A stretch of DNA of 64,000 bases from Microbacterium galbinum (GTDB lineage: Bacteria; Actinomycetota; Actinomycetes; Actinomycetales; Microbacteriaceae). The DNA lies in contig NZ_JAHWXM010000003.1 of assembly GCF_023091225.1 (NCBI RefSeq), positions 1 to 64,000 on the forward strand, given 5' to 3'. Position numbers and translations under genes: made by a program. Positions 1 through 64,000 of this stretch are shown here, one piece after another; the first letter of the stretch is position 1; each line of letters opens with the position of its first letter. The notes under the pieces were generated by a model. It saw only the letters and a list, made by a program, of their open reading frames with translations, was not told the origin of the DNA and searched no databases.

Positions 1-227
1 GCGGGAGCGGCCGGGGCTGGCTGGGCAGGCGCGGCGGGCGCTGCCGGAGCGGGTGCCGCGGGCGCCGGGGCGGCAGGTGCGCCAGGCGCGGCCGGGGCCG
101 CAGGCGGAGCGCCAGCGGGGTCATCGGCGAAGCGGATACCGCGCAGCTCGAACGAGGTCGGGCCGATCTGGGCCATGCCGTCGCGGTTCATCGCGACCGG
201 GTGCCGGTACTTCGTGGGTGTTGCCAT
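1..227 (-). CDS. Phage head protein (probable scaffolding protein), N-terminal part
   Basis: This gene runs off the left edge; only about 75 codons are visible. It starts MATPTKYRHPVAMNRDG, contains IGPTSFELRGIRFADDP, then becomes an Ala/Pro-rich low-complexity stretch. A strong Shine-Dalgarno (AGGAGG on the minus strand, about 234-239) fixes the ATG at 227. It is the next leftward gene after the MuF head protein, the place where actinophages usually carry the scaffolding protein and then the major capsid protein. The scaffold call rests on position and composition, not on a recognised domain. A capsid-associated or decoration protein is possible. Confidence 0.5.
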   Translation of the reverse strand, partial: MATPTKYRHPVAMNRDGMAQIGPTSFELRGIRFADDPAGAPPAAPAAPGAPAAPAPAAPAPAAPAAPAQPAPAAP

Positions 228-330
228 GGTGAGCCTCCTGCTCATTGGTGACCTCGACGCCCTGCGCGTGAGGAGAGAGACCGTGCCGTCGCAGTGCAGG
301 GCCAACGACGGCACGGAGCGTGTGGGGCGA

Positions 331-342
331 TATCATCGCCGG
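331..342 (+). promoter_or_regulatory. Candidate leaderless promoter for the 343 gene
   Basis: A TATCAT -10 hexamer (331-336) sits 12 bases before the ATG at 343 and no Shine-Dalgarno precedes that ATG, so transcription probably starts at or next to the start codon. The -35 region is not recognisable. The same spacing recurs before other rightward genes of the prophage and host genes in the window. Confidence 0.45.
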
Positions 343-807
343 ATGGAGCAATGGGTGCCGCTGTTCGTCGCGGTCGTGGGCGCAGTCGCGGCCGTGAGCG
401 TCGCGTTCTGGAACAGCCGCGGTGAGTCGGCAGAGCTACGTCAGCTCAAGGCGATGAACGAGGTGATCGCTGGTCTGTCCGATTTTCCATCCGGGATGAG
501 CCAGTTCACCGAGGCGCGGAACGACCTGCTGATGCGCGTCGCGCGAAGGGTGAAGAGCGCCCCGAAGCGTCGGAACGCCGCGGTCGGAATCGCGGCCGGG
601 GTCGTCGTCGTGGCGTTCGCAGCGTGGGCTTTCGCGACGTACGTGCCCACCCTCACGACCGAGCAGGCTTCGACGCTCGCTCAGGTCCTCGTGATCGTCG
701 TGAGCCTCGCTGGGCTGGCGATGGGCTGGCTCGGCATGGACGCTGCGAAGGCTGCCAGTAACCGCGCCCGCCGCCTGACTGCGCGTGAGGGTGCGGACGA
801 CGATTGA
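343..807 (+). CDS. Small membrane protein, prophage cargo; possible immunity or exclusion factor
   Basis: A 154-residue protein with hydrophobic segments at about residues 4-20, 88-106 and 116-134 and a charged C-terminus ending EGADDD. I do not recognise a family. The start chosen is the ATG 12 bases after a TATCAT box; a longer frame upstream would run through the start of the neighbouring head gene. It faces against the leftward structural genes and lies between the MuF-toxin gene and the scaffold-like gene, so it is probably expressed separately in the lysogen. Its place beside a MuF toxin makes an immunity role worth testing, but a membrane protein is an unusual partner for a cytosolic nuclease, and superinfection exclusion is equally plausible. 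Confidence 0.6.
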   Translation: MEQWVPLFVAVVGAVAAVSVAFWNSRGESAELRQLKAMNEVIAGLSDFPSGMSQFTEARNDLLMRVARRVKSAPKRRNAAVGIAAGVVVVAFAAWAFATYVPTLTTEQASTLAQVLVIVVSLAGLAMGWLGMDAAKAASNRARRLTAREGADDD

Positions 808-943
808 TCCCGGCCGGGGCAGGTCCACCTGGCGCAGAAAGGTAAGCGCTTCGTGAGTGGCCTTCGCGGAGAATCTCGGAGCCAGCGTTGACCCCAGCCG
901 GAATGATCTATACACCGCCCAGACGAGCGGGTAGAATCGGGGT

Positions 944-990
944 GAACGCGGCAGGCAGTCCCCTCGGATAGCCGGGCCGCGTTCTCTTAT
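944..990 (+). terminator. Stem-loop with T-rich tail, rightward terminator
   Basis: GAACGCGG (944-951) pairs with CCGCGTTC (977-984) and is followed on the + strand by TCTTATT. It would stop transcripts of the rightward gene that ends at 807. It lies just past the stop codon of the leftward MuF gene (987). A TAGAAT box at about 934-939 precedes the stem, so a short RNA from here is also conceivable. Confidence 0.5.
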
Positions 991-2684
991 TCCTTGGTCA
1001 GCCAGGTCACCCGACCGGACCGGTCGATCACGATCACCTCGCGGAACCAGTCGCTGCCAGCGAGTCGCCGGCGGGCGTCCGCGAGCGCGGTGGCTTCATC
1101 GAGCGGGCTTCGCGCGAGGTCGAGCACGATCCGCTGCACGCCCTGATCCTTGGCGCGCGCGAACTGGTTCGAGATCGTGTTCTTCCCGGCACCCTCGGGG
1201 CTCTTGAAGTCCCACACCTGCCCGCGGATCGTGACGTCCGGGTTCTTCACCCCGTGAGTGAAGTCCTCGACGCGCCACTGCACGTTGACTCCAGCTCGGG
1301 CGAGACGGTCGCCGGTCGCGAGCTCGTGCGCACGCGGGAACGCCCCGGACGGGACGGTCTGTGCACCGCGGTTCGATGGGCGGACGTCGCCGAGCGTACG
1401 CGCAGAGACGCGGTCGGCGGCGACCAGCGGGCGCGGAGCCTGCGGGGGAGAAGCCGGGGTCGAGCGTCCGCCCGGACCTCGCCCGTCAGCGAAACCGAGC
1501 TGCTCACGGTACGACTGGCGGTTCCTGCCGGTATCCCGGATGAAGTCGCGCATGTCGGCCTGAGCGCCGCGGACGTCCTGTGCGGCCTTGCGTCGGTCCG
1601 TATCGGTCATCGCCGACGCCTCGCGGCGCTTCGCGGACCGGATCTCGCGCTCGAGCGAACGCTGCTTCGCGCGCTCCTTCTCGGCGGCCTCGTCGTACGT
1701 GGTGTCGCCCTGGGGAACTGTGAGGCCGGGGGAGTAGGCGACGAGACGGCAGCGGCAGTTCGGGTGTCCCCAGCCTGCCGCGCGCGCGCCGTCGACCGTG
1801 CCGGAGACGTAAACGGTCACGGAGCCGGAGTCTGTGGCGTGGGGGAGCACGCGGGGCCCGGCGGGCGTCCCATCCGTGGAGAGGATCGCGCCCGCCCACG
1901 CCGCGCACTTCCGACACGAGTCGAGACCGCGGACGACGGTGACGAGGTTGATGCCCGACTGGCCCATGCGCCAGATCCCGGCGTCGTTGAACGCCCGGTT
2001 CACGGTCGTGCGGCCGGCCATCTCGGCGTAGGCACCGATCGTCCACCGGCGGTCAGCGCGGTCGACGAACCCGGTGATGCCCTCGGCGAGGAACCGCTGC
2101 ACGGTCGCCGCCTGCTGGACACGCGACGTCGTGACGCCGAGGAGAGTGTTCGGCGAGTACATCGCGACGATGCGCTGGTACGCGTCCTGCGGGTAGCGGG
2201 TGAGGCGCTGGTTCAGCACTTCCAACCGCGACTGCAGCGACAGGGCGACCATCGCGACGGCCTGGGATGCGGAGCCGACGACGGGTGCGACGCGGGGGAC
2301 GCCGGCGAACCGCAGAGATGCGGCTGCTGCGGCTTCACCCTCGTTCGCGGCGATCGTGACGAGCCGGTTCGCGAGATCCTCGCGGCGTAGGTCGGACACG
2401 ATCTGGAGCGCGATCGCCTGCAGCTCGCGGGTCGCCGCGGCGCGGTGCGCTGCGAGCTCGGCGAGTGCGCGGTTCCGTGCACGCCGTTCCGCGACCGTCA
2501 TCCCCATGCCGCCGTCGTCGGATGACAGGAGGCCGGAGAGGTGGAAGTCGCGGGCGGCGCGGGTGGCGACTTCGCGGATCAGTGCGTCCTCGGCGTCCCG
2601 GTAGCGGGATGCGAGGTACTGCGACAGCTCCTCGATGAGTTCCTCGACGGACTCGCGCTCGGGGTTCGGGACGAACAGTGCCAC
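987..2684 (-). CDS. MuF-family phage head protein with C-terminal PD-(D/E)xK nuclease-toxin domain
   Basis: This 565-residue protein joins two parts. Residues about 1-320 are a minor head (Mu gpF/SPP1 gp7-like) protein, with the metal-type signature DSCRKC (C257, C260) and GWGHPNCRC (C310, C312). After a charged coiled-coil and Pro-rich linker (about 330-440) comes a C-terminal domain (about 445-565) with E454, NPDVTI (D483) and WDFKSP (D492, K494), the layout of a PD-(D/E)xK nuclease; the spacing resembles CdiA-type tRNA-nuclease toxins. MuF proteins carrying exchangeable C-terminal toxins are known in temperate phages. It starts at GTG 2684 behind GGAGGAC, and the portal gene lies 12 bases upstream. 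The nuclease call is from motifs only. The nearest candidate partner is the opposite-strand gene at 343. Confidence 0.8.
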   Translation of the reverse strand: MALFVPNPERESVEELIEELSQYLASRYRDAEDALIREVATRAARDFHLSGLLSSDDGGMGMTVAERRARNRALAELAAHRAAATRELQAIALQIVSDLRREDLANRLVTIAANEGEAAAAASLRFAGVPRVAPVVGSASQAVAMVALSLQSRLEVLNQRLTRYPQDAYQRIVAMYSPNTLLGVTTSRVQQAATVQRFLAEGITGFVDRADRRWTIGAYAEMAGRTTVNRAFNDAGIWRMGQSGINLVTVVRGLDSCRKCAAWAGAILSTDGTPAGPRVLPHATDSGSVTVYVSGTVDGARAAGWGHPNCRCRLVAYSPGLTVPQGDTTYDEAAEKERAKQRSLEREIRSAKRREASAMTDTDRRKAAQDVRGAQADMRDFIRDTGRNRQSYREQLGFADGRGPGGRSTPASPPQAPRPLVAADRVSARTLGDVRPSNRGAQTVPSGAFPRAHELATGDRLARAGVNVQWRVEDFTHGVKNPDVTIRGQVWDFKSPEGAGKNTISNQFARAKDQGVQRIVLDLARSPLDEATALADARRRLAGSDWFREVIVIDRSGRVTWLTKE

Positions 2685-2696
2685 GATGTCCTCCGA

Positions 2697-4271
2697 TCAG
2701 TCCTCCGTGTCCGCCTCGTCGGGGTCGTCTCCGTCGAAGGTGGCCGGGTCGAGTACTGCTGGGCGCTCGGCTCGGATCGCTTCGACTTCGCGGCCGATCT
2801 GCTCGTCTTCCCAGTCCGGGTTCGCACGGCGGACCTTCTGCTCGAGCGATATCGCCGAAGCGGTGTCGAGCAGGGTCAGGGTGCGGGCGAGCTTCTCCGG
2901 GTCCTCCTGGGACACGTCCGGGAAGACGACGGTCGGCTGCTCGAAGCGGCCACCGCCCTTCCCCCGGAACACGGCGCCGTCGATCTCCAGCGCCACCGAA
3001 GCGGCCCGGGAGATCGCAACGCGCTCCTGGAGGATCTTCTTGTCGCGGGTGCGCTCGGACGCTTTCTCGCGGTCGGAGACTTCCTTCGCGGTCATCTGCG
3101 ACGAGGTGTTGTAGTCGCCCCACGCGGACTGTGAGAACCCGGCCTTGCGGAGGATCTCACGGTAGATGCCGAACGCGGTCTTCTCGTGCTCCTCGACACG
3201 GATGTCGAACTGCACCTTGTCGAACGCGACCTTCCCGGGCTCGCCGGGCACGTTCAGACCTGCGAAGATCTCGCGTCCGGTGTCGAAAGAACCACCCTGC
3301 CCGACCATGCCGTAGTCGAGCGCGGCTTCCGGGACGAGGATCTTGCCGGCGCCGAGGCGCAGGTCCCGCATCCACGAGGAGAACGTCTCGTCGAGGAAGT
3401 CGAACAGCGAGTGCAGCTGCGCGAAGTCGGAGCGGCCCGTGTGCGCGAGCACGCCCTTCTTCCGCCATGCCGCAGTCGGAATGTTGGGGTTGTACACCGC
3501 CGTCAGCCGGTCGATGCCGGTCGGGATGATGGAGGCGCTGTTCACGAGGCCCGCGTACATGGCGGTCTCGGGGATAGCGTCGAGAGGGACGCGGCGGCCG
3601 AGGTTGTCGCCCTTTCCCTCGAACAGGGCGTGCTCGATGTACCCGACAGCGTGGTGCTCGAGGTGCCGGTAGTGGACGGAGCCCTTCACGTACTCGGACC
3701 AGAGCGTGCACTCGATCATGCGGCCGGAGCGGAACGTCGGAATGATGACGTCGGCGGCGGACGGTTCCAGCCACGCGTGATCGGCGACCTGATCGTCCCA
3801 GCGGACGACGAGCGCGACGGCGCCGAGCGCGGACTTGAGCTCGCCCATCATGTTGAACGTCGCGTGCGCTTCGTCACCGTTCGCGATCAGGTCGAGGCGG
3901 GCCTGTGCCTTCCCGTCACGACGGAGCGTCTGCTCTCCGGGGGCAGCGAGACGCACCTCGGGCGGCTCGGCGAACACCAGGTCGGAAGCGAGGGTCGCGA
4001 GGTCGGCCGGGGCGGGCACGTGCAGTCGTGCGCGGTTCTCATTCGACGGGACCGGGCGGCCCCAGAAGAACCGGGACGCGGTGCCGACGAGACCGCCCTG
4101 CATCTGCTGGCCGTTGCGGACGTGGGTCGGGCGCACCGTGGCCGTGCGCTGGTAAAGCTTCTGCAGCGCGTCGACATCACCCGTGTACCAGGCGTCGTTC
4201 TCCGCGAACGCCTTGTACGCGGTGTCCCACGGAGCGGGGAGCCATGCGGAGTTGGGGGCGGGGATCGGCAT
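2697..4271 (-). CDS. Phage portal protein
   Basis: A 524-residue protein of the SPP1 gp6-like portal family, which forms the dodecameric ring at the head vertex through which DNA is packaged and ejected. The N-terminal part (AWYTGDVDALQKLYQ), the conserved core and the acidic C-terminus (DGDDPDEADTED) match actinophage portals in length and order. It lies 16 bases after the large terminase and 12 bases before the MuF gene, the classic terminase-portal-MuF order. The ATG at 4271 has a good ribosome site (GGGGAGCC in the leftward reading). Confidence 0.88.
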   Translation of the reverse strand: MPIPAPNSAWLPAPWDTAYKAFAENDAWYTGDVDALQKLYQRTATVRPTHVRNGQQMQGGLVGTASRFFWGRPVPSNENRARLHVPAPADLATLASDLVFAEPPEVRLAAPGEQTLRRDGKAQARLDLIANGDEAHATFNMMGELKSALGAVALVVRWDDQVADHAWLEPSAADVIIPTFRSGRMIECTLWSEYVKGSVHYRHLEHHAVGYIEHALFEGKGDNLGRRVPLDAIPETAMYAGLVNSASIIPTGIDRLTAVYNPNIPTAAWRKKGVLAHTGRSDFAQLHSLFDFLDETFSSWMRDLRLGAGKILVPEAALDYGMVGQGGSFDTGREIFAGLNVPGEPGKVAFDKVQFDIRVEEHEKTAFGIYREILRKAGFSQSAWGDYNTSSQMTAKEVSDREKASERTRDKKILQERVAISRAASVALEIDGAVFRGKGGGRFEQPTVVFPDVSQEDPEKLARTLTLLDTASAISLEQKVRRANPDWEDEQIGREVEAIRAERPAVLDPATFDGDDPDEADTED

Positions 4272-4287
4272 GGCTCCCCTTTCCGGG

Positions 4288-5577
4288 TCAGGCGGCGGCG
4301 AGCTGCGGTTTCCAGTAGTTCGTCGTCGAGTGGGTGATGTAGCGTCCGCCGTCGAGGGAGTGGTCGTTTTCTTTCACGACGACGTCTTCGCCGGCGTCGG
4401 TCGCTTTCGCGTCCCACCGGTACTCGGTGACTTCCTCGATCCAGCCAGCGCACCGGTCGGTGACGATCATCTGGTCGTTGTCGAGGAGGTTCGCGACGGT
4501 CTTGATGCCGGGGAGCACGTCGTTCACGGCAGGCCAGGGGGAGAGGCCCGTGCCGCGGAGATCCTGCTGCATCTGCATGTGCATCGACGCGGCGGCCGGG
4601 TCGAGCATCAGGAACCGTGGCGAGATCGACAGCGGGTACGGGGTGTGGTCCTGGGGGAGCCACGCACGGAACCGCTGCGACAGGGCGGCGTCCGTGAGAC
4701 GGAGGTCGCCGTGGTCCTTCGGGTTGTACCGCCACTCGTCCATCATCACGAGGCGCGGCTTCGGCTCGTCGGTGACGCCGAGCATCAGCGCCGCGGTGGT
4801 GTTCGTCGTGCCGTAGTCCATCCCGATACCCATGACGTCGCGCAGGCGCGGCATCTGGCCCCACGGGATGACGTGACGCTTCGGGTCCCACATCGGGTAG
4901 ACGGCGCCCTCGGCGTTCGTCCACTCGCCCTTGATCATCCGGTCGTAGAACACGCCGGAGAAGGACCGTTCCATGTCGGCGATGTACTCGGCCGGCAGGT
5001 TCGGGTTGTCCTTCATCGTGAAGTGGAACGAGATGAGGTTTTTCGCCGCGCCGGGGACGATCCAGTTCTTCCGGATCCAGTGGTTCCGGGACGCGGGATT
5101 CATCGTCGCGAGGAGACGGGCGCCCTCGACACGGAGTCGGGAGACGAGCATGTTCCAGAACACCTCGGGCAGCAGCGCCGCCTCATCGACGTACGCGAGC
5201 GCCACCGTCGAACCCTGGATGCGGCCGACCGACTCCTTGTTCGATGCGCCGATGACCATGACCTCGCGACCGAGGATCCGCGCGGACGAAGCGCCCGGCG
5301 TGTAGATGATCTGCGATGAGATCACTGTGCCGAAGATCTCCGTGTTCTGGAACAGCACGAACACGTTCTGGTACACGGTCTGCAGGGTGCGGCCGACGAT
5401 CACGATGATCCCGGTCCGGGGCGCGATGCGCACGGCCAGGAGGAACGCGAAGAGGCTGATGACCGTCTTCCCCGACGACACGGCACCGAACCAGAGAGCC
5501 AGCTTGAACCGCATCGCATCGACGAGCGACAGCAGCTGAGCCCGCGACACCATCTGCTCGAGCTCGTCAAGCCTCAT
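4288..5577 (-). CDS. terL: Terminase large subunit
   Basis: The packaging motor: a 429-residue protein with an N-terminal ATPase and a C-terminal RNase H-fold nuclease. Walker A is GAVSSGKT near residue 31, Walker B is VALAYVDEA, and the first nuclease aspartate is in GIGMDYGTTNT, with further acidic positions in FLMLDPAA. Length is normal for phage large terminases. The start overlaps the end of the small terminase gene by 11 bases, so the two are probably translationally coupled. Confidence 0.92.
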   Translation of the reverse strand: MRLDELEQMVSRAQLLSLVDAMRFKLALWFGAVSSGKTVISLFAFLLAVRIAPRTGIIVIVGRTLQTVYQNVFVLFQNTEIFGTVISSQIIYTPGASSARILGREVMVIGASNKESVGRIQGSTVALAYVDEAALLPEVFWNMLVSRLRVEGARLLATMNPASRNHWIRKNWIVPGAAKNLISFHFTMKDNPNLPAEYIADMERSFSGVFYDRMIKGEWTNAEGAVYPMWDPKRHVIPWGQMPRLRDVMGIGMDYGTTNTTAALMLGVTDEPKPRLVMMDEWRYNPKDHGDLRLTDAALSQRFRAWLPQDHTPYPLSISPRFLMLDPAAASMHMQMQQDLRGTGLSPWPAVNDVLPGIKTVANLLDNDQMIVTDRCAGWIEEVTEYRWDAKATDAGEDVVVKENDHSLDGGRYITHSTTNYWKPQLAAA

Positions 5578-6082
5578 CGGTCGAGGTCTCCGCTCGCAGT
5601 CGATCCGCGACAGCCGTGAACCCGGCAGCGAGAGTGTCGATCACACCAACAGCCTCATCGAGACCAGAGTCCGACTTCTCCACGATGCGGGTCAGCTTGT
5701 CGAACGTGATCCCCGCCGTCGTGATGATGTTCCGCTTCACCTCGACCGGAGCAGACTCGAGCAGGTGCTCGTTGTAGTCGTTGTCCTTGCCGCCGAAGTT
5801 GTACACCAGGTACTCGCCGTCGATGTCGTCGAGCATCGCCTCGGACGCCGCCAGCATCTTCTCCGCCAACCGGAGCCGGCCAGCCGCGAGGTCGATCGTG
5901 TGCGCCTTCGTGGCCGCCTCAGTCTCGGAGCGGTCAAACTCCACACCGGCACGCTTCGCCCACCGGGTGATCGTCGCCGGGTCGAGATCCAGCTCGCGGG
6001 CTATCGCGTTCCGTGACATGCCCTGATCGAACAGCGCCTTCGCGCGTTCCTGCGTTTCGGAGTTCATCGGTGAACGCGCCAC
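5567..6082 (-). CDS. terS: Terminase small subunit-like DNA-binding protein
   Basis: A 171-residue protein whose first 50 residues hold a resolvase-like helix-turn-helix (GMSRNAIARELDLDPATITR), followed by a helical, acidic region suited to oligomerisation. In this position, directly before the large terminase and overlapping it, it should recognise the packaging site and load the motor. It starts at GTG 6082 with GAGGTGA upstream; an in-frame ATG five codons later is an alternative. The terminase call rests on HTH plus context. Confidence 0.75.
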   Translation of the reverse strand: MARSPMNSETQERAKALFDQGMSRNAIARELDLDPATITRWAKRAGVEFDRSETEAATKAHTIDLAAGRLRLAEKMLAASEAMLDDIDGEYLVYNFGGKDNDYNEHLLESAPVEVKRNIITTAGITFDKLTRIVEKSDSGLDEAVGVIDTLAAGFTAVADRLRAETSTDEA

Positions 6083-6157
6083 GGTAGATCACCTCGACTC
6101 GGGCCTCTTGCCCTCTGCGGGATGCGCTCTGTCGGCGCTCTCTGGGATGCTGTGGGG

Positions 6158-6460
6158 ATGCTGGAGTTCAGGGTGTGTACGGTCTGCCGGGAGTCGCATG
6201 CGCTCCGTAGCGATGGCCGCATGTCGATCCATGAGACGGCTGATGGTGCGCGGTGCGAGGAGCCGGAGCAGCGGTCGCCTCGACGCGGCGTGCCGTTCTC
6301 GCGGACCGATCCTGGGGAGCGGGAGAGGCGCGCGGCTTTCGGCGCAGCGAGTGAGGCTAAGCGTCGGGCGAACCCGAGACCAGCTGATCGCCGGATCTAC
6401 GCTGTCGGCGGGGTCGAGGTGGTGCGCGGGGGTCTGCCAACGCATGGCCGTCGTCGGTGA
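6158..6460 (+). CDS. Small zinc-ribbon-like protein, rightward prophage gene
   Basis: A 100-residue protein starting MLEFRVCTVCRESHALRSDG, with CxxC, then a His (SIHE) and a further Cys (GARCEE) in a compact N-terminal zinc-site arrangement, and a basic Arg-rich C-terminal half. The ATG at 6158 is 12 bases after GATGCT (6146-6151) and has no Shine-Dalgarno, so I take it as leaderless; an upstream in-frame start at 6122 would add residues of no clear character. It points away from the terminase genes. No function recognised. Confidence 0.55.
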   Translation: MLEFRVCTVCRESHALRSDGRMSIHETADGARCEEPEQRSPRRGVPFSRTDPGERERRAAFGAASEAKRRANPRPADRRIYAVGGVEVVRGGLPTHGRRR

Positions 6461-6528
6461 TGTCCGTGGCCGGTCCTATGCTGTGCGGAACCCGCGCGCA
6501 GGGCGCGGGCCTACGAGGGAGGAAACAC

Positions 6529-6711
6529 ATGGCGGACCAGAGTTCGACTAAGGCAGCGCTCTATGGAGCGATCACGACGGAGATCGGCAACCTTTCGAAG
6601 ATCGGTGGCACGGCTCCGCGGGCGCGCGCCCTTGCAGAGCTGGCACTCGCGTATCGGTACGTCTCCGGTGGGGAGCAGCCGGGCAGCACCGCGGTGCACG
6701 TCGAGAAGTAG
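6529..6711 (+). CDS. Small hypothetical phage protein
   Basis: A 60-residue protein starting MADQSSTKAALYGAITTE. The ATG at 6529 follows a strong ribosome site (AGGGAGGAAA) with good spacing, unlike the leaderless rightward genes nearby. The sequence is helical and Ala-rich in the middle. It lies between the zinc-ribbon gene at 6158 and a strong terminator and could share a transcript with the former; a TATGCT box at 6477-6482 may be its own -10. No family recognised. Confidence 0.6.
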   Translation: MADQSSTKAALYGAITTEIGNLSKIGGTAPRARALAELALAYRYVSGGEQPGSTAVHVEK

Positions 6712-6718
6712 GCGGTAT

Positions 6719-6763
6719 GAGCGAAGCCCCGGTGATCCTCGTGTGAGGGCCGGGGCTTCGCTC
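6719..6763 (+). terminator. Bidirectional stem-loop between convergent genes
   Basis: GAGCGAAGCCCCGG (6719-6732) is perfectly repeated in reverse complement at 6750-6763, a 14-base stem with a 17-base loop. It lies 8 bases after the stop at 6711 and before the convergent gene ending at 6813. There is no T run, as is common in actinobacterial terminators. Confidence 0.7.
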
Positions 6764-6812
6764 TAGGCGGACTGGTCCACCATCTACGTTCTATCGTTGC
6801 GGGTTTCGCGAA

Positions 6813-7091
6813 TTAATGCGAGCGCCGTTCGAGCGTGTCGGGCATGGGCTCCAGCGTGCCGTCCTCGTTGACGTAGGCGTTCACGTCTGTGACGCGCAGG
6901 TCGTGGTCGGTGCTGGGGATGATGCGGACTCGGCCGATCTCGGGGCGTTCGCCCTGGATGGTGCCGACGACGCGCTGACGCACCGGATAGGCGCGCTCGG
7001 TGCCGAACGTGAAGGCCCCGCCACCCTCGACCATGTCGGTCTCGATGCTCTTCGTGATCCAGGCTTCGTCAGGAATGTCCGCGATGTTCAT
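6813..7091 (-). CDS. Hypothetical phage protein
   Basis: A 92-residue protein (MNIADIPDEAWITKSIETDM...). It is acidic with several predicted beta strands (GAFTFGTERAYPVRQRVVG, RVRIIPSTDHDLRV). It overlaps the excisionase-like gene upstream by 4 bases (ATGA), so it belongs to the leftward operon. No family recognised. Confidence 0.6.
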   Translation of the reverse strand: MNIADIPDEAWITKSIETDMVEGGGAFTFGTERAYPVRQRVVGTIQGERPEIGRVRIIPSTDHDLRVTDVNAYVNEDGTLEPMPDTLERRSH

Positions 7092-7306
7092 CGCCCGATC
7101 TTCCCACTGGGCACGCCGCGGGGTCTACCGCGTCGAACGCTGGGTTCGATGCGGAGCACGGCTTTCGACAGGACCATCGTGACTCCGGACGCGTTCGTGC
7201 GTGAGGCGAGGCGGCCGGCGTCGATCCAGCGGTAGATCTGCGACACGTGCCTGCTGATCAGCACGGCGGCCTCCTTCGCTGTCACCCACTCCTTCGGGTC
7301 AGCCAT
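7088..7306 (-). CDS. Helix-turn-helix protein, excisionase/MerR-like
   Basis: A 72-residue protein with one DNA-binding unit: VTAKEAAVLISRHVSQIYRW followed by IDAGRLASR, the pattern of phage excisionases and MerR-type winged helices. The basic tail (SVRRGRPRGVPSGKIGR) also fits DNA binding. The ATG at 7306 follows AGGGAG; longer upstream frames have no start support. It could be a recombination directionality factor for the serine integrase, although it is about 15 kb away, or a late-gene regulator. Confidence 0.65.
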   Translation of the reverse strand: MADPKEWVTAKEAAVLISRHVSQIYRWIDAGRLASRTNASGVTMVLSKAVLRIEPSVRRGRPRGVPSGKIGR

Positions 7307-7475
7307 CGTTTCTCCCTTCGAGGTGATTGCCTGCGGCGTCGTGCGGGCCGCAGATGAAATGGCCCGAGAAGTCGACGTTCGTGTCGGTGACGATGAGGCG
7401 TCCTTCGGCGGTGTGCCCGTCCTGCTCGATGCGGCCATAGCCAGGACGCAGGATCGTCAGCTTCGGTTCAGCCAC
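7299..7475 (-). CDS. Small hypothetical phage protein
   Basis: A 58-residue protein from GTG 7475 (MAEPKLTILRPGYGRIEQDG...) with a beta-rich N-terminal half and one Cys/His pair (FICGPHD). It overlaps the HTH gene by 8 bases and the 29-residue membrane peptide by 8 bases, so it sits in a coupled leftward chain. The GTG start is chosen because the upstream frame belongs to the previous gene. No family recognised. Confidence 0.5.
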   Translation of the reverse strand: MAEPKLTILRPGYGRIEQDGHTAEGRLIVTDTNVDFSGHFICGPHDAAGNHLEGRNDG

Positions 7476-7557
7476 GGCGTCGCCCCCACATCTGAACCAG
7501 CATTGAGGCGACGACGGCACCGATCGCAGCCGACAGGATCGCTCCGAGGTCAAGCAC
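7468..7557 (-). CDS. 29-residue single-pass membrane peptide
   Basis: A very short gene: GTG at 7557 follows GGAAGGAGG with 5-6 bases spacing, and encodes MLDLGAILSAAIGAVVASML plus VQMWGRRRG. That is one membrane helix followed by a positive-inside tail. The stop overlaps the start of the next gene by 8 bases. Small peptides of this kind are common in actinophages but their role is not known. Confidence 0.6.
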   Translation of the reverse strand: MLDLGAILSAAIGAVVASMLVQMWGRRRG

Positions 7558-7637
7558 CAGTGCCTCCTTCCTGCTCGTGGTTGTGGGGCGTAACCCCGAG
7601 TACCGGGGCCGACGCTCGGGGTTGCACTCTTGCGCGC

Positions 7638-7666
7638 TTCACGGGCGATGCCCTCGTGGCTATGCT
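7638..7666 (+). promoter_or_regulatory. Leaderless promoter for the 7673 gene
   Basis: TTCACG (7638-7643), a 17-base spacer and TATGCT (7661-7666) precede the ATG at 7673 by the usual 12 bases from the -10, with no ribosome site. Confidence 0.55.
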
Positions 7667-7672
7667 TCGGAT

Positions 7673-7948
7673 ATGAGCGGCCAGGCAGCGGAACCCTCGT
7701 TGGTGCAACAACGCCTGGCGTTGCAGCGCGAGCGCACCATCGCGATGGTCCTGTTGGTCTTCCAAGTGGTTGGAACGGCGTTTATTGCTTTCGCGGTCAT
7801 TGTCGATAGCCGCGATTGGTACTGGTGGGCTCTGGTGGCCGCGTGTGGCGTCGTCGTCGCTGTTGGCGCTCGCCGATTCCGCAGGGCGAACGCGGCGATC
7901 AACGATTTCGCGAAGAGGCACGGCAGAGACGCCGGGCGCCAGCGATAG
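7673..7948 (+). CDS. Two-helix membrane protein, rightward prophage cargo
   Basis: A 91-residue protein (MSGQAAEPSLVQQRLALQRE...) with two membrane segments at about residues 24-43 and 49-67 and a basic, probably cytoplasmic C-terminus. It is transcribed against the surrounding phage operon from its own leaderless-type promoter, which suggests expression in the lysogen. Superinfection exclusion or host-surface change is possible; nothing more specific can be seen. Confidence 0.6.
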   Translation: MSGQAAEPSLVQQRLALQRERTIAMVLLVFQVVGTAFIAFAVIVDSRDWYWWALVAACGVVVAVGARRFRRANAAINDFAKRHGRDAGRQR

Positions 7949-7956
7949 TTCCGCGC

Positions 7957-8805
7957 TCATCGCACACCCCCAGCAGCACGCTCAATCCGTGCGATCACGA
8001 GCCGGAGAGTCTCCTCCTCGGGCGAGTTACCGAGAGGCCGCGACCATTCACGGAGGTCGGCGATGATCCGCGCTCGCTCCGCCTGGGTGTCGGACGGTTC
8101 GCCCTGCGCCGCAGACTCGGCCGGCTGGTAAGCACGCTTGACCACCGCGAGCACCGCATCAGCGAGTGCCTGCGCGACGTCGTGATGCGCCAGCGCGTCG
8201 AGGTTCGGCCAGTGCATGCTCGGCCATGACGCACGCCACTGGATCGCGTTCTTGATCTCGGCGAGGAGGTTCACACTCGGCTCGGGTACCTCGGAACGAC
8301 GGAAGCCAGCAGCGAGGATCGCATCGACAGCCTGGTGGATCGTGCTCATGTCAGTCGCGGCGTAGTCGCTGAGCTTCGTCATCACCAGCACGTCGATCAG
8401 CGCTTCCCGCTCGTCGTCGGTCGGGGTGTGCGCCTTCTCGACGGCTTCGAGGGCGTGCTCGGCCTCGCGCATCCGCCGCCAGTACTTCGCTGCGGTGTGG
8501 TCGGAGTGCTCCCAACGGGCATCGAGGTACTCGATCGCGGCGTCGGCACGCTGCCGCTCGGCTCGCAGCTCGGCGATCAGAGCGAGCGTGGAGGCGGGGT
8601 TGGTCGCGGCGACGTGGGCGGCGTTCGCCGCGCTCATCACGATGATGCCGTAGCCGGCGTCCCACGCGAGGCTCATCTCGTCGTCGCCGTCTGGAACATC
8701 GACGCAGAGCGCGTCGGGGTCGCGGCTGGTCTTGGTAGTGAGCCAGGGGCCCGGGGTAGCGGCGCGCGCGATCGCTTCGAGCGCGTCGAGGTCGGTTCGG
8801 GTCAT
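7957..8805 (-). CDS. Ead/Ea22-like phage protein
   Basis: A 282-residue protein starting MTRTDLDALEAIARAATPGPW. The TPGPW motif, the SAANAAHVAATNPASTLALI segment (about residues 55-75) and the following coiled coil are the signature of the Ead/Ea22-like family, common in phage early or accessory regions. The C-terminal half is helical (EREALIDVLVMTKLSDYAAT; NAIQWRASWPSMHWPNLD) and less familiar. It overlaps the upstream gene by 4 bases (ATGA). The molecular role of the family is not established. Confidence 0.7.
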   Translation of the reverse strand: MTRTDLDALEAIARAATPGPWLTTKTSRDPDALCVDVPDGDDEMSLAWDAGYGIIVMSAANAAHVAATNPASTLALIAELRAERQRADAAIEYLDARWEHSDHTAAKYWRRMREAEHALEAVEKAHTPTDDEREALIDVLVMTKLSDYAATDMSTIHQAVDAILAAGFRRSEVPEPSVNLLAEIKNAIQWRASWPSMHWPNLDALAHHDVAQALADAVLAVVKRAYQPAESAAQGEPSDTQAERARIIADLREWSRPLGNSPEEETLRLVIARIERAAGGVR

Positions 8806-9416
8806 GATGCGTTCTCCAGTTCTTCGTATTCGTCCTGGTTCAGCACGTGCCGGCACCCGTCGTTCGAGCACTTCACGGTCACGTGGCCCTCGTACCAGGC
8901 GGGCGGGTGCCAGATCATCTGCTGCTGGCATTCGGGGCACCGGACCCGGCGGATGCGGTGCGGACGTTCCTCGACTTCGTGGGAGCGGTAGGCGCGTTCG
9001 GCGGCGGCAGCGAACTGGATCGCGTCGGCGGCACCCGCCTCGGCGTGCACCCATGCCTCGATCTGGCCGGGGTGCGAGATGAGGAACCGGCGGCACTCGT
9101 CGAGCGCGAGCGCGACCCCGGTGATGTTCACGTGCCCCTCGGCGGCCGTGCGCACGCCAGCGTTGTCGCGTTGCACGGCCTTCGACAGGCCGAGCTGCGC
9201 CGCGCGGCGCACGAAGTCGTCCCACCGCATCAGCGCGTGCTCGACACGGTCGAAGTGCGACACGCACAGAAACCCGCGCTCCGCCGCCCGCGGGAAGCAT
9301 CCCCGGCAGTCGTCGCTCGTGCAGGTCTCGAGGTGCACGTCGGCGGCCTTGCATGGGGCGACCGAGGGGACGCCGGGCCACGCGGCGATGCAGAGGATCT
9401 GGTTCAGCACAGGCAT
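8802..9416 (-). CDS. Cysteine-rich phage protein with zinc-ribbon
   Basis: A 204-residue protein with an N-terminal Cys cluster (CIAAWPG, CKAADVHLETCTSDDCRGC, then CVSHFDR) and a C-terminal zinc ribbon (RCPECQQQMIW ... CSNDGCRH). The middle is helical (VEHALMRWDDFVRRAAQLG). Such paired zinc modules occur in actinophage proteins of unknown role. ATG at 9416; the adjacent gene overlaps by 13 bases. Confidence 0.65.
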   Translation of the reverse strand: MPVLNQILCIAAWPGVPSVAPCKAADVHLETCTSDDCRGCFPRAAERGFLCVSHFDRVEHALMRWDDFVRRAAQLGLSKAVQRDNAGVRTAAEGHVNITGVALALDECRRFLISHPGQIEAWVHAEAGAADAIQFAAAAERAYRSHEVEERPHRIRRVRCPECQQQMIWHPPAWYEGHVTVKCSNDGCRHVLNQDEYEELENAS

Positions 9417-9604
9417 GCTCCGTTCAGTGCGATGGTGGTCCAGCAGGTCGTGCAGACGGGCCGGGGTTCGGGGTCGTCCTCGTCGGACGGTTGGCAGTGG
9501 ACGTGGACGAGCACGCCCTCGATGTACTCGACCTCGTCGCCCTCGTGGATGCGGTCGCCGCAGTCGTTCCCGCAGACGCCGTTGTACTTCGCCTGGAAGC
9601 TCAT
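9404..9604 (-). CDS. Small double zinc-knuckle protein
   Basis: A 66-residue protein: [20 protein letters not shown], then VHVHCQPSDED and a C-terminal VCTTCWTTIALNGACLC. It has eight Cys/His-rich positions in two groups, typical of tiny phage zinc proteins. ATG at 9604 overlaps the upstream stop (ATGA). Role unknown. Confidence 0.65.
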   Translation of the reverse strand: MSFQAKYNGVCGNDCGDRIHEGDEVEYIEGVLVHVHCQPSDEDDPEPRPVCTTCWTTIALNGACLC

Positions 9605-10131
9605 GGCTCGACTCCGTTCGCGATCTCGAGCAGCACGTCGGCATGGCAGGGATCCCCGAGTGGACACCAGCACGCGAGATTCTTTCCGGCGAGCTGCTCG
9701 CGCACCTGGGCGCGGAAGCCGGTGTATGCCGCGCCCGGGTCCATGACGAGGTCGCGAAACTGAGCGACTGCATCAGCTCGGGTGAGCGCGTTCTCGCCGA
9801 CACGGAACGGATTGCCCCACGACGAAGGGCGCGCCACGACGACGGTGTTCTCCGGCTTTCGGTATCCCTTGAGGCGTGACAGTTGGACTCGCTGCGGGCC
9901 GACCTCGAACGCGATGGCATTCTCGAGTTCGGCGGCGCGGGTCATCCACTTCTGGAGTCCGGCGCGCAGCCCGACGATTCGCGACGCGAGATCCTTGCCG
10001 CGGTCGCTGCGCCGCTGTTCCCGGTTCATGCCGTCGTACTCGGCGATCTGCGTGGCGTACTGGCCCAGCAGCATCCGGGCCGTCGCGAGCTGTGCTTCCA
10101 GCGGGCGGCCGTGGTCAGAACGGAGTGTCAT
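9601..10131 (-). CDS. DUF4326-family protein
   Basis: A 176-residue protein. The C-terminal half carries the DUF4326 signature: [17 protein letters not shown], then RPSSWGNPF and the end block [18 protein letters not shown]. The N-terminal part is a helical/coiled segment (about residues 8-75). ATG at 10131 is chosen because upstream sequence is SSB in another frame, giving a 17-base overlap. Found widely in phages; function not established. Confidence 0.75.
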
Positions 10132-10609
10132 CGCCGAACCCTCCCGCCGTGCTCCAGGCATCCGTCTGCGCGCCGGGCGTCTGCCATGGCTCCTCGGATG
10201 CCACCTGGGTCGTGGACGGCGTGCTCTGCCCGCCCCGACCGTTCGACGCGGCACGGGTGACCTGCGCGGTCGCATACCGGAGCGAGGGGCCGATCTCGTC
10301 GACCTCCAGCTCGATCGCGGTGCGCTGGTTGCCCTCGCGGTCCTGGTAGGAGCGCTGACGCAGACGGCCCTGCGCGATGACGCGCATGCCCTTCGTCAGC
10401 GTCCCGGCGACGTGCTCTGCGAACTCGCGCCAGACGGATGCGCGGAGGAACAGCGCTTCGCCGTCCTTCCACTCATTCGCGGCGCGGTCGAAGTTCCGAG
10501 GCGTCGACGCGATGGTGAAGTTCGCGACGGGGAGGCCGTTCTGTGTGTACCGCAGCTCGGGGTCGGCGGTCAGGTTCCCGACGACGGTGATCACGGTCTC
10601 GCCAGCCAT
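10115..10609 (-). CDS. ssb: Single-stranded DNA-binding protein
   Basis: A 164-residue SSB with an N-terminal OB fold ([20 protein letters not shown] ... [36 protein letters not shown]) and an acidic C-terminal tip ending GGFGDDTPF, the DDxPF partner-binding motif. The linker is Ser/Thr/Gln-rich. It starts with a one-base TGATG overlap with the upstream gene. It should protect ssDNA for the phage ERF/YqaJ recombination set encoded about 7-9 kb away in the same direction. Confidence 0.92.
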
Positions 10610-11226
10610 CAGCGCATCCCTCCGTCGATCAGGCTGTCGATCGCGGCGGCGATGAGTGCGCCCGCCTTCGTGAGATCCCGGATCGGGTCTTCGCTCGGCT
10701 TCCAGAACTCGTTCGACCACGGCCAGTTCCATCTGAGCGGCGGATCGAAGTGCGCCGCCTCCGGACCGCCGCGCAGCACCGCGACCGCGACGTTCGCGTA
10801 TTCCACGCCAGCCCGGGCGAGGAGGTCGCCCTGGTGGCGATCGCCCTCCGGGGTGTGCCCCTCGTCGGCGATCTGCCGCGTGCGCTCCTGCGCGATCAGG
10901 TCGACGCCGCGACTCGCTGCACTTGTCGTGATCGGCTTGATGCCGACCCCCTCCTCGAAGTAGATCGCAACGGGGACGGACGCCAGAACCGCATCGGCGG
11001 AACCGATCACTGCGTCGGCCGTCCCGACCGCTTCGACCCATTCGACGGCCCAGCATCGGAAGCCGACCTCGGTCGCCTCCTCCGTCGACCAAGACTCACG
11101 CTGATCGTGGTCCTTCGGACGACGGCGGCACGACGCGTCTGCGGGAGCAGAGCAGGTGAAGCCCGTGACGAGCTCCCCGCTCGCGATCTTGAGTTCGACG
11201 TGGTGGTGGTTCTCGGTGGTGTTCAT
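10609..11226 (-). CDS. Hypothetical phage protein with C-terminal RQIADEG-type domain
   Basis: A 205-residue protein. The first 80 residues are variable ([20 protein letters not shown], one CSAPADASC pair). The last 100 contain [20 protein letters not shown] followed by [17 protein letters not shown], a pattern seen in many phage proteins of unknown function, and a Trp-rich stretch ([17 protein letters not shown]). It is coupled to the HTH gene upstream (4-base overlap) and ssb downstream. Confidence 0.65.
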
Positions 11227-11564
11227 GATGCTTGCCTTTCTGCGCGGTCACGCATGTTCTGTTCTCTGACTTCGGTCTCGTACTTCCGCAGCCACGCCCT
11301 CGCGGTCGGCTCGGAGATACCCAGCTGGCGGGCGATCTCGGTCCACGAGACGTTGAAGCGGCGCCCCGCGCTGATCTCCTCGCCTGCAGTGGTCGTGTAC
11401 CCGCTGCGGAAGCTGGGGCCCTTGCGGCGTCCGCCGTGCTTCGGCGGTGCGAGCACCTGGCCGATGCGCTCGGCGAGCGTGATGCCGCGGGCATGCGCTT
11501 CGGCGTACAGGCGGCGGTAGTCCTCGAGCGGGACGTTCACCTTCACGGGCAGGTAACCGTCCAT
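11223..11564 (-). CDS. Helix-turn-helix DNA-binding protein
   Basis: A 113-residue protein with a C-terminal HTH: VSWTEIARQLGISEPTARAW followed by LRKYETEV. The N-terminal part (MDGYLPVKVNVPLEDYRRLY) resembles ribbon-helix-helix/MobC-like starts. It is probably a regulator or an origin-binding helper; it lies directly after the replication-like gene at 11564 and overlaps it by one base. Confidence 0.6.
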   Translation of the reverse strand: MDGYLPVKVNVPLEDYRRLYAEAHARGITLAERIGQVLAPPKHGGRRKGPSFRSGYTTTAGEEISAGRRFNVSWTEIARQLGISEPTARAWLRKYETEVREQNMRDRAERQAS

Positions 11565-12250
11565 CAGGCGACCTCCGCCCGGTAGTCACAGCGGATGCAC
11601 GTGCCGTCCGCGATCGTCGTGTGCTTCCCATCAGCGCATCGCGCACCAGGCACGACGGTGAACGGGATCGGCGAGGACTTCTTCTCCGGCCCAGCGAGCG
11701 TGTACGCCATGCGGGCATCCCCGCACGCCCGGCAGGCCTTCCCATCGGGGCCGTTGGGCTGATGCTTCTGGCAGAAGGGGGAGCGCGCCTCGCGCGTCCC
11801 CTCTACGGATGTAGAGGGGAGGTCGGGTCGGGTCGGGTCGGGTCGGGTCGGGGGTTGCGAACTCACACCGTCACTCACACCGTCTGTCACGCGTGACTCA
11901 CCCTGTGACCGACCGCGCTTCTCGTCCCGTGACGCACGCGCACGACGCTGACGATCACGCGCCTCCTCACGGCGCTTCTTCACCGTCACCGACGTCTCCT
12001 GATACTCCGCCCAGTCGTGGAAGCGCCATCCCTCGCCGTCGACCAGCCACAGCTGCGCCGCGACGAGCTCGGCAGCAGCCTCCACGGTCCCGACGAGCCG
12101 GAGCACTGGCCGCGCGATCACCCCATCGGTGAGGTGCTGGCACGAGTACGCGCCCGCCCGCACCCACAGCGTCACCGCCGCGTCCGACAGCATCGCCGTC
12201 TTCGGGTGCGACCAGAACCCGTCGTCGACCTTGAACCACGTCATGGTCAT
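11564..12250 (-). CDS. Phage replication-initiator-like protein
   Basis: A 228-residue protein. Residues 1-75 (MTMTWFKVDDGFWSHPKTAM; VTLWVRAGAYSCQHLTDGVI) match the winged-helix N-terminus found in phage replication/DnaD-like proteins. A basic coiled stretch (VKKRREEARDRQRRARASRD) follows, then a low-complexity PTRPDPTRPD segment encoded by a perfect pentanucleotide repeat, and a C-terminal zinc site (C-x2-C, then CADGKHTT ... CIRCDYR). No primase or helicase motif is present, so it may load host enzymes. The repeat can change the frame by slippage. Confidence 0.6.
   Translation of the reverse strand: MTMTWFKVDDGFWSHPKTAMLSDAAVTLWVRAGAYSCQHLTDGVIARPVLRLVGTVEAAAELVAAQLWLVDGEGWRFHDWAEYQETSVTVKKRREEARDRQRRARASRDEKRGRSQGESRVTDGVSDGVSSQPPTRPDPTRPDLPSTSVEGTREARSPFCQKHQPNGPDGKACRACGDARMAYTLAGPEKKSSPIPFTVVPGARCADGKHTTIADGTCIRCDYRAEVA
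11821..11854 (+). repeat. (GGTCG)6 pentanucleotide tract with G-quadruplex potential
   Basis: Six perfect GGTCG copies (11821-11850) run into GGGG. On the + strand this makes at least six GGG runs separated by TC, a textbook intramolecular G-quadruplex motif. It lies inside the coding sequence at 11564-12250. Because the unit is 5 bases, gain or loss of one copy would shift the frame. Confidence 0.9.
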
Positions 12251-12621
12251 GGCCTCCCTTCGCTGACATGTCGCCGCTCAGTCGCGGAGACGAGATAGAA
12301 CAGTTCGCCGTCGAGGTACTCCACCGGCCTCTCGCGCGACCGCAGCAGGGTCTTCGCGTTCGTGGAGTCCTTCCGCACCCACAGGCCGCGCTCCTCGAGC
12401 TCCATGAGCACCAGGGACCCGGCGTCGGCCTTCGCCCCGTTGCAGAGCGTGCACGCCGCGATGAGGTTCGCCGGGTCGTCGAGGACGGTCGAGCCGCCGG
12501 AGCCGCGGTTTGCTCGGTGATCCGTCGTCTGCGCCTCACCCGTGCACCCCGGGAGCGCGAGGAGGCAGAAGCCGCCGTCGCGCTCGATCACGGCCTTCTT
12601 AATCGCCACGGTCACGGTCAT
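12247..12621 (-). CDS. HNH endonuclease domain protein
   Basis: A 124-residue protein with an HNH fold: CLLALPGCTGEAQTTDHRAN (metal Cys and the central Asp-His), then DDPANLIAACTLCNGAKADA (Asn and the last Cys pair). The start MTVTVAIKKAVIERDGG is the ATG at 12621, overlapping the upstream stop. Phage HNH proteins of this size often assist packaging or are homing-like; here it sits in the early region, so the role is open. It overlaps the replication-like gene by 4 bases. Confidence 0.75.
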   Translation of the reverse strand: MTVTVAIKKAVIERDGGFCLLALPGCTGEAQTTDHRANRGSGGSTVLDDPANLIAACTLCNGAKADAGSLVLMELEERGLWVRKDSTNAKTLLRSRERPVEYLDGELFYLVSATERRHVSEGRP

Positions 12622-13076
12622 CGCGTCACCTCCCAGATCGTGCGAGCGATGCCCACCGGCCCGGACTCCTGCCGGGGCCGGGAAGGCATGTTCCAGCCGC
12701 CACGCGGAGGACGCTGAGCTAGCACGCGGAACCCAGCCGCCCGGAGGGACGCGCCGGTCTCGCCTTCCTGGGTGTACGTGATGAGGCGCTCGTACCCGAG
12801 CGCGAACGCCGCGCGCTTGCACGCGCCGTAGAGCATTGAGTTCGCGTTGCGGGTGCCATCGGTCGCGGTGCGCTTCACCTCGAGGGTGTAGCCCCAGTTC
12901 GCCTGAATCACGCGCGATGTCGGGCGGCCGAGGATTGCGACGCCGACGAGCACCTCGCCGCTCGCTACTCCGAGGCTGATCTTGTGGCCCTTCGGAGCCT
13001 GGTGGTGACGGTGGTGTGCCGTGACAAACTCCTGCGCGTGGCGAAGATCGATAGGGACGATGCGGAGGTCGCTCAT
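12618..13076 (-). CDS. XF1762-family protein
   Basis: A 152-residue protein: MSDLRIVPIDLRHAQEFVTA, then HHRHHQAPKGHKISLGVA and SMLYGACKRAAFALGYERLI, the conserved pattern of the XF1762 family, with a GNAT-like arrangement. It is frequent in phages and mobile elements; the activity is unproven. ATG at 13076 overlaps the stop of the short gene upstream (ATGA) and follows GAGGAGCCGAAGAG. Confidence 0.75.
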   Translation of the reverse strand: MSDLRIVPIDLRHAQEFVTAHHRHHQAPKGHKISLGVASGEVLVGVAILGRPTSRVIQANWGYTLEVKRTATDGTRNANSMLYGACKRAAFALGYERLITYTQEGETGASLRAAGFRVLAQRPPRGGWNMPSRPRQESGPVGIARTIWEVTR

Positions 13077-13243
13077 CTCTTCGGCTCCTCTCGGTGGCAA
13101 CGGCACCCGGCAGGGTGCTCGGCGGGCAGGTGGTCCCGGACTGTCGAGTGACCGAGCGGGGTCCAGCAGCAGCGGCGACGACACGGCGAACGCGTCTCGC
13201 GCGCCTGGGTCTCCGGCGATGCTCCGGGCGGGAGGTTCTTCAC
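13073..13243 (-). CDS. Short Cys/Arg-rich phage peptide
   Basis: A 56-residue gene that exactly bridges the methyltransferase and the XF1762 gene. Its GTG at 13243 overlaps the methyltransferase stop (GTGA) and its TGA overlaps the next ATG (ATGA). The sequence (MKNLPPGASPETQARETRSP, then CRRRCCWTPLGHS and HPAGCRCHRE) has five Cys and several His, a possible small metal site. The two-sided coupling is the main evidence that it is real. Confidence 0.6.
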   Translation of the reverse strand: MKNLPPGASPETQARETRSPCRRRCCWTPLGHSTVRDHLPAEHPAGCRCHREEPKR

Positions 13244-15051
13244 GCCGCCACCGCCAGGAGGAACTCGGCGACGGCGTGACCGAGGTCGCGCGCGGCTGGG
13301 GGTGTGACCGCGTTCCCGGCCTGCTTGACCTTGTCGCGCTTCGAACCGAGCAGCAGGTAGTCCGGAGCGAAGCCCATGCCTGCCTGGATCTCGTGCGGTT
13401 CGAGCATCCGGAACCCGGCGTCGTCCACGTCGAGACTGATCGGCTCTGGTGCCGGGTGCGTGAAGGTCGGGATCTCCGGCTTCGGCTCTGACCGCTCCCA
13501 GCGCCCGTAGAACACGTCCTCTCGGGTGACCGGGCCGTAGTCAGGGACGATCAGAGACTGATGCCCGTGAGTGGTGAGCGTGCGAAGCGGTTCACTCACC
13601 GGAGTCGACATCTCTGCGCCACCTTCGTTGTTCCGCATCACGAGTGCGTGGTGGTTGCCCTCAGCACTCACCGTGTCGATCGGGTGGGTGCTCGGTTTCG
13701 CGACGCCGTGATTACGCAGCGGCACCAGCAGCCCGGTCTCGTTGCGCGTCGACTGCGTGCGCAGCGGGTCGAGCGCGGACGCCGCGTTCTTCCCCTCGCG
13801 CCCCTCGACCGGGATCAGCAGCGACGCGTGCAGCCCGCCGGCGACGATCGACGGCAGCGCCTCCGACACCGGCCGGGAGCGGGAGTCGTCCGCCCCGCTG
13901 AGGTGGTTCACGATCAGCGCGTGATTCGCGCCGTCCGCGACGACCGTCGGCAGCGCGTCGTCGAGCGTCTGCGTGCGCGCGCGCTCACGGAACTGCGCGA
14001 GGAACGGCGGCGGGACCGCGAGACCGTGCTCGGCGGTTCCCGTCTGGCCCGGGATCGGGGCGTCGAGTCCGCTCACCCGCAGGTAGTTCCCCGGCTTCCC
14101 CGACACGGAGTAGTACGTGTTCCCGGCCGCCTTCGCGATGACCGGCGCCCAGTAGCGCTCGATGCCGCGGCGGATCCGCTCGCGCGTCTTCTCCGCGAGA
14201 GGCTTCGCCCGGTCACCGATGCGCGGTGCGGGCAGCGACCAGTCGATGATCGACTCGGCCGCGAGCCAGCCCGGCTCGATGACCTTCCAGCACTCGGGGC
14301 AGCGGTAGAGGTACTGGGCGCGGTAGCGGCCCCACTGCTCAGCCTTCTTGAACGCCTGCACCGCCTGGACCTCGCCGTGCTCGGGGCAGGCCGCCATCGG
14401 CCGCGTCCACTTCCCGACGTTCGGGCCCTGGTGCTGCTTCGTCACGAGGTCCTCGCGCCACATCACGATGTACATGCGGTCGCGGGACTGCGGGGCCGGG
14501 AGGCCGCCGATCTGCGCGTGCATGCTGTTCAGCCACACGAACTGCATCCGGTAGCCGAGCGAACGCATCGCCATCTGCCACGCCTCGAACTGATCCCACC
14601 GGTACGCGTCCACGACGTTCTCGAGGATGATCGCCATGTACCTGTGGTGCTCGGCGAAGCGAGGGATGTCCCACATCGTCGCCCGGGAGCGGTTCGCGGC
14701 TTCGTCTGGGAGCGGGCGGGTGCCGTCGAGCTCGAACAGCGCCTGGTCCTGCTGGCGCTGCCGCTTCACGCCCTTCGCGATCGAGTGGTTCGTGCACTCC
14801 GGTGACCCCCACAGCACGTGCGTCTTCGGGAAGTACGCCGGGTTCACCTGCGAGATGTCCGCCTGGGAGTGGTCCGTCTCTGGGTGGTTCACCTGGTGCG
14901 ACTCGATCGCGAGCGCCCAGTGGTTCGCCGCGATTACGACGCGGTATCCGGCGGCGACGAGGCCAGAGGATGATCCGCCCGCGCCGCAGAACAGATCGGT
15001 GACGGTGAGTCCGTTCCACGGGACTTCGGGGTGCTTGTATCCGACGTGCAT
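13240..15051 (-). CDS. DNA (cytosine-5) methyltransferase with repeat-rich target domain
   Basis: A 603-residue enzyme that methylates cytosine, probably to shield phage DNA from restriction. Motif I is VTDLFCGAGGSSSGL (about 17-31), motif IV is GSPECTNHS with the catalytic C86 (the usual PPCQ is changed to PEC), then ENVV (144-147), QSRDRMYIV (motif VIII, about 188) and QAGNAVTPPAA at the C-terminus. Between them (about 380-530) lie roughly six degenerate repeats of the form PLDxxLPTVxxxGxHALLVP, a large target-recognition region. The protein is longer than typical Dcm enzymes because of this insert. No cognate nuclease is adjacent. ATG at 15051; the next gene downstream overlaps by 4 bases. 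Confidence 0.9.
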   Translation of the reverse strand: MHVGYKHPEVPWNGLTVTDLFCGAGGSSSGLVAAGYRVVIAANHWALAIESHQVNHPETDHSQADISQVNPAYFPKTHVLWGSPECTNHSIAKGVKRQRQQDQALFELDGTRPLPDEAANRSRATMWDIPRFAEHHRYMAIILENVVDAYRWDQFEAWQMAMRSLGYRMQFVWLNSMHAQIGGLPAPQSRDRMYIVMWREDLVTKQHQGPNVGKWTRPMAACPEHGEVQAVQAFKKAEQWGRYRAQYLYRCPECWKVIEPGWLAAESIIDWSLPAPRIGDRAKPLAEKTRERIRRGIERYWAPVIAKAAGNTYYSVSGKPGNYLRVSGLDAPIPGQTGTAEHGLAVPPPFLAQFRERARTQTLDDALPTVVADGANHALIVNHLSGADDSRSRPVSEALPSIVAGGLHASLLIPVEGREGKNAASALDPLRTQSTRNETGLLVPLRNHGVAKPSTHPIDTVSAEGNHHALVMRNNEGGAEMSTPVSEPLRTLTTHGHQSLIVPDYGPVTREDVFYGRWERSEPKPEIPTFTHPAPEPISLDVDDAGFRMLEPHEIQAGMGFAPDYLLLGSKRDKVKQAGNAVTPPAARDLGHAVAEFLLAVAA

Positions 15052-15389
15052 CAGTCGGTTCCTTCCATGTCGAACAGGGCAGCCTCGTCGGAGCTCGCAG
15101 GCGCAGCGACGGGCGAGAAGATGGGGCGGCTGAATTTCCACTCGACGGTGTGCGTCGGGGTCGGTAGGTCGCCGCGGCGGAACGTGTCGAACATGCGCAG
15201 AGCGATGTCGATCCACGGGGTAGGGCAGGCCGAGTCGATCGAGAGCATCAGCGCTCGCCCGGTGGTCATGCTCGCCATGCAGTACGGGCCAGGAGCGCCC
15301 AGGCCCTTGAACTCGGCATCCCAGAGGTTCGCGTACCGCATCCCCGAATCCGTGACGCCGCTGATGACGACCGGCTGCGCGACGCTCAT
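15051..15389 (-). CDS. Hypothetical phage protein
   Basis: A 112-residue protein (MSVAQPVVISGVTDSGMRYA...) with a beta-rich N-terminus, one aromatic segment (TPWIDIALRMFDTFRRG) and an acidic C-terminus. The stop overlaps the methyltransferase ATG by one base. The ATG at 15389 has a purine-rich site (GGGGGTGA) of its own. No family recognised. Confidence 0.6.
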   Translation of the reverse strand: MSVAQPVVISGVTDSGMRYANLWDAEFKGLGAPGPYCMASMTTGRALMLSIDSACPTPWIDIALRMFDTFRRGDLPTPTHTVEWKFSRPIFSPVAAPASSDEAALFDMEGTD

Positions 15390-16057
15390 CGAGTCACCCC
15401 CGATAGAGTGCTCGCATGCGAGAGAACACGCCTCCCGAGTTCACCCTGAGCTACCCCGCCGACGAGCAGCCCGAGCCGATCGCCGATCGGCTCGACGAGA
15501 TCGAGCGGCTGCTGCAGATTCCCCGCGACTACTTCGAGCGATACAACCGTCCGAACCAATCCGACTTCCGAGAGAGCGCGGAGCCCGTGCTGGACGCCAT
15601 CGACCTTCTCGTCGCCGAGATCCGCGAGATTCGCGACCGCGTCTGAGCGCCGACCACGGCGGTACTTCGCGACGCGGCTGCGGATGCATGCCCGGCAGTC
15701 GCGGTTCCCGTCCGGGCGGATGTAGGTGTTCTCGGGCGTGTAGTCGTGCCCGTTGATGCAGGAGACGATCGCGAGTGACCGGCGGCGGGCGTTCTTCGCC
15801 CGGGTGACCGGCTCCAGGTGGTTCGGGTTCACGCACAGCGGCTTCCGGCACAGGTGGTCGAGTTCCAGCCCTGCAGGGATGGTGCGGCCGACCGCGAGCC
15901 AGACGTGACGGTGCGCGGTCGTGCCCGAGGCCTTCCCGTACCGCTTGTGCACGGGGCCGGTCCACAGCCAGCACGTCTCGGTGATCTGGATGTGGTGCCA
16001 CGGGACCCGGCGGCGACCGCCGGAGCGCGCCGGGGTGGGGATCTCGACGAGAGTCAT
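15386..16057 (-). CDS. HNH homing-type endonuclease, 3' part overlaps an opposite gene
   Basis: A 223-codon frame starting MTLVEIPTPARSGGRRRVPW. Residues about 20-120 form a phage-type HNH nuclease: ETCWLWTGPVHKRYG, LELDHLCRKPLCVNPNHLEP, then a C-terminal Cys pair (INGHDYTPENTY; CRACIRSR). Beyond about residue 135 the frame is antisense to the rightward gene at 15416 and looks unlike the family; the codon-position GC pattern there favours the + strand gene. The stop forms an ATGA overlap with the next leftward gene, which argues the other way. The true protein may simply carry a non-native tail. Confidence 0.65.
   Translation of the reverse strand: MTLVEIPTPARSGGRRRVPWHHIQITETCWLWTGPVHKRYGKASGTTAHRHVWLAVGRTIPAGLELDHLCRKPLCVNPNHLEPVTRAKNARRRSLAIVSCINGHDYTPENTYIRPDGNRDCRACIRSRVAKYRRGRRSDAVANLADLGDEKVDGVQHGLRALSEVGLVRTVVSLEVVAGNLQQPLDLVEPIGDRLGLLVGGVAQGELGRRVLSHASTLSGVTR
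15416..15646 (+). CDS. Small coiled-coil protein nested antisense in the HNH gene
   Basis: A 76-residue acidic, helical protein (MRENTPPEFTLSYPADEQPE, then PIADRLDEIERLLQIPRDYF and LDAIDLLVAEIREIRDRV). Its codons have GC at about 87 percent of third positions, as expected for a real gene here. The ATG at 15416 is 12 bases after TAGAGT (15404-15409), the same leaderless layout as other rightward prophage genes. It lies wholly inside the 3' part of the leftward HNH frame. Function unknown. Confidence 0.65.
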   Translation: MRENTPPEFTLSYPADEQPEPIADRLDEIERLLQIPRDYFERYNRPNQSDFRESAEPVLDAIDLLVAEIREIRDRV

Positions 16058-16656
16058 CGATTCGCCTCGCTTGTCGTTGCCAGAGGGACGGGCGGATGCC
16101 CGCACGAGCAGATGCCATCGGCGGTGATCCGGTCCCAGGCGTGGAGCGGGCACGGATCTACGAGGCCAGCGCCCGGCGCGTGCGCCACGAGCGCCGTGAA
16201 TCCGTCGTACGGCCCGCCCTTTGCGCGGATCGGCATGTACTCGCCGCACACGATGCAGCGGCCGACACGGTGGTTCACCGCGTGCCAGCTGGAGCGCTTC
16301 GCACCGGGGCAGGTGCGCGGTCGGCGGACGAACCGAGGCTCGAAGACGATCCCCGCTGCATGCGTCACCTCGACGACGGGTAGCGCGTGTCCCGCGCCTT
16401 GCGCTCGACCCACGCACGTCCCGCACACCGGCACGCTGTCGTCCGGCACGTCTGTCAGGAGCGCGTCGCCGACAGTGAGGTACGAGGCCGAGCACCACAC
16501 GCCGTAGGAGATACGTCCATTCGCGTATACGGTGCCCGTGCGGGGGACGTGCCAGCGCGACATCTTCTTCGTGCGTCCGAACATCGGAGCTTCGGTGAGC
16601 ACCGTCGCGCCGTTGCGCTCAGCGATCGTGTACTGCCGTTCGAGTGTGATGCTCAT
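16054..16656 (-). CDS. Hypothetical phage protein with two CxxC zinc sites
   Basis: A 200-residue protein. N-terminal part: SRWHVPRTGTVYANGRISYG and a VPVCGTCVGRAQG CxxC. C-terminal part: RCIVCGEYMPIRAKGG and a final ICSCGHPPVPL. His and Cys spacing suggests two structural zinc ribbons, perhaps DNA-binding. It is coupled by 4-base overlaps on both sides in the leftward operon. Confidence 0.6.
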   Translation of the reverse strand: MSITLERQYTIAERNGATVLTEAPMFGRTKKMSRWHVPRTGTVYANGRISYGVWCSASYLTVGDALLTDVPDDSVPVCGTCVGRAQGAGHALPVVEVTHAAGIVFEPRFVRRPRTCPGAKRSSWHAVNHRVGRCIVCGEYMPIRAKGGPYDGFTALVAHAPGAGLVDPCPLHAWDRITADGICSCGHPPVPLATTSEANR

Positions 16657-17048
16657 CGCCCGACACCTCCGACCTGCATCGCGTGGCCGTTGACCTTGTT
16701 GATGTTCTGGTAGCCCATGAGCTTCGCCTTGAGCGCGTCCTGCAGGCGCTCCGCGTGGTGCAGCTCGGCCTTCGCCTGGTTCAGCGCACGCATGTGGGGG
16801 AGCGCCGCGAGGCGCGCCTCGGCGAGGCGGTCGTTGTACAGCTCGCGCTTCGATTCGAACTTCGCGGACTCGAACTGACGGGAGTACTCCTCCTCGGCGT
16901 CGTAGCGCTTCCGCTGCAGCTCGTCGAGGACCGGCACAGCGGCCTCGAGCCGGTCGCCGAGGACGCGGATGATGTACTCGACCTCGACGGGGGAGACGGG
17001 GCGGTACTCGATGACCTCGCCCGCGGTGTTGTGGATCATCTCAGTCAC
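16653..17048 (-). CDS. Coiled-coil phage protein
   Basis: A 131-residue mostly helical, charged protein (VLDELQRKRYDAEEEYSRQF; HMRALNQAKAELHHAERLQD) with the start MTEMIHNTAGEVIEYRPVSP. It lies directly after the ERF gene with an 8-base overlap, so it may belong to the recombination set. No family recognised. Confidence 0.6.
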   Translation of the reverse strand: MTEMIHNTAGEVIEYRPVSPVEVEYIIRVLGDRLEAAVPVLDELQRKRYDAEEEYSRQFESAKFESKRELYNDRLAEARLAALPHMRALNQAKAELHHAERLQDALKAKLMGYQNINKVNGHAMQVGGVGR

Positions 17049-17625
17049 GAGGAGCCTCCCCGTTCTCGCGCGCTGCAGCGTTGAGCACGGCGCGACGGGC
17101 GTTCAACGAGGCGAGCACCTGAGGCGTCTTCCACCCCTCGGCGTCGGCGCGCTGATAGACGGCGGTGAGTTCCTCGATCGACTTGCTGTCATCGATGAGG
17201 CGCTTCCACCCCTCCGGCTCGGCCTTCGAGGCCTGGTTGCCGTCGTCATCCTCGTCAGGCGCGACACCGGTCACTGCCGACAGCGCGTAGCGCTTTGCGT
17301 AGGTGACGGCGGAGCCAACGGCCTGCGGTGTTGCGGCGCTCGGGTCGGGGAGCGGCCAGGACCCGTCGATGCTTTCGCCTCCGACGTGCTTGAGGCTGTA
17401 CTCCAGGACGAACCCGGCGGACGTGAGGGTCGGGACGGTGATCCAGGCGAGCCCCTGGCGGGCGAGGGCGGGGAGCACGACGCCGACGACGTCGGCGAGG
17501 TCCGCGTAGTTCGACTTAAAGTGGTCGTTCCGCGAGCCCTTCTGGATGCGCGGCAGCTCGTACTGGAACGCCGACAGTGCAGCGGCGAGTGAGGCGTGCG
17601 GGGTGGTCTTCTCTTCGGTGGTCAT
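17041..17625 (-). CDS. erf: ERF-family single-strand annealing recombinase
   Basis: A 194-residue protein of the ERF superfamily, which binds ssDNA and anneals complementary strands. Visible family features are FQYELPRIQKGSRNDHFKSN, YADLADVVGVVLPALARQGL, and the GSAVTYAKRYALSAVTGVAP block with the following acidic DEDDDGNQA. The tail (about 145-194) is helical. It directly follows a YqaJ-type exonuclease with a 4-base overlap, giving the classic exonuclease-annealase pair for phage homologous recombination. ATG at 17625. Confidence 0.88.
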   Translation of the reverse strand: MTTEEKTTPHASLAAALSAFQYELPRIQKGSRNDHFKSNYADLADVVGVVLPALARQGLAWITVPTLTSAGFVLEYSLKHVGGESIDGSWPLPDPSAATPQAVGSAVTYAKRYALSAVTGVAPDEDDDGNQASKAEPEGWKRLIDDSKSIEELTAVYQRADAEGWKTPQVLASLNARRAVLNAAARENGEAPRD

Positions 17626-18236
17626 GTCCAGGCTTCCTCTCGCGCCTCGTCGAGGAGGCGCAGAACGTGATTGGCGATCGGGACGATCAGTGCGGTGGCG
17701 GCGACGATCTTGGGGTGGTCGCGGTGGAAGACGAGCGTCTGCGGGTCGCGTCGGAGATCCCACGCGACATCGGGTCCCTTGCGGACGAGCTCGCCCCACA
17801 CCCACTCGGCGTGGGCGGCCTCCGGGACGCAGAACATCTGCCAGGCGAGCTGGCGAATCTCGTACGCGGTTGGCTCGGTGACGACCTTGTTGTGCTTCGT
17901 CTTGGTCTCGACGATCACGAACTCGTCACCGACTCGCTTCGTGCCGTCGACAGTGGAGGCGAAGCGCCGGTTCTCGGGGTGATGGATGAACAGGCTGTTC
18001 GGCTCGGCGCCGGCATGTGCGAGGAGCGCGGGCTCCCACCGGTGGCCGGATTCCGTGGTCTCGTTCCCCGAGAAGGTGCGCGGCTCGAGGATCTGTCGCA
18101 CGTACGTCTCGACGGACTCGACCCTCGCGAACTTTCCCGCTGTCGACGAGCCGATGACCTTGTCGTGCACGTTGAGCCACGACTCCCGGTCGTTCGAGTC
18201 CGCGAGTGTCCGATCCAGGACAGCGAGGGCACTCAC
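17622..18236 (-). CDS. YqaJ-type recombination exonuclease (PD-(D/E)xK)
   Basis: A 204-residue nuclease, the likely partner of ERF: it should resect dsDNA ends to expose strands. The motifs are ESGHRWEPALLAHAG (acidic residue and basic patch), then TVDGTKRVGDEFVIVETKTK, giving the D...ExK catalytic core (ETK), and YEIRQLAWQMFCV near the end, as in YqaJ/lambda exonuclease. It starts at GTG 18236, overlapping the upstream stop as GTGA. Length is normal for the family. Confidence 0.85.
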   Translation of the reverse strand: MSALAVLDRTLADSNDRESWLNVHDKVIGSSTAGKFARVESVETYVRQILEPRTFSGNETTESGHRWEPALLAHAGAEPNSLFIHHPENRRFASTVDGTKRVGDEFVIVETKTKHNKVVTEPTAYEIRQLAWQMFCVPEAAHAEWVWGELVRKGPDVAWDLRRDPQTLVFHRDHPKIVAATALIVPIANHVLRLLDEAREEAWT

Positions 18237-18532
18237 GAGAGGGCCGCCTTGATCTCGGGCTTCACGTTGAGGTAGCCGTCGACTGACTCCGGGTTGTCGA
18301 GGATGCCGTGTTCGGTGACCATGACACGCCCGTGCACCTGGAGCTCGTGTGCCGCGAGCGCGATGCGATTCGCGATGCGCTGTTGCTCGACGAGGGCGAG
18401 GGTCGCATGCGCCTGTGCTATGAGCGCGTTGTCTCGGACAGTGAATTCGAACTGGCCTTCTGCGGCCTGCTGCTCGTGCGCCCAGTCGATGTGATCCTGA
18501 GCCGACCGCGCGTGATCGATTCGCGCTTCCAT
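18233..18532 (-). CDS. Hypothetical helical phage protein
   Basis: A 99-residue helical protein (MEARIDHARSAQDHIDWAHE; LIAQAHATLALVEQQRIANR) ending NPESVDGYLNVKPEIKAALS. It lies between the SbcC-like ATPase and the YqaJ nuclease and overlaps both by a few bases, so it may act with them. No family recognised. Confidence 0.55.
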   Translation of the reverse strand: MEARIDHARSAQDHIDWAHEQQAAEGQFEFTVRDNALIAQAHATLALVEQQRIANRIALAAHELQVHGRVMVTEHGILDNPESVDGYLNVKPEIKAALS

Positions 18533-19782
18533 CAGGCCACCGCCTCGTCTGTGAGGGCACCGTCGCGGACGGTGAACCCGATCTGGCGGGACTCGTCGCG
18601 GTCGCGCTCGACGAGGACCGTGTAGCCGCGCTCGTCGGCGACCTCACGGATCGCGGCGAGGGAGTCGGCGTCGAGCAGGTCGCCGTCCTTGACGATGACG
18701 AGCTTGAGCTTCGGGTCACCGGCCGTCGCGATCGCGAACGCGACGCGGCGGCGCATGGCGCTGTTGACCTGGCCGAACGGGACGCCGTCGAAGGTGACGC
18801 CGTTCTCGTCGATGGACAGGCCCGCGACGGGGAACTCGGCGGCGGCGAGGCCGTCACGCTTCGTCTTCTCGATCGCGTCGAGCGCGTGCTGCGCGCCCTG
18901 GTGCTCGTGCTCCGCCGCGGCGAGTTCCGCGGCCGTGCGCTCGCGCGCCTTCCGATCGCGCACGGCCTGGTTGATCGCGTCGAGGCTGCGGAGACGCTCC
19001 TGCAGCGGCTCGACGTCGACCGGCTTCGGGATGAGTGCGAGCGCATCGCGGGCGACTTCCTGCTGCTCGCCGACCTGCTCCCGCAGCGCCATGATCTCGT
19101 TGTGCTGACGGGTCAGCTCGTCGTACCGCGCCGCGAGAGCGTCGTACCGGGACTGCGCGTCCTCGGCCTGGCGCTGCGCGAGACGGGCGGCGTCGATCGC
19201 CTCGAGGATCTCGGCCGACGACACCTCCTCAGCGGGGACGTCGTCGCCGGGCTTCGGCAGACTGGCGAGCGCGCCCTCCAGTCGCTTCACCTCGCGGCCC
19301 GCCTCCAGGCGTCGCTGCTCCGCGCCCGCCTTCTCGCGGCCGAGGGTGTCAAGGTCGAACGGGAGGTCGACCTTCTCCAGCAGGGCGTCGCGCTGGCGGC
19401 GCTCGTCGAGGTTGAGGAACGCGACCGGGTCGAAGATCGCGCCGCCGAGCAGCGACGCGACGACATCCGAGGGGCGCGAGTACTTCGCGCCGTCGAGCGC
19501 CTCGACCTGGAGGGTGCCCGCGGTGCCGTTCTTCGTCCACCGGCGGGAGATCCGCAGCCGCAGGTCCTCGTCCACGTATTCGGCGCGGGCCTCATCCGCG
19601 CCCTCGCGGATCGGTTTCGGGGTGAGCTTCGAGCCCTTCGGGTCGAACAGCTCCGTGATCGCGTCGATGAACGACGACTTGCCCGCGCCGTTCCCGTCAG
19701 CGATGACGACCAGGCTCCCGGTGGGAGAGAGGTCGATCTGGCGGACGCCCTTGTAGTCCGAGACGGAGAAGCGCTTAGTCAT
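18532..19782 (-). CDS. SbcC/RecF-like AAA ATPase, phage recombination
   Basis: A 416-residue ABC/SMC-type ATPase. Walker A is DGNGAGKSSFIDAI (about 29-42), and the middle (about 150-290) is a long coiled coil (LEAGREVKRLEGALASLPKP; RYDELTRQHNEIMALREQVG). The C-terminal region has the FGQVNSAMRRRVAFAIAT signature-like segment and a Walker B-like LKLVIVKDGDLLD. It is smaller than cellular SbcC and typical of phage versions that pair with a nuclease; here YqaJ is two genes away. It overlaps the short membrane gene by 8 bases. Confidence 0.85.
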   Translation of the reverse strand: MTKRFSVSDYKGVRQIDLSPTGSLVVIADGNGAGKSSFIDAITELFDPKGSKLTPKPIREGADEARAEYVDEDLRLRISRRWTKNGTAGTLQVEALDGAKYSRPSDVVASLLGGAIFDPVAFLNLDERRQRDALLEKVDLPFDLDTLGREKAGAEQRRLEAGREVKRLEGALASLPKPGDDVPAEEVSSAEILEAIDAARLAQRQAEDAQSRYDALAARYDELTRQHNEIMALREQVGEQQEVARDALALIPKPVDVEPLQERLRSLDAINQAVRDRKARERTAAELAAAEHEHQGAQHALDAIEKTKRDGLAAAEFPVAGLSIDENGVTFDGVPFGQVNSAMRRRVAFAIATAGDPKLKLVIVKDGDLLDADSLAAIREVADERGYTVLVERDRDESRQIGFTVRDGALTDEAVA

Positions 19783-19963
19783 GGTGGTGTGCCTTTCGAG
19801 AGTTGGGGTCGGACTCGGCGAACGCGCCGAAGGTCCAGAGGATGAAGACGAACAGCGCCGCGAACGCGGCGACGAGGATGGTGGAAGGCCAGCCGTGCGG
19901 GGCGACGAACAGGCCGACGAGGCAGATCACGGCCCAGATAATCGCGACCCAGCGGAGGATCAC
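19775..19963 (-). CDS. Two-helix membrane protein
   Basis: A 62-residue protein from GTG 19963 (MILRWVAIIWAVICLVGLFV, then STILVAAFAALFVFILWTFG) with two membrane segments and a His-rich end (RKAHHHD). The GTG overlaps the upstream stop as GTGA. It is expressed with the early genes; role unknown. Confidence 0.6.
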   Translation of the reverse strand: MILRWVAIIWAVICLVGLFVAPHGWPSTILVAAFAALFVFILWTFGAFAESDPNSRKAHHHD

Positions 19964-20190
19964 GACACCCGCTCCGACCACTCGTGACCGCACACATCGC
20001 GCGGGCACTGCAGGTCCACGAACACCGGGTCGGGTCCGTCGATCACGAGCGCGCCGACCGTGCGCTGGCAGTTCGGGCAGATCGTCCCGTGGAGCGCGCC
20101 CATGAGATCCGGCGCGGGCTCGGTGCGCTGCTCGGCGACCTGCTTCGCAGCACCGAACACGTCGGACTCTTCGGTGACCACCGAGCTCAT
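19960..20190 (-). CDS. Small zinc-ribbon protein
   Basis: A 76-residue protein with ICPNCQRTVGALVIDG and LQCPRDVCGHEWSERVS, a compact four-Cys (plus His) zinc ribbon. The N-terminal part is acidic (MSSVVTEESDVFGAAKQVAE). It overlaps neighbours on both sides. Possibly nucleic-acid binding. Confidence 0.6.
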   Translation of the reverse strand: MSSVVTEESDVFGAAKQVAEQRTEPAPDLMGALHGTICPNCQRTVGALVIDGPDPVFVDLQCPRDVCGHEWSERVS

Positions 20191-20435
20191 GCGGCGTCAC
20201 CACCCGTCGAGAACTGCGCGGCCCTGCGGCGGCGATCCTGAGCGATGAAGAAGTCGCGGAGGGCGGTTCGTCCGTCCATCGCGACCGGGGCATCGGTCCC
20301 CACCGTGCCCCGGTCGGACGTGCCGGAAGCCCCAGCCGGCTTCCCGAACCCCATTTCCGGGAGAGGGTGCGCGTCGGCGACGACGCGAGCAGAGAGCGGA
20401 GCCGGTTCGACGCCCGGGAGGATCTTGGTGAGCAT
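20187..20435 (-). CDS. Hypothetical phage protein
   Basis: An 82-residue protein (MLTKILPGVEPAPLSARVVA...) that is Ala/Gly-rich and ends with a basic helix (LRDFFIAQDRRRRAAQF). ATG at 20435 with a weak site (AGGACG). Real-gene support is the 4-base coupling with the next gene. No family recognised. Confidence 0.5.
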   Translation of the reverse strand: MLTKILPGVEPAPLSARVVADAHPLPEMGFGKPAGASGTSDRGTVGTDAPVAMDGRTALRDFFIAQDRRRRAAQFSTGGDAA

Positions 20436-20450
20436 GCGCTCGTCCTTTCG

Positions 20451-20543
20451 TCAGGCCGCGGACGGCAGGGAGTTGTTCTGCTCGGCGAGAGCGCGGAGCA
20501 GGTAGTCGGCCAGATCGGCCAGACATTCATCACGGGTAGGCAT
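20451..20543 (-). CDS. Very short first gene of the leftward early operon
   Basis: A 30-residue frame (MPTRDECLADLADYLLRALA plus EQNNSLPSAA) with a ribosome site AAAGGA about 10 bases before ATG 20543. It is the first gene after the long leader that contains the tRNA-like stem. The frame is open further upstream to an ATG at 20692, which would give an 80-residue protein running through the RNA-like element; I prefer the short start because of its ribosome site. Confidence 0.45.
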   Translation of the reverse strand: MPTRDECLADLADYLLRALAEQNNSLPSAA

Positions 20544-20565
20544 GGCTGCGTCCTTTCGTGGGGAG

Positions 20566-20613
20566 TGCCGCCGCCCGGACTCGAACCGGGAAGATGCCTG
20601 CACACTCGGCGGC
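20566..20613 (-). other. tRNA-like acceptor/T-arm minihelix in the early leader
   Basis: On the minus strand, GCCGCCG (20613-20607) pairs perfectly with CGGCGGC (20573-20567), followed by an A at 20566. Inside the pair is a perfect T-arm: CCCGG, loop TTCGAGT, CCGGG (20590-20574). Between acceptor and T-arm are 16 bases with no D-arm or anticodon arm. This is an acceptor plus T-arm minihelix of 48 bases rather than a tRNA. It ends 22 bases before the first early ATG (20543). Function unknown; the remainder of 20614-20909 shows only weak -10 candidates (TATGCG at 20712-20707, minus strand) and no convincing gene. Confidence 0.5.
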
Positions 20614-20909
20614 TGGTCGGTCCGTTCCTGACGAGTCGTCGGCACGCCTCTACGTGCCTCGTCGTCGTGTGCTGACTCACCCCGCGATTGCATGAGGGAG
20701 GGTGAACGCATAGCTACCGGCCAAAGTTGTTGGCTCCGCTCATCCGGTTGCGTTCCTTGGGGGCGGCCTCTCCGCTGCCTGCGGCCCGTCCATTCGTCCC
20801 AGTTCGACCCTGCGTCGCGTCCCGCCCCCTGTGGCGTGGGGGAGGCGTATCTTCGCCGGTGAGCGGTGTTGAGTTGTCAGAAGTGCGAGCGCCCGAAGGC
20901 GCGACGAAT

Positions 20910-20932
20910 AGCGCCCCTGATCGCTCGGGGCT
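20910..20932 (-). terminator. Candidate stem-loop after the Cro-like gene
   Basis: AGCCCC and GGGGCGCT arms (20932-20910, leftward reading) lie 21 bases after the HTH stop codon at 20954 and are followed by ATTCGTCG. The stem is short and imperfect. Confidence 0.4.
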
Positions 20933-20953
20933 GGATGGACGTGTGCCTGACCG

Positions 20954-21199
20954 CTACGCGGCCGACATCTCCGGTTCCGCACGTGGCTTGCGGGTCGGGT
21001 TCGCGATGTACTCGCTGAGAGCACCGATGGTGTTCGCGACGTACTTCACGGACACGTTCGCGGCCTTCCCGTTCTCCACCGTGGAGAGGTAGCCCGCCGA
21101 TCGCCCCGTGAGCTCCGCTGCTTCCGCGAGCGTGAGCCCAGCAAGTTCACGAACGGCACGGATGCTCTGACCCGCTGTGACTGCCGCTTCGTTCTGCAT
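20954..21199 (-). CDS. Cro-like HTH (XRE) regulator
   Basis: An 81-residue protein with one XRE-type HTH: SIRAVRELAGLTLAEAAELT followed by GRSAGYLSTVENGKAANVSV. It faces away from the larger repressor at 21300 across a short operator region, the classic CI/Cro arrangement, so it probably turns the lytic direction on. I take ATG 21199 (MQNEAAVTAG...); a GTG at 21226 would add nine residues but lies in the AT-rich promoter. It is the first gene to be read leftwards. Confidence 0.75.
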   Translation of the reverse strand: MQNEAAVTAGQSIRAVRELAGLTLAEAAELTGRSAGYLSTVENGKAANVSVKYVANTIGALSEYIANPTRKPRAEPEMSAA

Positions 21200-21299
21200 G
21201 AGTAAGAATTTATCAGAGTTACCCACAACGTGGGGGAAGTTTCTCAGAAATTACCCCAGAAACTTCGCGAAATGGGGAACACCTGTTAACGTTGTCCCC
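21200..21299. promoter_or_regulatory. Divergent operator/promoter region of the lysogeny switch
   Basis: This AT-richer 100-base region separates the Cro-like gene and the repressor. It has a perfect inverted repeat, GAAGTTTCT (21236-21244) and AGAAACTTC (21258-21266), a palindrome GTTAAC (21285-21290), and ACAACGTGGGG near 21225 echoed as AACGTTGTCCCC (21288-21299). Likely -10 boxes are TAACGT (21287-21292) for the repressor and TAAATT (21212-21207, minus strand) for the Cro-like gene; both start codons are 13 bases downstream, so both transcripts are probably leaderless. Confidence 0.65.
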
Positions 21300-21812
21300 A
21301 TGAACACACGTGACCGTGGGGAACTTCCGATCTCCGGGCCGATTGACGTTGATGCGCTGACAGCAGAAGGCCGAGCGCAGCTAGGCCCGCTCATCGAAGC
21401 GCGTCGCAAGTCGCGCGGCATGACACAGCTCGAACTCGCCGTCGCGGCGGGCGTGGACCGGAAGACCCTCGGCACGATCGAGAGCGGCAAGCGCGCCGGT
21501 CAGGCGGACAAGCTCCGTGCGCTGCTCGAGGCGCTCGAAATCCCGCAACTCGGCGACGTCGACCGCGGTTACGACGACGCGACGCGGTCCTTCATCGCCA
21601 GCACGGCGCCGATCTTCGACAGGCTGCCCGCATCGATCAAGGCAGAAGCGCAGCATGACGTCGTCGTGCTGCTCACCGGGAAGCTCGCCCGGTCCGCGAA
21701 TGTCGACGCCTCCGTGGATGATGTCGAACACCGGGAGCCGCGCACGCTCCACGGCCTGGCCGCCGACGAAGGCCCCATGAAGATGGATCAGCCGGCCGCC
21801 GACGAAGACTGA
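21300..21812 (+). CDS. Prophage repressor (XRE HTH)
   Basis: A 170-residue repressor-like protein. The HTH is KSRGMTQLELAVAAGVDRKT followed by LGTIESGKRAGQ (about residues 36-65), with a helical C-terminal part (DRLPASIKAEAQHDVVVLLT) and an acidic end. There is no S24 peptidase domain, so induction must work through another route, most likely cleavage by the ImmA/IrrE peptidase encoded 23 bases downstream. The ATG at 21300 lacks a Shine-Dalgarno. Expressed divergently from the Cro-like gene. Confidence 0.8.
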   Translation: MNTRDRGELPISGPIDVDALTAEGRAQLGPLIEARRKSRGMTQLELAVAAGVDRKTLGTIESGKRAGQADKLRALLEALEIPQLGDVDRGYDDATRSFIASTAPIFDRLPASIKAEAQHDVVVLLTGKLARSANVDASVDDVEHREPRTLHGLAADEGPMKMDQPAADED

Positions 21813-21835
21813 CCAGACCGTCCGGGGGGATATCA

Positions 21836-22267
21836 ATGCGGCAACTGCTCGCGCTCGCCAACGAATACGGAGTGCACGTCCACTTCTGGGCTCTGCCTGA
21901 GCGGATTCGGGGTCTCTACGATCACGAGGAGCGCAGGATCTACCTGAACCTCCGCCTCACACCGTTCGAGCGGCGGTCGACGCTGGCGCACGAACTCGGC
22001 CACGCTCACTACGGCCATGACTGCACGTCTCCGCGCGGCGAGAAGCAGGCGCGTTCTTACGCTGCCGGCCTACTCATCGACCCCGAGGAGTACGAGCGCC
22101 TCGAGCGCATCAACCCGGACAAGCACTGGCTCGCGGAAGAGTTCTCCGTGACGCCTCAGATCATCCACGACTACGAGCACCACTTCCTCACTCGCCTCCG
22201 CGGCATCACCTACAGTCGCGCACGGATGGGCGTCGGGCAGTGGGCACACAGGAGCGTCCATGCCTAA
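21836..22267 (+). CDS. immA: ImmA/IrrE-family metallopeptidase
   Basis: A 143-residue zinc peptidase. The active site AHELGH (H52, E53, H56) and the downstream acidic helix (LLIDPEEYERLERINPD) define the ImmA/IrrE (DUF955) fold; the length is normal. In ICEBs1-type elements this enzyme cleaves the neighbouring repressor on DNA damage. It lies 23 bases after the repressor and overlaps the integrase by 8 bases, making a repressor-antirepressor-integrase transcript. Confidence 0.9.
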   Translation: MRQLLALANEYGVHVHFWALPERIRGLYDHEERRIYLNLRLTPFERRSTLAHELGHAHYGHDCTSPRGEKQARSYAAGLLIDPEEYERLERINPDKHWLAEEFSVTPQIIHDYEHHFLTRLRGITYSRARMGVGQWAHRSVHA

Positions 22268-23735
22268 CCTCAGACCTGTCGCGGAGTCGGCCCCCCGACG
22301 CGCGGTCGCGATGATCCGCGTCTCCAAAGAGCGCGAGGAGATGCACTCCCCGGAGATGCAGCGAGTCGCGATCGAGAAGTACGCCGACGCGAACAACTTG
22401 CAGATCATCGACTGGGTCGAGGGCATCGACGAGTCAGGATCCGACAAGCGTTCCGCCTGGTGGTCACGCCTCGACCAGTCCATCGCGCGGATGGAAGCTC
22501 GCGAGTTCGAGCTGATCCTCGTGTGGCGGTTCAGCCGCGTCGGACGCCAGCGCCTCCGGTGGGCAGTCGCGCTCGATCGAGTCGACACTCTCGGCGGCAT
22601 GATCATCTCCGTACTGGAGCCCGTCGAGTCCGCGACAGCTTCCGGACGGTTCGCGCGCGGCATGCTCGGCGAGATGAACGCGTACCAGGCAGAACTCATC
22701 GGCGAGCAGTGGCGCGAGACCCACGAGCGCCGCCGCAGGGCAGGCCTCCCGCACGGCAACCATCGCCGCTTCGGCTACGAGCTCATCGACGGACGATTCG
22801 AACCCGATCCGGTCACGGGGCCGATCCTCGCCGAGATCTACCGACGCGCACTCCGCGGCGACGGCACAGGACGAATCACCCGCTGGCTCAACGAGGCCGG
22901 CGTGCTCACCACCGCTGGCATGCCCTGGCTCGCAACCAACCTGTATGCGATGCTCGACGGTGGGTTCGGCGCAGGGCTCATCGTGCACCGGCCAAACTGG
23001 AAGAACAAGCGGCTCCCGAAGACCGAGTGGATCTTCCACCCCGGCGCTCACGCAGCGGTCATCGAACCTCGGGAATGGGCCGACTACTGGGCGCGCCGCG
23101 TCGCCCGCTCCGAGCCGTCTCGGAGCGTCGAGGCACGTCACCTCCTCACCGGCATCATCTACTGCGGCGACTGCGGCGCTCGCATGAACTACAGCGACCG
23201 TAGGTACGTATGTACGTTCGCGTCGCGCTCGAAGGGCACGGGTCGGCGAATCGTCACGATCAACGCCGAGATCGCTGAACGCGCGGTCGAAGAGTGGGTG
23301 ATGTCGCTCGCGAACGATACCGATGCCCTCCTGGCTGCGCGCGCAGCGAGCAACACGCACCGCGTGCGCTCGGTCAACGACGCGGATGCGATCGCACGCC
23401 GCATCGCCCGCATCGATGAGCGCATGGCGACGCTCACCATCAGGGCACTCGACGAGACAGCCGGCATCCCGGAAGCGGCGTACCGAGCGGCCGTGCAGAA
23501 GCTGGACGCCGAGCGCTCGAGCCTCGCCGAGCGGCAGCAGTCATTCGAGATCGCCAATGCTCGTACTGAGGTCGACGTACGGCAAGTGGCGACCACACTC
23601 GCGAACGCGTGGGAATCGCTGGAGACGTTCGCTCGTCGGCAAGCGCTGATGAAAGTCACCTCGGCTGTCCTCGTCCGCATCGGAAAGGGGGCAGATCGGG
23701 TGCTGGTCGTGCCGAAGTGGAGTGCGCGGGGTTAG
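22260..23735 (+). CDS. int: Large serine integrase
   Basis: A 491-residue large serine recombinase that joins attP and attB. Catalytic S22 is in MIRVSKEREEMHS, with further active-site Arg in RFSRVGRQRLRWA. The recombinase domain (about 165-290: HRRFGYELIDGRFEPDPVTG), a zinc ribbon with C302, C305 and C318 but no obvious fourth Cys, and a coiled coil (about 370-455) follow in the usual order. The stop codon is about 7 bases from the resumption of tadA, as expected for int beside attR. It overlaps immA by 8 bases. Confidence 0.93.
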   Translation: MPNLRPVAESAPRRAVAMIRVSKEREEMHSPEMQRVAIEKYADANNLQIIDWVEGIDESGSDKRSAWWSRLDQSIARMEAREFELILVWRFSRVGRQRLRWAVALDRVDTLGGMIISVLEPVESATASGRFARGMLGEMNAYQAELIGEQWRETHERRRRAGLPHGNHRRFGYELIDGRFEPDPVTGPILAEIYRRALRGDGTGRITRWLNEAGVLTTAGMPWLATNLYAMLDGGFGAGLIVHRPNWKNKRLPKTEWIFHPGAHAAVIEPREWADYWARRVARSEPSRSVEARHLLTGIIYCGDCGARMNYSDRRYVCTFASRSKGTGRRIVTINAEIAERAVEEWVMSLANDTDALLAARAASNTHRVRSVNDADAIARRIARIDERMATLTIRALDETAGIPEAAYRAAVQKLDAERSSLAERQQSFEIANARTEVDVRQVATTLANAWESLETFARRQALMKVTSAVLVRIGKGADRVLVVPKWSARG

Positions 23736-23760
23736 TTATAGCCCGTCAACATCCGAAAGT
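23736..23760 (+). other. Probable attR junction (prophage/host)
   Basis: Between the integrase stop (23733-23735) and the point where tadA reading resumes (GTCAACATCCGAAAG, encoding VNIRK, from 23745) there are fewer than 10 bases of neutral sequence. Serine integrases use a 2-base crossover within sites of about 40-50 bases, so the core lies here or a few bases into tadA. Its exact position needs attL, which is outside the window. Confidence 0.65.
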
Positions 23761-24443
23761 TCCTGCCCGGGCATCGGACTCTCGATGCGCTCGCCGCGCA
23801 GGGGGCGCTCCCCGTCGATCTCGCGAGATTCCTCGGCGATGAGATGCGTGCGGGGCGGAGTGTGATCGTCTCCGGGGCGACGCATGCGGGCAAGACCACG
23901 ATGCTCGGCGCCCTCCTGGCCGCCTGCGCCGATCTGCAGCGCATCGTCACGGTCGAGGAGACCTTCGAGCTCTCGGTCGACGGACCCGATCTCGTCGCGC
24001 TGCAGGGGCGCCAGGCGAGTCTGGAGGGCTCCGGTGAGATCACCCTCCGCAGGCTCGTGAAGGAAGCCCTCCGCATGCGTCCCGATCGGCTGGTCGTCGG
24101 AGAGGTGCGCGATGCCGAGGCGCTCGACCTGGTGCTGGCGCTCAACACCGGGGTGCCGGGAGCGGCGACCGTGCACGCGAACTCCGCCGACGATGCACTC
24201 GACAAGCTCACGATGCTGCCTCTCCTGGCCGGGCGGAACATCGACCGCTCCTTCATCGTGCCGGCGCTCGCCGCGTCCGTCGATCTCGTGGTGCACTGCG
24301 TGCGCGATCCGGAGGGCGGACGACGGGTACGCGAAGTCATCGCCCCGACCGGTGAGATCGCCGACGGACGGATCGCCACCCGCGTCATCTACTCGGACCC
24401 CGGGCGCGGCACCGCTCTGCGTACCCCGGGGCGCGACTCGTGA
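23742..24443 (+). pseudogene. tadA: Split tadA/cpaF pilus ATPase, C-terminal part
   Basis: This is the C-terminal two thirds of a CpaF/TadA secretion ATPase, which powers assembly of Flp-type pili. It reads VNIRKFLPGHRTLDALAAQG, Walker A SGATHAGKTTMLGAL, EETFEL, then LRRLVKEALRMRPDRLVVGE (Walker B/Asp box) and ATVHANSADDALDKL (His box). The N-terminal domain and start codon are missing because the prophage interrupts the gene at the conserved VNIRKF motif. An internal ATG at 23844 could start a fragment but without part of the fold. Excision should restore the gene. It ends with a GTGA overlap into tadB. Confidence 0.88.
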
Positions 24444-25297
24444 CGCTGTTCCTCGGCGCCCTCCTGGCCGCAGGAGCGCTGCTGTGCCTTTCGCCGTGGC
24501 TGTGGCCGCCGGGCGCGCCGAAGAGCACGACGCCCCGTCGGGGGCATCTCACTCGGCTCGTCGCGGAGGCGGGGATCGGCGCGCTGACGCCGCGAGCGGT
24601 GCTCACGGGCATGATCGCGGCGGCGCTCGCCGCGGCGGCTGCCGCCTGGCTCATCTCCGGTCTTCCGGTTCTGGCGCTCCTCGCCGGGCTCGCAGCGGGC
24701 TCGGCGCCGATCGGGTACCTGCGAGGGCGTCGACTGCGTCTGCGCCGTCTTCGCCGCCAGCTCTGGCCGGACGTATGCGATCTGCTCATCGCGTCGATCC
24801 GCGTCGGTCTGTCCCTCCCCGATGCGGTCGGAGCGCTGGAGGACTCCGCGCCGGCGATGCTGCGACCGGCGTTCGCGGTGTTCGCGCACGATGTGCGGGC
24901 GACGGGGCGGTTCGAGACGAGCCTCGATCGCCTCAAGGACACGCTCGCCGACCCCATCGGGGACCGCATCATCGAGACCCTGCGCATGGCCCGGCAGGTG
25001 GGTGGTACCGAGCTGACGGGCGTGCTCCGCGCGCTCGCCGCCTCTGTCCGTGCCGATGCCGCGCTCCGCGGCGAGGTCGAGGCGCGCCAGTCATGGATCC
25101 GCGGGGCCGCCGTGCTCGGCGCGGTGGCGCCATGGGTGATCCTCGGCCTGCTGGTGATGCGGCCCGAGGGCGCCGAGGCCTACGGCACGCCCGAGGGTGT
25201 GCTGGTGATCTGTCTTGGAGCCGCCGTGTCGACCGTCGCCTTCCGCGTGATGGTCCGGATCGGACGCCTGCCCGAGCCTCGTCGGTGGTTCGGATGA
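24440..25297 (+). CDS. tadB: Tad pilus inner-membrane protein TadB
   Basis: A 285-residue T2SS-F platform protein that anchors the pilus motor. It has two N-terminal membrane helices (about 4-22 and 55-90), the cytoplasmic four-helix T2SSF region (LWPDVCDLLIASIRVGLSLP; LRMARQVGGTELTGVLRALA), and two C-terminal helices (about 215-270). GTG start overlaps the tadA stop by 4 bases. It would be transcribed with tadA and, in the lysogen, only by read-through from the integrase transcript or an internal promoter. Confidence 0.85.
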   Translation: MTLFLGALLAAGALLCLSPWLWPPGAPKSTTPRRGHLTRLVAEAGIGALTPRAVLTGMIAAALAAAAAAWLISGLPVLALLAGLAAGSAPIGYLRGRRLRLRRLRRQLWPDVCDLLIASIRVGLSLPDAVGALEDSAPAMLRPAFAVFAHDVRATGRFETSLDRLKDTLADPIGDRIIETLRMARQVGGTELTGVLRALAASVRADAALRGEVEARQSWIRGAAVLGAVAPWVILGLLVMRPEGAEAYGTPEGVLVICLGAAVSTVAFRVMVRIGRLPEPRRWFG

Positions 25298-26232
25298 ACG
25301 TCGGGTCGTCGATCGCGATCGCCGCACTGCTGGGTGGGATGTTCGGACTCGGCATCCTGGGCATCCTCTCGGTCGTGCCGCGCTGGGGTGCCGCGTCCCT
25401 GGCCGTGCGGATCGCTCCGTACGTGCGCGACGTCGTGGACGATGCCGACCTTCCACTCTCGGCGCTCCCGTCGATCGCCCTGCTCCCCACGGGGAGGCGC
25501 TCACCCTGGCAGCATCTCCTCGTTCTCTTCGAGAGGGTGCTCGGCGGGGGAGAAGCGCTCGCTCGTCGCATCGCGCAGTCGGGCGCGCGTGTCACTCCCT
25601 CGGGATTCCGGGCTCGCCAGCTCGGATGGATCGTCGGGGGGATCGGCGGCGGCGCGCTGGTGATCGTCGTCCTCGTGCTCACCGGCCGCATGACCGCCCC
25701 CGTGGCCATCCTTCCGCTCCTCTGCGGAGGCGCAGCCGGAGCCCTCTACGACATGCAGTTGTCCACTCGGGTCAAGGCGCGACGCACCCGCCTGACCGAC
25801 GAGCTTCCGACGACGCTCGAGTTCCTCGCCCTCTGCCTGTCCGCCGGCGAGGGATTCCTCGACGCTCTTCGGCGGGTGTCATCGGTCGGATCCGGCGAGC
25901 TCACCGGCGAGTTCCGGCAGGTCGTCCTCGCGGTCGGCACCGGGTCCCCGCTGGCGGAGGCGCTGAGCGAGACCGCCGCACGACTCCAGCTGCCGGGCCT
26001 CTCGCGCGCGATCGATCAGGTGATCGCCGCACTCGAGCACGGCGCACCCCTCGCCGCCGTCCTGCAGGCGCAGGCGGGCGACGCCCGCGAGGACGCCAAG
26101 CGGATCCTCATCGAGCAGGCCGGGCGAAAGGAGATCCTCATGCTCCTGCCGCTCGTCTTCCTGATCCTGCCCCTGTCGGTCTTCTTCGCGATCTACCCCG
26201 GACTCTTCATCCTCCGGCTCGGCATCGGCTGA
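25294..26232 (+). CDS. tadC: Tad pilus inner-membrane protein TadC
   Basis: A 312-residue second T2SSF platform protein. It has an N-terminal helix (about 4-25), two mid-protein helices (about 110-150), the conserved DELPTTLEFLALCLSAGEGF block and the GRKEILMLLPLVFLILPLSV end helix. The ATG at 25294 overlaps the tadB stop (ATGA). Standard length. Confidence 0.85.
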   Translation: MNVGSSIAIAALLGGMFGLGILGILSVVPRWGAASLAVRIAPYVRDVVDDADLPLSALPSIALLPTGRRSPWQHLLVLFERVLGGGEALARRIAQSGARVTPSGFRARQLGWIVGGIGGGALVIVVLVLTGRMTAPVAILPLLCGGAAGALYDMQLSTRVKARRTRLTDELPTTLEFLALCLSAGEGFLDALRRVSSVGSGELTGEFRQVVLAVGTGSPLAEALSETAARLQLPGLSRAIDQVIAALEHGAPLAAVLQAQAGDAREDAKRILIEQAGRKEILMLLPLVFLILPLSVFFAIYPGLFILRLGIG

Positions 26233-26252
26233 GCTCCCACGAAAGGAAACCC

Positions 26253-26453
26253 ATGAACCCGATCCTTCCCCTCCGCGTCCGCGCGACCCGGTGGATGCGC
26301 GCGCTCGCGCACGATGACCGCGGCGATGTGCCCGGCTGGGTGCTCGTGACGCTCATGACCGCCGGCCTCGTCGTGCTCATCTGGGCGGTCGCCGGTCCGG
26401 CGCTGTCGGATCTGTTCGAGCAGGCGATCCAGCGGGTCTCCGGGATCCAGTGA
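26253..26453 (+). CDS. flp: Flp-type pilin-like small protein
   Basis: A 66-residue protein (MNPILPLRVRATRWMRALAH) with one hydrophobic segment, VPGWVLVTLMTAGLVVLIWA, preceded by a charged DDRGD stretch. That is the pattern of an actinobacterial Flp pilin precursor (DUF4244-like), cleaved near the Gly before the helix. A good ribosome site (GAAAGGAAA) precedes ATG 26253. Its place after tadBC supports the pilin call. Confidence 0.75.
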   Translation: MNPILPLRVRATRWMRALAHDDRGDVPGWVLVTLMTAGLVVLIWAVAGPALSDLFEQAIQRVSGIQ

Positions 26454-26851
26454 GATCGTCCGGGATCCGCGACGATGAGCGGGGATCGAGCCCCGTCGAG
26501 TTCGTTCTCGTCGGCACGCTCCTCACCGCGCTCACACTCGCCGTGATCCAGCTCGGTGTCGCCGTCTACGTCCGCAACGTGGTGCACGATGCAGCGGTCG
26601 AGGGCGCGTACCATGCGGCGCTCGCCGACACCACGCTCGAGGAGGGCGCCGAGCGGGCGCGCGAGGTGATCGAGCGCGCGGTCGGGGCCCCGTATGCCGA
26701 GGACATCGCCGTCGGCGTCACCGACCTCGGCGACCGCGATCGCGTCGATGTGCGCATCCGCACGACGTTCCCACTGGTCGGCCTGATCGGCATCCCCGCC
26801 GCCTGGGAGGTGACCGCGCATGCTCCGATGGAGAGCCTGGGGGAGGAATGA
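26450..26851 (+). CDS. tadE: TadE-like pseudopilin
   Basis: A 133-residue TadE-family protein: MRSSGIRDDERGSSPVEFVL is the typical G-SxxVEF prepilin cleavage motif, followed by one membrane helix (about 19-40) and a mainly extracellular C-terminal domain. GTG at 26450 overlaps the pilin stop (GTGA). Confidence 0.8.
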   Translation: MRSSGIRDDERGSSPVEFVLVGTLLTALTLAVIQLGVAVYVRNVVHDAAVEGAYHAALADTTLEEGAERAREVIERAVGAPYAEDIAVGVTDLGDRDRVDVRIRTTFPLVGLIGIPAAWEVTAHAPMESLGEE

Positions 26852-27275
26852 CGACGGTTCCGCCGCGCTGGAGTTCATCACGGTCGGGGTGATCCTGCTG
26901 GTGCCGTTCGCCTACCTCGTGATCCTCCTGGGCGCGATCCAGGAGCAGTCCTTGGGGGCGGAGGCCGCTGCGAGACACATCGCCCGGACCATCGCGCTGT
27001 CGACTGGCCCGGAATCCGCGGCGCTCGCGGCGGACGACGTGCTCACCGCGGTCGTCGACGAGTACGGGATGGATGCCGAGGCCACCGACGTCGCTCTCTC
27101 CTGCGTGCCCGAAGGCACCGAGTGCCCCACAGGCGGCGCGACGCTCCGCGTGACGGTCACCACGGTCGTGCGGATGCCGTTCGTGCCGGAGATGCTCGGA
27201 CTCGACAGCGCCCTCGCCGTTCCTCTGGAGGCCACCTCCGTGCAGAAGGTCGGTCGCGGTTGGGGGAGCGGATGA
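26820..27275 (+). CDS. TadE/TadF-like pseudopilin
   Basis: A 151-residue second TadE-type protein: WGRNDDGSAALEFITVGVIL is the prepilin motif, then a helix to about residue 40. The extracellular part has a disulfide-ready Cys pair (LSCVPEGTEC). The ATG at 26820 gives a 32-base overlap with the previous gene; a later start would remove the prepilin motif. It belongs to the Tad operon. Confidence 0.75.
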   Translation: MLRWRAWGRNDDGSAALEFITVGVILLVPFAYLVILLGAIQEQSLGAEAAARHIARTIALSTGPESAALAADDVLTAVVDEYGMDAEATDVALSCVPEGTECPTGGATLRVTVTTVVRMPFVPEMLGLDSALAVPLEATSVQKVGRGWGSG

Positions 27276-27694
27276 TGCGGCGTCGTACGAGCGAGGCCGA
27301 GGAGGGCAGCATCCTACTCCTGACCCTGGGCTACGTGCTCCTCGCGCTCGCGATCGTGCTGGTCTGCGTGTGCGCCACCGACCTGTACCTCGCGCAGAAA
27401 CGTCTCGACGCGCTGGCCGATTCGGCGGCGGCAGCGGCAGCGGACGGGTTCACACTCGTCGCCGATGACCACGGCGTCCGTGCCGAGCTCGACGACGGCG
27501 ACATGCGGGAGCAGGCGCTCGAGGTCATCGACGCGATCGAGGGAGATGCCGCCCTCGTCGACGCCTGGACACCCGACGGTGTCTCGGTGCGGGTGACGGT
27601 GACGGCACCCTGGCATCCGCCGGTGTTCTCGCCCTTCGTGCCCGACGGCGTCGTGCTCGAAGCGACCGCGACGAGCCGCACCGCGCTGCGATGA
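27272..27694 (+). CDS. TadG-like / pilus-assembly protein with N-terminal helix
   Basis: A 140-residue protein (MMRRRTSEAEEGSILLLTLG) with a single membrane helix at about 13-38 and a secreted Ala/Asp-rich domain. Both the G-SxLxL start and position at the end of the tad operon fit the Rv3660c/TadG-like group of secreted pilus helpers. ATG 27272 overlaps the preceding stop; ATG 27275 is an alternative. Last gene of the operon, convergent with an MFS gene. Confidence 0.7.
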   Translation: MMRRRTSEAEEGSILLLTLGYVLLALAIVLVCVCATDLYLAQKRLDALADSAAAAAADGFTLVADDHGVRAELDDGDMREQALEVIDAIEGDAALVDAWTPDGVSVRVTVTAPWHPPVFSPFVPDGVVLEATATSRTALR

Positions 27695-27701
27695 GCGACC
27701 G

Positions 27702-28991
27702 TCAGCCGGGAGGCGGCACCGGGTCGTCATCCCGAACCCTCGGGACGAACCGGGGGATCCACCGGACGAACCCCACGGCACCGAGCAGACCGATCACCCC
27801 GATCGCAGCGGCTGCGACCGGAAGGGACGCGATCGCCGTGATCGCCGACACCAGAAGCGGAGCGATCGCCCCACCGGCATCCGTCAGCGTCCGCCAGGAT
27901 CCGAGGAAGGCCGCGGGTTCGCGCTTCGGCGCGACATCGGCGCCCAACGTGAGCAGGATGCCGCTGGACAGGCCGTTGCCCACACCGAGCACCGCGGCGA
28001 ACATCCCGAACCACAGCACCGGTGCCTCGACGTCGTGCGACAGCGAGAGGGCGACGAAGCCCGCTCCCATCAGGATCATCGCCGGCATCGCCGCCCACAT
28101 CCGGCCGAACCGGTCCATGACCTGCCCGCTCGCGTAGAACAGCGCGAAGTCGATCGCGCCCGAGATCCCGACGACCAGTGCGATCGTCTGCGCATCGAGG
28201 CCCAGCGAGAGGCCCCAGAGCGGCAGCACGACCTGGCGGGCCGAACGCACGGCCGAAAGCGACGCCGCGGCGAGGCCGAGCCGGCTGAGCACCGTGCGCT
28301 GCTGCCACATCGTGCGGAAGATCCCGATCCGCTCGAAGGTGGGGATCGCTCCGCTGACCACCTCGCCCGAGTCCTCGGCCGTGCCGATGCGGATGGGGGA
28401 GGTCACAGCGGGCGGGATCGTCTTCTCCGGATCGGGGCCGAAGAGTACGAGCAGCACCATCACCGTGAGGCATCCGAGGAAGAACCAGATCGCGGCGGTC
28501 TCGGTGGCGAACAGTTCCAGCAGACCCGCCGCGACGAACGGCCCGATGAAGATCCCCAGGCGAAAGCTGCCGCCCAGCAACGACAGCGCACGAGCGCGGA
28601 ACTCGATGGGCACCCGCGTGGTCATGAAGGCGTGACGCGCGAGCCCGAAGGCGGCGGCGCAGAAACCGAGGACGAAGACGGATGCCGCCAGCACGCCGAT
28701 CGACGGGGCGAAGACCATCCCGACCGCCGAGAGCATGGCGATCGCGCCGGCGATGACCATCGTGAACCGCTCGCCGATACGCGCGACCGCCCATCCGGCG
28801 GGCAGATTGCCGCAGAGCTGACCGACGACCAGCGCCGAGGCGACCAGCGCGGCGAACGCGACGTCGGCGCCCATCGATGCGGCGATGACGGGGATCAGCG
28901 GGATCACCGCGCCCTCGCCGAGCGAGAACAGCAAGGTCGGGAGATACACCATCGGCCCGAATCGTCGGAGGACCGTGGATGCACTGCTCAC
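27702..28991 (-). CDS. MFS transporter
   Basis: A 429-residue major facilitator with twelve hydrophobic segments. The first helix begins [20 protein letters not shown], the loop 2-3 region has [20 protein letters not shown], and the second half starts near [20 protein letters not shown]. It is drug-efflux/MFS_1-like in sequence; the substrate cannot be told. Monocistronic and convergent with the tad operon. Confidence 0.85.
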
Positions 28992-29037
28992 CGTTCGAGG
29001 CTACTCCCGCGGCGACGACAGGATAGGCTCGGTGATC

Positions 29038-30147
29038 ATGCTCGAACTCGATCTCTCCGCCGACATCCAGGCACTCAGGCACACCTTCGGCGACATCAGC
29101 GAGGTCGTCGATGTCGCACGGCTCCGTGACGAGATCGCGCGGCTCAGCGAAGAAGCCGGTGCCCCCGACCTCTGGGACGACACCGAGAACGCGCAGAAGG
29201 TCACCAGCGCGCTGAGCCACCGCCAGTCCGAGCTCGCCCGCGTCACCGGCATCGCCCAGCGCCTCGACGACCTCGAAGTGCTCGTCGACCTGGCCAACGA
29301 GATGGGTGACGAGGACTCCGCGCAGGAGGCTCGCACCGAACTCGCAGCCCTCACCGAGATGATCAACCAGCTCGAGGTGCAGACGCTGCTCGACGGCGAA
29401 TACGACGAGCGCTCCGCGATCGTGACGATCCGCTCCGGCGCGGGTGGCGACGACGCGACCGACTTCGCCGAGATGCTCATGCGCATGTACCTGCGCTGGG
29501 CCGAGCGGCACAAGTACCCCGTGAAGGTCATGGACACCTCCTACGCCGAGGGCGCGGGCATCAAATCGGCCACGTTCGAGATCGACGCGCCGTACGCGTT
29601 CGGCACGGTGTCGGTCGAGGCAGGCACCCACCGCCTGGCGCGCATCAGCCCCTTCGGTTCGGCCGACAAGCGTCAGACGTCGTTCGCCGCGGTCGAGGTC
29701 ATCCCGCTCATGGAGGAGGCGACCGAGGTCGACATCCCCGAGAACGACATCCGCGTCGACGTCTTCCGCTCGTCCGGTCCCGGCGGCCAGTCGGTCAACA
29801 CCACCGACTCCGCCGTGCGACTGACCCACCTTCCGACCGGCATCGTCGTGTCGATGCAGAACGAGAAGTCGCAGATCCAGAACCGCGCCGCAGCCATGCG
29901 CGTGCTGCAGACCCGCCTCCTCCTGCTGCAAAAGGAGCAGGAAGCAGCGAAGAAGAAGGAACTCGCGGGCAACATCACCGCCAGCTGGGGCGACCAGATG
30001 CGTTCGTACTTCCTCTACGGTCAGCAGCTCGTGAAGGATCTTCGCACCGGATACGAGTCGGGCAACCCGATGGCGGTCTTCGACGGCGACCTCGACGGCT
30101 TCATCTCCGCCGGCATCCGTTGGCGCAAGCGTCCCGAAGAGGACTGA
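29038..30147 (+). CDS. prfB: Peptide chain release factor 2
   Basis: A 369-residue RF2 that terminates at UGA and UAA. The codon-reading SPF tripeptide is in [17 protein letters not shown], and the catalytic GGQ loop is in [20 protein letters not shown]. The N-terminal helical domain and C-terminal stalk are complete. There is no +1 frameshift site: the frame is continuous from ATG 29038, as in actinobacteria. A TAGGCT box (29024-29029) lies 14 bases before the ATG, so the mRNA has almost no leader. Confidence 0.95.
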
Positions 30148-30169
30148 TCGCGAGCGCGCCGCGCGCATT

Positions 30170-31186
30170 TCAGCGGGCGGCGCCCTCGAGAGTTCCGGTC
30201 ACGGTGCTGCCGTCGTAGTCGTAGATCAGGCACTGCATCGTGCGGTCTCCGCCAGCCCATGATGTCTCCGTCGGCGTGAGCCACCAGTAGTTCAGCTCGG
30301 ATTCCTCATAGGCGATGCCGGCGAACTCCTCGAACTGCGGCTCGCACTCGCGGATCGCCGCCTCCGTGAGTGCGTCCTCGCCGGGGAACTCTCCGTCCGG
30401 TAGATCGAACTCGTAGTAGATCTCGTCGATGTGCGGACCGTCGCACGGCACGATCGTCACCTCGAAGAACTCTTCGCCGTCCAGCTCCTCGGGGAGGCAG
30501 TCGCCCACCTCCAGGTCGCTGGCGTAGATCACCTCGCCGCCGGGAACGTCGTCCGCGCTCCCTGACGCGGAGAACGAACCCACGAGGACGAACGAGAGCA
30601 CGGCCGCGAGAAGCGCCCCGAGCACGGCGACCGCCAGCCCGGCGATTCCCGCCCACTTGCGGGCGTGGAGGAACAGAGACACGAGCGACAGGACGAATCC
30701 CGCGCCGAGGAGCAGCCATCCGATGAGCGGGATCTGCGGGATGCAGGCCACGATCGTTCCGAGTGCCGCGGCGATGAGGCCGGCGAGCCCGACGGCCGGG
30801 AACGGCGCGGGAGAGGCACCGGGGAGTGCGTAGCCGTCGTACGGCGCCGGCATCCCCGGGGCGGACGGATACGGCGAGAACTGCGGAGAGGGCGAGTACT
30901 GCGGTGCGGATGGATACTGCGGGTAGGTCGCTGCAGAGGGGTACTGCGGCGCCGACGGATATGCAGGTGCCGAGGGGTGCTGCGGCGCGACGATCGGCGA
31001 TGCCCCCGGCGGTGCGGTGGGCACCGGCGGGGCGAGGGGCGGCGTGTACGGCGGTACGAACGGTGCGGGCTCAGGAGACACGAGCGCGGGGGCGGCGGAG
31101 GCGGCGACGTGCGCCGTCCATCCCGATCCGTCCCACCAGCGCTTCTGCCCGGATCCGTCGTCGTACCAGCCTGCGGGAGTCGACAC
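30170..31186 (-). CDS. DUF2510 membrane protein with septum-formation-type domain
   Basis: A 338-residue protein. It begins with a DUF2510 module (STPAGWYDDGSGQKRWWDG), continues with a long Pro/Ser/Tyr-rich linker (about 40-130), two membrane helices (about 135-200) and an extracytoplasmic C-terminal domain with Cys pairs (EVGDCLPEEL, VPCDGPHIDE, RECEPQFEEF, TMQCLIYDY), which resembles the septum-formation domain family. It shares its layout with the gene immediately upstream at 31220-32497. Confidence 0.75.
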   Translation of the reverse strand: MSTPAGWYDDGSGQKRWWDGSGWTAHVAASAAPALVSPEPAPFVPPYTPPLAPPVPTAPPGASPIVAPQHPSAPAYPSAPQYPSAATYPQYPSAPQYSPSPQFSPYPSAPGMPAPYDGYALPGASPAPFPAVGLAGLIAAALGTIVACIPQIPLIGWLLLGAGFVLSLVSLFLHARKWAGIAGLAVAVLGALLAAVLSFVLVGSFSASGSADDVPGGEVIYASDLEVGDCLPEELDGEEFFEVTIVPCDGPHIDEIYYEFDLPDGEFPGEDALTEAAIRECEPQFEEFAGIAYEESELNYWWLTPTETSWAGGDRTMQCLIYDYDGSTVTGTLEGAAR

Positions 31187-31219
31187 CTCGGTGGTGCTCT
31201 TCGTCTCGGCGCTCCGCGG

Positions 31220-32497
31220 TCAGCGGGCGCTGGCCTCGACGGTCACTTCCGCGACATCCTGCATCAGTTCGTCGGTGATGACGATCGTGTAGGAGTCGCT
31301 CTGCGCGACATCGAACGACAGCGTGCCCTGCGCGGTCTCGCCCGGGGCAAGCTGGGCGGACTCGAGAGTGGCGTCGCCGAAGTAGTCGTAGGTGCCCTCG
31401 TTGCCGTCGGCATCGATCACCGTGAAGTAGAGCGGGTTGACGGAGGTGTCGCCGCTGATGGCCTCCCACGTGAGCTCGACCGAGAGATATCCGCCGTTCT
31501 CGGCCTCGAAGCTGGAGCCGTTGGAGGTGCCCCAGGACGCGGCGGTGATGGTGACCTCGCTCTCGCCCGAGTACTGGTTCACCGTGACGGGAGAGCCCAT
31601 CGTGCCCTCCACGATCTCGCCGGAGTCCTCTCCGCCGTCGGTGCCGATCGAGGGCACGGGCGGGGGCGAGTACGACTCCGCGCTGTCGATGGCGATCTGG
31701 GCGATGCCGAACGTGAAGAACACGATCGCCATGATGCCGCCGACGATGCCGCCGAGGACGGACACTCCGATTCCCGTGATTCCCGGCCACTTCTTGCCCT
31801 TGAGGAAGAGCGACACGATCGAGACCACGAGTCCGGCGAAGAGGAGGATCCAGCCGAAGACCGCGGTCAGCAGGAAGCAGACGAGGATCGTTCCCAGCAC
31901 GGCGAGACCGAGTCCGACCAGGCCGAGCACCGAGATCGGGCGGGGCTCGGCGGCGGGGGATCCGGGGTACGGGGTGTACCCGCCGGGGGCGCCGCCGTAG
32001 GGAGCGCTGCCGGGGTATGCGCCCGTCGGAGCGACGCCGTAGGCCGGAGCGCCTCCGGGGGCGGTGGTCGGATAGCCGGGTGCTGCGTAGGCCGGCGCTG
32101 CGTAAGCGGGTGCCTCGGGAGCGACGTACGCGGGCGCCTCGGGAGCCACGTAGGCCGGGGCTTCGGGGGCGACGTAGGCCGGGGCTTCGGGGGCGACGTA
32201 TGCGGGTGCTTCGGGGTCTACGTCGGATGCCGGCGCCTCGGCTGCGGCATCTGCATGTGCCGACGGCTCGTTCTCTTCGGCGACCGCGATGGTCGCGTCC
32301 ACCTCGGCCTCGGTCGGGACGACGGGGAGCGGCTCCTCGGCGACCTGCGCGGTCGGCTGCTCGGAGACGGTGGTCGTCTCGGGAGCGCTCGCTTCGGGAG
32401 CCGTCGCCTCGGGAGCGAAGTGCTCGGTCCACTGCTCGCCGTCCCACCAGCGCTGACGCCCGGAACCGTCGTCGTACCAGCCTGCAGGTGTCGTCAT
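31220..32497 (-). CDS. DUF2510 membrane protein with repeat linker
   Basis: A 425-residue paralogue-like protein: a DUF2510 start (TTPAGWYDDGSGRQRWWDG), an acidic region, a tandem PEAPAYVA linker (about 90-135), a Pro/Gly/Tyr-rich stretch, two membrane helices (about 180-245) and a C-terminal beta-rich DUF4352-like domain (VTVNQYSGESEVTITAASWG; GTLSFDVAQSDSYTIVI). It probably displays that domain outside the membrane. The DUF2510 unit is nearly identical to that of the next gene. Confidence 0.75.
   Translation of the reverse strand: MTTPAGWYDDGSGRQRWWDGEQWTEHFAPEATAPEASAPETTTVSEQPTAQVAEEPLPVVPTEAEVDATIAVAEENEPSAHADAAAEAPASDVDPEAPAYVAPEAPAYVAPEAPAYVAPEAPAYVAPEAPAYAAPAYAAPGYPTTAPGGAPAYGVAPTGAYPGSAPYGGAPGGYTPYPGSPAAEPRPISVLGLVGLGLAVLGTILVCFLLTAVFGWILLFAGLVVSIVSLFLKGKKWPGITGIGVSVLGGIVGGIMAIVFFTFGIAQIAIDSAESYSPPPVPSIGTDGGEDSGEIVEGTMGSPVTVNQYSGESEVTITAASWGTSNGSSFEAENGGYLSVELTWEAISGDTSVNPLYFTVIDADGNEGTYDYFGDATLESAQLAPGETAQGTLSFDVAQSDSYTIVITDELMQDVAEVTVEASAR
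32112..32207 (+). repeat. Four 24-base tandem repeats coding PEAPAYVA
   Basis: Near-perfect 24-base units start at 32112, 32136, 32160 and 32184; a partial fifth follows. As multiples of three they add or remove eight-residue PEAPAYVA blocks without shifting frame, so linker length may vary between strains. Confidence 0.85.
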
Positions 32498-32671
32498 GGC
32501 ATCCCCCTCGGATCTCACGTCCGCGTGGATGGCGCGGACTGCCACTTCATGTATAGCAGTGGCTCGTGACATCGACGGAGACGGATGTCGAACGACGCCT
32601 TCTCGCACGTCCGGCCCGCGCGGGGTGTCGCGCGCGGCGCGGGAGGGGAGCGCGCTTAGGCTCGTACCGCC

Positions 32672-33784
32672 ATGATTCGGTTCGAGAACGTCACGAAACG
32701 CTACCGCGGGACGTCCAAGCCCGCCCTCTCCGGAGTCGACTTCGAGGTGCAGCGCGGGGAGTTCGTCTTCCTCGTGGGTGCCTCGGGTTCCGGGAAGTCG
32801 TCCTGCCTGCGGCTCATCCTGCGCGAGGACGTGCCCACCACGGGCCGCGTCGCGGTGATGGGGCGCGACCTCCGTTCGCTCGCGAACCGCAAGGTGCCGT
32901 ACTTCCGACGCCACATCGGCTCGGTGTTCCAGGACTTCCGCCTGCTTCCGTCGAAGACGGTGTACCAGAACGTCGCCTTCACCCTCCAGGTGACCGGTTC
33001 GTCGCGGGGCTTCATCCAGCAGGCCGTTCCCGAGGCGTTGGCGCTGGTCGGTCTCGACGGCAAGCAGAAGCGCATGCCGCATGAGCTCTCGGGCGGTGAG
33101 CAGCAGCGCGTCGCGATCGCGCGCGCTCTCGTCAATCGCCCCCAGGTGCTGCTCGCCGATGAGCCGACGGGAAACCTCGACCCTGCCACCTCCGTGGACA
33201 TCATGCAGCTCCTCGCACGTATCAACGCGGGCGGAACGACCGTGCTCATGGCCACGCACGAGGCCGGTTTCGTCGATCAGATGAAGCGCCGCGTGATCGA
33301 GCTCCGCGACGGCGTGATGGTGCGCGACGAGGTGCACGGCGGTTACGGCGACACCTCCAACATCCCGCGTCTCGTTCCCGAGGAGGTGCGCGGCGCCGCC
33401 GCCGCGGCTGCGCTCACGGCGGTGCAGGAGGTGCAGCGCCAGACGTCTGATCTGTCGATCGTACGGGCCGCACTGACCGAGGAGCTCAGCGCGCAGCGCA
33501 AGGCCGCGGCATCCGCTCCGACACCCGCCTCCCCGGCGCCCGTGCCGACTCCCACCGCCGCGGCAGCCGCTCCGGCTCCGGGCCAGGTCCCCGCCGCGGC
33601 TCCCGCGGAACCCGCCGCCGATGAGGCTGCGCGCGCCGAAGCCGACGCCGCGCCGACGTCTCCCTCCACCGGTCCGCGCACGCATCCGATCGTCCTTCCC
33701 GAGGTCGACGTCGCCGAGCTCGGCGTCGCCGACAGACTCGGCCTCTCCAGCGGCGACGACGAGGAAGTGGGTCCGACCTCATGA
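32672..33784 (+). CDS. ftsE: Cell-division ATPase FtsE with long C-terminal tail
   Basis: A 370-residue ABC ATPase that with FtsX signals to peptidoglycan hydrolases at the septum. Residues 1-225 are standard: Walker [11 protein letters not shown]-loop near [10 protein letters not shown], signature LSGGEQQR, Walker [10 protein letters not shown], and ATHEAGF. After that, about 140 extra residues (Ala/Pro-rich, then [20 protein letters not shown]) extend the usual 220-230 length. A TAGGCT box (32657-32662) lies 15 bases before the ATG. It overlaps ftsX by 4 bases. Confidence 0.93.
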
Positions 33785-34695
33785 GAATCGGACTGATCCT
33801 CACCGAGGCCCTGCTGGGCCTGCGCCGGAACATCTCGATGGTGATCTCGGTCGTGCTCGTGACGTTCGTCTCGCTCACCTTCGTGGGCGCGGCGATCCTG
33901 ATGCAGTCGCAGATCGGCGTCATGCGCGGCTACTGGAGCGAACGCGCCCAGGTCGCCGTGTACATGTGCTCGGCCGTGTCGGAGTCCGACACCTGCGTAG
34001 ACGGGGCTGCGAGCGAAGAGCAGGTCGCCTCGGTGCGCGCCCAGCTCGAGGGCGACGCGCTCGCGCCGCTCATCAGCTCGATGACCTTCGACACGAAGGA
34101 AGACACCTACGCCAAGCTCGTCGAGCAGGTGGGCGAGGAGCAGGCGAGCGTGATCACCCCGGACCAGGCGTTCGAGGTCTTCTTCGTGACGATGAAGGAT
34201 CCGGGGCAGTCCCAGGTGCTCTCCGAAGCCTTCAGCGGTCAGACCGGCGTCGAGCAGGTCAAGGATCAGCTGCAATATCTCGAACCGCTGTTCTCGGCGC
34301 TCACGGTCGCCACGTACGTGGCTGTCGGGATCGCCGTGCTCATGCTCATCGCTGCGACGCTGCTCATCGCCACGACCATCCGATTGTCGGCCTACGCGCG
34401 GCGCAAGGAGATCGGGATCATGCGCCTGGTGGGCGCGTCGAACCGCTTCATCCAGACGCCGTTCGTGCTCGAAGGCGTCTTCGCCGCCCTGCTGGGATCG
34501 GCGCTCGCGAGTGCGGCGATCCTCGCGGGCGTGCACTTCGGTGTGAACGGCTACCTGCGGGGACGCGTGCCCTTCATCACGACCTGGATCGGAATGCAGG
34601 ATGCCGCGTGGGTCGTGCCGGTGCTGATCGGCATCGGCGTCGTGCTCGCCGCACTCTCGGCGGGCTTCGCGATCCGGCGCTGGTTGCGCACCTGA
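33781..34695 (+). CDS. ftsX: Cell-division membrane protein FtsX
   Basis: A 304-residue permease-like partner of FtsE, with an N-terminal helix (about 22-42), an extracellular domain carrying a Cys pair (YMCSAVSESDTC), and three C-terminal helices (about 178-205, 228-252, 275-296). ATG overlaps the ftsE stop. Immediately followed by smpB. Confidence 0.92.
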   Translation: MRIGLILTEALLGLRRNISMVISVVLVTFVSLTFVGAAILMQSQIGVMRGYWSERAQVAVYMCSAVSESDTCVDGAASEEQVASVRAQLEGDALAPLISSMTFDTKEDTYAKLVEQVGEEQASVITPDQAFEVFFVTMKDPGQSQVLSEAFSGQTGVEQVKDQLQYLEPLFSALTVATYVAVGIAVLMLIAATLLIATTIRLSAYARRKEIGIMRLVGASNRFIQTPFVLEGVFAALLGSALASAAILAGVHFGVNGYLRGRVPFITTWIGMQDAAWVVPVLIGIGVVLAALSAGFAIRRWLRT

Positions 34696-34790
34696 CCATC
34701 TCGGCCGGGTCGGAAGTGGCTCGGAGGCACGTGACGCAGGTATGCTGAAAGGCTGTTGTGCGAGCGCACGACACGGATCAGGAGAGCATC

Positions 34791-35267
34791 ATGCCCAGGG
34801 AACGCGGGGAGAAGGTCATCGCGACCAATCGTCGCGCACGTCACGACTACAACATCGAGAAGTCGTACGAGGCGGGGATGGTGCTCACCGGCACCGAAGT
34901 CAAGTCACTGCGCCAGGGGCGTGCGAACCTCTCTGACGGTTACGCGTTCGTCAAGGGCAACGAGGTCTTCCTCGACTCCGTGCACATCCCCGAGTACTCG
35001 CAGGGGCACTGGACGAACCATTCGGCCAAGCGCATCCGCAAGCTGCTGCTGCACCGCGAGGAGATCGTGAAGATCGCCCACGCGGTCTCCGCGGGCGGTT
35101 ACACGCTGATCCCGCTCAAGCTGTACTTCTCCGACGGTCGCGCCAAGGTCGAGATCGCACTCGCCAAGGGAAAGCGCGAGTACGACAAACGCCAGACGCT
35201 CCGAGAGCGTCAGGACACGCGCGAAGCGGAACGCGCGATGCGACTGCGCAACCGCGTCGGCGAATAG
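34791..35267 (+). CDS. smpB: tmRNA-binding protein SmpB
   Basis: A 158-residue SmpB, needed to rescue stalled ribosomes with tmRNA. It starts MPRERGEKVIATNRRARHDY, has GMVLTGTEVKSLRQGRANLS and YTLIPLKLYFSDGRAKVEI, and the basic tail KREYDKRQTLRERQDTREAE. ATG 34791 follows CAGGAGA. The ftsE-ftsX-smpB order is standard in actinobacteria. No ssrA gene is visible next to it. Confidence 0.95.
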   Translation: MPRERGEKVIATNRRARHDYNIEKSYEAGMVLTGTEVKSLRQGRANLSDGYAFVKGNEVFLDSVHIPEYSQGHWTNHSAKRIRKLLLHREEIVKIAHAVSAGGYTLIPLKLYFSDGRAKVEIALAKGKREYDKRQTLRERQDTREAERAMRLRNRVGE

Positions 35268-35274
35268 CCGCAGG

Positions 35275-37140
35275 TCACGGCGACGGCGTGAAGCCGAAGG
35301 CCCGACCGAGGAACGCGAGTTCGCGTTCGAGGGCATCGACGACCGTCTCCGCGCGCCGGAAGCCGTGCCCCTCCCCGGGGTAGAGCACGTACTCGTGATC
35401 GACGCCCCGTCGGGTGAGCGCATCGCGGATCGCCTCGGACTGCGACGGAGGCACCACGATGTCATCGGCTCCCTGGAGCAGGAGCACCGGAACGTCGATC
35501 CGGTCGGCGTGCGTCAGGGGCGAGCGTTCGATGTACAGCTCCTCGGATGCCGGGAGCGGACCGACGAGGCCGTCGATGTAGTGCTTCTCGAAGTCGTGGG
35601 AGTCGGCGACGAGCATCCTCAGGTCGGAGACGCCGTAGCGCGAGATGCCCGCCGCGAACGCGCCCCCGCGCACGAGCGCGGAGAGGACCGTCCAACCACC
35701 GGCCGAGCCTCCGCGGATCGCGATGCGCGTCGGGTCCGCGAGGCCCGCCGCCGCGAGGCCGTGCCCCGCAGCGATGACGTCGTCGACGTCGACGATGCCC
35801 CACTGGCGGTCGAGCCGCTCGCGATAGGCGCGTCCATAGCCGGTCGACCCGCCGTAGTTCACGTCGAGCACCCCGATCCCGCGGCTCGTGTAGAACGCGA
35901 GCGCCGCCGAGGTCGCCCCGGTCACGTGAGCGGTCGGGCCGCCGTGCACCAGCACGAGGTACGGCGGGAGTTCGTCGGCAGATGCCGCAGCACCCGGGTT
36001 CGCGGGCGGATACGCGTAGGCGTGCACCGGGCCGTGACGGCCGTCGAAGGTGAGAGCGAGGGGCGGCGGCATCCACGCGGGATCGACGGCCTCGCCTCCG
36101 CGGACCGCGACGACGGCACCCGTGTCGAGATCGGCGCACCACACCCCGGAGGTGACGCCCGATCCGTTCCCCGAGAGCAGGACGAGCGAGCCGACGACGT
36201 CATCGATGCTCACGTGCCCGTCGCACGGCACCTCGACGCGTCGCTCGGAACCGTCGCCGGAGAGGACGACGATCTCGTCGCGGCCGTTCGTGCGCACGGC
36301 CACGAGGCGCCCGTCATCGAGAGGCTGGAACCAGCGATTGCCGAGCACCCACAGTCCGTAGCCGGTGTCGGCGTCGGCGGAGGTGAGAGGGGCCGGCGCG
36401 GCCGTGGGCGCGATCCCGTCGACGGTGACACGGTGCACGGCCCAGCGCCCGTCGCGGTCGTCCGCGAAGAGGAGTTCGTTCTCGGATATCCACTCCGGCT
36501 GCAGGGCCGCACGCGTGGACACCGAGCCCGTCTCGCCGGAGCGCAGGTCACGCAGACGCAGGTGCGCTTCGTCCCACGGCATCCGCTCGCCCGACCATTC
36601 GACCCAGGCCAGTCTCGTGCCGTCGGGGGAGAGGGAGGGATGGGCGTAGAAGGCGCCGCTCTCGGTGTGCACGATGACGGCGGACGGGGACTCCGCGGCA
36701 GACCCGTCGGTCGGGATCTCGACGATCGCCCGACGGTGCTCGGTCGAGGTCAGGTCCTCGCGGACGGCGAGAAGGCGGCTGTCCTGCACGCGCAGCCCGC
36801 CGTGGGCGGGGCCCAGGGGAGTGAGAGCGACAGGCTCCGTGCCGCGACCGAGCCGGTAGACGCGCTGATCGTCGGCCTGGACGAAGAAGAGGGTGCCATC
36901 GGCGTCCGCCGTCCATGCTCCACCGCCGTACTCGTGCACGCGCGATCGAGCGCTCCAGGGGGCCGGGAGCACCTCATGTCCGAGCGATGAGCGCACCGTC
37001 ATGCGACCGCCCTCTGCGGGCACGGACTCCGCCCACCAGATCTCCTCGCCGACGAATCGTGCTCCGTCGAGGCGCGGGGAGGCCGCGGCGACGGATGCCG
37101 GGGTGAAGGGCGAGGACCAGGAACCGTACGGTGACGACAT
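35275..37140 (-). CDS. S9 family prolyl oligopeptidase-like peptidase
   Basis: A 621-residue protein with an N-terminal beta-propeller (about 60-340) and a C-terminal alpha/beta hydrolase. The nucleophile is in RGGSAGGWTVL, the acid in LLQGADDIVVPPS, and the base in YPGEGHGFRR. No signal peptide is seen, so it probably acts in the cytosol on small peptides or acyl-amino acids. Convergent with smpB. Confidence 0.88.
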   Translation of the reverse strand: MSSPYGSWSSPFTPASVAAASPRLDGARFVGEEIWWAESVPAEGGRMTVRSSLGHEVLPAPWSARSRVHEYGGGAWTADADGTLFFVQADDQRVYRLGRGTEPVALTPLGPAHGGLRVQDSRLLAVREDLTSTEHRRAIVEIPTDGSAAESPSAVIVHTESGAFYAHPSLSPDGTRLAWVEWSGERMPWDEAHLRLRDLRSGETGSVSTRAALQPEWISENELLFADDRDGRWAVHRVTVDGIAPTAAPAPLTSADADTGYGLWVLGNRWFQPLDDGRLVAVRTNGRDEIVVLSGDGSERRVEVPCDGHVSIDDVVGSLVLLSGNGSGVTSGVWCADLDTGAVVAVRGGEAVDPAWMPPPLALTFDGRHGPVHAYAYPPANPGAAASADELPPYLVLVHGGPTAHVTGATSAALAFYTSRGIGVLDVNYGGSTGYGRAYRERLDRQWGIVDVDDVIAAGHGLAAAGLADPTRIAIRGGSAGGWTVLSALVRGGAFAAGISRYGVSDLRMLVADSHDFEKHYIDGLVGPLPASEELYIERSPLTHADRIDVPVLLLQGADDIVVPPSQSEAIRDALTRRGVDHEYVLYPGEGHGFRRAETVVDALERELAFLGRAFGFTPSP

Positions 37141-37187
37141 GCTTCGAGCCTATGCGTCGACGCGAGCGCGCCGGGCCCGGGTGTGCG

Positions 37188-37874
37188 TCAGACCGCGCGG
37201 AGGACGGCGACGACCTTTCCGAGGACGACGGCTTCGTCGCCGAGGATCGGTTCGAACGCCGAGTTGCGCGGAAGCAGCCAGGTGTGGCCGTCGCGGCGCC
37301 GGAAGGTCTTGACCGTCGCCTCACCGTCGAGCATCGCCGCCACGATCTCGCCGTTCTCGGCCGTGTGCTGGGAGCGGACGACGACCCAGTCGCCGTCGCA
37401 GATCGCCGCGTCGATCATGGACTCGCCCGAGACCTTGAGCATGAACAGGTCGCCCTTTCCGACGAGCTGTCGCGGCAGGGGGAAGATCTCCTCGACGTGC
37501 TGGTCGGCCGTGATCGGGACGCCGGCGGCGATGCGACCGACGAGGGGCACCAGAGCAGCGTCGCCCACGGGAGTGGCGACATCGGCGGGGTTCTCGGTGC
37601 TCGTGCCGGGGAGATCGATCAGGACCTCCATCGCACGCGTCTTGCCGGGATCGCGACGCAGGTAGCCGCTGAGCTCGAGCTGGCCGAGTTGGTGGGTCAC
37701 GCTCGAGAGCGACTTGAGCCCGACGGCGTCGCCGATCTCGCGCATGCTCGGCGGATACCCCTGCTGGGCGATCGACGCCTGGATCACCTCGAGAATGGCC
37801 ATCTGCTTGGGGCTCAGACTCTTCCGACGGCGTGTGCGCGGTGCCTCGGGATCGGGGGCGGTGATCTCGCTCAT
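37188..37874 (-). CDS. lexA: SOS repressor LexA
   Basis: A 228-residue LexA. The N-terminal winged helix ([40 protein letters not shown]) is followed by the RecA-assisted self-cleavage site A117-G118 in GRIAAGVP, the nucleophile S152 in SGESM and K189 in ATVKTF. ATG at 37874 has AAGGAGC before it. Divergent from a LysM gene, with LexA-box-like sites between. Confidence 0.96.
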
Positions 37875-37943
37875 GATGCTCCTTCGGTGCGCGATTCCGG
37901 CGTCCTTCTTCGAATGTCGGAGGCCCGTGGTTCGGTGTTGGTA

Positions 37944-37959
37944 TCGAAACCGTATCCGA
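37944..37959. promoter_or_regulatory. LexA-box-like site near lexA
   Basis: TCGAAACCGTATCCGA resembles the actinobacterial TCGAAC-N4-GTTCGA box (CGAA-N6-TCCG, one mismatch in the second arm), about 70 bases upstream of the lexA start. Consistent with autoregulation. Confidence 0.55.
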
Positions 37960-38045
37960 GAAAAGCGCGGATGTGGAAGATCTGTTCGAGCGTGTCGGTG
38001 AAATCGCGGACGTGATTTCGAAGAAAGCTTGACAGATATTCGAAT

Positions 38046-38061
38046 TCGAAGATACCTTCGG
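38046..38061. promoter_or_regulatory. LexA-box-like site near the LysM gene
   Basis: TCGAAGATACCTTCGG keeps the CGAA-N6-TTCG core of the LexA box, 123 bases before the LysM ATG. The rest of 37875-38183 holds the two divergent promoters and no gene. Confidence 0.55.
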
Positions 38062-38183
38062 AACGTAGCTTCGCACTCGCCCCTCCCGGCCGAGAGGCGG
38101 ATGCGAACGCTACGCCAACGTGGTCATCGCTCGCGGGTGATGACAGACCTCCGGTTCACCGGAGCAAGGCAGAGGAGAACGAC

Positions 38184-38546
38184 ATGAGCAGCATCACCTT
38201 CAGCACCGCAGCCGTCCGTCCGGTCCGCCCGGCGACGCGTCTCCGGCTGACGGCGCGCGGTCGTCGTGTGCTGCTTGCTCTGGCTGCGCTTCCTCTCGCA
38301 GTCGGCATCGCCTTCGCCGCGCTCAGCGGCGGCAGCGCGCTGGCGACCGGCGAGGGGGCGGGCACGGTGACGTTCGAGACGGTCACCGTGATGCCCGGCG
38401 ACACGCTGTGGTCGATCGCGGCCGAGGTCTCGCCCGAGTCCGACCCGCGAGAGGTGATCGGCGAGATCACTCGTCTCAACATGCTGCAGGGCGGCGTGCT
38501 GCAGATCGGCCAGGAGCTGTCGATCCCTGCGGAGTACGCGAGCTGA
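38184..38546 (+). CDS. LysM-domain protein, likely SOS division inhibitor
   Basis: A 120-residue protein with one membrane helix (about 32-50) and a C-terminal LysM domain (VTVMPGDTLWSIAAEVSPES; NMLQGGVLQIGQELSIPAEY) that should face peptidoglycan. Divergent from lexA, this is the setting of the YneA/DivS-type cell-division suppressors. ATG at 38184 follows AGGAGAACGAC. The division role is inferred from context. Confidence 0.8.
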   Translation: MSSITFSTAAVRPVRPATRLRLTARGRRVLLALAALPLAVGIAFAALSGGSALATGEGAGTVTFETVTVMPGDTLWSIAAEVSPESDPREVIGEITRLNMLQGGVLQIGQELSIPAEYAS

Positions 38547-38611
38547 CTCGTCCGGCCGTCGTCCCCACCGCAAAAGGCGGTAACGCGGAGAGCGGCCCCG
38601 GCCGTGCGGCC

Positions 38612-38623
38612 TAGCATGGAGTG
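38612..38623 (+). promoter_or_regulatory. Leaderless promoter of the his operon
   Basis: TAGCAT (38612-38617) is 12 bases before GTG 38624 with no ribosome site. A short hairpin (ACCGC/GCGGT, about 38569-38583) lies upstream, after the LysM gene. Confidence 0.55.
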
Positions 38624-39709
38624 GTGACTTCTTCGCTCGATGATCTCCCTCTCCGCGACGATCTCCGAGGGCTCACCCCGTATGGGGCACCTCAGGCGCC
38701 GCTCCCTATCGCTCTGAACGTCAACGAGAACACGCATCCCGTACCGGATGCCGTGGCGAGCGACATCCTCGACGACATCGCGGTCGCGCTCCGCGACGTG
38801 AATCGCTACCCCGACCGCGAGTTCACGGCTCTCCGTGAGGGCTTCGCGCAGTACCTCGGTCACGGCCTCGATGCCTCGCAGATCTGGGCGGGCAACGGCT
38901 CGAACGAGGTGCTCCAGCACATCCTCCAGGCTTTCGCCGGCCCGGGGCGGACGGTCTTCGGCTTCGCGCCGACGTACTCGATGTACCCCTTGCTGGCGCA
39001 GGGGACGGGCGCGCGCTGGGTGGCGGGGGAGCGCCAACCCGACTATACGATCACCCCGGAAGAGGCGGTCGCTCAGATCGAGCAGGTCGATCCCGACGTG
39101 GTGCTCCTGTGCTCGCCGAACAATCCGACGGGGACGCCGCTCGGACTCGACGTCATAGAGGCCGTCTATGCCGCCGCGCGCGGTGTGGTCGTGGTCGACG
39201 AGGCCTATCAGGAGTTCGCTCCGCACGACGCACCCTCGGCGCTCACGCTGCTGGAGGGACGCCCGCGGCTCGCGGTGTCGCGCACGATGAGCAAGGCCTT
39301 CGCCTTCGCCGGAGCGCGGGTGGGATACCTGGCCGCCGATCCCGCGTTCATCGACGCCCTGCGTCTCGTGCGATTGCCGTACCACCTGAGCGCGCTCACC
39401 CAGGCGGCGGCGGTCGCCGCGCTGCGCAACTCCGACGTCATGCTGGGCATGGTCGAGGAGATCGTCGCGCAGCGCGATCGCATCACAGCGACGCTCGAGG
39501 CGCTCGGATACACGCCTCACGAGTCCTGGTCCAACTTCGTGCTGTTCGGCGGCGTCTCCGATCCGAAGGTCACGTGGCAGCGTCTCTACGAGCAGGGCGT
39601 GCTCGTCCGAGACGTCGGGATCCCCGGCCACCTGCGCGTCACCGCGGGCACCGAGGCCGAGACCACGGCGTTCCTCGATGCGCTGGCCTCGATAGAATCG
39701 GCCTCATGA
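38624..39709 (+). CDS. hisC: Histidinol-phosphate aminotransferase
   Basis: A 361-residue PLP enzyme of histidine synthesis. It shows [35 protein letters not shown] and the PLP Lys in [21 protein letters not shown] take GTG 38624, placed leaderlessly; GTG 38621 is possible. First gene of hisC-hisB-hisH-hisA, each coupled by 4-base overlaps except hisA. hisD is not in the window. Confidence 0.94.
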
Positions 39710-40323
39710 GCACCCCCACCCCGGCCCCGCGCACCGCGCGCCGCGTGCGCAGCACGTCGGAGTCCACCGTCGAGCTCGAGCTGAACCTCGATGGCACCGG
39801 CGCCAGCCGCATCGACACCTCCGTTCCGTTCTTCGACCACATGCTCACGGCTTTCGCCAAGCACTCGCTCACCGATCTGACGGTGCGGGCTTCGGGCGAC
39901 ACCCACATCGATGCGCACCACACCGTCGAGGACATCTCGATCGTGCTCGGCCAGGCGATCGGTGAGGCGCTCGGCGACAAGGCGGGAATCTCGCGCTACG
40001 GCGATGCGCTCGTGCCGCTCGACGAGGCGCTCGCCCAGGCCGTCGTCGACATCTCCGGCCGTCCGTACCTCGTGCACGAGGGCGAGCCCGCGGGCTTCGA
40101 GCAGCACCTCATCGGCGGCCACTTCACGGGCTCGCTCGTCCGGCACACCTTCGAGGCGATCGCCTTCAACGCGGCGCTCACCGTTCACGTGCGCGTGCTG
40201 GGTGGTCGCGACCCGCACCACATCGCCGAAGCGGAGTACAAGGCCTTCGCGCGCGCTTTCCGGCAGGCCAAGGCGCTCGACCCGCTGGTCGACGGCATCC
40301 CGTCGACCAAGGGCGCGCTGTGA
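39706..40323 (+). CDS. hisB: Imidazoleglycerol-phosphate dehydratase
   Basis: A 205-residue HisB. The metal-binding motifs are [38 protein letters not shown], and [21 protein letters not shown] 39706 overlaps hisC (ATGA). A consensus-like TAGAAT (39693-39698) sits 13 bases upstream inside hisC, so an internal leaderless transcript is possible. Confidence 0.95.
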
Positions 40324-40955
40324 CCCGCACGCCCCGGGTCGCCGTCTTCGACTACGAGTCCGGCAACGTGCACTCCGCGGTGAAGGCGCTGGTCGCCGCC
40401 GGAGCGGACGCCGTCCTCACTCGCGATCGCACCGAGGCGCTCGAAGCCGATGGACTGCTCGTGCCGGGCGTCGGCGCGTTCGCCGCGGTCCGTGACGCCC
40501 TGCGGGCGCACGGCGGAGACGACATCATCGATCGTCGGCTCGCGGGTGGACGCCCGGTCATGGGAATCTGCGTCGGGATGCAGGTGCTCTTCGAACGCGG
40601 TGTCGAACGCGGGCAGAACACCGAGGGATTGGGGGAGTGGCCGGGAGCGGTCACCGAGCTCAACGCCTCGGTCCTCCCGCACATGGGGTGGAACACGGTA
40701 TCCCCGGGGCCCGACAGCATCCTGTTCGACGGCATCGAGGACGAACGCTTCTACTTCGTGCACTCGTACGCGGCTCAGACCTGGGAACTCGACGTCATCC
40801 CGCCGTTCCCGCAGCCCGTTCTCACCTGGACGACCTACGGTGATCCGTTCCTGGCCGCGGTCGAGAACGGCCCGCTTACCGCGACGCAGTTCCACCCGGA
40901 GAAGTCGGGGGACGCGGGCATCCGTCTCCTGCGCAACTGGACCCGGAGCCTCTGA
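40320..40955 (+). CDS. hisH: Imidazole glycerol phosphate synthase glutaminase subunit
   Basis: A 211-residue class I glutamine amidotransferase. The nucleophile is in [13 protein letters not shown], the His-Glu pair in [12 protein letters not shown], and the Gly-rich [12 protein letters not shown] near residue 50. It pairs with HisF, which is not adjacent here. GTG 40320 overlaps hisB by 4 bases. Confidence 0.95.
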
Positions 40956-41057
40956 GAGGCGCCGCCCGGCGTCACGCATTTTGAGGCCCGTGCGGCCGCA
41001 GAGTACCCTCGAATCTCGTGCCCGCAGCGGGCGCCGAGCCCCCACACCAAGGACGTC

Positions 41058-41804
41058 ATGAACGACTTCGCACAGTCTCCCTCTCTCACGCTGCTCCCCG
41101 CGGTCGATGTCGCCGGTGGCAAGGCCGTGCGCCTCACGCGGGGCGAGGCCGGCACGGAGACCAGCTACGGAGATCCGCTGGATGCCGCCGGCGAATGGGT
41201 CTCGCAGGGCGCTCAGTGGATCCACCTCGTCGATCTCGATGCGGCGTTCGGCCGCGGGAGCAACGCGCCGATCCTGCGCAAGGTCATCAAGCAGTACCGA
41301 GGTGTGAACATCGAACTCTCGGGCGGAATCCGCGACGACGCGACCCTCGAGGCCGCTCTCGAGAGCGGAGCGACCCGGATCAACCTCGGCACGGCTGCGC
41401 TGGAGAACCCGGAGTGGGCGGCCGACGTGATCGGCCGTTACGGCGAAGCGATCGCCGTCGGTCTGGACGTCCGCGGCACGACCCTCGCAGCACGTGGGTG
41501 GACGAAGGAGGGCGGCGACCTCTGGGAGGTGCTCGACCGCCTGGAGGACGCGGGCTGCAGCCGTTACGTGCTCACCGATGTGACGAAGGACGGCACGCTG
41601 CGCGGCCCGAACCTGGAGCTCCTGCGCGAGGTCACCGCCCGTACGCCGAAGCCCGTCGTCGCCTCGGGCGGCATCTCGAGCCTCGACGACATCGCCGCGC
41701 TGCGCGAGTTGGTGCCGCTCGGAGTCGAGGGCGCCATCGTGGGCAAGGCCCTGTACGCCGGGGCGTTCACCCTTGCTGAGGCGCTGGATGTCGCCGGCGA
41801 CTGA
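41058..41804 (+). CDS. priA: Bifunctional PriA: HisA/TrpF isomerase
   Basis: A 248-residue TIM-barrel isomerase. The first catalytic Asp is in [13 protein letters not shown] and the second in [16 protein letters not shown]. The loop [15 protein letters not shown] (Arg and Trp) is the actinobacterial PriA signature, giving both HisA and TrpF activity in organisms without a separate trpF. It has its own likely promoter (TACCCT, 41004-41009) and an AAGGA site before ATG 41058. Confidence 0.92.
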
Positions 41805-42615
41805 CGACTCCTGCGGTCACGGCCCGCACGGTCACGGTTCCCACGACCACGCGGGTGCGGCGAACCGTGGCGACTCCGCTGGAGTTCCGTGGGAGGGGCG
41901 CAGTTTCGAGGAGAACCAGCACGCCGCCGATGACGGCTCCGCCGATCCCGCCCTGCTCGCCGCGCTGCTGAGTTTCCGCGCGGGTTCCGGTAGCCAGGTG
42001 GAGGTCGTGGACGCCTTCCGCCATGCGCGTGTGCTCATCCCGCTCGTCGCCGAGAAGGGCGAGGAGGGTGTCGCCCCGAGCGGACTCGCCGTCGACAAGA
42101 CGCAGGAGCTCTCGATCGTGACGGTCGCGGCACCGGACGGGCGTCGCGTGCAACCCGTGTTCTCCTCGGTGGCGGCGATGCAGCGATGGGACGCGTCGGC
42201 GCGACCCATTCCCGTCGACGCCGTTCGCGCGGCTCTCGCGGCATCCGCCGACGACACCGATCTGATCGTGCTCGACCCGACGTCGGAGACCGAGTTCGTG
42301 ATCCGCCGCCCCGCGGTGTGGGCGATCGCGCAGGAGCACGCGTGGGAACCGAGCTTCCTCTCGCCCGAGGTGTTCGCCGCCCTGCAGGCGAGCGTCGCGC
42401 AGGAGCTCGCGGTGATCGACGTGGCCGTGGCCGCGGGGGATCCGGATGCGCGTCTGCGGGGTCCCGAACTGATCGTGATCCTCGAACTCGTCGACGGACT
42501 CGAGCGAGAGGTCCTCGACGCGGTGCTCGCCCGCCTCGCTCAGCGCTGGTCGTCCGACGACCGTATCGCCGTCCTCGCGGACTCCCTCACCGTCAAACTC
42601 CGCCGCAGCGCCTGA
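41788..42615 (+). CDS. SseB-family protein
   Basis: A 275-residue protein with a His-rich start ([20 protein letters not shown]), then SseB N-domain features ([40 protein letters not shown]) and a C-terminal SseB-C part. It overlaps the end of priA by 17 bases (ATG 41788). Adjacent SseB genes follow priA in many actinobacteria; the function is unknown. Confidence 0.82.
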
Positions 42616-42674
42616 CCGTCGCTGCTTCGCTCACGGCATCGACTGCTTTCGGTTCGACGATGAGTGCGGGCGGA

Positions 42675-42752
42675 GCGATGCTGCCCGAACGAGCATCGGG
42701 AGGGGCCCGCGAAGCGGGAGGGTCCCCGTTCTGCGAGAGAGGGCAGCATCGC
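42675..42752. terminator. Long nested stem-loop between convergent genes
   Basis: GCGATGCTGCCC (42675-42686) pairs perfectly with GGGCAGCATCGC (42741-42752), and inside are GAAC/GTTC and CCCGC/GCGGG pairs. It lies between the convergent SseB and DUF1844 genes and could stop transcripts from both sides. There is no T run. Confidence 0.6.
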
Positions 42753-42788
42753 GCAGCTCGCCCCCGAGGTCATGCATCCCCGGAGAAA

Positions 42789-43187
42789 CTAGTTGACCGG
42801 CCCGGTCCACTTCTCTCCCGGCCCCTTGCCGATCGGGTCGGGGATGACGGAAGCCTCACGGAAGGCGAGCTGGAGCGAGCGCAATCCGTCGCGCAGGGAG
42901 CGCGCGTGCATGTCGCTGATCTCGGGGGCACCGGCGGTGATGAGTCCTGCGAGGGAGTTGATGAGCTTGCGCGCCTCGTCGAGGTCGAGCTGATCCTGCG
43001 CGTTCGGGTCGTCGGCGAGACCGAGCTTGACGGCGGCCGCGCTCATGAGGTGCACGGCGGCGGTGGTGATGACCTCGACGGCGGGGACGTCGGCGATGTC
43101 GCGCGTTGCGGACGACGCGGCCTCCTCCTGCCGTGCCCAGCGCGCTTCGCGCTCGCGGTCAGCCTCGTTGGATGCCTGGTTCGTCAC
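42789..43187 (-). CDS. DUF1844-family protein
   Basis: A 132-residue protein: GTG 43187 (MTNQASNEADREREARWARQ), then the conserved VITTAAVHLMSAAAVKLGLA and LDEARKLINSLAGLITAGAP, then GLRSLQLAFREASVIPDP. DUF1844 proteins commonly sit beside infC in actinobacteria; function unknown. Divergent from infC. Confidence 0.85.
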   Translation of the reverse strand: MTNQASNEADREREARWARQEEAASSATRDIADVPAVEVITTAAVHLMSAAAVKLGLADDPNAQDQLDLDEARKLINSLAGLITAGAPEISDMHARSLRDGLRSLQLAFREASVIPDPIGKGPGEKWTGPVN

Positions 43188-43204
43188 TTCGCCTTGCCTT
43201 CTGT

Positions 43205-43441
43205 TAGACTTTGTCGGGCTCCGGAGCGTCATGCTCCGGCACGAAAGAGGATTCACTTCCCACCCGCGCTTGCCGTTCCAGGCTACCGGGTCTTGCACTC
43301 CACCGGATCCGCTCGCAGAGCGGGGCGGTCGTCAGGGTGCGAAGCCGGCTTCTGAAGGCCGGTGGGTGGGGACGATTCTGATTTCGCCCGGAATGCTGAC
43401 AGCATCCCGGTGGCCGAATCCCATCGTCTAAGGAGTTCCGC
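43205..43441 (+). promoter_or_regulatory. infC promoter and long structured leader
   Basis: TAGACT (43205-43210) is the likely -10, giving a leader of about 225 bases. It opens with a strong stem CCGGAGC/GCTCCGG (43221-43239) and contains CCGGC/GCCGG (43345-43362). It ends in AAGGAG (43430-43435) with 6 bases to the AUC start of infC. The length and stems suggest post-transcriptional control, as known for infC-rpmI-rplT operons elsewhere. Confidence 0.6.
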
Positions 43442-44062
<621 letters not shown>

Positions 44063-44135
44063 CACCCGCCCCACACACTCCCGCACCGCGGGTTGACACC
44101 GTCGCCTGAGAAGGCGCCATACGAAGGAAGAGAAG

Positions 44136-44330
44136 ATGCCGAAGCAGAAGACCCATTCGGGTGCGAAGAAGCGCTTCAAGATCACCGGCAGCGGAAAGCT
44201 GAAGAAGCAGCAGGCTGGCATGCGTCACAACCTCGAGCACAAGTCGAGCCGTCGCACCCGTCGCCTCAACCAGGACCAGGTTCTGTCGAAGGCAGACGCC
44301 AAGGTCGCGAACAAGCTTCTCGGTCGCTGA
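44136..44330 (+). CDS. rpmI: 50S ribosomal protein L35
   Basis: A 64-residue, very basic L35 ([20 protein letters not shown] ... [20 protein letters not shown]). Full length with a GAAGGAAGAGAAG site. It lies between infC and rplT. Confidence 0.97.
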
Positions 44331-44361
44331 CGCGCCGAACGCACGATAGGAATACAGGAAA

Positions 44362-44748
44362 ATGGCAAGAGTCAAGCGGGCGGTAAACGCTCACAAGAAG
44401 CGCCGGGTCATCCTCGAGCGCGCCTCCGGTTACCGCGGCCAGCGTTCGCGCCTCTACCGGAAGGCCAAGGAGCAGGTCATCCACTCCCTGGTCTACTCGT
44501 ACCGGGACCGTCGCAAGCGCAAGGGTGACTTCCGTCGCCTCTGGATCCAGCGCATCAACGCTGCGGCACGCCAGAACGGCATCACGTACAACCGCTTCAT
44601 CCAGGGCCTCGGCCTCGCGGGTGTGACGGTCGACCGTCGTATGCTCGCCGACCTCGCGGTCAACGACGCAGCGACGTTCACGACTCTCGTCGAGACGGCC
44701 AAGAAGGCTCTGCCTTCCGACGTCAACGCTCCGAAGTCGGCTGCGTAA
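44362..44748 (+). CDS. rplT: 50S ribosomal protein L20
   Basis: A 128-residue L20 ([60 protein letters not shown]). Early assembly protein of the 50S subunit. Ends just before a strong terminator. Confidence 0.97.
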
Positions 44749-44760
44749 GCAGCGATCTCT

Positions 44761-45216
44761 TCAGAAGGCGCTCTCCTCCGGGAGGGCGCCTTCTGCTTTC
44801 TCCGGACGCGCTGTCCACCTGGAGCGCACGCCGGCGTCGAGCGCAGCGGCCACCGCGACGGCGCAGACGTAGACGACCAGATCCCGGGGATCGAATCCCG
44901 AACCCAGCACCAGGTGCACGGGTGGGAACGCCTGGCCCAGGGCGTGCGGGATGCCGGTGAGTTGGGCGAACTCGACGGCAGCGCACACGAGGGCGGCCGA
45001 CACCGCGATCGCGCCGGAGCGCGCACGGGGGAGTGCGCAGGCGATGAGCGCGTAGATCAGCACGGCGTAGAGGGCGTCCCCGGCGATGTCCCCGGCCGGC
45101 CCCTCGACGAGACCGTGGACGAGGAGGCCTGCGCCGATGACGCCCGCAGCCGCTGCAGCGCAACCGATCCGTCGGCGTCGCCTCGCTCGCGGGGACGATG
45201 GGCTGTCGGTTGTCAC
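44761..45216 (-). CDS. DUF2809 membrane protein
   Basis: A 151-residue protein with about four membrane segments (residues 20-36, 46-62, 68-88, 108-126) and the DUF2809 motifs FAQLTGIPHALGQAFPPVHL and GSGFDPRDLVVYVCAV. Possibly related to VanZ-like proteins. Its last codons lie inside the rplT terminator stem. Confidence 0.75.
   Translation of the reverse strand: MTTDSPSSPRARRRRRIGCAAAAAGVIGAGLLVHGLVEGPAGDIAGDALYAVLIYALIACALPRARSGAIAVSAALVCAAVEFAQLTGIPHALGQAFPPVHLVLGSGFDPRDLVVYVCAVAVAAALDAGVRSRWTARPEKAEGALPEESAF
44763..44794 (+). terminator. rplT terminator overlapping the DUF2809 end
   Basis: AGAAGGCGC (44763-44771) and GCGCCTTCT (44786-44794) form a perfect stem followed by GCTTTCT. It ends the infC operon; the left part also encodes the C-terminus of the convergent DUF2809 gene. 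Confidence 0.8.
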
Positions 45217-45297
45217 GCCCGCACCCTATCGATCGAACCTGGAACTGCGCCTGCGTCAATGGCTCGGCGCGGGGAAGGTGTTCCCTAGACTGTGATC

Positions 45298-46110
45298 GTG
45301 CTGGAGAACCCCCGCTCCCCCCGAGTCCGAGCCGTCGCCAAGCTGACGAAGCGAAGCGCACGAACCGAGACCGGGCTTTTCCTCCTCGAAGGGCCGCAGG
45401 CCGTCCGAGAGGCTCTGACCTACCGTCCCGAAGCGATCGTCGAGCTCTTCGCGACCCCGACCGGGTGGGAGAGGCATCCCGACATCCGGGCTCAGGCCGC
45501 AGATGCCGGCATCGATGTCGAGCACGTCACCGAGTACGTCCTGAACGCGATGGCCGATACGGTCACTCCGCAGGGGCTCGTGGCCGTCGTTCGGCAGACG
45601 CCGACGTCCGTGCGCGACGTCTTCGCGGCATCCCCGCGCCTGGTCGCGATCTGTCAGGAGGTGCGCGATCCCGGCAACCTCGGGACGATCATCCGCGCGG
45701 CGGATGCGGCGGGAGCGGATGCCGTCGTCCTCACCGGACGCACGGTCGATCCGTACAACCCCAAAGTCGTGCGCGCCACGACGGGATCGCTGTTCCACCT
45801 CCCGGTCTCGGTCGGCGGGGAACTCGAAGACGTCATCACCCGCGCGCACGAAGCCGGTCTGCGCATCCTCGCCGCGGATGTGAAGGGTGACGACCTGCTC
45901 TCCGCGCGCGCCGAGGGCGTGCTCGCCGAGCCGACCGGGTGGCTGTTCGGAAACGAGGCGCGAGGCCTGGAGGACGACGCTCTGGCGCTGGCCGATCGCG
46001 TTCTGCGCCTCCCGATCTTCGGCAAGGCGGAGTCGCTGAACCTGGCGACCGCCGCGAGCGTGTGCCTGTACGAGAGCGCGTTCGCGCAGCGCGCCGCGAC
46101 GGTCGGCTGA
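45298..46110 (+). CDS. TrmH/SpoU-family RNA methyltransferase
   Basis: A 270-residue SPOUT 2'-O-methyltransferase. Motif 1 is QEVRDPGNLGTIIRAADAAG, motif 2 is GWLFGNEARGLEDDALALA, motif 3 is LPIFGKAESLNLATAASVCL. The start GTG 45298 is 12 bases after TAGACT (45286-45291), the leaderless layout; GTG 45292 is too close to the -10. Target rRNA or tRNA is not known. Confidence 0.88.
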   Translation: MLENPRSPRVRAVAKLTKRSARTETGLFLLEGPQAVREALTYRPEAIVELFATPTGWERHPDIRAQAADAGIDVEHVTEYVLNAMADTVTPQGLVAVVRQTPTSVRDVFAASPRLVAICQEVRDPGNLGTIIRAADAAGADAVVLTGRTVDPYNPKVVRATTGSLFHLPVSVGGELEDVITRAHEAGLRILAADVKGDDLLSARAEGVLAEPTGWLFGNEARGLEDDALALADRVLRLPIFGKAESLNLATAASVCLYESAFAQRAATVG

Positions 46111-46162
46111 TACTTTTGCTCCTGCCCGTCCGTCACCGCCGACGGAGAGAGGAGGGGAGCGC

Positions 46163-46834
46163 ATGCGGATACTGATCGTGGAAGACGACGATCGCGTCGC
46201 CGCGGCGCTCGACGCCTTCCTCGCCCGTTCGGGGTATGCGACCGTGAGGGCGTCCGACGGCGCCGCGGCGATGGATCTCCTGGGGGCGGACACCGAGGTC
46301 GTCCTCCTCGATCTCGGTCTGCCCGACGTCGACGGCATCGATCTGTGCCGCCGTATCCGTGGCCGCTCCGACGTGCCCATCGTCGTCGTGACGGCGCGCA
46401 GCCAGGTCACCGAGCGCATCAAGGGGCTGCGTGCCGGCGCCGACGACTTCGTGGTGAAGCCGTACGACGTGCACGAGCTCCTCGCCCGGATCGAGGCGGT
46501 GACACGGCGCTCGCGAGCGGTGCGCCCCGAGTCCGACGGTGTGGTCACGATCCACGGCGGTGCTGTCGCGATCGATCTCGTGGCACGGCAGCTCCGGGTC
46601 GACGACCAGGCGGTCGATCTCACGCCCAAGGAGTTCGACATCGTCGCGGTGCTCGCGCGCTATCCCGGAGTCGCCGTTCCGAAGGATCGACTCATTCGCG
46701 AGGTGTGGAACACCGATTGGCGCGGCTTCGGTCACTCGCTCGAGGTGCACGTCGGAGCCATCCGTAAGAAGACGGGCTCGCACCGGGTGATCGAGACGGT
46801 GCGTGGCGTCGGCTATCGACTCGTGGGGTCGTAG
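46163..46834 (+). CDS. OmpR-family response regulator
   Basis: A 223-residue regulator: receiver with EDDD at 7-10, phospho-acceptor D50 in VVLLDLGLPDVDG, KPYD near residue 99, and a winged-helix C-terminus (LTPKEFDIVAVLARYPGVAV; EVHVGAIRKKTGSHRVIETV). It forms an operon with the kinase and TAXI-type protein that follow. Confidence 0.9.
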   Translation: MRILIVEDDDRVAAALDAFLARSGYATVRASDGAAAMDLLGADTEVVLLDLGLPDVDGIDLCRRIRGRSDVPIVVVTARSQVTERIKGLRAGADDFVVKPYDVHELLARIEAVTRRSRAVRPESDGVVTIHGGAVAIDLVARQLRVDDQAVDLTPKEFDIVAVLARYPGVAVPKDRLIREVWNTDWRGFGHSLEVHVGAIRKKTGSHRVIETVRGVGYRLVGS

Positions 46835-46837
46835 CCG

Positions 46838-48214
46838 GTGCGCAAGCGGCTCGTGATCGTGTTCCTGGTGCCCCTGGTCGCGATCCTCCTCTCCCTCGGC
46901 GGCGCGACCGGATGGAGCGCCGCGCGCAGCATCCAGCAGGCGGTCTACACCGAACAGATCGGTGACCTCGGCTACTTCGCCACGACGGCCCGGCAGGCGC
47001 TCCGCTCGGATGCTGCCGGGGTGTTCGAGGGCGAGGCGCGCAGGTTCGAGCAGGTCTACGGGATCGAGATCGCGGTGTACGACCTCACCGGATCCGTCTG
47101 GGCGGCGAGCGAGTCGGAGCCGGGGGTGCTCTCCGAGGAGGAGGCCGAGCAGGTGCGACTCGCGCTCTCCGGCCGCCGCGCGGAGGCCCCGGAGGCCTTC
47201 TTCCCCTGGATCATCTCGGACGCCACGATGGTCGAGCCGGTGTTCGACGACGGCGATGTGATCGGCGCGGTGATGATCTCGGCCGAGGTGGAGGCTCCGC
47301 GCACGGCGATCCTGCAGCAGCTGCTGATCCTGATCGGGGTCGCCCTCGTCTCGATCTCCCTGGGCGTTCTCCTGGTGTTCCAACTCGCCCGGTGGGTGCT
47401 CTCGCCCGTGCGGCGGCTCGACGATGCGATGGTGGCGATCGAGCACGGTGAGATGGATGCGCGCGTCGCGGAGGACACAGGGCCGCCCGAACTGAGGCGG
47501 ATGACGAGGGTCTTCAACGGCATGGCCGAGGAGATCGAGCGCAGCCTCGCCCGCCAGCAGGAGTTCGCGTTGAACGCCTCGCATGAACTGCGCAATCCTC
47601 TCAACGCCCTGCTGCTGCGCGTCGAGCACCTGGCGACGGGGCTCGATGACGACTGGAAGGACGACATCGAGGAGACGCGCGAGGAAGGGCGCCGGATGGC
47701 TCGGATCCTCGAGACCATGTTGAACCTCGCCCGCAGCGGTCGCGCCGATTCGATGTTCTCCGCGGTCGACCTCACCACGCTCGTCGAGCGTCGCAGCGAT
47801 GCCTGGCGCGAGGTGGCGGGGCCCCGCGGCATCGGCTTCCGACGCACGGGGGAGGGGATCGTCATGTGCGTCACCGATCGCACGATCGTCGAGAGCGCAC
47901 TCGATGCGGTCATCGACAACGCCGTGAAGTTCTCGCCGGCCGATTCGGTGATCGAGCTGGGGGTGGAACGCGACGGCGAGCGCTGTCGGTTGACCGTGCG
48001 GGATCGCGGGCCGGGGCTCGCCGGGGATCAGGTGGAGTACGCGACCGACAGATTCTGGCGCAGCGCCGACAGCGACGACACCCCGGGTACAGGACTCGGG
48101 CTGGCGATCGCCACCGATCTGCTCGCATCCATCGGTGGCGAACTGGTCGTGTCGTCGCCGGAGGGCGGGGGTCTCCTGGTGTCGCTCGTGCTCACGAACG
48201 GGGGGTTCGAATGA
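46838..48214 (+). CDS. Sensor histidine kinase
   Basis: A 458-residue membrane kinase with helix 1 (about 4-24), an extracytoplasmic sensor region (25-155), helix 2 (156-184), a HAMP-type linker, phospho-acceptor H249 in FALNASHELRNPLNALLLRV and ATPase motifs DNAVKFSPADS, DRGPGLAGDQV and GTGLGLAIATDLLA. GTG start. It overlaps the TAXI gene by 4 bases (ATGA). Confidence 0.88.
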   Translation: MRKRLVIVFLVPLVAILLSLGGATGWSAARSIQQAVYTEQIGDLGYFATTARQALRSDAAGVFEGEARRFEQVYGIEIAVYDLTGSVWAASESEPGVLSEEEAEQVRLALSGRRAEAPEAFFPWIISDATMVEPVFDDGDVIGAVMISAEVEAPRTAILQQLLILIGVALVSISLGVLLVFQLARWVLSPVRRLDDAMVAIEHGEMDARVAEDTGPPELRRMTRVFNGMAEEIERSLARQQEFALNASHELRNPLNALLLRVEHLATGLDDDWKDDIEETREEGRRMARILETMLNLARSGRADSMFSAVDLTTLVERRSDAWREVAGPRGIGFRRTGEGIVMCVTDRTIVESALDAVIDNAVKFSPADSVIELGVERDGERCRLTVRDRGPGLAGDQVEYATDRFWRSADSDDTPGTGLGLAIATDLLASIGGELVVSSPEGGGLLVSLVLTNGGFE

Positions 48215-49188
48215 CCAGGGATCGGATGCTCCGGCTCGCGCGCCTTGCCGCTGCCGCGGTCTGCGCCGCCGTCGTCGTCCTCGGCGTGAGCGGGTGCAGC
48301 CCGCGCGCGGGCGAGTGGGCGGAGGGCACGGCCGTCATCGCCGGCGGAGGCACGACGGGGGTCTACTTCGACTACGGCGGGCACTTCGCCGAGGAACTCT
48401 CGACCGCGCTCGGCGTATCGGCCGAGGTGACGGAGACGGACGGCTCCGTCGACAACCTGCGCAGGGTCGCGTCCGGCGAGGCGCTGCTCGGCTTCGCCCA
48501 GGGCGATGCGGCTGCGGATGCCGTGGCCGGACGCGGCGCGTTCGACGAGCCTCTCCCGATCCAGGCGGCGGCGCGCCTGTACGACGAGTACGTGCACGTC
48601 GTCGTGCGGGCGGACTCCGAGATCGACAACATCACCGATCTCACCGGGCGGACGGTGTCGCTGGGCGCCGTCGGATCGGGCGTCAACGTCATCGCCACGC
48701 GCATCCTCGACGCCGCCCGGGTGGATGCCGGGTCGGTGAGCAATCCGCAGCTGGATCTGCGCGAGTCGATCGCCGCGCTCGAGAGCGGCGAGATCGACGG
48801 GTTCTTCTGGGTCGGGGGGCTGCCGACGCCCGGCATCGAGAACCTCTCGGGTTCGCTGCCCCTGCGGTTGCTGCCGATCGAACAGGACTGGGTCAACGCC
48901 GTCAACGCACGGTATTCCGACGCGTACCGTTCGTCGGACTTCCCCGCGGGCGCCTACGGGATCGCGCAATCGGTGCCGACGATGGCCGTTCCGAACTACC
49001 TGATCGTCGCGTCCGCGACCCCGGATGCGGTCGTGAAGGACGTGCTCACGGTGCTCTTCGACGCGCGCTCGCGCATGGCGGAGGACGTGCCCGCGGCGGC
49101 GCTCCTGAGCCGCCGTCAGGCGATCTTCACCGTGCCCGTGGACCTCCATCCCGGAGCGGTGGACTTCTATCGCGATCAGCGCGGATGA
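48211..49188 (+). CDS. TAXI-type solute-binding lipoprotein
   Basis: A 325-residue protein of the TAXI/TRAP-type binding family: lipobox VLGVSGCS with C29, then GGGTTGVYFDYGGHFAEELS, and NITDLTGRTVSLGAVGSGVN. Unusually, no TRAP membrane genes follow; it is co-transcribed with a kinase and regulator. It may therefore be the ligand-binding arm of the two-component system rather than a transporter part. Confidence 0.8.
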   Translation: MTRDRMLRLARLAAAAVCAAVVVLGVSGCSPRAGEWAEGTAVIAGGGTTGVYFDYGGHFAEELSTALGVSAEVTETDGSVDNLRRVASGEALLGFAQGDAAADAVAGRGAFDEPLPIQAAARLYDEYVHVVVRADSEIDNITDLTGRTVSLGAVGSGVNVIATRILDAARVDAGSVSNPQLDLRESIAALESGEIDGFFWVGGLPTPGIENLSGSLPLRLLPIEQDWVNAVNARYSDAYRSSDFPAGAYGIAQSVPTMAVPNYLIVASATPDAVVKDVLTVLFDARSRMAEDVPAAALLSRRQAIFTVPVDLHPGAVDFYRDQRG

Positions 49189-49413
49189 CGGCGCCGCGCC
49201 CCTCGGGGACCGCTGCGTAACGCCCTTGTTACGACCCTCAAGAAATCCTCAAGAAGTCTGACAGCGCCCGGGGGCTCTGCGATCGTGAGGTCGGTCGCGC
49301 ACCGTTCGACGATGAACGCGGATGCCCGTGGGGACGGGTGGCGCGAAGACTGAACCCACCGGGGCCGACCCCCGATCGAGCACTGCCGACGACCTGGCGA
49401 GTTTGGAGAAAAG

Positions 49414-50160
49414 ATGACCACCGGTAAAGCCCTTGTCGTGGTCGACAACGTGCAGAAGCACTACGGCGAGTTCCAGGCTCTGACCGATATCGACCTCACC
49501 GTGAACGCCGGCGAGGTCGTCGTCGTGATCGGCCCGTCCGGCTCGGGCAAGTCGACCCTGTGCCGCACCATCAACCGCCTCGAGACGATCACCAGCGGGA
49601 CCATCAGCATCGACGGCAAGGCGCTGCCCGCCGAGGGACGCGGGCTCGCCGAACTCCGCGCCGACGTCGGCATGGTCTTCCAGTCGTTCAACCTGTTCGC
49701 CCACCTGACGATCCTCGAGAACGTCACCCTCGGCCCGATCAAGGTGCGCGGCCTCAAGAAGGCCGACGCCGAGCGCGAGGCGATGGAACTGCTCGAGCGC
49801 GTCGGCGTCGCCAAGCAGGCGTCCAAGCTTCCGGCCCAGCTCTCGGGCGGGCAGCAGCAGCGCGTCGCGATCGCGCGAGCCCTGGCGATGCATCCGAAGG
49901 TCATGCTGTTCGACGAGCCGACCAGCGCGCTCGACCCCGAGATGATCAACGAGGTGCTCGATGTCATGGTCGAGCTCGCGCACGAGGGCATGACGATGAT
50001 CGTCGTCACCCACGAGATGGGCTTCGCCCGCAAGGCGGCCGACCGCGTGGTCTTCATGGCCGACGGTCGGATCGTCGAAGAGGCCACGCCCGAGGAGTTC
50101 TTCACCCATCCGAAGAGCGATCGCGCCAAGGACTTCCTCTCGAAGCTCCTCACGCACTGA
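49414..50160 (+). CDS. gluA: Glutamate ABC transporter ATPase GluA-like
   Basis: A 248-residue ABC ATPase: Walker [41 protein letters not shown]. The operon order (ATPase, binding protein, two permeases) matches gluABCD of corynebacteria. The gap of 49189-49413 upstream contains the promoter region and no gene. Confidence 0.88.
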
Positions 50161-50202
50161 TCACCCCAGACCCTGCACCCACAGCACACGAAGGAGACGC
50201 AC

Positions 50203-51120
50203 ATGCGACGCACACGGACACTGGCAGGTATCGGAATCGCGGCGGTGGCGCTGCTCGCGCTCACCGCCTGCAACAGCGGAACCCCGTCGAGCACGGGCAC
50301 CGGCGGCGGCGACGACGGCGGCGACGCCTCGAGCAGCACACCCTGGACGGTGGCGACCGATGTCAGCCTCGACGGCAGCCCGACGTTCGACCGGATCTCG
50401 TCCAGCGGGACGATCAAGGTCGGCGTCAAGGAGGACCAGCCCGGGCTCGGCTACCTCGACCCCGTGACGGGCGAGCGCACCGGTTTCGACGTCGACATCG
50501 CACGCTGGATGGCCGCATCCCTCGGGGTCGACCCCGAGAAGATCGAGTTCCAGGCGATCGCCTCGGCGAACCGCGAGCAGGCGATCGTGAACGGTGACAT
50601 CGACTACTACGTCGGCACCTACTCGATCACCGACAAGCGCAAGGAGCAGATCTCCTTCGCCGGTCCGTACTTCGTGACGGGCCAGGGCCTCCTCGTCGGG
50701 GCCGACAGCGACATCGAGAGCGTCGACGACCTCGACTCCTCGACCACGGTGTGCTCGGCCACGGGCTCCACGCCCATCCAGAACATCAACACCAACTACC
50801 CCGAGGTTCCCACCAAGGAGTACGACACCTACTCCAAGTGCGTCGAGGACCTCAAGAACGGCCAGGTGGACGCCGTCACGACCGACGAGGCGATCCTCAT
50901 CGGCTACGCGGCTCAGGACCCCGACAACCTCAAGGTCGTCGGCGAGCCCTTCAGCGAGGAGCGCTACGGCATCGGTGTGGCGAAGGATGACACCGCACTC
51001 GTCGAGTACTTCAACACGCAGCTGACCGACGGCGGCGACGTCTGGGAGCAGATCTTCGAGAACAACCTCGGAGCCTCCGGAGTCAAGGCGACCCAGCCCG
51101 AGGTCGACCCGATCAGCTGA
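50203..51120 (+). CDS. gluB: Glutamate-binding lipoprotein GluB-like
   Basis: A 305-residue binding protein: signal with lipobox ALLALTACNSG, then a Gly/Asp/Ser-rich linker, then the SBP_bac_3 fold (DEDQP-type start IKVGVKEDQPGLGYLDPVTG; DYYVGTYSITDKRKEQISFA; DEAILIGYAAQDPDNLKVVG). Captures glutamate or another polar amino acid. Confidence 0.88.
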   Translation: MRRTRTLAGIGIAAVALLALTACNSGTPSSTGTGGGDDGGDASSSTPWTVATDVSLDGSPTFDRISSSGTIKVGVKEDQPGLGYLDPVTGERTGFDVDIARWMAASLGVDPEKIEFQAIASANREQAIVNGDIDYYVGTYSITDKRKEQISFAGPYFVTGQGLLVGADSDIESVDDLDSSTTVCSATGSTPIQNINTNYPEVPTKEYDTYSKCVEDLKNGQVDAVTTDEAILIGYAAQDPDNLKVVGEPFSEERYGIGVAKDDTALVEYFNTQLTDGGDVWEQIFENNLGASGVKATQPEVDPIS

Positions 51121-51200
51121 TCCGAGCGGGGCGGCCGATATCCTCGGCCGCCCCGCCCATCGGCAGAGCGTCGCGCCAATTCGAATCGACAGGAGCACCA

Positions 51201-51848
51201 GTGGGAGTCATCACCGACCACCTCGATCTCTGGGGGGAAGCGCTGTGGGGAACGATCGCGCTGTTCCTGGGTGGAGGTCTCATCGCGATCGTCCTCGGAC
51301 TGATCGTCGGCGCGGCCAGAGTGTCCCCGGTCCCGATCGCCCGCGCGGTCGGCGGCGTCTACGTGAACTGGATCCGCAACACCCCGTTGACCCTGGTCAT
51401 GTTCTTCTTCGCGTTCTGCCTGCCGATCCTTCTCGGCGAACGCGTCAATTCCCTCCTGCTCGCGGTCATCGCCCTGGGTCTCTACACGGCCACCTACGTC
51501 GCGGAGGCGTTGCGCGCCGGCATCAACACGGTGCCCGTCGGGCAGGCTGAGGCCGCCCGGGCGATCGGCCTGAACTTCGGTCAGGTCATGCGCTACGTCG
51601 TGCTGCCGCAGGCGACCCGATCCGTCGTCCCCCCGATGATGAGCGTGCTCATCGCCCTCATGAAGAACACGACCGTCGCGGCGGGCTTCTCCGTCGTCAA
51701 CCTGGGCACGATCCGCGCCGCACTCAGCGAGCGCGGCGAGAGCGCCCTGGTCGTTCTGCTGTGGGTCATGGTCATCTTCGTCGTGCTGGTGCTGCTGCTC
51801 GCCTGGGTCCAGCGAGTGCTCGAGAACAAGTGGAGGATCTCGCGATGA
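51201..51848 (+). CDS. gluC: Amino-acid ABC permease GluC-like
   Basis: A 215-residue permease with five membrane segments; the EAA loop is QAEAARAIGLNFGQVMRYVV. GTG 51201 follows ACAGGAGCACC. Overlaps gluD by 4 bases. Confidence 0.87.
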   Translation: MGVITDHLDLWGEALWGTIALFLGGGLIAIVLGLIVGAARVSPVPIARAVGGVYVNWIRNTPLTLVMFFFAFCLPILLGERVNSLLLAVIALGLYTATYVAEALRAGINTVPVGQAEAARAIGLNFGQVMRYVVLPQATRSVVPPMMSVLIALMKNTTVAAGFSVVNLGTIRAALSERGESALVVLLWVMVIFVVLVLLLAWVQRVLENKWRISR

Positions 51849-52762
51849 GTTCCGTTCTTTTCGACGTCCCCGGTCCTCGCGCCATCGCGCGCAACAGACT
51901 CATCGGAGTCGCGACCGTGCTCGTGGTGCTCGCCGTGCTCGGCTGGGTCGTGTGGCGGCTCTTCGCCACCGGGCAGTTCTCGGCGGAGAAGTGGAACATC
52001 TTCTCCTACTCCGCGGTCTGGGTCCGCTTCGGCGAGGGGCTTCTCAGCACGCTCGCCGCCTTCGCCGCGGCCGGCGTCGGCTCGCTCGTCCTCGGCTTCG
52101 TCCTGGGCATCGGGCGTCTCTCCGAGCACGCCTGGGTCCGGGAACCGGTCCGGTGGATCATCGAGGTGCTGCGCGCCGTCCCCGTGCTCGTCCTCATGAT
52201 GCTGCTGTACTACGGCCTCCCCGTCGTCGGCATCAAGATGTCGCCCTACTTCGCGGTCGTGATCGCGCTCATCGTCTACAACGGCTCGGTGCTCGCCGAG
52301 GTGCTGCGCGCCGGTGTCGAGTCGCTGCCGCGCGGGCAGGCGGAGGCCGGGTACGCGATCGGACTCCGCAAGAGCGGGGTCATGTGGTTCATCCTCCTGC
52401 CGCAGGCCGTGCGAGCGATGATGCCCGTGATCATCGCGCAGCTCGTCGTCGCGCTGAAGGACACGGCTCTCGGCTTCATCATCACGTACCAGGAGCTGCT
52501 GTACGTGATCAACCAGATCGGCAACCAGGCGCCCTACGGCTCTCCGCTCATCCCTGCGGCGATCGTCGGTGGCTCCATGTACGTCGCCGTCTGCCTGGTG
52601 CTCTCCTACATCGCGTTCCGTCTGCAGCGCCGTACCAAGCGTTCGCCCAAGGCGGGAGACGCGGCTCCGGACCCGCGTCAGCACGCCGGCGAGACGAACA
52701 CCGAGCTGATCACCCTGCAGCGCGGGACCGACAGCGGGCGAAGCACGGCCCCCGGAGCATGA
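51845..52762 (+). CDS. gluD: Amino-acid ABC permease GluD-like
   Basis: A 305-residue permease; EAA loop QAEAGYAIGLRKSGVMWFIL, extra N-terminal and a 50-residue C-terminal tail (RTKRSPKAGDAAPDPRQHAG). Completes gluABCD. Confidence 0.87.
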   Translation: MSSVLFDVPGPRAIARNRLIGVATVLVVLAVLGWVVWRLFATGQFSAEKWNIFSYSAVWVRFGEGLLSTLAAFAAAGVGSLVLGFVLGIGRLSEHAWVREPVRWIIEVLRAVPVLVLMMLLYYGLPVVGIKMSPYFAVVIALIVYNGSVLAEVLRAGVESLPRGQAEAGYAIGLRKSGVMWFILLPQAVRAMMPVIIAQLVVALKDTALGFIITYQELLYVINQIGNQAPYGSPLIPAAIVGGSMYVAVCLVLSYIAFRLQRRTKRSPKAGDAAPDPRQHAGETNTELITLQRGTDSGRSTAPGA

Positions 52763-52814
52763 CGGTGGCGGGATCGTCCGATCCTGCCACCCCTCGCCGG
52801 TAGACTCGTTTCTC

Positions 52815-53855
52815 GTGTCCGAGACTCCAGAAATCACCCCGGAAGCGGTCGAAGCAGCCGTCGCCGCCGCACTGGCAGCGATCAACGCAGCGACCGACAC
52901 CGCCGAGCTCAAGGCGGCCCGTGCCGCCCACGTGGCCGACGGTTCGCCCCTCGCCGTCCTGAACGCCTCGATGCGTCAGGTCGCCCCCGAGAACAAGGCC
53001 GCCTTCGGCAAGCTCGTCGGCCAGGGGCGCGGTCAGGTCACGCAGGCGCTCGCCGCCAAGGAGGCCGAGCTCGCTGCCGCCGAGGTCGCGGCGCGCCTCG
53101 AAGCCGAACGCATCGACATCACGGCGGTGCCGTCGCGCACGCGCGTCGGTGCGCGGCATCCGCTCTCCCTGCTCCAGGACCAGGTCTGCGACATCTTCGT
53201 GGGCATGGGATGGGAGATCGCGGAGGGTCCCGAGCTCGAGCACGAGTGGTTCAACTTCGACGCGCTCAACTTCGACGTCGACCACCCCGCCCGCCAGGAG
53301 CAGGACACGTTCTACGTCGACCCCGCCTCGCGACACCTCGTCATGCGCACGCACACGAGTCCCGTCCAGGTGCGCTCGATGCTCGACCGCGAGGTGCCGA
53401 TCTACGTGCTCTGCCCCGGGCGCGTCTACCGAACCGACGAGTTCGATGCGACGCACCTTCCGGTGTTCACCCAGTTCGAGGGTCTCGTGATCGACAAGGG
53501 CATCACGATGGCGCACCTCAAGGGCACGCTCGACCACTTCGCGAAGCAGCTGTTCGGTCCCGAGGCCAAGATGCGCTTCCGCACCAACTACTTCCCCTTC
53601 ACCGAGCCCTCCGCCGAGCTCGATCTGTGGCACCCCACTTTCAAGGGCGGCGCACGGTGGATCGAGTGGGGCGGCTGCGGCATGGTCAACCCGAACGTGC
53701 TGCGTGCGGCCGGGATCGATCCCGAGGTGTACAGCGGCTTCGCGTTCGGCATGGGCATCGAGCGGGGACTCATGTTCCGCAGCGATGTGCAGGACATGCG
53801 TGACATGGCCGAGGGCGATGTCCGATTCAGCGAGCAGTACGGGATGGTGGTGTGA
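52815..53855 (+). CDS. pheS: Phenylalanyl-tRNA synthetase alpha subunit
   Basis: A 346-residue class II synthetase. N-terminal helical region (about 1-100), motif 1 near RHPLSLLQDQVCDIFVGMGW, motif 2 CPGRVYRTDEFDATHLPVFT, motif 3 GFAFGMGIERGLMFRSDVQD. GTG 52815 is 14 bases after TAGACT (52801-52806), so nearly leaderless. pheT follows with a one-base overlap. Confidence 0.96.
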   Translation: MSETPEITPEAVEAAVAAALAAINAATDTAELKAARAAHVADGSPLAVLNASMRQVAPENKAAFGKLVGQGRGQVTQALAAKEAELAAAEVAARLEAERIDITAVPSRTRVGARHPLSLLQDQVCDIFVGMGWEIAEGPELEHEWFNFDALNFDVDHPARQEQDTFYVDPASRHLVMRTHTSPVQVRSMLDREVPIYVLCPGRVYRTDEFDATHLPVFTQFEGLVIDKGITMAHLKGTLDHFAKQLFGPEAKMRFRTNYFPFTEPSAELDLWHPTFKGGARWIEWGGCGMVNPNVLRAAGIDPEVYSGFAFGMGIERGLMFRSDVQDMRDMAEGDVRFSEQYGMVV

Positions 53856-56359
53856 TGCGCGTCCCGCTTTCGTGGTTGCGTGAGTACGTCGATGTGGCAG
53901 CGGATGCGTCCCCCGAGGACGTCCTCGCGGCACTGGTGACGGTCGGCTTCGAAGAGGAGGACGTGCACCGCTTCGACATCACGGGTCCGGTCGTCGTCGG
54001 ACAGGTGGTCTCGCTCGAGGGCGAACCGCAGTCCAACGGCAAGACCATCAACTGGTGCCAGGTCGACGTCGGCGAGGCGAACGGCGGCGTGCGCGGCATC
54101 GTCTGCGGCGCCCACAACTTCGTCGCCGGAGACAAGGTCATCGTGACGCTCCCGGGCGCGGTGCTGCCGGGCCCGTTCCCGATCGCGGCCCGCAAGACCT
54201 ACGGACACGTGTCGGACGGCATGATCGCCTCGGCGCGGGAGCTCGGGCTCGGTGACGAGCACAACGGCATCCTCGTGCTGTCCGACCTGGGGATCGACGC
54301 CCCGGTCGGTACCGACGCGATCGCCCTCCTCGGGCTCGACGACGTCGCGGTCGAGATCAACGTCACGCCCGACCGCGGGTACGCCTTCTCCCTGCGCGGC
54401 GTGGCCCGCGAGTACTCGCACGCGACGGGAGCGGAGTTCCGCGACCCGGCCGAGCGGGACTTCGCCGAGCTGCAGCCGGGCGACGGCCATGTCGCGATCG
54501 TCGACGATCAGGCGCCCGTGCGCGGACGTGTGGGCGCGAGCGAGTTCGTGACCCGGGTCGTCCGCGGGGTCGACCCGTCCCGCCCGACACCTCCCTGGAT
54601 GATCGCGCGGCTCTCGCTCGCGGGAATGCGCTCGCTCGGCGTGCTGATCGACATCACGAACTACGTCATGCTCGAACTCGGCCAGCCGCTGCACGGCTAC
54701 GACCTCGACAAGCTCACGGGCGGCATCACGGTGCGCCGCGCTCGGGCGGGCGAGAAGATGACGACTCTCGACGGCCAGGAGCGCACGCTCCACGTCGAGG
54801 ATCTGCTCATCACCGACGAATCCGGACCCATCGGCCTCGCCGGCGTCATGGGCGGCGGCACGACCGAGATGAGCGACACGACGACCGACGTCCTCATCGA
54901 GGCCGCGTCGTTCGATCCCACCACGATCGCGCGCACCGCACGCCGGCACAAGCTGCCCAGCGAGGCGTCCAAGCGCTTCGAGCGCGGCGTCGACCCGCTC
55001 ATCCCGTTCGTGGCGGCCCGTCGTGCGGCCGACCTCATGGTCGAGCTGGCCGGCGGTACGCTCACCGACGAGGGGGGCGCGCTCTTCGCCGAGGTCTTCG
55101 TCGGCGAGATCGACCTGCCCGCAGGCTTCGTCGAGGGCCTGATCGGCGTCGACTACACCGAGGCCGAGATCACCGGTGCCCTCACCACGATCGGTGCGGA
55201 GGTGACCGCTGCCGACGACGGGTGGACCGTCATCCCTCCGACCTGGCGTCCCGATCTGACCGACAAGTGGACGCTCGCCGAAGAGGTCGCCCGTATCCAC
55301 GGCCTCGACCGCATCCCCTCGGTGCTTCCCACGCCGCCGTCGGGCCGCGGGCTCACCGCGCACCAGCAGGGCCGCCGCCGGGTGGCGAACGCCCTGGCGT
55401 CCGCGGGCTTCGTCGAGACCCCCGCCTTCCCGTTCACGACCGAGGCGCAGAACGACCTCCACGGATCGGCGACGGGGGAGCACCTGCCCAGCATCCGGCT
55501 GGCGAACCCGCTCGACGGCCAGGCGCCGTTCCTGCGACGCTCGCTGGTGCCGGGGCTGCTCCAGACGGCGCACCGCAACATCTCACGCGGACTCACCGAC
55601 CTCGCGATCTTCGACACGGGTGCGGTGTTCCTGCCCGAAGCCGGGACGACCTACGGCACGGATGAGGTTCCGCCTCTCGGGGAGCGCCCCTCGGAGGAGA
55701 CCCTCGCCGAGCTGAACGCATCGATCCCGCCGCAGAACCGCTTCCTCGCCGCTCTCCTGACCGGGAACGCGACCCCGCGCCAGCCGGGACGTCCGGCCGA
55801 GGCGGCCGGGCTCTCGGATGCTCTCGACGCCGTGCGCGTGATCGCGACGGCCGCAGGCGTCGAGATCGATGTCATGCAGAGCACGCGTGCCGCCCTCCAC
55901 CCGGGGCGCACGGGCGACCTGCGCGTCGCGGATCGGGTCGTCGGCTACGTCGGCGAACTCCACCCCGCTGTCACCGCGGATGCGGATCTCCCGGGGCGAG
56001 CGACCGTGCTCGAGGTCGATCTCGATCTCGTGCTCTCCCTCGCGGGTGAGCGCATCGTCGCCGCATCGCTCTCGACGTTCCCCGCCGCGACGCAGGACGT
56101 CTCGCTCGCTGTGTCGATCGAGGTTCCGGCCGCGGATGTCGAGGCAGCACTCGCCGAGGGCGCGGGTGCACTCCTCGAATCAGTGCGCCTGGTCGACGAC
56201 TACCGCGGCGAGGGCGTTCCTTCGGGTTCGAAGAGCCTGAGTTTCGCCCTGCGTTTCCGCGCCGACGATCGCACTCTCACGGCGGCCGAGGCCAGTGAAG
56301 CCAAGCTCGCGGGCGTCGCCGTCGCCGCCGAGCGCTTCGGGGCGGCTCTCCGCGACTGA
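53855..56359 (+). CDS. pheT: Phenylalanyl-tRNA synthetase beta subunit
   Basis: A 834-residue subunit with tRNA-binding OB domain (VGQVVSLEGEPQSNGKTINW), B3/B4 editing domain, B5 domain and the C-terminal anticodon-binding FDX-ACB (LSTFPAATQDVSLAVSIEVP; KSLSFALRFRADDRTLTAAE). ATG 53855 overlaps the pheS stop. Confidence 0.96.
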   Translation: MRVPLSWLREYVDVAADASPEDVLAALVTVGFEEEDVHRFDITGPVVVGQVVSLEGEPQSNGKTINWCQVDVGEANGGVRGIVCGAHNFVAGDKVIVTLPGAVLPGPFPIAARKTYGHVSDGMIASARELGLGDEHNGILVLSDLGIDAPVGTDAIALLGLDDVAVEINVTPDRGYAFSLRGVAREYSHATGAEFRDPAERDFAELQPGDGHVAIVDDQAPVRGRVGASEFVTRVVRGVDPSRPTPPWMIARLSLAGMRSLGVLIDITNYVMLELGQPLHGYDLDKLTGGITVRRARAGEKMTTLDGQERTLHVEDLLITDESGPIGLAGVMGGGTTEMSDTTTDVLIEAASFDPTTIARTARRHKLPSEASKRFERGVDPLIPFVAARRAADLMVELAGGTLTDEGGALFAEVFVGEIDLPAGFVEGLIGVDYTEAEITGALTTIGAEVTAADDGWTVIPPTWRPDLTDKWTLAEEVARIHGLDRIPSVLPTPPSGRGLTAHQQGRRRVANALASAGFVETPAFPFTTEAQNDLHGSATGEHLPSIRLANPLDGQAPFLRRSLVPGLLQTAHRNISRGLTDLAIFDTGAVFLPEAGTTYGTDEVPPLGERPSEETLAELNASIPPQNRFLAALLTGNATPRQPGRPAEAAGLSDALDAVRVIATAAGVEIDVMQSTRAALHPGRTGDLRVADRVVGYVGELHPAVTADADLPGRATVLEVDLDLVLSLAGERIVAASLSTFPAATQDVSLAVSIEVPAADVEAALAEGAGALLESVRLVDDYRGEGVPSGSKSLSFALRFRADDRTLTAAEASEAKLAGVAVAAERFGAALRD

Positions 56360-56380
56360 GTCCCACCCGATCTCCTCGCA

Positions 56381-56427
56381 GGCACTGGCCGTCGCGCAGC
56401 GTTACCGCTAGCGCGACGGCCAGTGCC
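56381..56427. terminator. 17-base-pair stem between convergent genes
   Basis: GGCACTGGCCGTCGCGC (56381-56397) pairs perfectly with 56411-56427, with a 13-base loop. It lies after pheT and spans the last codons of the convergent ATPase gene, and should end both transcripts. Confidence 0.8.
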
Positions 56428-57550
56428 AGCTCGGACGCTCGAGCGGCAGCTGATCGCGCACACGGGTTCCGTAGCCGTTCGACTCGAGCTCGACGACCGA
56501 CCCGCCCGCCTCGGCGAGTGCGCGGCGGAGGGGTGCCGAGTGGGTGACGACGATCACCTGCGTCTGGGCCGCCGCATGAGCGAGCAACGAGCCGAGAGGG
56601 TCGATGAGGCTCTCGTGCAGGCTCGACTCGGGCTCATTGACGACGAGGAGCGGCGGCGGGTCGGCGGGCAGCAGTGCCGCGCACCACAGCAGGTACCTGA
56701 GCGTGCCGTCGGAGAGTTCGGCGGCGTCGAGCGGGCGCAGCAACCCGGGTTGCCGCAGTTGCAACCGGAACGAGCCGTCGGTGACGGATATCTGCACGCG
56801 TGATCCCGGGAAGGCGCGGTCGACCGCCTCGTCGAGCGGAGCGCCGCGTCCGGCTTCCGTCGTCGTCGCCCACACGGCGGCGAGGTCGGAGCCGTCGTCG
56901 CTCAGCCAGCGCGTGCGGGTTCCGACCTGCGGCTGTCGCGCGGGGGCGGACGCGTCGGTGCGGAAATGGTCGTAGAAGCGCCAGCTGGCGATCCGGGAGC
57001 GTAAGGATGCCGTCTCCCACCGCGCGGTGCCGTCGACGAGGTCGAGCAGCACGCTCTGCCCCGGTCCCATCGGCTGATCCACCGACTCCCAACCGTCGTC
57101 GCCCCGCACCCGCACGCCGCCGCGCTGACGATCGACGAACAGCGTTCCCGGCCGCGCGAACGGGCCGCTGAACAACTGTTCGCGTTTGATCTCCGGGTCG
57201 CGCGTGAAGAGGCTGCGCGCGTCGGTCTGCGGCAGGCCCAGGTCGATGAGGTACCCGACCTCGTCGGCGGCGATGCCGAGGCGCACCGAGATCGGTCGGG
57301 TACGTCGTGTGCCCTGGGCTCCCTCACCCTGCGGCGTCTCGGGGCCCGCCCACAGCACGCTGTCGAGGCCTCCCTCCCGTGCGACGGCGGCGACCGCGCG
57401 GCCGTGGCCGGTCGCTGCGAGCAGGCGCAACGCGCGGTAGAGGTTCGACTTGCCCGTGCCGTTCGCCCCCGTGATCACGGTGAGCGGATCGAGCGGCACG
57501 ACGACGTCGACGAGCGAGCGGTAGCCGGAAACGGCGAGGGTCGTGAGCAT
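56408..57550 (-). CDS. RecF-like AAA ATPase
   Basis: A 380-residue ATPase of the AAA_21/RecF-like group: Walker A GANGTGKSN (about 29-37), a middle region, and C-terminal LSDGTLRYLLWCAALLP with Walker B LLVVNEPESSLHESLI and VVTHSAPLRRAL. No TOPRIM domain, so not an OLD nuclease. Such proteins are often DNA-repair or defence-linked, but nothing nearby supports a defence role. Confidence 0.8.
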   Translation of the reverse strand: MLTTLAVSGYRSLVDVVVPLDPLTVITGANGTGKSNLYRALRLLAATGHGRAVAAVAREGGLDSVLWAGPETPQGEGAQGTRRTRPISVRLGIAADEVGYLIDLGLPQTDARSLFTRDPEIKREQLFSGPFARPGTLFVDRQRGGVRVRGDDGWESVDQPMGPGQSVLLDLVDGTARWETASLRSRIASWRFYDHFRTDASAPARQPQVGTRTRWLSDDGSDLAAVWATTTEAGRGAPLDEAVDRAFPGSRVQISVTDGSFRLQLRQPGLLRPLDAAELSDGTLRYLLWCAALLPADPPPLLVVNEPESSLHESLIDPLGSLLAHAAAQTQVIVVTHSAPLRRALAEAGGSVVELESNGYGTRVRDQLPLERPSWHWPSR

Positions 57551-57634
57551 GGCCCCATCGTGTCAGGCGCATCCGACACTCTGCTCTGAGCGGATGCGCT
57601 TCCGTCGGCGCGCCGATCCTGGTGTGCTGGTGTC

Positions 57635-58615
57635 ATGACGAAGGCCCTGATCCTCGGCGGCACCGGATGGCTGTCGAGTCGGATCGCCCGCCGCCTCCTC
57701 GACGAGGGCGCCGCCGTGACCTGCCTCGCGCGGGGGACCCGCCCGTTGCCGCCGGGGGCGACGCGCGTGGTCGGGGACCGGACCGGTGCCGATCCGTACG
57801 CGGCGCTCGACGGTGAATGGGACCTCGTGGTCGACGTCTCGTCCTCGGCGCTCCAGGTCGCCCGGGCCGTCGACGAGCTCGGAGACCGCGCCGCCCACTG
57901 GACCTTCGTGTCGTCCGTCTCGGTGTACGCCGAGGACGAGACGGTGGGCGCCGACGAGAGAGCGCCACGGCATCCGTCCTCCCGCGCGGAGGATGCCGAC
58001 TACGGTGCGCAGAAGGCGGCGGCGGAGGATGCCGTCGCCGCGCTGGGCGACCGGGCGCTGATCGTGCGACCCGGTCTGATCGTGGGCGAGGGCGACCCGA
58101 GCGACCGCTTCGGTTACTGGGCGGCGGCGTTCGCACGGGCGGGGGAGCGACCGGTGCTGGTGCCGCCCCTGGCCGGCCGGACCGCGCAGATCGTCGACGT
58201 CGACGACCTCGCCGCGTACGTCGCCTCCTCGCGAGCCGTCGGCGCGGTGAACGCGGTCGGCGACAGCATCCCGCTCGCCGACATGCTCGAGATCGTGCGC
58301 GGTGCCGCCGGACACACCGGCGGCGTGCGCGAGGCGAGCGAGGAGTGGTTGCGCGCGCGCAGCGTGGAGTACTGGATGGGCGTGCGCTCGTTGCCGCTCT
58401 GGTTGCCGGCCGACATGACCGGATTCATGACCCGTCGCAACGAGAGGTTCCTCGCGACGGGAGGCGCGCTGAGCCCGCTCGACGCGACGGCCGCGCGGGT
58501 CGTGGTCGACGAGCTCGTGCGCGGTGTGGATCGTCCGCGCCGCGCCGGGCTCAGCCGCGCGGAAGAGGCGGGTCTCCTCGGCGAGCTCGGCGGCCGGTCA
58601 CGGTCGCTTCGCTAG
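57635..58615 (+). CDS. NAD-dependent epimerase/dehydratase-like protein
   Basis: A 326-residue Rossmann protein: LILGGTGWLSSRIARRLLDE is the cofactor site, with YGAQKAAAEDA holding the YxxxK pair and VSSVSVYAEDE. Extended SDR-type. The substrate is unknown. It lies directly before the TPP riboswitch. Confidence 0.82.
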   Translation: MTKALILGGTGWLSSRIARRLLDEGAAVTCLARGTRPLPPGATRVVGDRTGADPYAALDGEWDLVVDVSSSALQVARAVDELGDRAAHWTFVSSVSVYAEDETVGADERAPRHPSSRAEDADYGAQKAAAEDAVAALGDRALIVRPGLIVGEGDPSDRFGYWAAAFARAGERPVLVPPLAGRTAQIVDVDDLAAYVASSRAVGAVNAVGDSIPLADMLEIVRGAAGHTGGVREASEEWLRARSVEYWMGVRSLPLWLPADMTGFMTRRNERFLATGGALSPLDATAARVVVDELVRGVDRPRRAGLSRAEEAGLLGELGGRSRSLR

Positions 58616-58618
58616 ACT
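58613..58618 (+). promoter_or_regulatory. -10 box of the thi transcript
   Basis: TAGACT overlaps the stop of the epimerase gene; the transcript should begin near 58625, the first base of the riboswitch. Confidence 0.5.
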
Positions 58619-58624
58619 CTGGGC

Positions 58625-58705
58625 GAGTGACACGGGGTGCCGCATCCGCGGCTGAGATCACACCCGTCGAACCTGATCTAGTTCGTACTAGCGAAGGGAT
58701 GTCGC
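58625..58705 (+). promoter_or_regulatory. TPP riboswitch (THI element)
   Basis: The thi-box core is visible: ACACGGGGTGCC (58629-58640), GCTGAGAT (58651-58658), ACCCGTCGAACCTGATC (58662-58678) and GCGAAGGGA (58691-58699). The closing stem pairs TGACA (58627-58631) with TGTCG (58700-58704). GAAGGGA doubles as the ribosome site 7 bases before the thiM ATG, so ligand binding should hide it and shut down translation. Confidence 0.93.
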
Positions 58706-58706
58706 A

Positions 58707-59555
58707 ATGAGCGATCTTCTGCGTCCATCGTCCGCCCCCTCGACCGCGCAGTCCGCGGCCGAACTGCTCGAAGCGCTGCGCACGGCTGCGCCGTTGACCC
58801 AGTGCATCACCAACGCGGTCGTCACCGGATTCACCGCCAACGTGCTGCTCGCGGTCGGAGCCGCGCCGGCGATGGTCGACATCGTGGGCGAGGCGGGGAT
58901 GTTCGCGGGTGCGGCCTCCGGGCTGCTCGTGAACCTCGGCACCCCGACCCCGGAACAGCGCGCGGCGAGCCTCGAGGCGGTCGAGGCGGCGACCCTCGCC
59001 GGCACTCCCTGGGTGCTCGATCCCGTCGCGATCGGTGTGCTCCCGGTGCGCACCTCCCTGGCGGGCGAGCTCGCCGAGCGTCGGCCGACGGCCATCCGCG
59101 GCAACGCGTCGGAGATCCTCGCGCTGGCGGGTATGAGCACGGGCGGACGCGGGGTCGATGCCACCGACGGCACCGAAGCCGCACTCGACGCGGCCCGACA
59201 CCTCGCTCGTCGCCATGGCAGCATCGTCGCCGTCTCGGGCGCCGTCGATCTGCTGACCGACGGCGAGCGGGTTCTCCGGCTGTCGAACGGTGACGCGCTC
59301 CTGACGCGCGTGACCGGAGGAGGATGCGCACTCGGGGCGGTGATGGCGGCGTTCCTCGGCACCGCCAGGGCGACCGACACCGGAGCGCTGGATGCCGTCG
59401 CCGGGGCTTCTCTCGTCTACACGATCGCCGCGGAGGATGCGGCGGCGTCGGCGCCGGGGCCGGGCAGCTTCGCCGTCGCCCTGCTGGACGCGCTCGCCGC
59501 CGTCGAGCCGGCAGAGGTCATCGCTCGCGCGCACGTCGAGGAGGGAGCGCGGTGA
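58707..59555 (+). CDS. thiM: Hydroxyethylthiazole kinase
   Basis: A 282-residue kinase that phosphorylates salvaged thiazole. Conserved: [44 protein letters not shown] and [18 protein letters not shown] with the catalytic Cys. Under the TPP riboswitch; overlaps the next gene by 4 bases (GTGA). Confidence 0.95.
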
Positions 59556-61708
59556 TCGCGGATCTCTCCCTGTACCTCGTGACGGACGCCGCCCTGTGCG
59601 GTGCACGCGGCGTCGTCGAGACCGTGCGGGAGGCGGTCGACGGTGGCGTGCGCATCGTCCAGCTCCGCGACAAGGATGCCGAGCACTCCGACGTGGTCGC
59701 TCGCCTGGTCGAGCTGTCGCGCGTGATCGATGGGCGAGCGCTCCTCGTGGTGAACGACCGTCTGGAGGCGGCTCTCGATGCACGCGCGCAGGGCGCCCGA
59801 GTCGACGGGGTGCATCTCGGTCAGGGCGACGAGTCGGCGCTCCACGCGCGTGCGGTGCTGGGACCCGACGCGCTGATCGGGCTCACGGCGAACAGTGCGG
59901 CCCATCTCGCCGCGCTCCACGCATTGCCCGAGGGCACGGTCGACTACCTCGGGGTGGGAGTCATCCGCCCGACGGCGACCAAGCCCGACCACCCGCCGGC
60001 TCTCGGCATCGAGGTGTTCCGGGCGTTCGCCCGGGCCACCGCCCTTCCCTGCGTCGCGATCGGTGGCGTCGGCATCGACGACACCGAGGATCTGCAGTCC
60101 GCCGGCGCCGCAGGGCTCGCCGTCGTCTCCGCGCTCTGCGCCTCGCCGGATCCGCGTGCCGCGGCCTCCGAGTTCCGCGCGCGGTGGCGGCGGGGCGCGG
60201 TGCCACGGGTGCTGAGTATCGCCGGCAGCGATCCCTCCGGCGGTGCGGGGATCCAGGCCGACCTCAAGTCGATCGCGGCGAACGGCGGATACGGGATGGC
60301 GGCGATCGCCGCGCTCACCGTGCAGAACACGCGCGGCGTGCGCGATGTGCACGTGCCGGACGCCGCGTTCCTCTCGGCGCAGCTGGAGGCGCTGTCGGAC
60401 GACATCGTGATCGACGCCGTCAAGATCGGGATGCTCGCGAACGTCGAGGCCGTGCGCGTCGTGAGTGCGTGGCTGAATCGGGTGCGCCCGCCGATCGTGG
60501 TGCTCGACCCCGTGATGGTGTCGACGAGCGGGGATCGTCTGCTCGACGCGGATGCCGAGGACGCTCTGGCCTCGCTGCTGCACCGCGCGCATCTCGTCAC
60601 CCCGAACCTCGCGGAACTCGCCGTCCTCACCCGCCGGGAGATCGAGGGATGGCCCGCGGCGCTCGCCGCAGCCGAGGAGCTGTCGACCGAGTACGGCACG
60701 GCGGTGCTGGTGAAGGGCGGTCACCTCCCCGGCGATCAGGCTCCGGACGCGATCATCGACGTGCGATCCGGCTCACGGGAGGAGTTCGGCGGCGGTCGCA
60801 TCGCGACGGCGAACACCCACGGCACGGGATGCTCTCTGTCCTCCGCCCTCGCGACACGACTCGCCCGCGGAGACGACCTCACCGAGGCGGTGCGCGCTGC
60901 GCGGAGCTGGCTGCGCGAGTCGCTGCGGGAGAGCGGTGCCCTGCACGTCGGTGGCGGTCACGGCCCGGTGCATCACTTCGCGGGGCTCTGGGCGCGGGGC
61001 GGTGCGGGCACGCGACCGCTCCCGGAGGAGGTCGCCGAGGACTGGTGGCAGGGCATCGCCGGGATCCGGGCGGGCATCGACGGCCTCCCGTTCGTCCGCG
61101 GACTCGCCGACGGTTCCCTCCCCACGGAGGACTTCCTCTTCTACCTTGCGCAGGACGCGCTGTATCTCCGTGACTATGCGCGCGTCCTCGCCGATGCCGC
61201 CCGACTCGCACCCACCCCGGACGAGCAGGCGTTCTGGGCGGAATCGGCCCGCGGGTCGATCCTGGGTGAGCTCGAACTGCACGCCTCCTGGTTGACACCG
61301 GCGCAGGGGGTGGCGGCGGCCACGTTCGCCGCGGACGCCTCGCCGACGACAACCGCATACCTCGACCACCTGCGATCCGTGGCGTTCGGGGGTGACTATC
61401 CCGAGCTGATCGCCGCCGTGCTGCCGTGCTTCTGGCTCTACACGGACCTCGGCGAGCGTCTGCACGCGGGGGAGTTCGGGGAGCGCGCCCGAGACCCGGA
61501 GCATCCGTACGCCACGTGGCTCGCGACGTATGCCGACCCCGCCTTCGCCGAGGCGACCGCCCGGGCGATCGCGTTCGTCACCCGGGCGGCGGCCGCGGCG
61601 GATGACGAGACCCGCGCGCGCATGCGGCGTGCGTTCGAACGCTCCAGCGTTCACGAGCAGGCGTTCTTCCGTGCCCCGGGGGAGCGGGGCGGCGACTCGG
61701 TGACGTGA
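59552..61708 (+). CDS. thiED-tenA: ThiE-ThiD-TenA trifunctional fusion
   Basis: A 718-residue fusion. Residues 1-212 are thiamine phosphate synthase ([38 protein letters not shown]). Residues 218-475 are HMP-P kinase ([41 protein letters not shown]). Residues 495-718 are a TenA-type thiaminase II ([20 protein letters not shown] with D535; [14 protein letters not shown] with C626). All three active sites look complete. It joins salvage (TenA, ThiD) and coupling (ThiE) steps after ThiM on one riboswitch-controlled mRNA. GTG start at 59552. Confidence 0.93.
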
Positions 61709-61713
61709 CGGAT

Positions 61714-61743
61714 TTGCGGATGCCGTCGAGGGCGCGCTATCGT
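61714..61743 (+). promoter_or_regulatory. Promoter of the arg leader frame
   Basis: TTGCGG (61714-61719), an 18-base spacer, and TATCGT (61738-61743) place the transcription start at or next to ATG 61750. Confidence 0.6.
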
Positions 61744-61749
61744 CGCGAC

Positions 61750-61830
61750 ATGCCTTCGGCCGCTTCCGCTGTCTCGACGCTCGTCCCGAGCGCCGCTCCG
61801 GTGCGCCGACGCCGCGACCGCCGACGTTAG
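61750..61830 (+). CDS. Arginine-rich leader peptide upstream of argC
   Basis: A 26-codon frame, MPSAASAVSTLVPSAAPV then RRRRDRRR and stop. Seven of the last eight codons are Arg (CGC and CGA, one CGT). The ATG is exactly 12 bases after a TATCGT -10, the same leaderless geometry used by other genes in the window. It lies 98 bases before argC. Amino-acid operons in actinobacteria are known to use short leader peptides rich in the cognate residue; this frame fits that role for arginine. It could be a chance frame in GC-rich DNA, but promoter, start and Arg run coincide. Confidence 0.6.
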   Translation: MPSAASAVSTLVPSAAPVRRRRDRRR

Positions 61831-61928
61831 GCGACCCCGCGCTCCTGCCTGCCGATCCCGGCGGACGATGGTCGAGCACCGGTGTCGCCGCCCCGGTCCC
61901 CGACAGCCCCGACCGTTAAGGTAGAAGC
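61831..61928 (+). promoter_or_regulatory. Candidate attenuator region between leader and argC
   Basis: CGGCGG (61859-61864) can pair with CCGCCG of the Arg codons (61818-61823) or with CCGCC downstream (61888-61892), giving two exclusive folds that a stalled ribosome could choose between. CGCC/GGCG (about 61820-61834) folds across the leader stop. TAAGGT (61917-61922) is 12 bases before the argC ATG and may be a second leaderless promoter or a ribosome site (AAGG). No T run is seen. Confidence 0.45.
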
Positions 61929-62993
61929 ATGACGTACTCCGTCGCCGTCTCCGGCGCATCCGGCTACGCGGGCGGCGAGATCCTCCGCCTCCTCGCCGCT
62001 CATCCAGACATCGAGATCCGCACCGTCACGGCGCACTCGAACGCCGGACAGCCGCTCGTCCAGCATCAGCCCCACCTGCGCTCCCTCGCGCACCTCACCC
62101 TGCAGGACACCACGCCCGAGATCCTCGCGGGTCACGACATCGTCGTGCTCGCGCTGCCGCACGGACAGTCCGGGCAGTACACGGACGCGCTGGGCGACGT
62201 TCCGCTCGTCATCGACGCCGGTGCCGATCACCGTCTGACGTCGCAGGACGCCTGGGACGCGTTCTACGGAGGCACCTTCCACGATGCCTGGACCTACGGC
62301 GTGCCCGAGCTCCTCGTCGACGGAACGAAGCAGCGCGAGCGCCTGCGCGGTGCCACACGCATCGCTGCTCCCGGCTGCAACGCCTCCACCGTCAGCCTCA
62401 GCCTCGCCCCCGGGGTCGCCGCCGGTGTGATCGACCCGGGCGACATCGTCTCGGTGCTCGCGGTCGGCCCCTCCGGTGCGGGAAAGAACCTGAAGACCAA
62501 CCTGCTCGCCAGCGAGGTCCTCGGCACCGCGAACCCCTACGCCGTGGGCGGCACCCACCGGCACATCCCCGAGATCCGGCAGGCGCTCGCCGCAGCTGCG
62601 CCCGCGAGCACCGGCGCATCGGGCGACGGCATCCGCATCTCGTTCACCCCGGTGATCGTGCCGATGTCGCGGGGGATCCTCGCGACGTCGACCGCGCCGA
62701 TCGTGCCCGGTGCGTCCGACGCCGACATCCGCGCCGCCTGGCAGAACGCCTACGGTGACGAGACCTTCGTGCAGCTGCTGCCCGAGGGCGTGTTCCCGCG
62801 CACGGCCGACGTGCTCGGTGCGAACACCGCGCTGATCGGTCTCGCGATCGACCGTGCGGCGAATCGGGTCACGGTGGTCGCCGCGGTCGACAACCTCGTC
62901 AAGGGCACCGCCGGCGCCGCCATCCAGTCCATGAACATCGCGCTCGGCCTCCCCGAGGACCGCGCGCTCTCAGTGAACGGAGTCGCCCCGTGA
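61929..62993 (+). CDS. argC: N-acetyl-gamma-glutamyl-phosphate reductase
   Basis: A 354-residue reductase of arginine synthesis. The NADP site is [20 protein letters not shown], the catalytic Cys is in [13 protein letters not shown], and the C-terminal NIALGLPED is typical. ATG 61929. argJ overlaps by 4 bases. Start of an argCJ... operon. Confidence 0.95.
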
Positions 62994-64000
62994 GCGTCAC
63001 CGCCCCCGCAGGTTTCGAAGCGGCAGGCGTCGCCGCCGGCCTCAAGTCCACCGGCAAGCCCGATGTCGCCGTCGTCGTCAACCGCGGCCCGCGTAAGGTC
63101 GGCGCCGCCGTGTTCACGAGCAACCGCGCCAAGGCGAACCCGATCATCTGGTCGCAGCAGGTGATCGCCGATCGCGTCGTCGAGGCGGTCGTGCTCAACT
63201 CCGGTGGCGCGAACTGCTTCACCGGAAGCTTCGGATTCCAGACCACGCACCAGACGGCCGAGAAGGCCGCGGAGCTGCTCGACATCAGCGCGGGTGACGT
63301 GCTCGTGTGCTCGACCGGGTTGATCGGCACCGGTGACGAGGTGTTCCGCGCGAAGGTGCTCGCCGGCACCGAGCAGGCGATCGCCACGCTGTCCGCCGAC
63401 GGCGGCGACGCCGCGGCCCAGGCGATCATGACGACCGACACCGTCGCGAAGACGGCGGTCGTGCAGGGCGGCGGATGGACGATCGGCGGCATGGCGAAGG
63501 GCGCCGGCATGCTGGCTCCCGGACTCGCCACCATGCTGGTCGTGGTGACGACGGATGCCGACCTCGAGCCGCTCGAGGCGGATGCCGCGCTCCGCGCAGC
63601 GACCGGCACCACGTTCGACCGGCTCGACTCCGACGGATGCATGTCGACCAACGACCAGGTCACCCTCCTCGCCAACGGGGCGAGCGGGGTGAAGCCCGAC
63701 CTGGATGCGTTCCGCTCGGCGCTGCGCGAGCTCTGCCAGGAACTGGCGGTCAAGCTGCAGGGCGATGCGGAGGGCGCGAGCCACGACATCACGATCGAGG
63801 TGCGCGGCGCGGTGTCCGAGCAGGATGCCGTCGAGGTCGGCCGTTCGGTGGCCCGCAACAATCTCTTCAAGGCGGCGATCTTCGGCAACGACCCCAACTG
63901 GGGTCGGGTGCTCGCCGCCATCGGCACGACGTCCGCGCAGTTCGACCCCTACGACGTCGACGTCTGGATGAATGACGTGCGCGTGTGCACCGCAGGCGGT
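62990..64000 (+). CDS. argJ: Ornithine acetyltransferase ArgJ, partial
   Basis: At least 337 residues, cut by the right edge. The self-cleavage site is in [20 protein letters not shown] (Ala-Thr). Also [11 protein letters not shown] and [23 protein letters not shown] 62990 overlaps the argC stop. Recycles the acetyl group from N-acetylornithine to glutamate. Confidence 0.95.

Follow-up and report, generated by a model that had tools for sequence, protein, structure and literature searches.

Short leaderless reading frames with runs of cysteine codons have been described in mycobacteria (Canestrari et al. 2020, cited in PMC13236596), and in the available part of that source they appear as a run of cognate codons ahead of an operon in Actinomycetota. 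Cysteine-rich uORFs had been reported earlier (PMC4633059, available part). A different arrangement is the LEU element of leuA in Actinobacteria, in which the codon run pairs with the Shine-Dalgarno (SD) sequence and for which the available part of PMC1262725 describes no terminator; the same part of that source, in which Leifsonia xyli was one of the genomes studied, states that no conserved RNA structures had been detected ahead of arginine operons in Actinobacteria. In trp/ilvB-type attenuators, such as ilvB1 of mycobacteria (PMC13236596, available part), regulatory codons are combined with a ribosome that masks a switch strand when it reaches the stop codon. The literature that we searched, which was poor in subscription papers, contained no description of an arginine leader peptide in Actinobacteria and nothing on ArgR in Microbacteriaceae.

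Here we analyzed a leader in front of argC in a stretch of 64,000 nucleotides from Microbacterium galbinum, hereafter the window. As in the polycysteine system, the leader repeats codons for the amino acid that its operon produces, here arginine instead of cysteine; this comparison covers the codon run, and three further features of the arginine leader, namely a conserved strand at the stop codon capable of downstream pairing, codons restricted to one isoacceptor and the absence of ArgR, lie outside it. With the trp/ilvB-type attenuators it shares regulatory codons and a stop codon at which a ribosome would mask a switch strand, but it differs from the classical ones in that no intrinsic terminator was found in the window and that no alternative terminator stem holds generally. 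Compared with control of argC by ArgR and the ARG box, the operon and the presumed signal are alike, whereas the ArgR system relies on a protein repressor that was not found in Microbacteriaceae and the element described here would rely on a leader peptide. On the basis of sequence comparison, we propose with a probability of roughly 75% that the leader is an arginine-specific, ribosome-mediated attenuator of argCJBDFH that works through a leaderless leader peptide and does the job that falls to ArgR in neighbouring families.

Layout of the leader and its operon

The initial annotation had described a 26-codon arginine-rich frame preceded by TTGCGG-18-TATCGT, with the transcript start placed at its ATG, and the letters of the window are as described. 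All features given below lie on the forward strand. The -35 element TTGCGG (61714–61719), as read from the sequence, is separated by 18 nt from the -10 element TATCGT (61738–61743), which fits TANNNT and stands 6 nt upstream of the leader ATG at 61750. The leader frame (61750–61830) consists of 26 codons plus a TAG at 61828–61830, translates as MPSAASAVSTLVPSAAPVRRRRDRRR, and ends 98 nt short of argC, whose ATG is at 61929. With exactly 6 nt between the TANNNT box and the leader ATG, a leaderless transcript is predicted. A generic sigma-70 scan of 61600–62000 with the E. coli consensus returned no promoter; the claim of a leader promoter is based on the TANNNT geometry of actinobacterial promoters, which is conserved among the leaders.

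Arginine codons form two clusters in the leader. Cluster I (CGC CGA CGC CGC, 61804–61815) contains the proposed sensor codons, and cluster II (CGC CGA CGT, 61819–61827) adjoins the stop codon. The putative switch strand A (GGCGAC, 61830–61835), which lies 15–26 nt downstream of cluster I, begins with the last base of the TAG, and its partner strand A' (GTCGCC) is at 61884–61889. A possible inner hairpin, P2 (61851–61862), lies between A and A'; its sequence is variable, and a GCCG/CGGC stem was seen there in one fold of the window RNA. A second possible hairpin, P3 (ACCGG..CCGGT, 61878–61897), was recognized by eye around A' and is limited to certain lineages. The SD-like site of argC, AAGG (61918–61921), is part of TAAGGT (61917–61922), which can alternatively be read as a -10 box. 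The gene argC itself (61929–62993) is the first of argC-argJ-argB-argD-argF-argH, an operon recognized in the window's genome (locus L220) by the NCBIfam matches TIGR01850, NF003802, TIGR00761, NF002874, TIGR00658 and TIGR00838, with argH directly after argF.

An Rfam search of 58000–64000 with E values up to 1 found no T-box or riboswitch upstream of argC other than a TPP riboswitch at 58623; the only other match was a weak sR53 hit inside argC. The TPP riboswitch (RF00059, 58623–58716, 72.8 bits) is followed, before argC, by genes that look thiamine-related by eye. A long frame of 794 aa (59324–61708) upstream of the leader seems by eye to be a fusion of several thiamine-synthesis domains; its stop codon lies directly upstream of the leader -35 box.

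Conservation of the leader in Microbacterium and in the family

We collected 80 named loci by ArgC similarity, most of them titled Microbacterium (the Microbacterium set). One of them (L004) has only 52 nt of upstream sequence and was excluded, leaving 79 usable loci. A strict detector was applied that calls an ATG or GTG 120–270 nt upstream of argC, with TANNNT 6–7 nt ahead of the start codon and an ORF of 15–45 codons with at least five Arg among the last 18. A leaderless-type arginine-rich ORF was present at 79/79 loci and in 4/3160 dinucleotide shuffles; these shuffle rates indicate how often such ORFs arise by chance and do not amount to a blind test, because the detector was designed after the element was known. 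The concern that an Arg run in GC-rich DNA could be a chance product thus did not hold, and the proposal of a leaderless arginine leader peptide ahead of argCJ gains support from the conserved frame. The distance from the start codon to the GGCG of strand A takes 11 values, all in a single frame in 79/79 loci. The spacer between the -10 element and the start codon is 6 nt in 76/79 loci and 7 nt in 3/79, and TTG is found at a spacing of 18 in 70/79, compared with 4–5% in shuffled upstream sequence.

In the 74 Microbacterium leaders that share one arrangement of the stop, codons were counted back from it. Arg stands at -2 and at -3 in 74/74, encoded always by CGA at the former (position -8 from GGCG) and always by CGC at the latter. 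At codons -7, -8 and -9, Arg is found in 70, 69 and 58 of the 74, respectively, with variation mostly among CGC, CGT and CGA, which amounts to much synonymous change. The alignment of upstream regions from relatives, which had been suggested as a check, therefore shows the Arg codons kept, the peptide flanks drifting and the promoter spacing conserved, in support of the Arg codons as the likely sensor. Of the outcomes named there as refuting the idea, none that sequence comparison can address was observed. Five loci (L006, L015, L016, L017 and L018) carry an in-frame insertion (RFLSERSETKG-like) in the middle of the leader, with the Arg tail still in frame; the insertion may be a dispersed repeat.

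In a draw of 120 genomes from the family, taken to be Microbacteriaceae because the closest named relative of the window by ArgC is Microbacterium galbinum, 114 had an ArgC match, and 109 upstream regions were examined after five of these genomes (G000, G157, G193, G236 and G266) had been left out. The strict detector found a leader in 52/109 (shuffles 6/4360) and, in other families, in 0/38 genomes (shuffles 2/1520). A relaxed detector gave 57 family leaders, comprising 56 of the 109 and one from the order draw (G315); G239 was removed from this set as a false positive. Note that the 80 named loci and the 120 family genomes possibly overlap in species. The spacer from the -10 element to the start codon is 6 nt in 48/57 and 7 nt in 9/57 family leaders, a set selected for TANNNT, and TTG at a spacing of 18–19 occurs in 24/57, compared with 4–5% in shuffled upstream sequence. 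Beyond the Arg-rich end, the leader peptides of the family set are highly divergent. By eye, a further leader, in which the spacer is longer, can be seen in G171.

ArgR and the ARG box in Microbacteriaceae

ArgR (PF02863) was found in 0/120 Microbacteriaceae genomes, including that of the window, and in 8/14 control genomes. In a draw from the order, 137/149 genomes were positive; the 12 without ArgR comprised 10 Microbacteriaceae and two others, so that ArgR was present in 137/139 genomes from the other families of the order. A draw from the class gave 271/295, and among the 20 listed of the 24 genomes without ArgR, 17 were Microbacteriaceae and three were from outside the family. With a consensus derived from the other families' own sequences, an ARG-box-like site was detected ahead of argC in 29/38 genomes of other families and in 0/187 Microbacteriaceae upstream regions (0/79, 0/56 and 0/52 in the three sets). 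These absences lie beyond what the initial annotation had claimed. The leader suggests how a family without detectable ArgR could control arginine synthesis: in many genera, a sensor based on translation has apparently taken the place of a DNA-binding repressor.

Arginine codons and tRNA-Arg

Across the 136 leaders, Arg codons are concentrated between -29 and -17 relative to GGCG and again at -11 and at -8, the last of these positions being the start of an Arg codon in 136/136. The proposed sensor codons are nearly all CGC, CGT or CGA. The share of CGG in cluster I is 2.8% in the family and 2.1% in Microbacterium, and that in argC is 23.9% (60 family genomes) and 28% (80 loci); elsewhere within the same leaders it is 13–17%. 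CGA accounts for 16.6% of cluster I codons in the family and 25.9% in Microbacterium, and for 4.9% and 2.2%, respectively, of those in argC. A handful of genes from the window's genome (202 Arg codons, argC being counted twice) gave 23.8% CGG and 7.9% CGA.

In the window's genome, Rfam located tRNA-like sequences at 46 places, 45 of which were named by ARAGORN. Among the tRNAs found, the tRNA-Arg anticodons ACG, CCG, CCT and TCT are represented by one gene each. A tRNA-Arg(ACG) whose anticodon carries inosine decodes CGU, CGC and CGA. Given that cluster I is almost confined to CGC, CGT and CGA, the single species tRNA-Arg(ACG) should read these codons, and the avoidance of CGG is a testable prediction that one isoacceptor serves as the sensor.

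Pairing with A' was considered as another source of the codon bias. Against draws of synonymous codons, the pairing of cluster I with A' ranked in the best 10% in 4/57 family leaders and 0/18 thinned Microbacterium leaders; in 77 Microbacterium leaders its mean was -16.4 kcal/mol, with a null of -15.4 kcal/mol, and three were in the best 10%. Random synonyms from the same pool hardly weaken the pairing, so that A' pairing does not account for the bias; an excess of CGA due to Arg codons pairing with A' is likewise not supported, the values being near those of the synonymous-codon controls.

In the fungal arginine attenuator peptide, the nascent peptide stalls the ribosome with arginine as a ligand, and an Arg-rich peptide acting in this way would explain why the Arg-rich C-terminus is conserved in position in the leaders studied here. 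However, the remaining peptide sequence is poorly conserved and the number of Arg residues varies, and the avoidance of CGG would be unexpected if the amino acid alone counted. We consider such an arrest very unlikely, and take the codons as what is read.

RNA structure around the stop codon

The GGCG element was found in 136/136 leaders, and strand A overlaps the stop codon in 74/79 Microbacterium and 34/57 family leaders. In the rest, the stop codon follows A at a distance of 19 nt (5/79 Microbacterium leaders) or 7–16 nt (23/57 family leaders), so that masking of A by a terminating ribosome would be partial or absent there. In the five Microbacterium loci concerned (L064, L066, L076, L078 and L079), the TAG at the switch strand has been lost and the leader is about 10 codons longer (..RRISATPRSSRA); the stop starting 19 nt past A in this group conflicts with simple masking.

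The duplex of A with A' (GGCGNC with GUCGCC) ranked within the top 5% relative to shuffles in 39/57 family and 32/79 Microbacterium leaders. It was further examined in an alignment of 58 rows, made up of 46/57 family-set leaders and 12/79 Microbacterium leaders. Exclusions were made by name for ten near-copies or long cases and by length for over-long sequences, and of 60 references two were removed, one empty and one with a misplaced A'. In this alignment 91.5% of the A:A' cells were paired and 11 cells carried double changes, compared with 4.0 in shuffles, a count that is tilted toward the helix because A' had been placed beforehand by the best duplex. The duplex shuffles are the fairer test, since the same duplex search was run in them. 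Exceptions concern the fifth pair, broken in 16/58 sequences, and the seventh, broken in 15/58. RNAalifold gave only four nearly invariant pairs with zero covariation credit for this alignment. The leader RNA of the window was folded no better than its shuffles (z -1.1 and -0.9), and A:A' was absent from both of its minimum-energy folds, in which one folded stretch starts one base inside A. The conserved helix predicted from these comparisons joins GGCGNC, located at the stop codon, to the downstream GUCGCC.

The P2 region between A and A' folded within the top 5% relative to shuffles in 18/57 family and 8/77 Microbacterium leaders, two loci (L030 and L046) being missing from the P2 and P3 folding counts. 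P3 was rejected as a general hairpin, as it reached this level in just 9/57 family and 1/77 Microbacterium leaders; it is strong in a few genera, e.g. those of G149, G229, G176, G246, G315 and G173. An H-type pseudoknot formed by A:A' and P3 was also considered; in Microbacterium the loop seems too short for both. In five loci (L044, L051, L068, L072 and L077) an extra hairpin-like stretch, with GCCGTC or GTCGCC ahead of GGCGAC, can be seen by eye between A' and argC.

Pairings that might compete with A:A' were compared with shuffles, in which about 5% would be expected above threshold. The last Arg codons paired with A above shuffles in 12/57 family and 6/19 thinned Microbacterium leaders, with A' in 11/57 and 3/19, and with the spacer in 10/56 and 0/19. 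In most sets these counts exceed the expected share, but they concern a minority of sequences, and none of the alternative partners of A or A' holds generally. The switch proposed in the initial annotation, in which a CGGCGG segment would pair either with the Arg codons or with a downstream CCGCC, fared differently from the codon sensor. Both segments exist in the window as noted (61859–61864 and 61888–61892). However, CGGCGG occurs between the leader stop and argC in 28/79 Microbacterium and only 1/57 family leaders, and the Arg cluster pairs with the downstream segment barely better than synonymous-codon controls do. Of the suggestion that stalling at Arg codons controls argC, the sensor thus remains likely and the proposed CGGCGG switch is not conserved.

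These pairings also bear on the idea that the element acts as DNA or RNA without a translated sensor, the Arg codons then arising as a side effect of sequences that pair or of a site that binds a protein. The CGCCGA..GGCGAC core is indeed strongly conserved at the base level, and pairing of the last Arg codons with A is possible in 44–46/58 sequences. On the other hand, this pairing shows no covariation and fails in 12–14/58, the frame is held across 11 lengths with the start codon locked to TANNNT, and cluster I combines synonymous change with pairing that is little or not at all above controls. An untranslated element is quite unlikely on these grounds.

The start of argC and the output of the leader

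An SD-like site precedes argC in 55/57 family leader genomes and in 51/52 leader genomes of the tree set. Among the 34 leader-less genomes of the tree set, 25 have TANNNT without SD, eight have an SD and one has neither; TANNNT in these leader-less starts sits 6–7 nt before argC. The association of leader and SD on the tree is based on about four informative independent pairs (median p 0.125).

The TAAGGT at 61917–61922 raises the possibility that argC is expressed mainly from its own leaderless promoter, with the leader as a side product. TAAGGT lies 6–7 nt before argC in 79/79 Microbacterium and 37/57 family leader genomes, and the TANNNT-only starts in 25/34 leader-less relatives point the same way. 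However, AAGG is the part of the motif that stays constant in family leader genomes, of which 18/57 lack TANNNT at argC yet have an SD-like site, which makes a role as the main promoter unlikely.

For the attenuator reading, the step at which the output is set may be transcriptional or translational. No terminator-like site was found in the window between 61600 and 62000, and no stem that blocks the SD is conserved; for these two reasons, premature and probably Rho-dependent termination before argC is favored as the 'off' output, being the likeliest of the options while falling short of even odds. A rut-like, C-rich and G-poor stretch was discarded as evidence, because the C/G bias at -60 to -30 is too weak (39/33% in family leader, 44/32% in Microbacterium and 36/35% in leader-less sequences). 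Next in rank, and possible at about one chance in three, is a variant of the attenuator that differs in the output step: a stalled ribosome would open, or one that has finished would close, a structure governing ribosome loading at the argC SD, or terminating ribosomes would re-initiate at argC. The retention of the SD-like site in leader genomes, the lack of a terminator in the window and the short distance of 64–186 nt from the leader stop to argC are in line with such translational attenuation. Conversely, no conserved pairing reaches the SD: pairing of the SD with cluster I, of the kind described for the LEU element (PMC1262725, available part), is near chance here at 5/57 family and 2/19 thinned Microbacterium leaders, with about 5% expected, and the corresponding values are 5/57 and 3/19 for A, 3/57 and 0/19 for A', and 0/56 and 0/19 for the spacer. 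In addition, the spacer from A' to the SD is highly variable in Microbacterium.

Proposed mechanism

In the attenuator that we propose, a low level of charged tRNA-Arg would cause the ribosome to stall at Arg cluster I. With the ribosome held there, GGCGAC (A) would be accessible for pairing with GUCGCC (A'), and expression of argC would be permitted. When arginine is plentiful, the ribosome would get to the stop codon that overlaps A and mask this strand, so that A:A' could not form and argC expression would be low. The assignment of the 'on' state follows from feedback logic.

A wider scenario is more tentative: the whole family may have dropped ArgR and come to read the charging of tRNA-Arg(ACG) alone via a leaderless leader, with the stop codon fused to the switch strand, no intrinsic terminator and, in one group, the 3' end of a neighbouring gene that resembles the tRNA-synthetase gene pheT in place of the leader. 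As a whole we hold this scenario to be somewhat less probable than its opposite.

Leader-less lineages

Roughly half of the 109 family genomes have no leader, while ArgR was found in 0/120, so that the leader is dispensable in places; the lineages without it offer natural comparisons. An ArgC tree of 91 rows places leaders to either side of its midpoint root (22/42 and 30/49 rows), with 14 changes on the best tree and at least six forced by well-supported branches. This pattern fits an old leader with several losses, on a one-gene tree whose root serves for drawing only.

A covariance model of the leader gave matches with E values of at most 4.1e-4 in 59/120 genomes, every one of them just upstream of argC. 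Presence in this search is circular, as the model was built from most of those sequences, and the search was used for the location at argC; 39 candidates per genome were scored under strict filters. Matches with E values of 9e-4 to 0.01 were mostly away from argC and were taken as chance.

Six family genomes that lack a leader of their own (L179, identical with G231, and G152, G179, G248, G252 and G183) have a pheT-like 3' end at the position of the leader. In the five genomes of the tree set with such an end, argC has an SD in two and a TANNNT box only in three. The pheT-like ends, recognized by eye (e.g. ..GERFGATLRD-stop), mostly contain GGGGCGAC, and the leader covariance model matches four of the six with E values of 2.6e-6 to 3.4e-4. 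Since leader tails such as RRFSATSHR look similar to these ends, the leader may be derived from a pheT-like tail.
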